Under the pieces are notes generated by a model. The model searched no databases. It saw only the letters and a program-made list of their open reading frames with translations, and was not told the DNA's origin. This document shows, one piece after another, positions 1 through 33,123 of a DNA stretch of 33,123 nucleotides (its first letter is position 1; every line of letters begins with the position of its first letter). The position numbers were made by a program, and so were the translations under genes. The DNA comes from Candidatus Gastranaerophilales bacterium (lineage in GTDB: Bacteria; Cyanobacteriota; Vampirovibrionia; Gastranaerophilales; Gastranaerophilaceae): contig CALUPH010000018.1 of assembly GCA_944322615.1 (NCBI GenBank), positions 1 to 33,123 of the forward strand, written 5' to 3'.

Positions 1-215
1 GCAAGAACTTCGAATTGAGTTCCTTTTGATGCAACTTTTGCAAGGGTATTTTTAGTTACCATGTAATCGCTGTTTTCTTTTTGAAGCGCGCGACGAAGTT
101 TTGTAATTTCTTCTACTGTTAAGCCTCTATATTCAGTAACTACAGCAACTTTAGCCTTTGCAAAATTTTCTTTCATTGCTTCAATTTTTTCTTGTTTGAA
201 GGCTTTTGTTGACAT
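1..215 (-). CDS. rplJ: Ribosomal protein L10, N-terminal part (runs off the left edge)
   Basis: Reading the minus strand from the ATG at 215 gives MSTKAFKQEKIEAMKENFAK, continuing into VAVVTEYRGLTVEEITKLRR, which is the standard start of bacterial L10, the base of the ribosomal stalk that carries L7/L12. About 71 codons are present and the frame is open to the window edge, so the gene is cut by the window, not broken. An AAGGAG Shine-Dalgarno lies 6-7 bases before the start. The gene sits behind an L10-type leader RNA and a terminator-like hairpin, so autogenous control by L10 or the L10-L12 complex is likely. rplL probably follows outside the window. Confidence 0.95.
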   Translation of the reverse strand, partial: MSTKAFKQEKIEAMKENFAKAKVAVVTEYRGLTVEEITKLRRALQKENSDYMVTKNTLAKVASKGTQFEVL

Positions 216-250
216 TTTTAGCTCCTTGTTAGTTTTGTATCGACCTATTT

Positions 251-286
251 CACCGTAAAACAAAAAATTTACGGTAAACCGTAAAT
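251..286 (-). terminator. Attenuator-like hairpin with alternative pairing upstream of rplJ
   Basis: On the minus strand ATTTACGG (286-279) pairs with CCGTAAAT (274-267) around a four-base loop, and the stem runs directly into TTTTTT, the form of an intrinsic terminator. A third arm, TTTTACGG (260-253), can pair with the same CCGTAAA(A) segment and so destroy the terminator stem. This lies between the L10 leader and the rplJ Shine-Dalgarno, as expected for termination control. Function is inferred from pairing only. Confidence 0.6.
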
Positions 287-345
287 CTATCAACAAATAA
301 TATAAAACCAATCCTTTAAAAATTGACTTATGAACTTTTTTGTTA

Positions 346-430
346 ATCCTCGGCTAGGTTTTTGTTTTAAGGATTTCTGTCTTAACAGAAACGGGTTGTT
401 TAAAGACCCTTCCCCTAGCTTTCTACGGTT
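346..430 (-). promoter_or_regulatory. Ribosomal protein L10 leader (autoregulatory RNA)
   Basis: On the minus strand the segment begins ACCGTAGAAAGCTAGG and ends CCTAGCCGAGG. CTAGG pairs with CCTAG, and the flanking ACCGTAGA and GCCGAGG match the conserved ends of the L10 leader found before rplJ in many bacteria. The interior contains a second hairpin (TTTCTGT/ACAGAAA, around 374-392). The known role of this family is binding of L10 or L10-L12 to repress rplJ-rplL. The assignment rests on recognising the conserved ends by eye. Confidence 0.8.
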
Positions 431-622
431 ATGAGAGTAGTTTATAAAAAACAAAGATTAAAAGCAAGTATAATTTACTCTTGAATTTAGAAATGTTAAT
501 TTTTGTAAACGCCCACAAGCTGTATATACTCTGTATTCACTTTATATTTTGTTTTGTAATGTCATTTTTAATAAAAAGAATGTTTTTATAAAATTATAAG
601 ATATAAATATGAGGAGATTTAT

Positions 623-1351
623 ATGAATTACACGATTGCAAGAGGTGATAATCTTTGGAATATTGCCAAAAACAATTATGACTGTAAGTCAAATGCAGAG
701 ATTATGCAGGTAATCAATGAAATTGCAAAAGAAAATGATATTAAAAATATAAATATGATAAATGAAGGTGCAGAGTTAAATCTTCCGGAGACTGAAAGGT
801 TTTTATTCCCGACCGTAGATGAAAATAAAACAAGGGTTGATGAATTTGATGATTGGACAAATGGTGAAGAGAATTATCAAGCAGTTATAGCTGGTGAAGA
901 AATTGAAGAGTTTCAAATGTTTGATTTAGATTTATCTACTTATTCAACCGATTTAAAGGAGTTTGCGCAAGAATATATAGATAAATATGATGAAGATGGT
1001 GATGGCTCTTGGAATATACAAGAATTTAAAAATATGGCTTCAGCAGGTGCTGGAATTGAAGAAGAATACAAAGATGAATATGAAACATTGTACAATCAAT
1101 TGTTTGAAGACTTAAATATTGATGAAAAAGCTGAGGCAATAAGTGCAGCTGAATTTGCATCATTCTTATATACTGCAGATGTTGATTGGGACAATTTTCA
1201 TGAAACAGGTGGTGATGTAGCTTCTTCTATTGATGGTAAACTTGATTATATGAATTATCAATCATTTTCTTCATTAGAACCTGGAACAGAACAATATGAT
1301 AATTTGCAATATCAGAAAAAAGCATTTTTTGATAATTTCTATGCCGCATAG
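623..1351 (+). CDS. LysM and EF-hand protein
   Basis: A 242-residue acidic protein. Residues 1-55 look like a LysM domain (YTIARGDNLWNIAKNNY, then ending INEGAELNLP), a module that binds peptidoglycan or other GlcNAc polymers. Residues 123-134 form a canonical EF-hand calcium loop (D123, D125, D127, G128, E134) followed by F135; two later stretches (about 165-178 and 200-214) look like degenerate EF-hands. There is no signal peptide: LysM starts at residue 2-3. The protein is therefore either cytoplasmic, exported by another route, or uses LysM differently. A GAGGAG Shine-Dalgarno supports the start. The gene stands alone and ends in a strong terminator. The exact role is unknown. Confidence 0.75.
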   Translation: MNYTIARGDNLWNIAKNNYDCKSNAEIMQVINEIAKENDIKNINMINEGAELNLPETERFLFPTVDENKTRVDEFDDWTNGEENYQAVIAGEEIEEFQMFDLDLSTYSTDLKEFAQEYIDKYDEDGDGSWNIQEFKNMASAGAGIEEEYKDEYETLYNQLFEDLNIDEKAEAISAAEFASFLYTADVDWDNFHETGGDVASSIDGKLDYMNYQSFSSLEPGTEQYDNLQYQKKAFFDNFYAA

Positions 1352-1368
1352 ATGTAAGTAAATATTTA

Positions 1369-1407
1369 AATAAATACGGGGTAGAAATAGTTTGCCTCGT
1401 ATTTATT
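1369..1407 (+). terminator. Long-stem terminator after the LysM/EF-hand gene
   Basis: AATAAATACGGGG (1369-1381) pairs with CCTCGTATTTATT (1395-1407) over 13 positions with one G-T wobble and a 13-base loop. The T-rich 3' arm takes the place of a separate T tract. It separates the upstream gene from the infC promoter. Confidence 0.65.
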
Positions 1408-1421
1408 ATGTGACATAATAT

Positions 1422-1450
1422 TTGCAAAGTAAAACCTTATCTGATAAAAT
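1422..1450 (+). promoter_or_regulatory. infC promoter
   Basis: TTGCAA (1422-1427), a 17-base spacer and TAAAAT (1445-1450) make a sigma-70-type promoter. The predicted start near 1457 gives a leader of only about 25 bases, so there is no room for a large L20-type leader before infC. Confidence 0.65.
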
Positions 1451-1481
1451 ATTTGCGTTAGTTAAATAGGAGGAACATACC

Positions 1482-1997
1482 ATTAGTAAAGATAATAACC
1501 AACCGCTATTAAATAGAAATATTAGAGCAAAAGAAGTAAGATTAATAGATGACGAAGGAAATAATCACGGAGTAGTAGCTACATCAAAAGCTCTTATGAT
1601 GGCAGAAGATAAGGGGTTGGATTTAATAGTAGTCTCTCCTAATCAGGAACCACCGGTAGCAAAAATTTTAGACTATGGAAAATATAAGTACGAAGTTGAA
1701 AAACGTGCCAAAGAATCTAAGAAAAAACAACATACTATTGATATTAAGGAAATCAAAGTAAGATATAAGATTGATGTCAATGATTATAATGTTAAGATAA
1801 ATAGTATAAAGAAGTTTATAGCCAAAGGAAATAAAGTTAAAATAGTTGTAATGCTTCGTGGTAGAGAAATGCAACATAACCATTTGGCATATGATTTGGC
1901 TAACAGGTTTCTTACTGATTTAGAAGGTGAAAAAATGACTGTAGAAAAGAAACCTTCAATGGATGGAAGAAACGTTGTTACAATATTAGCACCATAG
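1482..1997 (+). CDS. infC: Translation initiation factor IF-3, AUU start
   Basis: IF-3 (171 residues) binds the 30S subunit, prevents 50S joining and proofreads initiator tRNA and the start codon. The first in-frame ATG is at 1596, but that would delete the N-terminal domain. Extending in frame to the ATT at 1482 restores the expected IF-3 start (SKDNNQPLLNRNIRAKEVRL), 6 bases after a perfect AGGAGGAA Shine-Dalgarno (1468-1475). An AUU start is the known basis of IF-3 autoregulation, because IF-3 discriminates against initiation at this codon. The C-terminal domain (DIKEIKVRYKIDVNDYNVKI, GREMQH) is intact. A perfect terminator hairpin separates infC from rpmI. Confidence 0.95.
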   Translation: MSKDNNQPLLNRNIRAKEVRLIDDEGNNHGVVATSKALMMAEDKGLDLIVVSPNQEPPVAKILDYGKYKYEVEKRAKESKKKQHTIDIKEIKVRYKIDVNDYNVKINSIKKFIAKGNKVKIVVMLRGREMQHNHLAYDLANRFLTDLEGEKMTVEKKPSMDGRNVVTILAP

Positions 1998-2020
1998 TTT
2001 ATAACTTTTTATTAATATAC

Positions 2021-2048
2021 AAATACACGCTTATTGCGTGTATTTTTG
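2021..2048 (+). terminator. Terminator between infC and rpmI
   Basis: AAATACACGC (2021-2030) pairs perfectly with GCGTGTATTT (2036-2045) around TTATT and is followed by a T-rich stretch. It either ends infC transcription or acts as an attenuator for rpmI-rplT. Confidence 0.8.
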
Positions 2049-2074
2049 TTTGTTTTACAATATAAATGTGATTC

Positions 2075-2101
2075 AAATTTGCGGAGGCATGTCGCAATTT
2101 T
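2075..2101 (+). promoter_or_regulatory. Hairpin in the rpmI-rplT leader
   Basis: AAATTTGCG (2075-2083) and CGCAATTTT (2093-2101) pair with one internal mismatch. The loop contains GGAGGCATG, a good Shine-Dalgarno followed by an ATG at 2089 with no long frame. The position, between the infC terminator and rpmI, is where L20-type translational control acts in some bacteria, but no L20 consensus could be confirmed by eye. Confidence 0.4.
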
Positions 2102-2140
2102 GGTCAAAAAAGTATAGTCAAGTAAAAAAAGGAGAAAACT

Positions 2141-2350
2141 ATGCCAAAGATGAAAACACACCGTAGTGGCGCAAAAAGGTACAAAGTTACTGCCAGCGGT
2201 AAAATTTTAAGAAGAAAAGCCGGTAAAGGGCATTTATTGCAACACAAAAGTGCTTCAAGAAAGAGAAAACTTTCTTCTATGATAGAAGTTTCTGCTACAC
2301 ATAAGAAACTTGTATTAAAAGAACTTCCATATGCGAAGTGTTCAGGTTAA
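2141..2350 (+). CDS. rpmI: Ribosomal protein L35
   Basis: A 69-residue basic protein with the full L35 signature (PKMKTHRSGAKRYKVTASGK, then HLLQHKSASRKRKL), part of the large subunit. Length is normal (about 65). An AAAGGAG Shine-Dalgarno supports the ATG. rplT follows after 29 bases and shares its transcript. Confidence 0.97.
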   Translation: MPKMKTHRSGAKRYKVTASGKILRRKAGKGHLLQHKSASRKRKLSSMIEVSATHKKLVLKELPYAKCSG

Positions 2351-2379
2351 GAAATTTAAAGAAGAAAGGAAATTGAAAA

Positions 2380-2730
2380 ATGAGAGTTAAACGTGGTAAT
2401 GTCTTAAGAAAAAGACATAAGAAAATATTAAAATTAGCAAAAGGCTTTAAAGGTGCAAGAAGCAGAATATTCAAGGTTGCTAATACTGCTGTAATGAAAA
2501 AATTGAAATATCAATACAGAGACAGACGTAATCTAAAGAGAAATATGCGTCGTTTATGGATTGTTAGAATCAATGCAGCTGTTAGACAACATGGTTTAAG
2601 TTATTCTAAATTTATGAATGCACTTAAGAAATCAGAAGTTGCTATAAACAGAAAAATGCTTGCTGATTTAGCCGTAAATGAGCCAGATGCGTTTTCTATT
2701 ATTGTAGAAACTGCAAAATCTGCAAAATAG
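2380..2730 (+). CDS. rplT: Ribosomal protein L20
   Basis: A 116-residue basic protein with L20 motifs ([59 protein letters not shown]). L20 binds 23S rRNA early in assembly and in several lineages represses its own operon. The order infC-rpmI-rplT is conserved, but here infC is separated by a terminator. A clear terminator follows. Confidence 0.97.
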
Positions 2731-2760
2731 TAATTAAAATTTTTATGTTACTAATTCTTG

Positions 2761-2788
2761 AGAGTCCTATAAAAAGGACTCTTTTTTT
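2761..2788 (+). terminator. rpmI-rplT terminator
   Basis: AGAGTCCT (2761-2768) pairs perfectly with AGGACTCT (2775-2782) and runs into seven T, a textbook intrinsic terminator. Confidence 0.93.
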
Positions 2789-2829
2789 AAATATTAAAGA
2801 ATATTAATATATATAAAGTATATACGTTA

Positions 2830-2941
2830 TATATAAAATAAAAAGGGAATAATAGTAATATAGTCAATTTTCTTTATTACTTATTTTCCTTCACTCCTTT
2901 TCTCCATAACAAGACTGTGGTCGCGATGCGACCTTTTTTTT
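2830..2941 (+). ncRNA. Candidate small RNA 1 (pyrimidine-rich, with terminator)
   Basis: No open frame is present. A stretch at about 2867-2908 is rich in C and T and carries ACTCC and TTCTCC, complementary to Shine-Dalgarno sequences. It is followed by a hairpin, GGTCGC (2919-2924) with GCGACC (2928-2933), and eight T: an intrinsic terminator with no gene in front of it. rplT already ends in its own terminator, so a separate short transcript is likely. The start is a guess; an AT-rich segment at 2801-2840 may hold the promoter. The layout resembles the region at 18141-18275. Confidence 0.4.
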
Positions 2942-2948
2942 ATTTTTT

Positions 2949-3045
2949 GCGTAGGGTGGAGAGAGGCGGAGCCGAGCGAACCCGAAGAAGCGGCAGACTG
3001 ACCGAGCGGGAAAACGAAAGTTTTCGAAGCGAGGATACAAGGTCT
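2949..3045 (+). repeat. GC-rich, T-poor intergenic island
   Basis: About 95 bases stand out from the AT-rich surroundings: G, C and A dominate and T is almost absent on the plus strand until GTTTTC. Internal words recur (GCCGAGCGA, ACCGAGCGG, TCGAAGCGA), and GAAAAC-GAAA-GTTTTC forms a hairpin with a GAAA tetraloop near 3012-3028. No start codon or Shine-Dalgarno was found. It could be a dispersed extragenic repeat or part of a structured RNA. No second copy was noticed in this window. Confidence 0.45.
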
Positions 3046-3138
3046 GTATTTAGTTGTGTGACGAAATGTTAAAAATTTAAGTAAAAAGGCAATATTTTTT
3101 TTTTTTTATTTTTATATATAATACAAGGAGAAAATAAT

Positions 3139-3525
3139 ATGTCTGTTCAAAATGTTGATTCTAACAAAAGTTGTGTAAAACCAATGGTTGTCGGAGCAAG
3201 TGCCGGTACGGCTTTAGGTGTATTGAAGACAAGGTTTGATCAAAAGGGTGCAAAAGTACTTCTTAATAGGCTTAATTTTGATTCATTTGATAGTGTTTTA
3301 AAACATATTAAAGATGAAAATAAGGGTAATATTGGGTTACTTAATTCCAAGTTTGAGACATTTTATACGCTTACTAAGGACAAGTTGAAAAAAATTGCAG
3401 ATAAAGCTTTCAAGACAACAGGTAAAACATATACTAAGAATGCTTTAATTGGTGCGGGTATTGGTGTTGCTCTAAGTGCACTATTTGGACTTTCTAAATT
3501 AAATAAAAAGGAAGAAAAAGAATAG
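3139..3525 (+). CDS. Small glycine-rich membrane protein, unknown function
   Basis: A 128-residue protein that I do not recognise. It has two hydrophobic glycine/alanine-rich segments, PMVVGASAGTALGVL (about 15-29) and ALIGAGIGVALSALFGL (about 102-118), flanking a basic, amphipathic middle, and a charged C terminus (KLNKKEEKE). Two membrane passes or a hairpin insertion are plausible. No signal peptidase site is seen. AAGGAG precedes the ATG. The small protein at 28859-29254 has the same general plan but no clear sequence identity. Confidence 0.7.
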   Translation: MSVQNVDSNKSCVKPMVVGASAGTALGVLKTRFDQKGAKVLLNRLNFDSFDSVLKHIKDENKGNIGLLNSKFETFYTLTKDKLKKIADKAFKTTGKTYTKNALIGAGIGVALSALFGLSKLNKKEEKE

Positions 3526-3556
3526 AGTATCATCAATAATCGAATAATAAATAAAA

Positions 3557-3628
3557 CGGCGGTAACGGGATTTGAACCCGTGTCAATAGAATGAGAATCT
3601 ACTATCCTGACCCCTAGACGATACCGCT
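3557..3628 (-). tRNA. tRNA-Glu (anticodon CTC)
   Basis: The minus strand folds as a tRNA: acceptor arm AGCGGTA with TACCGCC, D arm beginning GTCTAGGGGTCAGGAT (as in tRNA-Glu), anticodon stem GTAGA/TCTAT with loop TTCTCAT (anticodon CTC, reading GAG), and T arm ACGGG-TTCAAAT-CCCGT. Discriminator base G. CCA is not encoded (TTTT follows), so the 3' end must be added enzymatically. The first acceptor pair appears to be an A-C mismatch. Confidence 0.93.
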
Positions 3629-3790
3629 ATAGATTAGATTTTTAAAAAATACAATTTAATACAAAATAATTTTACATTAAAAATATACAAGAGACATATT
3701 TTCTTAATTAAATTTAGATTAAAAATTTATATTTCTTGTATTTTTTCTTTTTTCGTTGTGTTTGTCGTGAATGGCTGTTTTATGTTTTGT

Positions 3791-3819
3791 TTTAATAAAA
3801 TCAAAAATGGGAATATAAT
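3791..3819 (+). promoter_or_regulatory. Possible promoter of the secreted-protein gene
   Basis: A perfect TATAAT lies at 3814-3819, with a weak TTTAAT at 3791-3796, 17 bases upstream. The predicted start near 3826 leaves a leader of about 30 bases. The rest of the 3629-3856 spacer is AT-rich with nothing else recognised. Confidence 0.45.
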
Positions 3820-3856
3820 CTAAATATTATTAAAAGAATGTAAACGGGAATAATTT

Positions 3857-5128
3857 ATGAATTATGAGCATAAATATGATAAGAAAAGTTTGTGTAGAGT
3901 TTTTTTTAAACGAAATCTGCGAGTTATTTTCTTTGTACTATTAATTATTTTTTCTATTGAAATTAATACATATGCGAATGAGGAAATAGATTATAGTTCT
4001 AATGACTACATTAATTGTAATTCTAAAAATCAAGCAACTGAAAGTGTTTGTAAAATATTTTCCTTACGAGAATTTGACGAAGATAAATTATCAGGTGAAC
4101 TTTCAATGAAGATAGATGTTGTCTTGCCGCTAAATATGCAAGAATATTTATTGATTGGTGGTTGGAAACATTCTGATGTAAGTGATGGAGACAGAAAAGG
4201 TTCTTTAATAGGTCAAATAAAAAATATATATAAAATAAACATACAAACAAGAGAAATAGAACAAATATGTAAAACAAATGGAAAAAGGTATATAAACGCA
4301 GAATTAATAGATGATGATAGAATTCTGTTAGTTGGGTTTGAAAGTATTGAAATTTTAAATTTAAGAAATAAATCTATTGAACAAATTTTTCTAAAAGATG
4401 GTAATCATTCATCATTACATTATTCAGGATTTGATTATTCATATTTATTAAACTCGGAACGATTGTTATATTCAAAAAATGCAGGAAGAAAAATATATAT
4501 TTATGATTTGATAAACAAAAAGCTAATAGTAGATAATAGTTTTCCTGAAAAACATAAATATTTATTTGGAGATAAATTATTATTAAACCAAGATACAATA
4601 CTTTTTTATAATGGTGTAGACTTGGAACAATCCCATAATCCAATTGATAAAAATTATGTCTATAAAATTAAGAACAATAAATTTAAAGAAGATTTTAAAA
4701 TTGGTCATATTCAACATATTGCAAAAATATCAGATGAGAAATATTTAATAATAAGAAGTGAAAAAATAGGTAAAAAAATAATTGATGATAGAAGGTTTTA
4801 TGAGTACAAATATGGCAATGCAGTAATATATAATTCTGCGAAGAAAAAAATAGAAAAAGAACTAATAATTCCTTTTAAGGTGTTTCAATCTAATTCACTG
4901 GTACCTATGTTTAATTCTATAAAAATCAAGAATAATATACTGATATTTGAGGATTACAACGGTCTACGATATATATACAACATAGAAAAAGAATGTTTTG
5001 AAAATATAGACAAGAATTTTGAGTTTAATAATGAAATTATTCAAAAAACTATAAAAATAAATGAAAATCAGATTTTAATTCTTACGGACAAAAGTATGTA
5101 TATTTATACTTATGAAAAAATTGAATAG
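3857..5128 (+). CDS. Secreted or membrane-anchored protein, possibly beta-propeller
   Basis: A 423-residue protein not assigned to a family. Residues 20-40 form a basic-then-hydrophobic export signal (KRNLRVIFFVLLIIFS) ending TYA before NEE, a plausible signal peptidase I site after A40. The rest is made of short beta-rich units with recurring patterns such as YIYDLINKK, YKINIQTREIEQI and YIYNIEKECFENI, in which a hydrophobic YxI/Y strand precedes charged turns. This looks like a WD/Kelch-type propeller, but blades were not proven. A weak AACGGGAA ribosome site precedes the ATG. It stands alone between tRNA-Glu and a bidirectional terminator. Confidence 0.7.
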   Translation: MNYEHKYDKKSLCRVFFKRNLRVIFFVLLIIFSIEINTYANEEIDYSSNDYINCNSKNQATESVCKIFSLREFDEDKLSGELSMKIDVVLPLNMQEYLLIGGWKHSDVSDGDRKGSLIGQIKNIYKINIQTREIEQICKTNGKRYINAELIDDDRILLVGFESIEILNLRNKSIEQIFLKDGNHSSLHYSGFDYSYLLNSERLLYSKNAGRKIYIYDLINKKLIVDNSFPEKHKYLFGDKLLLNQDTILFYNGVDLEQSHNPIDKNYVYKIKNNKFKEDFKIGHIQHIAKISDEKYLIIRSEKIGKKIIDDRRFYEYKYGNAVIYNSAKKKIEKELIIPFKVFQSNSLVPMFNSIKIKNNILIFEDYNGLRYIYNIEKECFENIDKNFEFNNEIIQKTIKINENQILILTDKSMYIYTYEKIE

Positions 5129-5180
5129 AATTAAAGCGTATTTTTGTACAAAATAGAAGTTTAATAAGCGGAATAATAAA

Positions 5181-5213
5181 AGAGAATCTTTTTGAAGATT
5201 CTCTTGTTTAAAT
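5181..5213. terminator. Bidirectional terminator
   Basis: AGAGAATCTT (5181-5190) pairs perfectly with AAGATTCTCT (5195-5204). T-rich sequence follows on the plus strand and A-rich sequence precedes it, so it can end both the upstream plus-strand gene and the minus-strand gene ending at 5222. Confidence 0.88.
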
Positions 5214-5221
5214 TTTTTATT

Positions 5222-5491
5222 TTATACTTTCATATTAAAAGTAGACTTGGGTTGTCCTTCTCTCATAACTTGTCCTAATGCGTATATTTGAGCTTGACAG
5301 TTTCTGATTTCTTTTGCCACTTGACCTGAGAAAACTTTATCATTTTCCTCAAAATATTCAACAAGCGGATTTACTGTGATATTTTCAACTTCTTGTTTTG
5401 CAACTTTTTGTACTTCCTCAATGGTTTTCTTTGGAAGTGTTATATTTAATCCGAATGGATTTCTTTTTAATATGCTATTTTGATTTTCCAT
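5222..5491 (-). CDS. Small hypothetical protein
   Basis: An 89-residue protein without recognised domain. It begins MENQNSILKRNPFGLNITLP, then has a charged helical segment (KKTIEEVQKVAKQEVENI) and a second helix around EIRNCQAQIYALGQVMREG. No membrane segment or signal peptide. A GGGGAAA ribosome site lies 10 bases before the ATG, and a terminator follows directly, so it is probably a real single gene. Confidence 0.6.
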   Translation of the reverse strand: MENQNSILKRNPFGLNITLPKKTIEEVQKVAKQEVENITVNPLVEYFEENDKVFSGQVAKEIRNCQAQIYALGQVMREGQPKSTFNMKV

Positions 5492-5705
5492 TGCTTTTAT
5501 TTCCCCTTATACATTAATATTTCGGAAAATATTTATTAAACTTTAATGTTTATATTATTTTTGTAAAGAAAAAATCTTATATTGTTACAAAGGAAATTTT
5601 CTTTTGTTAAAATTATTGACGGCAAAAATTATGTAAAAATTTATGTTACAAATAGCAAAAAAAATTATGGTCATATATTAAAACCTTGGAAAAGACAAGA
5701 AAAGC

Positions 5706-7328
5706 ATGATAGACAGAATAAATACACAAGTTAAAATATCAAAACAAGCCGAACAAAATAATAGAAATACAGCATTTAAAGGTGCAGGAACAGCTGTTCT
5801 TACAGGATTAAGAGGATTAAATAACAGTCCTGCAATTGGTGCTTGTGCTGTTGATTTATGCTCAATGGTAATACCAAGAACTGCAATTGAATTTAAGAAC
5901 AGAGGTCCTCAATCAGGAATAGAAGCAGCATTTAGAGAAGGTGCAAGTTGTTTCATTCATGCTTGTGTAGGTTTAATAGGTTTAGGTGCTGCTACACTTA
6001 TTTCCGGAAAATTTAACCAACAATATGGGGTAAAAGCACAAAATATATTTGCTAATGGTGATACTATCAACAATTTATCAAATATATGGAAAACTTCAGA
6101 AGGACAAAGACAGTTTTTTGACGGATTTCTCCAAAATATTAAGGGATTGAATGGTACAGAGTGGAAAAGTGTTTCCCAAGGTGCAAGAGATGATATTGTT
6201 AATGGCTTAGTTTCTTTAGCTGATAAGACAGAACAGATGGCTAAAGCCAGCGGAACAACCAAATTAACACTTGCAAAAGAAGTAAAAGATTTAAAAACTG
6301 TTATTTTGTCTAAAGTTACTAAAGATACAGGGGCACAGGCTTCTTTTAGGCTTAATGCCGGTGCAAAAGAAGTCTCTGCAAGCTTGGGTGATCTTGTTGA
6401 TAATGCAGTAGTTCTTTCTAATTCATTTAAAGATAAAACAAAAGAAAAATTACCCGAATTTATAAAGACTTTAAAATCTAATAAAGTGGCATCAACACTT
6501 CTAGGAATGGGAATTTGCGCAGCTTTATGTATTTCCGTTCAACCGTTAAATAGATATTTAACTAAAAAAAGAACAGGTCAAGACGGTTTTGTTGGTGTTG
6601 ATAATAAAGAAGGCGATAAATCAAAAGGATTTAAAATCGCAAAAACAATAGCAGGGGTTGGTTTCCCTATGTATGCAATGAAAACAATAGGCAAACCTGC
6701 TGATTTAGTTTCTAATATACAATTTAACAGTAAGATTCCTACAATTAATCAGTTTAAATTTTTATACGGATTAACAATCGGTTCAAGATTCTTAGCTGCA
6801 AGAGACAGTAATGAACTTAGAGAAGGAATAATAAAAGATACTCTTGGATTTACTAATTGGTTAATTCTTGGAGGTATGGTTTCTAAGTTAACAGCCAGAG
6901 CTTTAGGCGGAAAAGAATTAATTAATAACCCTGTTGCTCAGGATGGAGCAAAAAAAGGTTTAAAGTATGGATTTAAATGGTTGACTAAAGCGTCTGTTAA
7001 ATCTTTTGATGAAGTATTATTGCCAAATGCGAAAGAAATTACAAAAAATGGCAAAATGCTTAAGTTCTCTGAATTGTTCAAAAAAGCAGACAGTGCAACA
7101 AAGGCTAAAGTACTTAAAGTTGCAGGTTCTCAAATTGCGGGTTATTTATATTCAGGACTTGTTTTAGGTGTTGGAATTGCTAAACTTAATATTTTTATTA
7201 CAAGGCAAATTCAAGCAAGAAAAAAAGCAAGTATGAACATGAATAATAAAGTTAACCCTAAATATGATATGAACTATCTGTCAAAAATGCCGGGCGAATT
7301 GAGCAGTGTATTCAAAGATTTTAATTAA
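5706..7328 (+). CDS. Large multi-pass membrane protein, unknown function
   Basis: A 540-residue basic protein. After a polar N terminus containing NTAFKGAG (about 21-28), hydrophobic glycine/alanine-rich segments occur at about 36-55, 81-101, 262-280, 312-330, 378-396 and 478-498. The long hydrophilic part (about 105-255) is rich in Lys and Ser/Thr and probably helical. No catalytic motif or transporter signature was recognised. The start at 5706 lacks a strong ribosome site (GGAAAAGACAAG only). A TTGACG at 5616-5621 could be a -35 element. cca follows 17 bases after the stop and appears to have its own promoter. Probably a lineage-specific family. Confidence 0.65.
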   Translation: MIDRINTQVKISKQAEQNNRNTAFKGAGTAVLTGLRGLNNSPAIGACAVDLCSMVIPRTAIEFKNRGPQSGIEAAFREGASCFIHACVGLIGLGAATLISGKFNQQYGVKAQNIFANGDTINNLSNIWKTSEGQRQFFDGFLQNIKGLNGTEWKSVSQGARDDIVNGLVSLADKTEQMAKASGTTKLTLAKEVKDLKTVILSKVTKDTGAQASFRLNAGAKEVSASLGDLVDNAVVLSNSFKDKTKEKLPEFIKTLKSNKVASTLLGMGICAALCISVQPLNRYLTKKRTGQDGFVGVDNKEGDKSKGFKIAKTIAGVGFPMYAMKTIGKPADLVSNIQFNSKIPTINQFKFLYGLTIGSRFLAARDSNELREGIIKDTLGFTNWLILGGMVSKLTARALGGKELINNPVAQDGAKKGLKYGFKWLTKASVKSFDEVLLPNAKEITKNGKMLKFSELFKKADSATKAKVLKVAGSQIAGYLYSGLVLGVGIAKLNIFITRQIQARKKASMNMNNKVNPKYDMNYLSKMPGELSSVFKDFN

Positions 7329-7345
7329 TCTGTTATAATCCGGTT
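7311..7345 (+). promoter_or_regulatory. Leaderless promoter of cca
   Basis: TTCAAA (7311-7316), a 17-base spacer and a perfect TATAAT (7334-7339). The transcription start expected 7 bases after the hexamer falls on the A of the cca ATG (7346), and no Shine-Dalgarno is present. The -35 lies inside the end of the upstream gene. Confidence 0.6.
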
Positions 7346-8569
7346 ATGTCTGTTTCTTTTAAAGAGTATATTGATAGTCAGTTATCAGAAAACCGTAAAG
7401 CGGTTATATATAGTGTTGCGCAAGTAGCAGAAAAGAAAAATATAAATATTTATATTATTGGCGGTATTGTTCGAGATTTGATTCTGCATAATACTATAAA
7501 AGATATTGATATTGTTGTTGAAAGTGATGCTATTGAATTTTGCAAGAGTCTTGAAGAATCTCTTGATTGTAAGATAACATCAGTCCAGGAAAACCTCAGA
7601 ACTGCAAAAGTATTATTTTTTAACGATATAGAAATAGATTTTGCTTCAACAAGAGAAGAAAAATATGAAAAATCCGGTGTTTTACCTGTTGCATATAACT
7701 TTGGCTGTCTTTTAAATAAAGATATTATGCGACGTGATTTTACAATTAATACGCTTGCTATAAATTTGACGGGTGAAAATAAATATTCTCTTGTTGATTA
7801 TTGTGGTGGATATAGTGATATATTAAACAAAAAAATAAGAGTTTTACATGATAAAAGTTTTGTTGATGATCCTTCAAGGATTATTCGTGCATTAAAATTT
7901 CAGGTTAGATTTGATTTTGAAATTGAAAAAAATACAAATAATTTATTGAAACAATATTTGGATAATGTTGATTATAGTATGCCTTTAGAAAGAATAAAGT
8001 CTGAATTAAGGCAGTATTTTTCGATAGAAAAGAAAGGGCTCTATTCTAAAATTATTGATACAAAAGCTTATAAACTGATTTCGGATAATCCTTTTATTAA
8101 TTTTGATGAGAACTTCTTTAAAAATTTGGATCTGAATTATTTGTATAACAAAGATGAATTATGGTTTGTTTATATAGCCTTATTAATAGTTAACAGCAAT
8201 ATTGCATATGAACGATTAAATATGACAGCTTTTGAGAAAAAGATAATTAAAGAGGTTCAAGAATTATTGCTTTTGTACCCTCTGAATATTGAAGATAAAA
8301 AGTTTTTGTATAAAACATTTAATGATAGAATCGACTTATCAATATTAATATATTATGTTATGACTCAAGATAAGGCTGTAAAACATTTTTATGATGTATT
8401 ACACGAAATTAAGGTTTTAATTACTGGTAAAGACTTGATTGAACTTGGTTTTATTCCGTCTCCGTATTTTAATGAACTTTTTGAAAGAGTTTTAAATGAG
8501 AAATTGGAAGGGAATTTAAAAACTAAAAAAGAAGAAATAGATTTTGTAAAACAATTTATAAAAAAATAG
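7346..8569 (+). CDS. cca: CCA tRNA nucleotidyltransferase (class II)
   Basis: A 407-residue class II nucleotidyltransferase that builds or repairs the 3' CCA end of tRNAs from CTP and ATP. Visible motifs: GG..RD at 39-44 (IIGGIVRDLIL), the catalytic DxD at D53 and D55 (KDIDIVVE), RRDFTINTLAIN, and DDPSRIIRALKFQVRF (the head/neck boundary). The C-terminal half is helical, as in the family. Whether it adds all of CCA or only part cannot be decided from these motifs. The tRNA-Glu gene at 3557-3628 lacks an encoded CCA, which fits a need for the enzyme. No ribosome binding site precedes the ATG. Confidence 0.92.
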   Translation: MSVSFKEYIDSQLSENRKAVIYSVAQVAEKKNINIYIIGGIVRDLILHNTIKDIDIVVESDAIEFCKSLEESLDCKITSVQENLRTAKVLFFNDIEIDFASTREEKYEKSGVLPVAYNFGCLLNKDIMRRDFTINTLAINLTGENKYSLVDYCGGYSDILNKKIRVLHDKSFVDDPSRIIRALKFQVRFDFEIEKNTNNLLKQYLDNVDYSMPLERIKSELRQYFSIEKKGLYSKIIDTKAYKLISDNPFINFDENFFKNLDLNYLYNKDELWFVYIALLIVNSNIAYERLNMTAFEKKIIKEVQELLLLYPLNIEDKKFLYKTFNDRIDLSILIYYVMTQDKAVKHFYDVLHEIKVLITGKDLIELGFIPSPYFNELFERVLNEKLEGNLKTKKEEIDFVKQFIKK

Positions 8570-8595
8570 GAGTAGTTTTTCTACTCCTATTTTTA
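8566..8595. terminator. Bidirectional terminator between cca and metK
   Basis: ATAGGAGTAG (8566-8575) pairs perfectly with CTACTCCTAT (8581-8590); T runs flank it on both strands. The cca stop codon lies inside the left arm. Confidence 0.9.
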
Positions 8596-8614
8596 ATACT
8601 TTATATTCAAGTTT

Positions 8615-9886
8615 TTATACTTTGCAAGTTAACTTAGAAGCTTGTTCTTTTAAAGCTTGAACTTTGTCTGTATGTTCCCAAGGAACATCAAAATCAGTTC
8701 TGCCTAAGTGACCGTATGCAGCAAGTTTTTGATAGAATTTACCTCCATTTTTTGCAGGAAGATTTCTTAAATCAAATTGGTTAATAATTGCTCTTGGTCT
8801 TAAGTCAAAGTTAGTTTCAACAAGTTTCATAATATCATCATCTGATATTTTACCTGTGCCGAATGTTTCAACATAAATAGAAACAGGTTGAGCTACCCCG
8901 ATTGCATAACCAAGTTCTATTTCGCATTTTGAAGCAAGACCTGCAGCAACAATGTTCTTTGCAACATATCTTGCAGCATATGCAGCACTTCTGTCAACCT
9001 TTGTTGGGTCTTTACCGGAGAAAGCACCGCCACCGTGTCTTGAATAGCCGCCATAGGTATCAACTATTATTTTTCTTCCTGTTAAACCGGCATCACCTTG
9101 AGGTCCGCCTATTACGAATCTTCCTGATGGATTTATTAAGTATTTAGTTGTGCTATCCGGTTTTAATGGTTCATTTTTAAACACATAATTTATAACATGT
9201 TCAATCATATCTTTTCTTATGATTTCTTGAATTTGTGTATTGTCTGTAATACCATCAATTTCATCATCGTGTTGAGTAGAAATAACAACAGTATCAATTC
9301 TTACAGGTTTATCATTTTCATATTCAACAGTAACTTGTGATTTGCCATCGGGTCTAAGGTATTTAACTAAACCTTGTTTTCTTACCTGCGCAAGTCTATA
9401 TGATAGTTTATGTGCTAAACTTATTGGCAACGGCATTAACTCCGGAGTTTCATCACAAGCAAAACCAAACATAATACCTTGGTCGCCTGCACCGATATTA
9501 TTTGTTTCATCAACTGAAACAGCTGCATTATTATCTCTTGTTTCAAATGCTTTGTTTACACCGCCTGCTATATCGGTAGATTGTTCATCAATACTTGTAA
9601 GTACAGCGCAGGTTTTACTGTCAAATCCGCCTGAGGCTTTTCCTGTGTAACCTATGTTTTCAATAGTTGTTCTTACAACATGCGGAATATCTACATAGCA
9701 AGAAGAAGTTATTTCTCCTGATACTAACACCATACCTGTTGTTACTGATGTTTCTGCTGCAACTCTGGATTTTGAGTCTTTTGTTAAAAACTCGTCCAAA
9801 ATAGCATCTGAAATTTGGTCACATACTTTATCAGGATGTCCTTCTGTTACTGATTCAGATGTGAATAAATATTTTTTTGAACTCAT
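8615..9886 (-). CDS. metK: S-adenosylmethionine synthetase
   Basis: MetK makes SAM from methionine and ATP with release of phosphate and pyrophosphate. At 423 residues it is longer than the common 380-400 and close to cyanobacterial enzymes. Motifs: [18 protein letters not shown] (ATP and Mg site), [16 protein letters not shown], and the phosphate-binding [20 protein letters not shown]. All catalytic motifs look intact. It has its own promoter about 40 bases upstream and terminates at the shared hairpin with cca. The ribosome site is weak (AAAAGAGAAAA). SAM would also serve the two radical SAM enzymes and the methyltransferase in this window. Confidence 0.97.
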
Positions 9887-9929
9887 CTTTTTCTCTTTTC
9901 TGTTTTACTTGCCAATCTATCTTTTTTTA

Positions 9930-9958
9930 ATTCTACTCTTAACAGACTTGCAGGTCAA
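9930..9958 (-). promoter_or_regulatory. metK promoter
   Basis: On the minus strand TTGACC (9958-9953), a 17-base spacer and TAGAAT (9935-9930). The predicted start near 9923 gives a leader of about 36 bases, too short for a SAM riboswitch. Confidence 0.75.
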
Positions 9959-9965
9959 ATTAACA

Positions 9966-10000
9966 AATAAAAAAGACCGTTTTAAACGGTCTTTTTTATT
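9966..10000 (-). terminator. rpsO terminator
   Basis: A near-perfect palindrome centred at 9983: GACCGTTT (9975-9982) and AAACGGTC (9984-9991), extended by A6 and T6 and an outer AAT/ATT. It lies just past the rpsO stop and ends in a T tract on either strand. Confidence 0.92.
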
Positions 10001-10013
10001 TGCTTTTAACTTG

Positions 10014-10289
10014 CTATTTTGATTCTCTTATATTTAAAGCTTTAATTAACTTTCTGTAATCTTCAAGATTTCTGTCTTTTAAGTAAGAAAGAAGTCTTTT
10101 TCTTCTACCTACCATCATCAAAAGACCACGTCTGCCTTGGAAATCTTTTGGATTAGATTTTAAGTGTTCTGTTAATTCAGTAATTTTTTCTGTTAATAAA
10201 GCGATTTGAGTTTCAACGCTTCCTGTATCTTGTGCATTTTTACCGTATTTTTCAACGATTTCTGCTTTGTTTTTCAAATTAATTGCCAT
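10014..10289 (-). CDS. rpsO: Ribosomal protein S15
   Basis: A 91-residue S15 (family about 89): motifs [24 protein letters not shown] and [21 protein letters not shown]15 binds 16S rRNA in the central domain and often represses its own mRNA. AAAGGAAAG precedes the ATG. A good promoter lies upstream, and the leader has a small hairpin (GACTT/AAGTC, about 10311-10335) that could take part in autoregulation. It is monocistronic here, with its own terminator. Confidence 0.97.
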
Positions 10290-10344
10290 TATTTACTTTC
10301 CTTTTTTTGTTTATGACTTGTTCGGTGGGTAAGTCTTGCTTTTT

Positions 10345-10373
10345 ATATTAATATGAAGAAAATTACATTTCAA
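10345..10373 (-). promoter_or_regulatory. rpsO promoter
   Basis: On the minus strand TTGAAA (10373-10368), a 17-base spacer and TAATAT (10350-10345). Predicted start near 10338, giving a leader of about 48 bases. Confidence 0.72.
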
Positions 10374-10411
10374 TAGCATGTTTAATTTTTATTAAAAATA
10401 GGTTATATTTT

Positions 10412-10627
10412 TTATTTTTCTTTAAAAAATTTTTCATAAGGAATATCAAGTGCATCTGCAATTGCAATAAATCTTTTTAAACTTGGTATTTTTTTACCTC
10501 GCTCGATTTCTGATAAATAATCGCAAGAAATGCCTGCCATTTCTGAAAGCTTATCTTGTGTTAATCCTCTTTTATTTCTATATTTTTTTATATTATTTTG
10601 AATTACTCTAATCGTGCTATTTGTCAT
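10412..10627 (-). CDS. XRE-family (Cro/CI-type) DNA-binding regulator
   Basis: A 71-residue single-domain helix-turn-helix protein: NNIKKYRNKRGLTQDKLSEM (helices 1-2), AGISCDYLSEIERGKKIPSL (turn and recognition helix), then DALDIPYEKFFKEK. A longer frame from a TTG at 10681 exists, but it would add residues unlike the family, has no ribosome site and would run into the operator, so the ATG at 10627 is chosen. CATAAT ends 7 bases before that ATG, consistent with a leaderless mRNA. It is divergent from a HAD phosphatase gene, and its first codons contain one arm of a 14-base inverted repeat. Autoregulation and control of the neighbour are inferred. Confidence 0.85.
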   Translation of the reverse strand: MTNSTIRVIQNNIKKYRNKRGLTQDKLSEMAGISCDYLSEIERGKKIPSLKRFIAIADALDIPYEKFFKEK

Positions 10628-10678
10628 ATAGAAATTATGGGATATAATGAAAATACATTTAACAGACAAATAGCACGA
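10612..10678. promoter_or_regulatory. Paired inverted operators between the XRE and HAD genes
   Basis: TCGTGCTATTTGTC (10612-10625) is repeated perfectly in inverted orientation as GACAAATAGCACGA (10665-10678), 39 bases apart. Arm centres are 53 bp apart, close to five helical turns. Between them lie the HAD promoter (-35 TTGTCA at 10621-10626, 16-base spacer, TATAAT at 10643-10648) and the -10 of the XRE gene (CATAAT on the minus strand, 10639-10634). The left arm overlaps the HAD -35 and the first XRE codons; the right arm lies in the HAD leader and just upstream of the weak XRE -35. Binding by the XRE protein is inference. Confidence 0.75.
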
Positions 10679-10693
10679 CAAGGTGATAAGATT

Positions 10694-11029
10694 TTGAAAT
10701 TTAAAAAAACGGTATTAATTGATTTGGATGGCGTATTGAATACATATACTGGTTCTTATATAGCTAACTACATTCCTCCATTAAAAAATGGTGCAAAAGA
10801 ATTTATTGAAGAACTTTGCTTGCATTATAAATTAAAAATTTTTACTACTAGAGATAAAAATCTTGTTCAGCATTGGATATTACAAAATAAATTAGAAAAT
10901 TTTGTTTCTGAAGTTACAAACCAAAAAGAGCCATGTCATTTATATATTGATGACAGGTGTATTTGCTTTGATGGCAATTATTCAGGTCTAAAAACTAAGA
11001 TTGATAGTTTTAAACCTTGGTATAAGTGA
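10694..11029 (+). CDS. HAD-superfamily phosphatase-like protein
   Basis: A 111-residue protein starting at a TTG (10694), 8 bases after AAGGTG. An in-frame upstream ATG at 10598 would lie above the promoter and antisense to the XRE gene, so it is rejected. Motifs: FKKTVLIDLDGVLNTYTG, with the HAD nucleophile D10 and acid D12; a middle KIFTTRD segment; and a C-terminal YIDDRCICFDG, the acidic motif typical of small BT0820-like HAD proteins. No cap domain fits the short length. Substrate unknown. It is controlled by the divergent XRE region and ends 2 bases from the convergent peptidase gene. Confidence 0.8.
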   Translation: MKFKKTVLIDLDGVLNTYTGSYIANYIPPLKNGAKEFIEELCLHYKLKIFTTRDKNLVQHWILQNKLENFVSEVTNQKEPCHLYIDDRCICFDGNYSGLKTKIDSFKPWYK

Positions 11030-11031
11030 TA

Positions 11032-12264
11032 TTATTTGTTATAGACCTTGAATATTTCTTTTACAAGTTCATAGCCTTTAAGATATGATGTGTAGTTCAT
11101 CTGTTCATTAGATGAGTGCATATTTGAAATATCTGCAACACCTATTAATACAGGCTTGAATTTTGTTCCGTATTTGTTTTCTTTGTTTGCATATATGTGT
11201 GTTTCAGCACCGGCATGGAATGAAGAAATTTCTATATCTATATTTAAGTTCTTACTTGCCTCTTTTGCAACATTTATCATTGTTTCATCGTCACTTTTTT
11301 CAAATGGCGGTAAATGTTCTGCTGTCTCTATTTTTGCTAAAGCAAGTTCAGAATACTTTTTATTGAAATTATCAACTATAGACTCTATTTCCTTTATAAG
11401 TTCATTCTCGTATTTTCTGCTTGAACTTCTTATTGAATATGTTGCACCTGCTTTGGTATTAATAACGTTAGTTATTGCTTTTTCTAATATTTCGTTTTGG
11501 TATTTATTGCTTTTTATATCAGAGCATTTAATATTATCTATTGCAGTTTCAATACCGCCACCTATTATTACTCCAAGATTTATAGATGTAACAACACCAT
11601 ATTCATCTTTTTTATATACCCCTTGAGGAATTTCGTTAACAAGTTCTGCAACCAATTTAGCTGCATTTAGTCTTGTTGTATCATCAATATCAATACCAGA
11701 ATGTCCGCCTTTTAGTCCTTCAACAAACAATGTAAGTTTTGTATAATCTGCTCCGGCAATTTGAACTTGACCTAATTTATCCGCGTCCATTACAAGAACA
11801 TGCTCTGCTTCAAGTTCTTCCATTTTGAGATTATGTATTCCTGTCATATTTTGTTCTTCATCACGTGTGAATACAATTTCAAGTCCGCCATGTTTAAGTT
11901 CTTTATTTTTAGCAAGTTCAATTGCAAGCATAATTGCAGCAGCAACACCTGCTTTATCATCTGCACCTAATGTTCTTGTTTTATCTGTTTCAATTATATT
12001 TCCGTTTAATCTTATATTTACAAGTGAATCATCTCCTACAACATCCATATGTGAACTCAATAGCAAAGGCTTTTTTGTTGAATCTGTCGCAGGGATTTTT
12101 GCTTTGACATTACCGTAGTTATCTTTTTGTGCTTCAATGCCATTTTCTTTAAAGATTGAAAGAATTTTTTCTGTTACTTTCCCTTCCTTTAAAGATGGTG
12201 ATGGTATTTGTGCTAAAGTGCAAAATATGTCAATCAGTTTATGTTCTTTTCTTATGTTATCCAT
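11032..12264 (-). CDS. M20 family metallopeptidase (PepT-like)
   Basis: A 410-residue cytosolic di-zinc peptidase of the M20 family, closest by pattern to tripeptidase T-like enzymes. Visible active-site motifs: SSHMDVV (H72, D74), LGADDKAG (bridging D102), FTRDEEQ (base E136, ligand E137), VMDADKLG (D160) and NMHSSNE near the C terminus. The lid domain between about 175 and 290 (GGHSGIDID) is present. Start ATG preceded by AAGGAG. The likely role is trimming short peptides for amino-acid reuse. It is divergent from the RHH regulator gene, and its -10 (TATAAT on the minus strand, 12292-12287) overlaps the small dyad there, so the RHH protein may control it. Confidence 0.88.
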   Translation of the reverse strand: MDNIRKEHKLIDIFCTLAQIPSPSLKEGKVTEKILSIFKENGIEAQKDNYGNVKAKIPATDSTKKPLLLSSHMDVVGDDSLVNIRLNGNIIETDKTRTLGADDKAGVAAAIMLAIELAKNKELKHGGLEIVFTRDEEQNMTGIHNLKMEELEAEHVLVMDADKLGQVQIAGADYTKLTLFVEGLKGGHSGIDIDDTTRLNAAKLVAELVNEIPQGVYKKDEYGVVTSINLGVIIGGGIETAIDNIKCSDIKSNKYQNEILEKAITNVINTKAGATYSIRSSSRKYENELIKEIESIVDNFNKKYSELALAKIETAEHLPPFEKSDDETMINVAKEASKNLNIDIEISSFHAGAETHIYANKENKYGTKFKPVLIGVADISNMHSSNEQMNYTSYLKGYELVKEIFKVYNK

Positions 12265-12286
12265 TTTATTTCTCCTTCTTTACACA

Positions 12287-12319
12287 ATTATAGACTATCT
12301 TGTCTAAATAGTATATAAT
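12287..12319. promoter_or_regulatory. Divergent promoters with dyad, RHH regulator and M20 peptidase
   Basis: Plus strand: TAGACT (12291-12296), 17-base spacer, TATAAT (12314-12319) for the RHH gene. Minus strand: TATAAT (12292-12287) for the peptidase gene. A dyad TAGAC-N6-GTCTA (12291-12306) covers the RHH -35 and touches the peptidase -10, a good place for an RHH operator, since these proteins bind short inverted repeats. Confidence 0.55.
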
Positions 12320-12351
12320 ATAGATATGTGAATAAGTGATAAGGAAATGTT

Positions 12352-12540
12352 ATGGCAAAAGTATTGTTATCTATCCCTGATAAGTTTTTAAACCAGATTG
12401 ATGAAGTCGCAGAAAATGAACAAAGAACAAGAAGTGAACTTATTCGTGAAGCATTAAGAAGTTACATGAAAAGAAATGTTGTTTTTGATGTAAAAAAGAA
12501 TGCGGCTAACGCTGAACTTTTAGATAAATTACTTGATTAA
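12352..12540 (+). CDS. Ribbon-helix-helix (CopG-type) regulator
   Basis: A 62-residue protein: the N-terminal strand AKVLLSIPDKFLNQIDEVA is followed by RTRSELIREALRSYMKR, the RHH helix pair with the conserved SELIREAL pattern. Such proteins act as dimers on short inverted repeats and are often antitoxins, but no toxin frame follows (12541-12670 holds no gene). It is therefore a stand-alone regulator or orphan. AAGGAA precedes the ATG. The dyad in its promoter suggests autoregulation. Confidence 0.85.
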   Translation: MAKVLLSIPDKFLNQIDEVAENEQRTRSELIREALRSYMKRNVVFDVKKNAANAELLDKLLD

Positions 12541-12595
12541 TATTCTCTTTTCTATTCAGATTATAACAGTTATAGCCAAGTATACACCTTTATAG

Positions 12596-12623
12596 TTGAA
12601 ATTTATTTTTTATGTAATAAAAT
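12596..12623 (+). promoter_or_regulatory. Promoter of the transglycosylase gene
   Basis: TTGAAA (12596-12601), a 16-base spacer and TAAAAT (12618-12623); predicted start near 12630, leader about 40 bases. Confidence 0.6.
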
Positions 12624-12670
12624 CTTATTAAGATAACTTTAAAGCGTGATAAATAAACTTGAGGATTTAC

Positions 12671-13264
12671 ATGGCTCGAAAAGTAGTAATATATGTTTTG
12701 GCAGTATGTTTTGCTATTATAAACTTCCCCCTGCAGGTTAAAGCAGAGGCGGTTTCTAATCTTACAATAAAACAATTAATAGTTAAACATTCTATGGAAA
12801 TGGGATTGGATCCTGCTTTGGCGTTGAGTATAGCAAAGAAAGAATCAGGATTCTGCCATAATAAAACAAGCAGATATGGTGCAGTCGGTGTTTTTCAGTT
12901 AATGCCTAATACTGCTAAAAGAATGGGGTATAATCCATATCATCTTAATGACAATATAAAAGGCGGTATTGCTTATTATAAAAAAATGTACCAGATGTTT
13001 GGTTCTACTGAATTGGCACTTGCCGCATATAATGCAGGTCCGGGGAATGTAAAAAAATATAATGGTATTCCTCCATTTAAAGAAACAAGAAATTTTGTTT
13101 CTTCAATAATGAACAGTTATAACAGTATGAAAGTAAATCCGGATCCTGCTATTGCACAATATAAAAACGGAATTAAAGAAATTAATAACGAAGAAAAAGA
13201 GGCAGATTTTAGAGCTCAACATGATGCTGTGTTAAAGGCTTTTTTATCTAATCAGGGAATTTAG
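12671..13264 (+). CDS. Lytic transglycosylase (SLT, GH23-type)
   Basis: A 197-residue exported enzyme that cleaves the MurNAc-GlcNAc bond of peptidoglycan. The signal peptide covers about residues 1-25 (cleavage likely at VKA before EAV). SLT motifs: AKKESGF with catalytic Glu58, GAVGVFQLMPNTAKRMGYN, and ALAAYNAGPGNV. A short charged tail follows the domain. A TTG at 12659 in the same frame is possible, but the ATG at 12671 has GAGG 6 bases upstream and gives a clean signal peptide. The NrtR-like gene follows after 13 bases, probably cotranscribed. Confidence 0.9.
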   Translation: MARKVVIYVLAVCFAIINFPLQVKAEAVSNLTIKQLIVKHSMEMGLDPALALSIAKKESGFCHNKTSRYGAVGVFQLMPNTAKRMGYNPYHLNDNIKGGIAYYKKMYQMFGSTELALAAYNAGPGNVKKYNGIPPFKETRNFVSSIMNSYNSMKVNPDPAIAQYKNGIKEINNEEKEADFRAQHDAVLKAFLSNQGI

Positions 13265-13277
13265 AAAGTAAGGGGAC

Positions 13278-13958
13278 ATGTTTCAAGAAATAAAGACACA
13301 TGAAATTACGACCGACGTTGTAATATTTACAATAAAAAATAATAAACTTCAGGTGCTTCTTGTTAAACGTGCTAATGAACCATTTAAAGGCAGATGGGCT
13401 ATCCCCGGCGGTTTTATTCGTTTGTCTGAAAATCTTGATAACGCTGCTTTGAGAATTTTAAAAGAAAAAACCAATGTCGATAATATTTATTTAGAACAAC
13501 TATATACATTTGGTGATCCTTTGCGTTATCCCAGCTCAAGGGTTATAACTTGTGCATATTTCGCTTTGATAAGAAGTGATGATATAAAATTATCTTTTGA
13601 TAATACTCAAAGTATTACCGAAGTTCAGTGGCATGAAGTATATCATCTGCCTACATTGGCATTCGACCACAAAGAAATTATTGAATATTCACTAAAAAGA
13701 ATGAGAGAACGTTTAGAATTTTGTCCTATAGCTTTTCAATTGCTTCCTGAAAAATTCACTCTTACTGAATTGCAAAAATCATATGAATTAATTCTTGATA
13801 TGAAGCTTGATAAACGTAATTTCCGAAAAAAAGTTTTAACGGGGTCTGTTCTAAAAGAATTGAATGAATATACTAAAATAGGTTCTAAAAGACCTGCAAG
13901 ATTATATTCGTTTGATAATATTACGTTAAACTCTAAAAGAGGACATTTCTTCTCTTAA
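13278..13958 (+). CDS. NrtR-type regulator (degenerate Nudix plus winged helix)
   Basis: A 226-residue protein: a Nudix domain (about 10-140) followed by a winged-helix domain (about 155-226; FTLTELQKSYELILD, KRNFRKKVL, RLYSF), the architecture of NrtR regulators that sense ADP-ribose or sugar-nucleotide ligands and control NAD or sugar genes. The Nudix box at 45-67 keeps G45, E51, R59 and E63, but the REUXEE core reads RILKEK and the late Gly is Asn66, so hydrolysis is probably lost, as in many regulators. GGGG precedes the ATG. No NAD or pentose gene lies nearby, so the regulon is not visible here. Confidence 0.85.
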   Translation: MFQEIKTHEITTDVVIFTIKNNKLQVLLVKRANEPFKGRWAIPGGFIRLSENLDNAALRILKEKTNVDNIYLEQLYTFGDPLRYPSSRVITCAYFALIRSDDIKLSFDNTQSITEVQWHEVYHLPTLAFDHKEIIEYSLKRMRERLEFCPIAFQLLPEKFTLTELQKSYELILDMKLDKRNFRKKVLTGSVLKELNEYTKIGSKRPARLYSFDNITLNSKRGHFFS

Positions 13959-14216
13959 TGGCATTTCTATATTTTGTTTTTGCCCATTCTGTAGAATGGG
14001 TAGTTAAATATTATAAGAATTAGTGTACAAAATGAGTTTGTAAATCTTTATTTAAATTATGGAAAAAAATAAGATTTTACTTGTGATTTGTGATAGATTT
14101 GTAATTGTATAAAAGAGATTAAAAGAAAATACTTTGACGGTTAAGTAGATATTATTGGCAAGGTGTAATTAATCCCTAAAACAGTTTATAATTCAGAGTC
14201 AAGGAGATTGTTAGGT

Positions 14217-14807
14217 ATGCCCGAGTACTTGAGCAAAGAAGAAATTCGTAAGTGGAGAAGCTCATTAGAACGCATAACTTTGGAAGAGTATGCTGCAAGA
14301 TTAGGTAAGGTTATTCAAGAAGAAAAACACGATGATAGTTTAGTTGATAGCGTAATGTTTAGATCTTTGAGTTCTATGTCTGTTGAAAAATATGCGCCTA
14401 AAACTGAAAAAATTCAAACAATAGCTATTAAGTCTTTTAATAAAGAAAAAGAAATAAAAGAAAGAAAAGAAGTAAAACCATCTTCAAAAGCTCAAGTTAA
14501 TTTTGAAGGTTCTGATAATTTAAAAACAACAAAGAAAAAAGAATCTTTAAAAAATAAAGAAATTAAGAAAGTCGAAATTGAAGAAACTGTTGACTATTCA
14601 TTTAAAAAGGCATTGACAGCACGTGAACAATTGGTTTTTGATCATTTCCTTGCAAATAAAAATACCATTGTTTATGCAAAAGATTTAGCAAAAATCTTGG
14701 AATTGCCAAGAGATTATGTATATAAATATATAAAAAATCTTAGAGGAAAATTGAACGAAGATATTCTTCAAAATGCCGATAATGGTGGTTATTTGTTGAA
14801 AGTGTAA
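14217..14807 (+). CDS. Winged-helix regulator with disordered N-terminal region
   Basis: A 196-residue protein. The C-terminal 65 residues (about 134-196) resemble an OmpR-type winged helix: LTAREQLVFDHFLA, then the recognition helix LPRDYVYKYIKNLRGKLN and the wing NADNGGYLLKV. There is no receiver domain. The N terminus has one helical segment (LSKEEIRKWRSSLERITLEE) and then a long Lys/Glu-rich, probably disordered linker (about 55-125). Start: ATG at 14217 is preferred to the TTG at 14208 because AAGGAG (14201-14206) is too close to the TTG. A TATAAT lies at 14187-14192. The Fe-S protein gene follows after 8 bases, so the two form an operon. Confidence 0.7.
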   Translation: MPEYLSKEEIRKWRSSLERITLEEYAARLGKVIQEEKHDDSLVDSVMFRSLSSMSVEKYAPKTEKIQTIAIKSFNKEKEIKERKEVKPSSKAQVNFEGSDNLKTTKKKESLKNKEIKKVEIEETVDYSFKKALTAREQLVFDHFLANKNTIVYAKDLAKILELPRDYVYKYIKNLRGKLNEDILQNADNGGYLLKV

Positions 14808-14815
14808 CGGTAAAA

Positions 14816-15943
14816 ATGAAAAACAAAACACCTATTAAAGTCGCATTTCCTCATATGGGTAATGTTTATATTGCTTGGTCTGCCGCTTTAAAAAAACTTG
14901 GGGTGGAACCTTTTATCCCGCCTCATACAAGTAAAAAAACTCTGGAAGTGGCTGCTAAATATAGTCCGGAGTCTATTTGCTTGCCTTATAAAATGGTATT
15001 GGGAAATTTCCTTCAAGCTATTGAAAAGGGTGCGGATTATGTTGCGATGATTTCATCGCCTGGTATTTGCCGTTTAGGAGAATATGGACAGAGTATAAGA
15101 AATGTACTTAAAGATTTGGGCTATGAGGAAAAATATACTGAACTTCAGCTATATGATGGATTTAAGGGAATGTACTCTTTTCTTACCGAGCTTACAGGTG
15201 TAAAAAATCCGGTTCTTATTGCTAAGGCAATTAATATTGCCGTCAGAAAAGTTTTTGTTTTAGATAAAATTGAAAATTTATTTTCTTATTACAGAGCAAG
15301 AGAAATTGTTACAGGAACAGCGGAAAAACACTATAACAGAGCTTTGTCTCTCATTATAGAAGCAAATAATACAAAAGAACTTAAAGCTTTTGAAAAAGAA
15401 GCAATTGCAGAAATTAAAAAAACTGAAATAGATAAAAATAGAGATGTTTTAACTGTTGATATAACAGGTGAAATTTTCTTGGTTCAAGAACCGTTTTCTA
15501 ATCAGAATATTGAAAAAGAACTTGGAAGAATGGGGGTTCAAACAAGAAGAAGTCTAACTGTTTCAGGGTTTATCAAAGATGCTATAATTCCTAAGGCATT
15601 TAAAAAAGGTGAAACTCATTTAGAACGTGCATATAGAATGGCAAGGCCATATTTAATGCGTGATATTGGCGGTGATGCATTAGAATCAGTCAGTGACGTT
15701 GCTTATGCTAATGAACGAGGAGTTGATGGTATAATCCACGTTAGTCCGTTTACTTGTATGCCTGAAATTATGTCACAAAATATATTCCCGACAATGAGAG
15801 AAAATTGTGAGATACCTATTTTGACGTTGATATTAGATGAACAAACAGGAAGAGCCGGTTATATTACCAGACTTGAGGCTTTTGTTGACTTAATGCGACG
15901 CAGAAAAATGTATAAGAAAAAGCAACAAGAAGCAGCTGTATAA
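14816..15943 (+). CDS. 2-hydroxyacyl-CoA dehydratase/activase-related Fe-S protein
   Basis: A 375-residue protein of the DUF2229/HgdB-HgdC-related group (acyl-CoA dehydratase activase-like). Motifs: IKVAFPHMGNVYIAWSAALK, ESICLPYKMVLGNFLQAIEK and FTCMPEIMSQNI. Cysteines C55, C85 and C314 are placed as [4Fe-4S] ligands in the family. The partner ATPase (BcrAD/BadFG type) is not adjacent, so it is either encoded elsewhere or this protein works without it. Actual activity is unknown; many members occur outside hydroxyacyl-CoA pathways. It is cotranscribed with the winged-helix regulator and followed within 15 bases by a ClC gene. The ribosome site is weak. Confidence 0.8.
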   Translation: MKNKTPIKVAFPHMGNVYIAWSAALKKLGVEPFIPPHTSKKTLEVAAKYSPESICLPYKMVLGNFLQAIEKGADYVAMISSPGICRLGEYGQSIRNVLKDLGYEEKYTELQLYDGFKGMYSFLTELTGVKNPVLIAKAINIAVRKVFVLDKIENLFSYYRAREIVTGTAEKHYNRALSLIIEANNTKELKAFEKEAIAEIKKTEIDKNRDVLTVDITGEIFLVQEPFSNQNIEKELGRMGVQTRRSLTVSGFIKDAIIPKAFKKGETHLERAYRMARPYLMRDIGGDALESVSDVAYANERGVDGIIHVSPFTCMPEIMSQNIFPTMRENCEIPILTLILDEQTGRAGYITRLEAFVDLMRRRKMYKKKQQEAAV

Positions 15944-15957
15944 AGTTGTTGTTTGTT

Positions 15958-17637
15958 ATGATTAAGAGTTTTTTTCAAAAGACAGGTCTTTTTATAACAA
16001 GCTTATTAAGAAGTAAAATTGTTTGGCAGTCTGTTCTGGTCGGACTTCTCTGCGGAGTTGTCGTTGTTGCTTTTAGAGTTTGTATAGAAAGTCTTTTTGG
16101 TTTTATTATTGAATTTTCAGCAAAAAAATATTATATATATTTCTTGCCATTAGTAGCTTTGTTGGGCGGTTTAGTTTCGGGAATTTTGGTATTTAAGCTG
16201 GCGCCGGAAACAAAAGGTAGTGGAATTCCTTTTGTAAAAATGTGTCTGCAAAGAAGCGGTAAAACGGTCCGAATAAGAACAATTTTTGTTAAATTTATTG
16301 CGGGGGTGTCCGCAATAGGAACAGGTATGTCATTAGGAAGAGAAGGTCCTAGTGTTCAGCTTGGAGCCGGGGTTGGTTCTTTTGTCGGTAATTTATTCAA
16401 ATTGAAGAATTCAAATAAAGATACACTAATAGCATCAGGTGCGGGTGCTGCTATTGCAGCTACCTTTAATGCGCCTATTGCAGGTACTATATTTGTTTTG
16501 GAAGAGCTTTTAAATAGATTTTCTTCTTCTATATTATTTCCTTGCTTGGTTGCTACGGTTACAGCTTCTTCTGTATCAAGATATTTATTGGGAAATAAGA
16601 CTATATTTGCTTGTGAATTTGTTCCTGCTGTGTTTAACTCTGAGAGTATTATCATATATATATTACTTGCAATCGTTTCTGGAATATTGGGTGTGTTATT
16701 CTCTAAAACAATATTCTTTTTTGATAATTTGTATGAAAAATTGAATAAAATACCTAATTATATTAAACCTGCAATTGCTTCATTAATAATAGGAATAGTC
16801 GGAATTTATTTGCCTCAGGTCCTTTCTGGTGGTAATACCGTTGTAGAAGTATTATTGAACAATGGGTTTCCAATAGTTCTTGTTCTAATTATTTTTCTTG
16901 TTAAATTTATAATGACTCCATTATGTTTTGGCTCTGGTGCTCCTGGTGGTATATTTTTACCAATGCTAATGTTGGGTGCTTTTTTAGGATATGTTGTTGG
17001 CTATATTGCTTTAAAATTTGGATTTGATATAAATCCTTCAACAATGGCTTTTATTGGTATGGCTGCTTTTTTATCTGCGGTTGCAAGAACACCAATAACT
17101 GCAACTGTTATGGTTTTTGAAATGACAGGGGGATATGAATCTATATTACCAATAATGCTTGTTTCTGCTCTTAGTGACATGACAGCTGAAAAACTTGGTC
17201 AAAAGCCTATTTATTCTAAGTTGTTACTCGAAAGCTATAGAAAATGTTCTAATAATCCGCAACTTTCTTCTAAATTAGTTGAAAATTATATGACTAAATA
17301 TGTTAAATCTTTTGCCATTAATGATGATATTAATGCTATTTTAAAAATTATGAATGTTGAAAAGCATAATGCATATCCTGTTGTTGATGAAAAGCAAAGA
17401 CTTCAGGGGATAATTACAAAAGCCGATATTGAAGATGTTTTAACTGATAATAATAATTCAATTATCCCTGTCGGTAGAATAATGAATACAAATCCAACAC
17501 AAGTATATAAATATGATAATTTATATACTTGTTATTATAGATTGCACAATAACAATACCGAATGGGCTATTGTTATAAATCAAAAGAATAATGTTGAAGG
17601 GATTATAACCCGTGCAGATATATTGCGCGAAATATAA
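15958..17637 (+). CDS. ClC-type chloride/proton antiporter with CBS domains
   Basis: A 559-residue inner-membrane ClC protein. Selectivity motifs: GSGIP (87-91), GREGP (127-131, gating Glu129) and GGIFLP. LEEL (E182/E183) matches the internal proton glutamate of exchangers, so H+/Cl- exchange is more likely than a channel. The last 125 or so residues are two CBS domains (VENYMTKYVKSF...GIITKADIEDVL; VGRIMNTNPTQV...GIITRADILREI), which usually bind adenine nucleotides. A TTG at 15946 is an alternative start; the ATG at 15958 is chosen, although neither has a good ribosome site. It likely belongs to the preceding operon by translational coupling. It ends exactly against the convergent NifX-like gene. 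Confidence 0.93.
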   Translation: MIKSFFQKTGLFITSLLRSKIVWQSVLVGLLCGVVVVAFRVCIESLFGFIIEFSAKKYYIYFLPLVALLGGLVSGILVFKLAPETKGSGIPFVKMCLQRSGKTVRIRTIFVKFIAGVSAIGTGMSLGREGPSVQLGAGVGSFVGNLFKLKNSNKDTLIASGAGAAIAATFNAPIAGTIFVLEELLNRFSSSILFPCLVATVTASSVSRYLLGNKTIFACEFVPAVFNSESIIIYILLAIVSGILGVLFSKTIFFFDNLYEKLNKIPNYIKPAIASLIIGIVGIYLPQVLSGGNTVVEVLLNNGFPIVLVLIIFLVKFIMTPLCFGSGAPGGIFLPMLMLGAFLGYVVGYIALKFGFDINPSTMAFIGMAAFLSAVARTPITATVMVFEMTGGYESILPIMLVSALSDMTAEKLGQKPIYSKLLLESYRKCSNNPQLSSKLVENYMTKYVKSFAINDDINAILKIMNVEKHNAYPVVDEKQRLQGIITKADIEDVLTDNNNSIIPVGRIMNTNPTQVYKYDNLYTCYYRLHNNNTEWAIVINQKNNVEGIITRADILREI

Positions 17638-18015
17638 TTAGTGGCAATGACCGCAAGAATGACCTTCTTCTCCGTGATGTTCATGGTGTGAGCAATTTGC
17701 TTCACTCATTTGAACAAGATTACCTGTTAAATAATCATTTACAGCTTTATCTGCATCGCCTTTTATTCCTGCATATAATTCAATACCATAGTCTTTTAAT
17801 GCACCGATTGCACATCCGCCAATACCACCGCATATTAATACATTGATTTTATTTTCTTCCAATAAATATGCCAAAGCACTATGTCCAAGTTCATTAGAAG
17901 ATACAATCTCTGTTTTGATTATTTTCCCATCTTCTACATCATATACTTTAAATTCTTCAGTATGTCCAAAATGTTGAAATACTTGACCATTTTCATATGT
18001 TACAGCTATTTTCAT
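17638..18015 (-). CDS. NifX/NafY-like (dinitrogenase FeMo cofactor) domain protein
   Basis: A 125-residue protein of the Di-Nitro_FeMo-Co family: MKIAVTYENGQVFQHFGHTE, with the HFGH motif at 15-18, and INVLICGGIGGCAIGALKDYG. The family binds metal clusters; outside nitrogen fixers its role is unclear. The C-terminal tail (108-125) is His/Cys-rich (CSHHEHHGEEGHSCGHCH), a likely metal-binding appendage. Start chosen at 18015, with AAGGAG 6-7 bases upstream; a longer frame from 18036 would overlap that ribosome site. No nif gene is nearby. Confidence 0.9.
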   Translation of the reverse strand: MKIAVTYENGQVFQHFGHTEEFKVYDVEDGKIIKTEIVSSNELGHSALAYLLEENKINVLICGGIGGCAIGALKDYGIELYAGIKGDADKAVNDYLTGNLVQMSEANCSHHEHHGEEGHSCGHCH

Positions 18016-18140
18016 ATCAATCTCCTTTTCTCTCATGATAACAGCTTAATTCATAAATTCAATTATAAAGACAAATGTTAAGAATTGTAAAAAAGAGAAA
18101 TAAAATAGCAATTATTTAATTCTTATATACTTTATATATA

Positions 18141-18275
18141 TGTAGATGATACAAAAGAAAATGATAAGAAATTAATAAAATTTTATATTCATACTTACCT
18201 TACTTACTACCTTTACTAACACACGAGGAAATTGAAAAAGATTTCAGAGGAACCCTAAAAAGTTCCTTTTTTTTT
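18141..18275 (+). ncRNA. Candidate small RNA 2 (pyrimidine-rich, with terminator)
   Basis: The 327-base gap before 18343 has no gene. A run at about 18189-18219 (TACTTACCTTACTTACTACC and on) contains no G, and is followed by GAGGAAAT...ATTTC and a terminator: AGGAAC (18248-18253) with GTTCCT (18262-18267) and nine T. No upstream plus-strand gene needs this terminator: both flanking genes are on the minus strand. The 5' end is a guess. An AT-rich block TATATACTTTATATATA (18124-18140) precedes it; its reverse complement occurs at 2808-2824 before candidate 1. Confidence 0.45.
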
Positions 18276-18309
18276 ATGTATAAAAACAAATATTGAATAA
18301 AAAACAAAT

Positions 18310-18340
18310 AAAAAAGGATGAATATTTTCATCCTTTTTTA
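18310..18340 (-). terminator. Terminator of the coiled-coil gene
   Basis: GGATGAA (18316-18322) and TTCATCC (18327-18333), flanked by A6 and T6, directly after the minus-strand stop at 18343. Confidence 0.88.
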
Positions 18341-18342
18341 TT

Positions 18343-18831
18343 CTATGTTTCAGCATTAAATGATTCGAGTTTATCTGTTTCTTCTTCTGTTAATCCCAGT
18401 TCTTCTGATAATTGTTCAATCTTTTCTTGTATTATGTTCCTTTGATTAACACCATCGGCATTTATTAAACTTGTATATAGGTCATTTAGTTCTTTAGATT
18501 GACCTTTAGGTAAGTCGCTGTCTTCAATATATGCTAAAATCAATTTTTCTAATTCAGCATTTTCATATTCTTCTTTCTTTTGGTCAATAGCAGATTTAAT
18601 TGCATCTTTTTGACTTTGACTTTCTGCTTCTTGTAATTGTTCATATAGTGTAGAAATCTCTCCGGAGATTACAGATGTATTATCAATATATTTACTGTCT
18701 GCTTTTTCGGATTCAAAGTTGATAGTGATTTCTTCTTCTTCCTTTTCTTTTTCCTTATCTTCTTTAGAAATGACTCCTTTCTCTATCAATTTACTGAATA
18801 TGGAGTCGAGTTTACTTACATCAAATGCCAT
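18343..18831 (-). CDS. Acidic coiled-coil protein, unknown function
   Basis: A 162-residue very acidic protein, not assigned to a family. It starts MAFDVSKLDSIFSKLIEKG, has a Lys/Glu run (KEDKEKEKEEEE), then three predicted helices with coiled-coil character (ISTLYEQLQEAESQSQKDA, YENAELEKLILAYIE, RNIIQEKIEQLSEELGLTEE). No membrane segment or export signal. The ATG at 18831 has GAGGTAAG upstream; a longer frame to 18918 adds an unlikely N terminus. The radical SAM gene lies upstream on the same strand (98-base gap), so cotranscription is possible but a functional link is unproven. Confidence 0.65.
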   Translation of the reverse strand: MAFDVSKLDSIFSKLIEKGVISKEDKEKEKEEEEITINFESEKADSKYIDNTSVISGEISTLYEQLQEAESQSQKDAIKSAIDQKKEEYENAELEKLILAYIEDSDLPKGQSKELNDLYTSLINADGVNQRNIIQEKIEQLSEELGLTEEETDKLESFNAET

Positions 18832-18928
18832 ATTTCTTACCTCTACACTTGTAACATTAAACATGTAATCGGCAAATAGAAACCTAAACTTGATATCCGT
18901 TAAATTATTGTTTAACAAAATTTAATAA

Positions 18929-19924
18929 TTAGTTTTCTTCAATGAATTTTTTATGTTTTTCGTTCCATTGGTATGATATTTGGTAATTTATATTGTTTTG
19001 AATTGCCAATTTTTTCATAAGTATAGCAAGTTGAATAATTTCTTCATTTATTTTGCCAAAAGGACTTTTTGGATTATTAGCACTATTTGATTCACAATCA
19101 ATAACTATATTTTTTACTTTTGCATTTATACATTTTTGTATAAATAATTTGACGTCATTTTCATTTGCATTCCAAGAAAAGAAAATATATTTAACAAAAA
19201 GCATATCAGGAAATTGTGCATATTTTTCTATATTTTCCCATACTTTGTTAAAGTTATTTTGTCGTTTAATTTTTTTATATGTTTCTTCTGTTCCGGCATC
19301 AGGACTTATTTGAATACTCATTAATCCGTCTTTTAGTCCTTCTAGGATAGTATTTGAAAATTCAATGCCGGAGGAATTTATTGCTTGTCTTAATTTATTT
19401 TTATGCAAAAAATTTGCAATTTCTTCAAACTCGGAACAGATAGTTGGTTCACCGCCACCCCAGTTAAATAGGCAAGAATCATTAATTATTTTATTTTTTA
19501 CCATCTGTTTTATTATTGGTAGAAGATTGTATTTTATGTCTTCCGTCTTTCTTCTAATTCCGCAGTATATGCAATTAGAATTACATTTTGTAAAATGATT
19601 GATGGTAAAAAATGTTATATTTTTTTCTTTTGGAAAATTGGGAACTATTTGTTTTTCAAAGAACTTGCAGCCTTTACAAACTGCATTTTCTTTCTGATTT
19701 TGCTGCATAATATTATCTATATTTTTTATGTATTCATTAAATTTGAAATTTTTTATTAATGTTTTATATAGTAATGGTGGGAAATAAGGCATTTTAGTTG
19801 AATGGCAGCAAATATGAATAGAAAATGGCCAAAATAAAATATCATTATATATTCTATTACAGAACATTAGTTCTTTGCCTGCATATTTTTTATTTAATCT
19901 GTCAATTAAAATTTTTCTGAACAT
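18929..19924 (-). CDS. Radical SAM protein with N-terminal auxiliary-cluster-like module
   Basis: A 331-residue radical SAM enzyme. The canonical CX3CX2C is C114/C118/C121 (TKCNSNCIYC), with NWGGGEPT (154-161) for SAM binding and a TIM-barrel tail. In front of it, residues 22-86 carry C22...C39-C40...C83xxC86 around FWPFSIHICCHS, a pattern like the SPASM/twitch cluster domain but at the N terminus; no C-terminal SPASM is present. Substrate unknown: peptide or protein modification and polysaccharide modification are both possible. The protein at 31899-32876 is a paralogue with matching cysteine spacing. It is divergent from the TPR gene across a regulatory region with two dyads. The ribosome site is weak. 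Confidence 0.88.
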   Translation of the reverse strand: MFRKILIDRLNKKYAGKELMFCNRIYNDILFWPFSIHICCHSTKMPYFPPLLYKTLIKNFKFNEYIKNIDNIMQQNQKENAVCKGCKFFEKQIVPNFPKEKNITFFTINHFTKCNSNCIYCGIRRKTEDIKYNLLPIIKQMVKNKIINDSCLFNWGGGEPTICSEFEEIANFLHKNKLRQAINSSGIEFSNTILEGLKDGLMSIQISPDAGTEETYKKIKRQNNFNKVWENIEKYAQFPDMLFVKYIFFSWNANENDVKLFIQKCINAKVKNIVIDCESNSANNPKSPFGKINEEIIQLAILMKKLAIQNNINYQISYQWNEKHKKFIEEN

Positions 19925-19994
19925 ATATAAACATGATTCTCTTTATTTTAAATAAGTTTAACTTTTTGATATTTTTTATGCAAGTTTATATTTT

Positions 19995-20089
19995 TTGATT
20001 TTGTTTTAAAAATCATTAATACACTAAATAGTGTATTTAAAATGTTTATGAAAAAGTACATACTAGTGTATGTAGAATTAGTTGTGTAT
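19995..20089 (+). promoter_or_regulatory. Promoter region with two dyads before the TPR gene
   Basis: TTGATT (19995-20000), a 16-base spacer and TAATAC (20017-20022) form a possible promoter. Two dyads follow: AATACACT-AAAT-AGTGTATT (20018-20037), covering the -10 and start, and TACATAC-TAGT-GTATGTA (20057-20074). TAGTGTAT occurs in both, and TTGTGTAT occurs again at 20082-20089. This looks like a multi-site operator or a structured leader. The rest of the 19925-20115 gap is AT-rich. Confidence 0.5.
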
Positions 20090-20115
20090 TAAGAAATATT
20101 GTGAGGCGGTAAAAC

Positions 20116-21489
20116 TTGTATAATTCTATATACCCGGGATATGTTAATTTTTATCAGGGTGTAAATAAAAGACAAATTACAAGAAAAGGTGAGGAAGAAA
20201 AAAATCCTCAATCTTCACAAAGTGCTGAAAATACACAACAGCAAGAAAAAAAACAAGCTAATGGAAATGCTTATTTCCCTAATGGTGAAAAAGTTGCCAT
20301 AGATTATACAAAAAAACAAATTGGTATAGATCAGGTATTGGCGGATTTTAGAAATACAACTAATGCTATAGGGGCTCCTGATGATGTTAAACAAGAGGTT
20401 GCTTCTTATTTAAGCTTAATCGAAAATCAATCAAGAAAAGATAATCCAAATGCTCAAATTATTCAATCTAATTTAAAAAACGCTTCACAAATATTAGATG
20501 AATATATAACAAATACACTTAAGAAACCGTCTAAGGTTGTTGAAAATTGGGTAGATGCATTATTTCTTCAAAAGATAGATTATAAGTCCTCTATCCCTTC
20601 TGCTGAAAAAACTTTCTTAGCTGATGGTACAACTCATTCTTCTCCGCAAATTGAAGATACTTCTTTGACGACAGATAGCTTTGTTGCTGAAGAAAAACCG
20701 CAAATAGAAACTCAAAACGGAGTTTATGTTCCATCTGATCCGCAATTAAGAAGAATGTTTATTCAAGCAAAAAAATATGCAGCAATTGATAGTAATGAAA
20801 AAGCCTTGTATGCATTTCAAACAACGATGGATTATGCAAACGAGATTGGTGATGAGCAAACAGCAGCTATGATACATTATGAAGAAGGCAGACTTTATGA
20901 TGGGTTTAATCAAATTGAAGATGCTTTGTATAATTATGATAGGGCTGCAAAGCAGAGTGAAGATACCAATATAAAGGCAAGAGCCCATTTATCGATGGGT
21001 AAAATATATGATGATTATGTAAAATTTGAGCCTGCTGTTGATCATTATTGTGCTGCGGTTTCTTTTGCGGGTGAAGCTGATAATATAAAACTTCAAACCC
21101 AAGCATTAACTGATTTGGCGCAAATTCATACAAGCAGATATGATAAAGAAAATGCATTTATGTTTATGGATTTGGCTTCTGTAACAGCAGAAGAGACAGG
21201 AAGTGAGAAAGTTCAAGGTATTACTTATTCTAAAAGTGCAAAAATGTGCGAGAAGTTGGGCGAGCGTTCTAAGGCACTGAGCTTATATGGCAGTTCTGCA
21301 GAATCATTTTCCAGAATAGATGATAATGCAAATCTTGCAAAAAACTATAGAAGTGCGGCTGCAGTTATGATGCAATATGGTAATTCTGCAAAAGCTAAAA
21401 AATTATTATCTAAAGCATATATAGTTGCACAAAATACAGATGATAATGAGTTGAAAAAACTTATAACACAAGAACTTGCTGCAATTTAG
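20116..21489 (+). CDS. TPR-repeat protein, TTG start
   Basis: A 457-residue soluble protein starting at TTG, 6 bases after GAGGCGG. Residues 1-60 are low-complexity and Gln/Asn/Glu-rich (QSSQSAENTQQQEKKQ). Residues 60-150 are helical. From about 205 to the end, helix pairs of about 40 residues repeat (AKKYAAIDSNEKALYAFQTT, HYEEGRLYDGFNQIEDALYN, SMGKIYDDYVKFEPAVDHYC, KMCEKLGERSKALSLYGSSA, AVMMQYGNSAKAKKLLSKAY): tetratricopeptide repeats for protein-protein contact. No signal or membrane segment. It precedes trkA by 76 bases on the same strand. Its partner is unknown. Confidence 0.85.
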   Translation: MYNSIYPGYVNFYQGVNKRQITRKGEEEKNPQSSQSAENTQQQEKKQANGNAYFPNGEKVAIDYTKKQIGIDQVLADFRNTTNAIGAPDDVKQEVASYLSLIENQSRKDNPNAQIIQSNLKNASQILDEYITNTLKKPSKVVENWVDALFLQKIDYKSSIPSAEKTFLADGTTHSSPQIEDTSLTTDSFVAEEKPQIETQNGVYVPSDPQLRRMFIQAKKYAAIDSNEKALYAFQTTMDYANEIGDEQTAAMIHYEEGRLYDGFNQIEDALYNYDRAAKQSEDTNIKARAHLSMGKIYDDYVKFEPAVDHYCAAVSFAGEADNIKLQTQALTDLAQIHTSRYDKENAFMFMDLASVTAEETGSEKVQGITYSKSAKMCEKLGERSKALSLYGSSAESFSRIDDNANLAKNYRSAAAVMMQYGNSAKAKKLLSKAYIVAQNTDDNELKKLITQELAAI

Positions 21490-21565
21490 AACATGTATAT
21501 AAAAATGTATAGGAATAGACAAAAATCTCTTTTTAGATTATAACTTGAATTAAAAAGGGTTTGTT

Positions 21566-22909
21566 ATGAAAATTGTAATATACGGTGCAAATGAGACATC
21601 TTGTTTAATTGCAGCTAAGTTATATGAGGATCACGATATCATTGTTATTGATGATGGGACTGATAGTAATAATGAAATTCAAAAATTAGATATTGAATAT
21701 GTTCAAGGTTCCGGTTCAAATATAGCAATATTAGAGTCTATCGGTATAAAAGATGCTGATATATTTATTGCGTGCAGTGATAATGATGAAGCAAATATAG
21801 TTGCCTGTTTAACCGTAACAAATATGACAAAGCTAAAGACTGTTTGTTTTGTAAGTAAGAAAGAAAATGTAGAGTCTTTATCTTTGGTTAGAGGTTCAAA
21901 GTATCAACGTGAACTTATGATAGATTATATCTTGTGGCCTGAAGAATTGATGACACAGGAAATTTTCAGAATTATAACGGTTCCAAATGCTATAGATGTT
22001 GAAAATTTTGCTAATGGTAAAGCAAGACTTCTTGAATATAGAGTTGTTGAAGGTACAAAGTTCATAAATAAAAAGATTAAAGATTGTAGCTTTCCTGAAG
22101 ATACTTTGATTGTCGGTATTACAAGAGACAATACATTATTTATTCCTAATGGTGATATGGAATTACTTTTAAATGATAAAGTTATATTTATGGGTTCTTC
22201 TTATTCTTTGGATATACTTGCCAACAAATTCTTCCAAGATAAAAATGATGTGAAACAAGTTACAATAATAGGCGGTGGTAACGTTGGTTTAATGCTTGCT
22301 CAAAACCTTGAAAAAGTAAATATGAAGATTAAAATCATCGAATTTAATTATGATCGTTGTGTTGAACTGACAGAAAATTTGAAGAATACACTGGTTATAA
22401 ATGGCGATGGCGCAAATTATGGGCTTTTAGAGGAAGAAAGAGTCGGAGAATCAGATGTTGTTGTCAGTGTTACTAACAATGATGAAAAAAATCTGCTTTG
22501 TTCTTTACTTGCAAAACAAATGGGAGTTCCTAAAGTTATTACAAGAGTTTCAAAAAATGCCAATGCAAATATATTTGAAAAAGTTGGTATTGATGTTGCA
22601 ATTTCTCAAGATGCCGCTGCAATTGACGATATAGAAAATCATTTAATTAAAACAGAAGTTGAAATTCTTGCTACTGTAGAAAGAGGACAAGGAAAAGTTC
22701 TGGAAATATCTATTCCTTTTGATTTTAAAACAGATATGATTATGAATTTAAAATTGCCTTGTAAAGCAATAATTGCAATTATTCAAAGAAGAAATAGAAT
22801 TATTATTCCGCGCGGTACTACTCAAATAATGCCGTTTGATAATTTAATTGTATTTACAACCCAAAATAATTCCGATTCAATATTAAATTATTTTAAAAGG
22901 TGCATTTAA
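21566..22909 (+). CDS. trkA: Trk potassium uptake regulatory subunit
   Basis: A 447-residue cytoplasmic TrkA: two RCK_N (Rossmann) plus RCK_C units that bind NAD(H) or other nucleotides and gate the TrkH channel. The second Rossmann motif is intact (TIIGGGNVGLMLA, near 230), but the first reads VIYGANETSCLIA, without the usual GxGxxG, so the first half probably binds nucleotide weakly. AAAAAGGG precedes the ATG. trkH starts 3 bases after the stop: a coupled pair. Confidence 0.92.
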   Translation: MKIVIYGANETSCLIAAKLYEDHDIIVIDDGTDSNNEIQKLDIEYVQGSGSNIAILESIGIKDADIFIACSDNDEANIVACLTVTNMTKLKTVCFVSKKENVESLSLVRGSKYQRELMIDYILWPEELMTQEIFRIITVPNAIDVENFANGKARLLEYRVVEGTKFINKKIKDCSFPEDTLIVGITRDNTLFIPNGDMELLLNDKVIFMGSSYSLDILANKFFQDKNDVKQVTIIGGGNVGLMLAQNLEKVNMKIKIIEFNYDRCVELTENLKNTLVINGDGANYGLLEEERVGESDVVVSVTNNDEKNLLCSLLAKQMGVPKVITRVSKNANANIFEKVGIDVAISQDAAAIDDIENHLIKTEVEILATVERGQGKVLEISIPFDFKTDMIMNLKLPCKAIIAIIQRRNRIIIPRGTTQIMPFDNLIVFTTQNNSDSILNYFKRCI

Positions 22910-22912
22910 TAT

Positions 22913-24406
22913 ATGAATTATAGATACATATTTAATACATTAAGTCTGATTTTAAAATATATTGCTGTAGTAATGCTTATTCCTTGTATATGTGCTTTCA
23001 TATACAAAGAGACAAATGCATATCAGCCATTTGTATATTCTTCTATAATAGCTTATTTACTTAGTTTGATAATGAAGGGCAAAGAAAAAAGTGGAGAAGA
23101 ATTTAATAATATAAATAAAAGTGAAACGCTTGTATTGGTTTTGTTGGTGTGGATATCCTTTGCATTGTTATCTGCAACTACATTTTTACATTTTGGACTT
23201 AGTCCGATAGATGCTTTGTTTGAAGGTGTATCTGGTGTTACAGCCACGGGTGCTACAATTTTAACTGATTTTTCGGTATATCCAAAAACAATGTTCTTTT
23301 GGAGATCCTTTAGCCAATGGCTTGGTGGTATGGGAATATTGGTATTATTCATTGCTGTTTTGCCACAGTTCGCAATCGCAGGTCGACAGATGTTTTCTGC
23401 CGAATTTCCCGGTGCAAGTTCTACAGATACAAAATTAACACCAAGAATAAGGCAAACAGCTGCAGCATTGTGGTTGATATATTTTATTCTTACCATATTA
23501 GAAATATGTGCTTTAAAATACTGCGGTATGCCTATTTTTGATGCGATATGTAATTCTTGTTCCACGCTATCAGGTGGTGGTCTTTCTCCTGCGCAAAACA
23601 GCATAATGGACTATGCGCAACCTAAAATATTTTGGGTAATTGCATTTTTTATGTTTTTGTCAGGAATGAACTTTGCACTCCAGTATAAAGTATATGTAAA
23701 ACGTAATTTTCTTGCACTTATCAAGGATGATGAATTTAAGCTTTATTTGGGTGTTGTAATCTTCTTTACTTTATCTATTGCCGTAACCTTAACTACTCAT
23801 GGTATATATGAACTTAAAGAAGCTTTTGAAGCAGCATTCTTTCAGGTTGTATCTATAATAACAACAACGGGTTTTGCTTCTGTAGATTATAATGAATGGA
23901 ATTTAAGGGCTAAATTGTTGTTATTTTTATTAGTGTTCTCAGGTGCATCAATTGGTTCTGCTTCAGGTGGTTTAAAATTACTTAGAGTTATTTTTATATT
24001 TAAATATTTAAAAAGACAAATATCAAAAATCTATCATCCCAATGGAGTTTATCCGATAAAAATAAACAGGACAATTATAAACGAAGATGTTGTAAGACAA
24101 ATGATTTCGTTTGCAATTTTTTATTATACGATTTTTGTGATAAGTGCGGTGCTTTTAGTATTTATAGAACAAGATACAATCATTGGTTTAACTAGTGCTA
24201 TTGCAAGTTTGGGAAATGTGGGACCTGCATTTGGAAAACTTGGACCAATGGGTAGCTTTGCAGGTTTGACAATAATATCCAAGCTAATATGTATTTCGAA
24301 TATGATGATAGGTAGATTAGAACTGATTCCGTTTTTGGCATTATTTCATCCTGATTTTTGGATATTTAAGAAAAGAAACAACTTGCATAAAAATAAAAAC
24401 ATATGA
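22913..24406 (+). CDS. trkH: Trk potassium uptake channel subunit
   Basis: A 497-residue K+ translocating membrane protein with four M1-P-M2 units. The four filter segments are visible: SGVTATGATIL, CSTLSGGGLSP, SIITTTGFASVD and ASLGNVGPAFG, each with the filter Gly. The intramembrane loop in the third repeat is Gly/Ser-rich (GASIGSASGGLKLL), as in TrkH gating loops. It is coupled to trkA. Three unknown genes follow within 40 bases, suggesting one long transcript. Confidence 0.93.
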   Translation: MNYRYIFNTLSLILKYIAVVMLIPCICAFIYKETNAYQPFVYSSIIAYLLSLIMKGKEKSGEEFNNINKSETLVLVLLVWISFALLSATTFLHFGLSPIDALFEGVSGVTATGATILTDFSVYPKTMFFWRSFSQWLGGMGILVLFIAVLPQFAIAGRQMFSAEFPGASSTDTKLTPRIRQTAAALWLIYFILTILEICALKYCGMPIFDAICNSCSTLSGGGLSPAQNSIMDYAQPKIFWVIAFFMFLSGMNFALQYKVYVKRNFLALIKDDEFKLYLGVVIFFTLSIAVTLTTHGIYELKEAFEAAFFQVVSIITTTGFASVDYNEWNLRAKLLLFLLVFSGASIGSASGGLKLLRVIFIFKYLKRQISKIYHPNGVYPIKINRTIINEDVVRQMISFAIFYYTIFVISAVLLVFIEQDTIIGLTSAIASLGNVGPAFGKLGPMGSFAGLTIISKLICISNMMIGRLELIPFLALFHPDFWIFKKRNNLHKNKNI

Positions 24407-24443
24407 TACAATTTTGGTGTAATGTAGTAGTTTTGAGAGTAGT

Positions 24444-25112
24444 ATGTTTAGAAGAACTTGTATATTAAGCTTATTGCTTTTAATTTCAGTTTATGCGCTG
24501 AAATTGATAATAGTAGGATTTCAGAATATGGATCTTGGTGAATTTAAGCCGGTTTCCGCAATATTTTTATTGGATATTTCGGCATCCAACAGAAATATGC
24601 TTGCTCAACAAGAACAGACAATATTGAAGATATCAAAGAGGTTGGATTCTGAAGATCATGCATTGATATATGTTGTTACAGAAGACACATATAGTGTATA
24701 TAACGGCAATCCTCATAAGTTAGTTGCCATGAGAGAGTCAATGAAAAAACAAGGTAAGTTTGATGAGAAGTCTTTTGGTACTGCCTATGGATTGGCTCTT
24801 AAAAAAGCGATAGGAGATGCTCTAAGATATAAACAAGATGGTTATAAACCTGCGATAATAGTCCTTGGTGATTTGGAAAATGAAGGTGATATAACAAAAC
24901 AAATTAACTGGAGTACATTGCCTGTTAATATACATAAAACATTAAAATACATTCCTGATTTAACTTTAGCGTTCTTATATGCTCATCCGCAGAAGTTGGA
25001 TGATGTAAGACAGACATTATTACCTGTAATAAAAGAAAAGAACCTGATTGTTGCCTCTGAGGAAAATGTGGATCAGGCAGTAAGAAAAATATTGGAAGCA
25101 GTAGGAAGATAG
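24444..25112 (+). CDS. Membrane-anchored VWA-like protein
   Basis: A 222-residue protein with an N-terminal anchor (about 6-26) and a von Willebrand A-like domain. The MIDAS metal site looks complete: DISAS (D44, S46, S48), T113 in FGTAYGLAL and D143 in VLGDLENEGD. VWA domains bind protein ligands through the metal. Orientation is probably outside the membrane. It lies 37 bases after trkH and 9 bases before the FHA-like gene, so it belongs to the same operon. The ribosome site is weak (GAGAGTAGT). Function unknown. Confidence 0.75.
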   Translation: MFRRTCILSLLLLISVYALKLIIVGFQNMDLGEFKPVSAIFLLDISASNRNMLAQQEQTILKISKRLDSEDHALIYVVTEDTYSVYNGNPHKLVAMRESMKKQGKFDEKSFGTAYGLALKKAIGDALRYKQDGYKPAIIVLGDLENEGDITKQINWSTLPVNIHKTLKYIPDLTLAFLYAHPQKLDDVRQTLLPVIKEKNLIVASEENVDQAVRKILEAVGR

Positions 25113-25121
25113 AGGATTAGA

Positions 25122-26792
25122 ATGAAAGTTACTATAACATCAAAAAATAATGAAAAAGTATTTAATGATTCCAATGTAATAAATATAGGTACGGCACCAA
25201 ATTGTCATTTTAAGCTTGATTTGGATTTTGATTTAATAATATCTCTTCAAAAACTAGAGAACGGAAGATGGCAAGTAGTTAATAATTTTAGAAGTAATAA
25301 GGTTTTGTTTAGAGGTCAGCCAATTGGACCTTCTATAGAAATCGGTTCTTTATGTAAATTAATGATTGCTGATACTGATGAGTATATTAGCATTAAAATT
25401 ACTGCTGCAGGTACTAATCCCAAAGTTGTTCCGGGTTCTTTAGAACTTGCCAACAGGAGAAATGCAGAAAGAATTAAAAGAGCCGAAAATAAAAAAACTA
25501 TTACTATGATTGAGGATGAAGAACTCAACGAACAAGACATTGAAACCCTTTATGGTAAAGGAATTGGTGCTCAGACTAAAATTAAAATTGATAGAAGAAA
25601 AGCTGATATAGAAAGAAGAAGAGCTCTTGTAACGAAAGAAATAGCTTATAAGGCAAATTATTTAAGAGGAAAGTTAGCTCAAAATGAATTAATTTTGGCT
25701 TTTCTCAACTTCTTTATTATTTTTGTTCCATTTGCAATGGCATTTATTTTAAAGGATATAATACGTTTAGATTCATTAAACGGTCAATTGCAAAATAGAA
25801 TTTTGTTTTTAGCTGCAATAGCCTTTATTGTTGTTTCTTTAATCTTAAAATTAGGTCAATTTTTGACATTGCAAAATAAAGGAAAAGCAAAAGTAACCCA
25901 ATCTTCTAAAGCAATCCAAAGTTTATGCTTGTTATCGGGTAGTGGTATCTTTGCAGCTGTTATGCTGTTTAGTTTGGTTGAATTATCTCTTCATACATAT
26001 TCTCTACCACTTCTAATTCCACAAATGCTTATAGGTTGTTCATTCTTGTGTATATTCTTATCTGTATTTGCAGCAATAACACAAAATACTATAGCTGAAA
26101 CCGGAGAAGAACTTGATGGCTATGAAAGTAGAGAAGATTTTCAAGCTGTAGTTAAAGATTATCAACAATGGATTACATTATTTGTAAATAATATTTCAAG
26201 AAAAAAATTAAAGGATATTAGCAATAAAATATTTAACTTAGAAATAAAAGCAGGGGTAGAATATGTGATTGGTGTTATTACTGCTCCATTTTTGGCATAT
26301 GGTGTTTCTCAAACATTGGCTGAATGTTTCCCTGAAGCCGCAGGATGGATAAGACTTGCTGAAGGTTTTAAATTTTCACCAATATTCTTGACTCTTGCTG
26401 TATTTATGATCGTATTTGCTTTCCATTGTTTTGCAACTTCATTTGCAACAACAAAAAGAGTTTTAGCTTCAAATGTAATAAAACAAGATGGATTTAGTGA
26501 TTACAATGTTCATGGTGTTGTATTGCACGGTGTAGAAAGTAGTAAAAACCTAAAAAAAGAAGCAAAAAAATTCTTTTTAATTGCTCTTGCCGTTGTATTT
26601 ATTGAAATTACTATGAACGTTTCATATTTCATTGGTGTTATGGGCGGTGATGTAATGGGTATGGTATTGAGCTTTGTAGCGGCTTTATTACCTACCGCAA
26701 TTCTTATTATGGAAACAACAATGCTTGGTAATACTAAGTTTGAAATAATAATAAGAGAAGAATTATTAGAAAAAGTAGATAAAGATTATTAA
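25122..26792 (+). CDS. FHA-like domain plus eight-pass membrane protein
   Basis: A 556-residue protein. Residues 1-95 resemble a forkhead-associated fold (VINIGTAPNCHF, then NKVLFRGQPIG and EIGSLCKLMIAD), but the phosphothreonine-binding Arg/Ser/His and NGT are not all conserved, so phosphopeptide binding is doubtful. A basic cytosolic linker follows (105-180), then about eight membrane segments (190-212, 226-246, 266-288, 295-319, 380-400, 419-441, 483-505, 509-533). No transporter motif was recognised. The gene has a short gap on each side (9 and 19 bases) to the VWA and zinc-ribbon/TonB genes. Confidence 0.7.
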   Translation: MKVTITSKNNEKVFNDSNVINIGTAPNCHFKLDLDFDLIISLQKLENGRWQVVNNFRSNKVLFRGQPIGPSIEIGSLCKLMIADTDEYISIKITAAGTNPKVVPGSLELANRRNAERIKRAENKKTITMIEDEELNEQDIETLYGKGIGAQTKIKIDRRKADIERRRALVTKEIAYKANYLRGKLAQNELILAFLNFFIIFVPFAMAFILKDIIRLDSLNGQLQNRILFLAAIAFIVVSLILKLGQFLTLQNKGKAKVTQSSKAIQSLCLLSGSGIFAAVMLFSLVELSLHTYSLPLLIPQMLIGCSFLCIFLSVFAAITQNTIAETGEELDGYESREDFQAVVKDYQQWITLFVNNISRKKLKDISNKIFNLEIKAGVEYVIGVITAPFLAYGVSQTLAECFPEAAGWIRLAEGFKFSPIFLTLAVFMIVFAFHCFATSFATTKRVLASNVIKQDGFSDYNVHGVVLHGVESSKNLKKEAKKFFLIALAVVFIEITMNVSYFIGVMGGDVMGMVLSFVAALLPTAILIMETTMLGNTKFEIIIREELLEKVDKDY

Positions 26793-26811
26793 TTAAAAGG
26801 AAATGATTATA

Positions 26812-27549
26812 ATGTATAGATGTACAGAGTGTTATGCAGAATATACAGAGTGTCCTGAATATTGTGATTGTGGGAATGATACTTTCGAAGAAATTATAGA
26901 AGAAGAGTATTATGAATCTGAACCAGAAACACAAGTTCAGACACAAAAACAAAAAAGAAAATTAACTCCTGAAGAATTAGAAGAACTTAAAGCAGAAGAA
27001 ATTGAAAAGAAAAAGTCTTTAATTGTTGCAGGTATTGTTTTATTCCTTTGTATTCTAATAATTTTCGTTTTCCCGCCACATAAGAAAAAGAAAATGGAAA
27101 AAGTTAAGCAAAAGGTTGCTATGGAACAAGTGAAGATACCTAGTGTTGATACTTTTTGGGATAATACTGTTCAATCTGCATATAGAAAAGCTAAAGATCC
27201 TTTGGCTAATCTTCCGTTATTAAATTTAAGATTTAGATATATTTCTCCAACATTAAGAGAGTATTTGGTTGAAATTGGCGGTGAATTCGATAGAAAATGG
27301 GATAAAAGTATTGTTCAAGGATATGGTGAAGCAAAAGTTGAATTTACCATTGATAAAGAAGGTACTGTTGTTTCAAAAAGAATTGTTGCTACAACACATA
27401 ATGAAAGTCTTGATAATTCTGTTTTAGTTGCATTATCCAAGATTATTAATTTTAATGTTCCGCCGGATGATTATAAAGGTGAAAGAATATATATTTCGTT
27501 TAAAGTTGGTAAGAATGGCGACTCACACGTAATATATCCTAATAAATAA
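26812..27549 (+). CDS. Zinc-ribbon, membrane segment and TonB-C-like protein
   Basis: A 245-residue protein with an unusual order. Residues 1-24 are a small zinc ribbon (C4, C7, C14, C18, C20; YRCTECYAEY, CDCGNDTF), then an acidic linker, a membrane segment at 69-88, and a C-terminal domain of TonB/TolA-C type (about 160-240: GYGEAKVEFTIDKEGTVVSK, SLDNSVLVALSKI, FNVPPDDYKGERIYISFKV). A cytosolic N and periplasmic C orientation is expected. The ATG at 26812 is preferred over 26803, because AAAAGGA is only 2 bases from the latter. It ends with an 11-base overlap with convergent aroA. Not a classical TonB: no Pro-rich spacer, no ExbBD nearby. Confidence 0.75.
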   Translation: MYRCTECYAEYTECPEYCDCGNDTFEEIIEEEYYESEPETQVQTQKQKRKLTPEELEELKAEEIEKKKSLIVAGIVLFLCILIIFVFPPHKKKKMEKVKQKVAMEQVKIPSVDTFWDNTVQSAYRKAKDPLANLPLLNLRFRYISPTLREYLVEIGGEFDRKWDKSIVQGYGEAKVEFTIDKEGTVVSKRIVATTHNESLDNSVLVALSKIINFNVPPDDYKGERIYISFKVGKNGDSHVIYPNK

Positions 27550-28816
27550 TCAGACCATTCATTAGATTTAAAAATTCAGGAAATGAAATATCAACCCATT
27601 GAAATTCGTTAATTTTAATGGGTTTTTTACATATTAATCCTGCAACATATGCACTCATTGCAATTCTATGATCGTGATAACATTCAATTTCACAGTCACC
27701 AAATAGTTCTTTTTTACCATTTATAATTAAACCATCCGGAGTTTCTTCAATATCTGCTCCAAGCTTTTTTAATTCAGTTTTTACGGCTGTAATTCTGTCT
27801 GCTTCTTTATTTCTTAAATCTTGCGCATCTTTTATTATAGTAGTACCTTGCGCTTGAGTTGCTGCTACTGCAATTATTGGAATTTCATCTATCAACCTTG
27901 GAATTATAGCACCTTGTATTGTTGTGCCTTTTAATTCGGAATATTTTACTCTAATATCTGCGATTTCTTCGTTTGATATAATTCTTTTATCTAAAATTTC
28001 AATATTTGCATTCATTGATTTTAGAATATCAAGAATTCCGCTTCTTGTTTCATTAATACCGACATTTCTTATTATTATGTCTGAATTTGGAGTTATTAAT
28101 GCCGCAACAATAAAAAAAGCAGCTGATGATATATCTCCGCAGATATTAATATCAACAGGTTTTAATTGTGATTTTGAAACGGTAACTTTATTACCTGATG
28201 TTTCTATTGTTGCTCCCATATATTCAAACATTAATTCTGTATGATTTCTTGATTTATATGGTTCTGTGAAGGATGTTTTACCTTCTGCATTAAGACCAGC
28301 CAGTAATAGGCAAGATTTTACTTGTGCTGAAGCTAATGGAGAATTATAATCAATTCCGTTTAGTTTTGTTCCATTAATTTCTATCGGCAATTTATAATCA
28401 TTGTGGAAGAATTTTGCGCCCATAAGTTCTAATGGGGCAATAACTCTTTTCATTGGTCTTTTTGAAAGGCTTTGATCACCAAACAGCTTGCAGTTAAAGT
28501 TTTGACCGGCTAATATCCCCATCATAAGTCTTGTTGTTGTTCCTGAATTACCGCAATCAAGAGGGATTTGAGGTTTCTTTATAGCATCTTTTGCATTGAT
28601 GATTAGTTCTTTTTCGTTAAGATATTCTATACTGCAACCAAGATCTTGAATTATTTTTAATGTTGACATACAGTCAGCACCTTTAGAAAAGTTAGAAACT
28701 TTAACTTTTCCTTTTGTAAGTGCTGCAAACATAAACGCTCTATGGGTAATTGACTTATCGGCAGGAATTTCAATGCTGCCGTTTAGTCCTTTTGATTTAT
28801 TGACTATGATATCCAT
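27539..28816 (-). CDS. aroA: 3-phosphoshikimate 1-carboxyvinyltransferase (EPSP synthase)
   Basis: A 425-residue EPSP synthase: joins shikimate-3-phosphate and PEP, the sixth shikimate step toward chorismate. Motifs: PADKSITHRAFMFAALTKG, DCGNSGTTTRLMMG, GDQSLSKRPM, IDEIPIIAVAAT, RNKEADRI and CYHDHRIAMS are all intact. Start: ATG 28816 gives the normal N terminus; a TTG at 28831 is an alternative, and neither has a good ribosome site. TATACT lies about 20 bases upstream of the ATG, or the gene may be read from the small membrane-protein gene upstream. It converges on the zinc-ribbon/TonB gene. Confidence 0.95.
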   Translation of the reverse strand: MDIIVNKSKGLNGSIEIPADKSITHRAFMFAALTKGKVKVSNFSKGADCMSTLKIIQDLGCSIEYLNEKELIINAKDAIKKPQIPLDCGNSGTTTRLMMGILAGQNFNCKLFGDQSLSKRPMKRVIAPLELMGAKFFHNDYKLPIEINGTKLNGIDYNSPLASAQVKSCLLLAGLNAEGKTSFTEPYKSRNHTELMFEYMGATIETSGNKVTVSKSQLKPVDINICGDISSAAFFIVAALITPNSDIIIRNVGINETRSGILDILKSMNANIEILDKRIISNEEIADIRVKYSELKGTTIQGAIIPRLIDEIPIIAVAATQAQGTTIIKDAQDLRNKEADRITAVKTELKKLGADIEETPDGLIINGKKELFGDCEIECYHDHRIAMSAYVAGLICKKPIKINEFQWVDISFPEFLNLMNGLIIY

Positions 28817-28858
28817 ATCTTTATTAGACAATAAAGTATATATATTTGCAAATTCAAA

Positions 28859-29254
28859 TTATTCTTCTTTAGACATTCTTGATTTTAAAATTGCAGAAGT
28901 AATTAGTTTTGCAGCCATAATAGTTCCTGCAATTCCGATAAAAGTTTTTGCAAATTGTTTATTAGCAGTCTTTGCTGTTTCCACAAAATCAGGATATAGT
29001 TTCTTTGCATTTTCTATTGTATGTTTTACGCTGATTTTTGAGGTGCCTAAATTTTTCATTGTTTTTTCAGCACATTTAGCTGTTTTTTTAAGGAATGCAT
29101 CCTCTCCGAATCTTGTATTTTTTATCGCTGCTTTTACTTCAGCAGGAAGAAATGCTCTTTCAACACTTGCTGCAGCTAAACCGCCTAAAATAGAGCTTGA
29201 TATAATTTTTTGGCTTGAAAAATAATTATTATTCCCTGTTTCTTGAGTTTTCAT
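28859..29254 (-). CDS. Small membrane-associated protein, unknown function
   Basis: A 131-residue basic protein. A weakly hydrophobic segment (SQKIISSSILGGLAAASVE) lies near the N terminus and another near the C terminus (TFIGIAGTIMAAKLITSAIL), with a Lys-rich helical middle and a charged tail (KSRMSKEE). ATG 29254 has GGAG upstream; a TTG at 29296 is less likely. It ends about 40 bases before aroA on the same strand. The overall plan recalls the 3139-3525 protein, but no convincing identity was seen. Confidence 0.6.
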   Translation of the reverse strand: MKTQETGNNNYFSSQKIISSSILGGLAAASVERAFLPAEVKAAIKNTRFGEDAFLKKTAKCAEKTMKNLGTSKISVKHTIENAKKLYPDFVETAKTANKQFAKTFIGIAGTIMAAKLITSAILKSRMSKEE

Positions 29255-29445
29255 AATATATATTTCTCCATTTGTCGACGTTATTTTAAAAAGCAAAAGT
29301 TATTTTTTTTGTTATATTTTGATTATATTGTATAATTTCTTTACTTTTTATGAATTATTAATTTTTATCAATTATAACAGTAATCTTTAGGTCATGTCTG
29401 ATTTTTTGTGTAAAATATTAATATAAGTTTGAAGGAATAAAAGAA

Positions 29446-30759
29446 ATGTTGGAAAAGAAAGTTAAATCAATTGTTCTTGCTGCAGGTAAAGGTACAAGAA
29501 TGAAGTCTGAACTTCCAAAAGTCCTTCATGTAATATTTAATAAGCCACTTTTAGGATATGTTTTAGATGCGGTTAACAATACGGAATATGTTGATGAAAA
29601 TTTTGTTATTGTTGGTCATGAATCAGAAAAAGTTGAGGCTTTTGTAAAAGATAATTATAAAAATGCAAAATGTATAATGCAATGTCCACAGCTTGGGACA
29701 GGTGATGCTGTAAACAAAGCAACACCATATTTAAAAGATTTTGATGGGTACGTTATTGTTGTTTGCGGAGATACTCCTTTAATTACTGCAGAAACAATTA
29801 AAAATTTTGTTGAGTTCCATGATAATAATCATGCTGATTTGACTGTTATGTCTGCAATTTTTGAAAATCCTAAAAATTATGGCAGAATAATTAGAGATAA
29901 AAATAATAAATTTGTTGCAATTGTAGAAGAAAAAGATGCGACTCCGGAACAAAAAGCTGTTAAAGAAATTAATGCAGGTATATATTGTATTAATTGGAAA
30001 ACAGTATCTGATGCTTTTTCTAATCTTCAAAATAATAATGCTCAAGGTGAATATTATTTAACTGATATTGTAAAATGGGCAGTTGGTAAAAATCTATCAG
30101 TACAATCTTATATTTTAGATAATAATGAAGAAATCTTTGGTATAAATTCAAAAGTTCAGTTAGCTGAAGCAACAAAAATTTTGAATAAGAAAACATTAAT
30201 TAATCTCATGCAAGAAGGTGTACAGATTGTTGACCCTGATACAACATATATTTCGCCTGAAACAACAATTGGTGCTGATACTATTATTCTTCCTAATGTT
30301 TATATAACAGGAAAAAATACAATTGGTAAAAACTGTAAAATTGGTCCATTTTCCCATGTAAGAGATGGTGCAATAATTGGGAATAATGTTAGAATAGGTA
30401 ATTTTGTAGAAATAAAAAAATCTGTGATAAAAGACAATACAAATGTTTCTCATTTGAGTTATATAGGTGATTCTGAATTGGGTTCAAGAGTCAATATTGG
30501 TGCAGGGACAATTACTGCAAATTATAATCCTATAAGTAAAGTTAAATCAAAAACGATAATTAAAGATGGTGCAAATACAGGTTCTAATTCAGTTCTTGTG
30601 GCACCGGTTACAATAAATGAAATGGCATCAGTTGCAGCCGGAAGTATAATAACAAAAGATGTTGAAGCATATTCTTTGGCTGTTACTCGTTCTCCATTAA
30701 GAATAATTTCAAATTGGGTAAAAATGAAAATTGAACAATTGTCAGGAGGCAATAAATAA
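29446..30759 (+). CDS. glmU: Bifunctional UDP-GlcNAc pyrophosphorylase / GlcN-1-P acetyltransferase
   Basis: A 437-residue GlmU making UDP-GlcNAc, the precursor of peptidoglycan and LPS. N-terminal uridyltransferase: VLAAGKGTRMKSELPKVLH, QLGTGDAV, VCGDTPLI, INAGIYCINW. C-terminal acetyltransferase: hexapeptide left-handed beta-helix from about 250 (TTIGADTIILPNVYITGKN, INIGAGTITANYN, GSNSVLVAPVTI). AAGGA precedes the ATG. It overlaps prs by one base (TAATG), so the two are translationally coupled. Confidence 0.95.
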   Translation: MLEKKVKSIVLAAGKGTRMKSELPKVLHVIFNKPLLGYVLDAVNNTEYVDENFVIVGHESEKVEAFVKDNYKNAKCIMQCPQLGTGDAVNKATPYLKDFDGYVIVVCGDTPLITAETIKNFVEFHDNNHADLTVMSAIFENPKNYGRIIRDKNNKFVAIVEEKDATPEQKAVKEINAGIYCINWKTVSDAFSNLQNNNAQGEYYLTDIVKWAVGKNLSVQSYILDNNEEIFGINSKVQLAEATKILNKKTLINLMQEGVQIVDPDTTYISPETTIGADTIILPNVYITGKNTIGKNCKIGPFSHVRDGAIIGNNVRIGNFVEIKKSVIKDNTNVSHLSYIGDSELGSRVNIGAGTITANYNPISKVKSKTIIKDGANTGSNSVLVAPVTINEMASVAAGSIITKDVEAYSLAVTRSPLRIISNWVKMKIEQLSGGNK

Positions 30760-31769
30760 TGGAATTGGAATTGGCGTTTCCACAAGGAACAAAAACAATT
30801 AACCCTACGCACGATATAAAACTCTTTGCCGGACGTTCAAATATGAAATTGGCAGAAGAAATTGCCGAATATTTGGGTACAACTATAGGACCTATGGTTG
30901 TAAAAAACTTTGCAGACGGTGAAGTTTACGTTCAGGTTCAAGAAAGTATAAGAGGTGATGACGTATTTATTGTTCAGCCTGTTTGCAATCCTGTAAATGA
31001 AAATTTAATGGAGTTATTAATAATAATAGATGCTTTCAAAAGAGCAAGTGCAAAGTCAATTACGGCTGTAATTCCTTATTACGGATATGCAAGACAAGAC
31101 CGTAAAACTTCAGGCAGAGAAGCAATTACTGCAAAATTGGTTGCAGATTTATTAACAACTGCCGGTGCAGACAGAATATTAGCTATGGATTTACATACAG
31201 GTCAAATTCAAGGTTTCTTTAATATTCTTGTCGATCATATTTATGCAACTTCAGTAATTGTTGATTATGTTAAAAGATTGAATATTCCGCAAGATGATTT
31301 GGTTGTTGTATCTCCTGATATGGGCGGAGTTTCACGTGCAAGGTATTTCGCTAAACATATGAACTCACCTATGGCAATTATAGATAAGAGAAGAAATCGT
31401 CACAATGAAGCAATTGCCGTTAATATTATTGGTGATATTAAAGATAAAACTTGTATTATGTTTGACGATATAATAGATACTGCAGGAACTATATGCGGTG
31501 CTGCTCAATTATTAAAAGACAAGGGTGCAAAGGATGTATATGTTTGCGCTACTCACCCTGTATTTTCAGGTCCGGCATTGGAAAGATTAGAAAAAGCACC
31601 GATTAAAGAAGTTGTTGTTACAAATACTATTCCGTTGAATCAAAGCTTCTTACCTGAGAAAATTACTCAGTTGAGCGTTGCTCCATTGTTAGGAGAAGCT
31701 ATTTCAAGAATTCATGATGGTGAATCAGTAAGTTCTTTATTCGGTTTCGAAAAAGAATATGACCAATAA
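30759..31769 (+). CDS. prs: Ribose-phosphate pyrophosphokinase
   Basis: A 336-residue PRPP synthetase (ribose-5-P plus ATP to PRPP), feeding nucleotide, NAD, His and Trp synthesis. Motifs: LFAGRSNMKLAEEIA, FADGEVYVQVQESIRGDDVF, YYGYARQDRKTSGREAITAK, MDLHTGQIQGFF, SPDMGGVSRA and the PRPP loop DDIIDTAGTI. The N terminus is about 20 residues longer than in many homologues. AGGAGG lies 9 bases before the ATG, which overlaps the glmU stop. glmU-prs is a common gene pair. Confidence 0.96.
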   Translation: MELELAFPQGTKTINPTHDIKLFAGRSNMKLAEEIAEYLGTTIGPMVVKNFADGEVYVQVQESIRGDDVFIVQPVCNPVNENLMELLIIIDAFKRASAKSITAVIPYYGYARQDRKTSGREAITAKLVADLLTTAGADRILAMDLHTGQIQGFFNILVDHIYATSVIVDYVKRLNIPQDDLVVVSPDMGGVSRARYFAKHMNSPMAIIDKRRNRHNEAIAVNIIGDIKDKTCIMFDDIIDTAGTICGAAQLLKDKGAKDVYVCATHPVFSGPALERLEKAPIKEVVVTNTIPLNQSFLPEKITQLSVAPLLGEAISRIHDGESVSSLFGFEKEYDQ

Positions 31770-31798
31770 GTTTTAGTCAATAGAATAAAAAAAATATT

Positions 31799-31833
31799 GA
31801 ACGGTAATTATTCTAAATTACCGTTCTTTTTTT
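31799..31833 (+). terminator. glmU-prs terminator
   Basis: GAACGGTAATT (31799-31809) pairs perfectly with AATTACCGTTC (31816-31826) and is followed by seven T. Confidence 0.93.
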
Positions 31834-31898
31834 GATGAATATTTAATATTGCAACATTTGTTTGAGTTAATGTAAAATAACAAAAGAAGGGTTATTTT

Positions 31899-32876
31899 AT
31901 GCAATATAAAAGCTGTCAGTGGGTAAATAGAGGAATAGAGTTTAGGACAAATGAACTGCGTTTGTGTTGTTACGGTTATTTGCAGGGTCGAGAAACAGAA
32001 TATCAGACAACAATAAAAGAGAATTACCACGGCGAAATTTTTGATTGGAATGAAATCTTTGCAATAAAAGAAAAGTTGAAAGAACAGCATAAGCAAGGGA
32101 TATATCTTGATGCTTGTAAAGATTGCATATATCTTCATGAAAAAGATTGGGATGAGGAAAATTATATAAATCATTTTACATTTAATCATTGGACTAAATG
32201 TAATTGTAATTGTACATATTGCTATACAATGGACGACAAAAAGAAGTTTAATTCATATAAGGAATATCATCTTTATCCGATTGTAAAGGATATGTTTAAA
32301 AAGGGCATTATCAAAAAGACGGAAGAGTCCTGCATAATATTTGGAGGTGGTGAACCTACAATATTAAAGGAATTTGATAAATTGATTGATTTATTTTTAG
32401 AAAAAGGCTGTAAAAATATACGTATAAATTCTTCAGGAATAAAATTTTCTAAAAGTATAGCAAAAGGTTTAAAACTAGGTGCAATAAGTTTAGTAATTTC
32501 AACGGATTCAGGCTGCAAAGAGACGTATGAAAAAATAAAACAGGTAAAAGCGTATAAAAAAGTTTGGGAGAATATCCGAAAATATGCAAAAGCACAAGGT
32601 GAAAATAATTTATTAAAAGTCAAATATATTTTATACCCTGGTGTTAATGATAACTATGAAGAGATAAATAAGTGGTTTTATGAAGTCATAAAAAATGGCG
32701 TAAAAGCAGTTAGTTTAAGTGTTGAACAAGATTGGTATAATACTCATCAACCTGATTTTACTCCTGAGATATATGAACAAATAGCATATATGGAAAAGCG
32801 TTCAAAGGAGCTTGGGCTTGAACTTGAGATATATTGTGAAGCCTTAGCTGTATTAAGAGAACATAAAACAGATTAA
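31899..32876 (+). CDS. Radical SAM protein, paralogue of the 18929-19924 protein
   Basis: A 325-residue radical SAM enzyme. The CX3CX2C motif is C101/C105/C108 (TKCNCNCTYC), then FGGGEPT (148-154). The N-terminal module has C6...C23-C24...C73xxC76, matching C22...C39-C40...C83xxC86 of the other protein: the first-to-CC spacing is 17 in both. Shared stretches include NH(F/W)TKCN, INSSGI and SKS/SNT-GLK. No C-terminal SPASM. AAGGG precedes the ATG. It lies just past the prs terminator and before a DNA methyltransferase gene. Substrate unknown; no precursor peptide is obvious nearby. Confidence 0.88.
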   Translation: MQYKSCQWVNRGIEFRTNELRLCCYGYLQGRETEYQTTIKENYHGEIFDWNEIFAIKEKLKEQHKQGIYLDACKDCIYLHEKDWDEENYINHFTFNHWTKCNCNCTYCYTMDDKKKFNSYKEYHLYPIVKDMFKKGIIKKTEESCIIFGGGEPTILKEFDKLIDLFLEKGCKNIRINSSGIKFSKSIAKGLKLGAISLVISTDSGCKETYEKIKQVKAYKKVWENIRKYAKAQGENNLLKVKYILYPGVNDNYEEINKWFYEVIKNGVKAVSLSVEQDWYNTHQPDFTPEIYEQIAYMEKRSKELGLELEIYCEALAVLREHKTD

Positions 32877-33002
32877 AAAATGTATATTAAACTCTCTAAT
32901 ATGGAACCTTTTAGCTACAGTGATAAGTTGTTATATAGAGAACTAATATCAATCATGAAACAGTTAATTTAGGATTACCATAATATCAGAAGCAGTATTT
33001 TT

Positions 33003-33035
33003 ATAGTAGAATATAGCAAAGGAGAATTCTACTAT
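33003..33035 (+). promoter_or_regulatory. Inverted repeat around the hsdM ribosome binding site
   Basis: ATAGTAGAAT (33003-33012) and ATTCTACTAT (33026-33035) form a perfect 10-bp inverted repeat. The Shine-Dalgarno (AAAGGAG, 33018-33024) lies in the loop and the right arm includes the first two bases of the ATG. It may be an RNA hairpin that controls translation, or an operator. Confidence 0.55.
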
Positions 33036-33123
33036 GGCAACTATTCTAGAGCAAAAATCACAGATTGATAAACTATGGGAAACATTTTGGTCTAACGGAA
33101 TATCAAACCCCCTAACTGTGATA
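33034..33123 (+). CDS. hsdM: Type I restriction-modification DNA methyltransferase, N-terminus (partial)
   Basis: The last 30 codons begin [20 protein letters not shown] and continue [10 protein letters not shown], the typical start of the HsdM N-terminal helical domain (class I N6-adenine methyltransferase of type I R-M systems). The frame is open to the edge, so the gene is cut by the window. AAAGGAG lies 9 bases before the ATG, inside an inverted repeat. hsdS and hsdR would be expected further right. Confidence 0.75.

Follow-up and report, generated by a model that had tools for sequence, protein, structure and literature searches.

A trimmed copy of a family-wide envelope gene module, with an apparently undescribed core membrane protein, lies beside trkAH in Gastranaerophilales

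Introduction

In the Glt machine of Myxococcus xanthus, the protein GltJ carries a zinc ribbon. The C-terminus of GltJ/AgmX, a membrane protein, is TonB-like (PMC8262864). GltG carries an FHA domain on the cytoplasmic side and also a TonB C-domain (PMC3169522), and CglB is a VWA adhesin according to a title cited in PMC12204202. The gene trio described here encodes a VWA protein, a protein with an FHA fold and eight predicted membrane helices (FHA-8TM) and a protein with a zinc-ribbon-like N-terminus and a TonB C-domain (ZnTonB), and thus has FHA, TonB C-domain and VWA parts in common with the Glt machine. However, the FHA fold of the trio is fused to eight helices and not to TonB, FHA and TonB lie on separate genes, no AglRQS-type motor is found nearby and the VWA protein is membrane-anchored; no homology is seen beyond the common domains. 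Inner-membrane vWA force transducers have also been proposed (PMC12204202). The likeness here is a membrane-tethered VWA domain, predicted to be periplasmic, that is encoded with other inner-membrane proteins, whereas the trio VWA protein lacks the proline-rich linker ahead of the VWA domain, the SHLS motif and the proton-binding (transpore) Asp, no tolQ-like neighbour is present in the five-gene unit and the partner is an unrelated eight-helix FHA protein.

Other known proteins share single features with the trio. As in the Ton system (TonB-ExbB-ExbD), the TonB C-domain of ZnTonB follows one membrane helix, and Pro/Lys-rich spacers occur in the full version of the module; ZnTonB differs by its cysteine-rich N-terminus, by a short spacer in the trk-linked copy and by having no exbB or exbD neighbour, its neighbours being trkAH, the trio and aroA. 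Rv1747 of Mycobacterium tuberculosis is an ABC exporter. Its FHA-1 domain, also part of a membrane protein, is the best structural match of the FHA-8TM N-terminus, but FHA-8TM has neither an ATPase nor phosphothreonine-binding residues. The Bat aerotolerance proteins (BatB 3ibs, 4jdu) contain bacterial membrane-protein VWA domains and are among the PDB matches of the VWA model; the similarity is generic to VWA domains, and the genes that usually accompany bat were not recognised next to the VWA gene. Motor genes, helix motifs or domain fusion thus separate the trio from the Glt machine and the vWA transducers: it resembles trans-envelope complexes, while FHA-8TM, judged from its sequence, is an apparently undescribed core protein of an envelope gene set.

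Gastranaerophilales inhabit the guts of animals, and most knowledge of them comes from metagenomes. They are related to cyanobacteria but do not photosynthesise, and they carry genes for an envelope of the Gram-negative type (PMC4040986). No account of this gene set was found in the literature on Gastranaerophilales with TonB or VWA.

Results

The five-gene unit

We analysed a stretch of 33,123 nucleotides (the window) on contig 18 of a 1.96 Mb genome of a Candidatus Gastranaerophilales bacterium; near-identical loci (97%) are present in Candidatus Gastranaerophilales metagenome-assembled genomes. An earlier note on this DNA had placed trkA, trkH and the trio on one strand with gaps of 3-37 bases, and the open reading frames agree, with successive gaps of 3, 37, 9 and 10 bases (Table 1). 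No terminator-like site was found between the five genes, and the sole one outside them is a hairpin directly 3' of the ZnTonB gene. Terminator-like sites number 3 against 2.6 expected, so that the argument rests on the position of the hairpin and not on the count. The gene that follows, aroA, runs convergently. Genus members whose contig is of sufficient length all retain the order TrkA-TrkH-VWA-FHA8TM-ZnTonB, apart from three that have no trio, and the arrangement is therefore far beyond chance. The region is flanked by a pair of radical SAM genes, alike in length and layout, at 18929-19924 (-) and 31899-32876 (+) of the window, and further relatives lie near the locus in other genomes.

Table 1. 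Features of the trk-linked unit, in window coordinates
Feature	Position	Strand	Evidence
trkA	21566..22909	+	NF007039, TrkA_N and TrkA_C matches
trkH	22913..24406	+	PF02386 match
VWA protein	24444..25112	+	AlphaFold model, PDB matches, conservation
FHA-8TM protein	25122..26792	+	AlphaFold model, VIA Z, conservation
ZnTonB	26803..27549 (true start probably 26812)	+	PF13103 match, invariant cysteines, TonB chains in PDB
Terminator-like hairpin	27593..27624	+	14-pair stem then T run; within 3' end of convergent aroA

TrkA, the NAD-binding regulatory ring of the Trk potassium transporter, scores above the equivalog cut-off among the Trk transporter family models (NF007039, 398 bits against 293) and also matches TrkA_N and TrkA_C. 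TrkH, the potassium channel subunit, matches PF02386 with an E-value of 8.5e-58 (196.5 bits against a cut-off of 27) and falls below the cut-off of two other models (NF008020, 312 bits; TIGR00933, 288 bits against 331). One related locus (L065, genome G022) has trkA broken in two (open reading frames of 229 and 203 residues), with trkH and the trio intact downstream.

Architecture of the three proteins

By sequence, the VWA protein gives a weak match only (VWA_2, E 0.037). Its AlphaFold model is confident (pLDDT 88.8) and consists of one N-terminal helix followed by a VWA (Rossmann-like) fold that matches VWA domains in the PDB with Foldseek E-values down to 6e-08 and VIA Z up to 18.3. The MIDAS motif DxSxS...T...D is complete, D44 and S46 being found in 49/49 sequences, S48 in 47/49, and T113 and D143 in 46/49 each. 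Two trk-linked VWA proteins (L050, 9572-10237; L051, 3097-3762) lack some of the MIDAS residues (DISNP, QGAAYG). Position 20, within the N-terminal membrane helix, is basic (K/R) in 49/49 sequences; in the window this helix, CILSLLLLISVYALKLIIV, has K20 and contains neither His nor Asp.

A search by sequence for FHA domains gave no Pfam match in the host genome. In the AlphaFold model of FHA-8TM, residues 1-95 form an FHA beta-sandwich (Z 13.0 to 6ccd over 93 residues, 2.2 A, VIA), and the best structure matches of this N-terminal domain are FHA domains. A motif search of the expected stretches found the phosphothreonine-binding GR and SxxH in 0/162 FHA copies, some genomes being counted twice, and no Hanks-type kinase was detected in the host genome; the FHA fold is thus probably a protein-binding module. 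It is followed in the model, whose overall pTM is only 0.44, by a linker and eight long helices. Simple hydropathy showed seven clear membrane passes and missed the fifth; the modelled helices are predicted to fit eight. Six residues of the helical part are invariant in 55 sequences (T387, P389, E495, N499, P524 and T525), and two of them, E495 and N499, lie in helix 7. No convincing Pfam family was obtained among the 55 members, and there was no NCBIfam match or PDB sequence match. Searching PDB structures with the transmembrane part, which was modelled only within the whole protein, gave no convincing match, and this part may be of known fold. Two proposals for its origin had no support from sequence comparison: a relationship to ExbB, as 0/55 members matched PF01618 (MotA/ExbB/TolQ) and the sequence-level hhalign probability was under 3%, and an internal 4+4 duplication of the helices, for which that probability was 4%.

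ZnTonB consists of a four-cysteine zinc-ribbon-like N-terminus, one membrane helix, a short spacer and a TonB C-domain. The motif CxxC-x10-CxC is present in every copy examined, with all four cysteines invariant. The C-domain matches TonB_2 (PF13103; E 6.4e-11, 42.7 bits against a curated cut-off of 22) as well as TonB chains in the PDB, and all 21 ZnTonB members match TonB_2 at E-values up to 0.1. There is also a weak match to the AgmX/PglI C-terminal model (E 0.0056). No SHLS motif is found in the helix, SLIVAGIVLFLCILIIFVF. The gene probably starts at Met 26812, where its relatives begin. From its type, the TonB C-domain would be expected outside, and the charges flanking the helix leave the topology unsettled.

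The earlier note had read from the letters alone a complete MIDAS site, a degenerate FHA domain with eight membrane passes, and a protein with a zinc ribbon and a TonB-C-like domain. The first reading is borne out by residues each present in 46 or more of the 49 sequences, the second by the Z score, the absent phosphothreonine residues and the eight modelled helices; the third is confirmed by the cysteine motif, the single helix and the TonB C-domain.

Distribution of the gene set

The distribution was determined in 286 Gastranaerophilales genomes (order sample) and 292 genomes of the phylum (phylum sample). In the order, FHA-8TM matches 193/286 genomes and the VWA protein 182/286, and all 182 VWA genomes also have FHA-8TM. 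The VWA protein occurs in 182/183 genomes whose FHA-8TM match contains the transmembrane part and in 0/103 of the rest, showing that the two genes are inherited together. Eleven FHA-8TM genomes have no VWA protein: ten of them, from genus g22, match the FHA part only, and one gives a weaker match. Two g22 loci (L234:6387-6686 and L235:6539-6838) encode a stand-alone 99-residue protein that corresponds to the FHA part. Several genomes of genus g23 have weakly matching FHA-8TM copies only, and the copy at L237:6190 (G070) is very divergent (branch 2.07).

All matches listed for the phylum sample fall within the family of the window. A complete module is present in one genome of another family of the order (L056:3410-8573; G050, family f6), and in the tree this module groups inside the window's family; this genome is 66% complete, and the module may be due to horizontal transfer or contamination.

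The parent module

The core of the set occurs in about 30 genera, mostly without linkage to trk. The full module has the order sec350-VWA-FHA8TM-TonB-like-ZnTonB, lies in many differing gene contexts, often beside a convergent gene for a secreted VWA protein, and is held as a second copy by some members of the window's genus. The sec350 protein looks secreted and has a glycine-rich stretch with weak glycine-zipper matches. The TonB-like protein combines a helix and a Pro/Lys-rich spacer with a C-terminal domain that has no Pfam match. For the full module, a trans-envelope assembly is likely in view of its long TonB arms, of sec350 and of the secreted VWA protein. A sec350 relative also lies beside the TonB-ExbB-ExbD-ExbD operon of the host genome (L233:499-4770, contig 12); this genome also encodes one TonB-dependent receptor plug domain, on contig 3. 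About ten non-trk copies have no membrane VWA gene beside FHA-8TM; where their flank is readable, a secreted VWA gene is present. Together with the loss of MIDAS residues in L050 and L051, this indicates that the VWA protein is not needed in every copy.

These neighbourhoods, compared between genomes with and without linked trk, show that about 30 genera keep the genes together, as conservation of the trio would have it. The three genes named earlier do belong to the set, but three is too low a count, since elsewhere it includes sec350 and the TonB-like gene and often has a secreted VWA gene alongside.

History of the trk link

Linkage to trkAH is limited to the window's genus plus one genome of another genus (G225). 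The 29 trk-linked FHA-8TM proteins together make up a single clade, which has support of 100 and a long stem branch (1.38). Mapping the trio onto the TrkH tree requires two changes, the simplest pair being a single gain and a single loss. The loss clade consists of three genus members (G032, G237 and G008) that retain trkAH; in the latter two, trkH and aroA overlap by 11 bases and no trace of the trio is left between them. The trees disagree for L050 and L051, in which FHA-8TM branches basally and TrkH nests inside the genus. Neither sec350 nor the TonB-like gene is present in the trk-linked copy, whose ZnTonB spacer has a median of 58 residues against 135 in the full module (some genomes counted twice). 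The trk-linked trio is thus a trimmed copy of the family-wide envelope module, recruited once, and its reduced content supports an envelope complex whose potassium link is real but derived.

We also compared evolutionary distances after removal of the aroA signal. The residual correlation was 0.60 for VWA-FHA8TM, 0.68 for TrkA-TrkH, 0.60 for TrkA-VWA, 0.31-0.47 for TrkH with the trio (0.47 with VWA) and only 0.17 for FHA8TM-ZnTonB. Such mirror-tree values are weak evidence because linked genes share their history, and we rejected them as proof of Trk coupling.

Discussion

The earlier proposal of an uncharacterised envelope complex is well supported by genes that travel together with and without trk and by a core protein that matches no described family by sequence. 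Its tie to ion or turgor control stands in part. The genes are truly linked to trk, and two genera retain this linkage, but it has a single origin, most modules are not adjacent to trk, trkH is found in 271/286 genomes of the order, and three close relatives as well as most of the order have trkAH but no trio.

The trk-linked trio is most likely an inner-membrane accessory complex co-expressed with TrkAH. The best overall explanation, which we hold at about even confidence, is that a pared-down module copy recruited once would form an FHA-8TM-based inner-membrane complex alongside TrkAH. That the VWA protein, FHA-8TM and ZnTonB physically form a complex is reasonably probable from their linkage and co-occurrence, with the reservation that gene order and co-occurrence indicate linkage, not contact; a direct functional tie of the trio to TrkAH seems rather unlikely.

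In such a complex, built on FHA-8TM, the VWA protein could be held by an intramembrane charge pair between basic residue 20 and E495 of helix 7. The pair is suggested by the position of both residues about 15 residues from the cytoplasmic side; it has no covariation support because both barely vary. In the periplasm, the VWA MIDAS would bind a metal and an acidic ligand and the TonB C-domain would dock on a partner, while in the cytoplasm the FHA fold and the zinc ribbon would bind cytosolic partners by protein contact and not by reading phosphothreonine. The TonB arms of the full module, long and rich in Pro and Lys, would extend towards the outer membrane; that of the trk copy is probably too short to reach it. 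With the outward-reaching parts gone, the trk copy is most simply read as acting together with TrkAH close to the inner membrane. The accessory complex, made with TrkAH, might sense the envelope or an ion and adjust potassium uptake, or itself be adjusted by that uptake.

The loss of sec350, of the TonB-like gene and of the long spacer, the long stem branch, and the persistence of the trio beside trkAH across two genera despite divergence all speak against a trio that retains the envelope function of its parent, such as outer-membrane tethering or surface display or contact, and shares no more than a transcript with trkAH. We consider this reading doubtful, although it would agree with the presence of the module without trk across many genera, with the secreted VWA and sec350 neighbours that indicate an envelope or surface role in the full module, and with the near universality of trkAH. 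Quite unlikely is an ion-responsive regulator acting directly on TrkH/TrkA, in which the FHA fold or the zinc ribbon would contact the TrkA ring and the MIDAS would report periplasmic divalent cations: the operon-like arrangement in two genera and the residual TrkA-VWA and TrkH-VWA correlations point that way, but the correlations are inflated by linkage, close relatives and other genomes keep trkAH without the trio, and two trk-linked copies lack MIDAS residues. A bolder proposal, to which we give a low probability, is that FHA-8TM founded a new class of inner-membrane hubs, ion-driven or tension-sensing, that would work trans-envelope TonB arms and a MIDAS VWA protein and would have been rewired in one lineage to control TrkAH uptake by envelope state.

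A force transducer that runs on protons in the manner of Tol, Ton or Myxococcus Glt, with FHA-8TM as motor or coupled to ExbBD and with VWA/TonB-C as moving output, is very unlikely. FHA-8TM shows no sequence similarity to ExbB, the VWA and ZnTonB helices have neither SHLS nor an acidic residue (the VWA helix has Lys instead), and no motor gene was recognised within the five-gene unit, ExbB lying in its own TonB operon. These points outweigh the TonB C-domains of the module, the recall of GltG, GltJ and CglB by its FHA, zinc-ribbon/TonB and VWA parts, the inner-membrane VWA transducers already proposed (PMC12204202), the invariant E495 and N499 within one FHA-8TM helix and the presence of ExbB in all 43 relatives searched. 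Anti-phage defence, phage origin and plasmid carriage were rejected, as there was no meaningful PADLOC match, no PHROGs match with one distant viral_contigs match (L272), and no plasmid match, respectively.

The core membrane protein of this family-wide envelope gene set lies outside Pfam, NCBIfam and PDB sequences. The family also offers a natural experiment, in that the module and trkAH occur together as well as each without the other. These combinations make a link between envelope state and potassium uptake directly testable.
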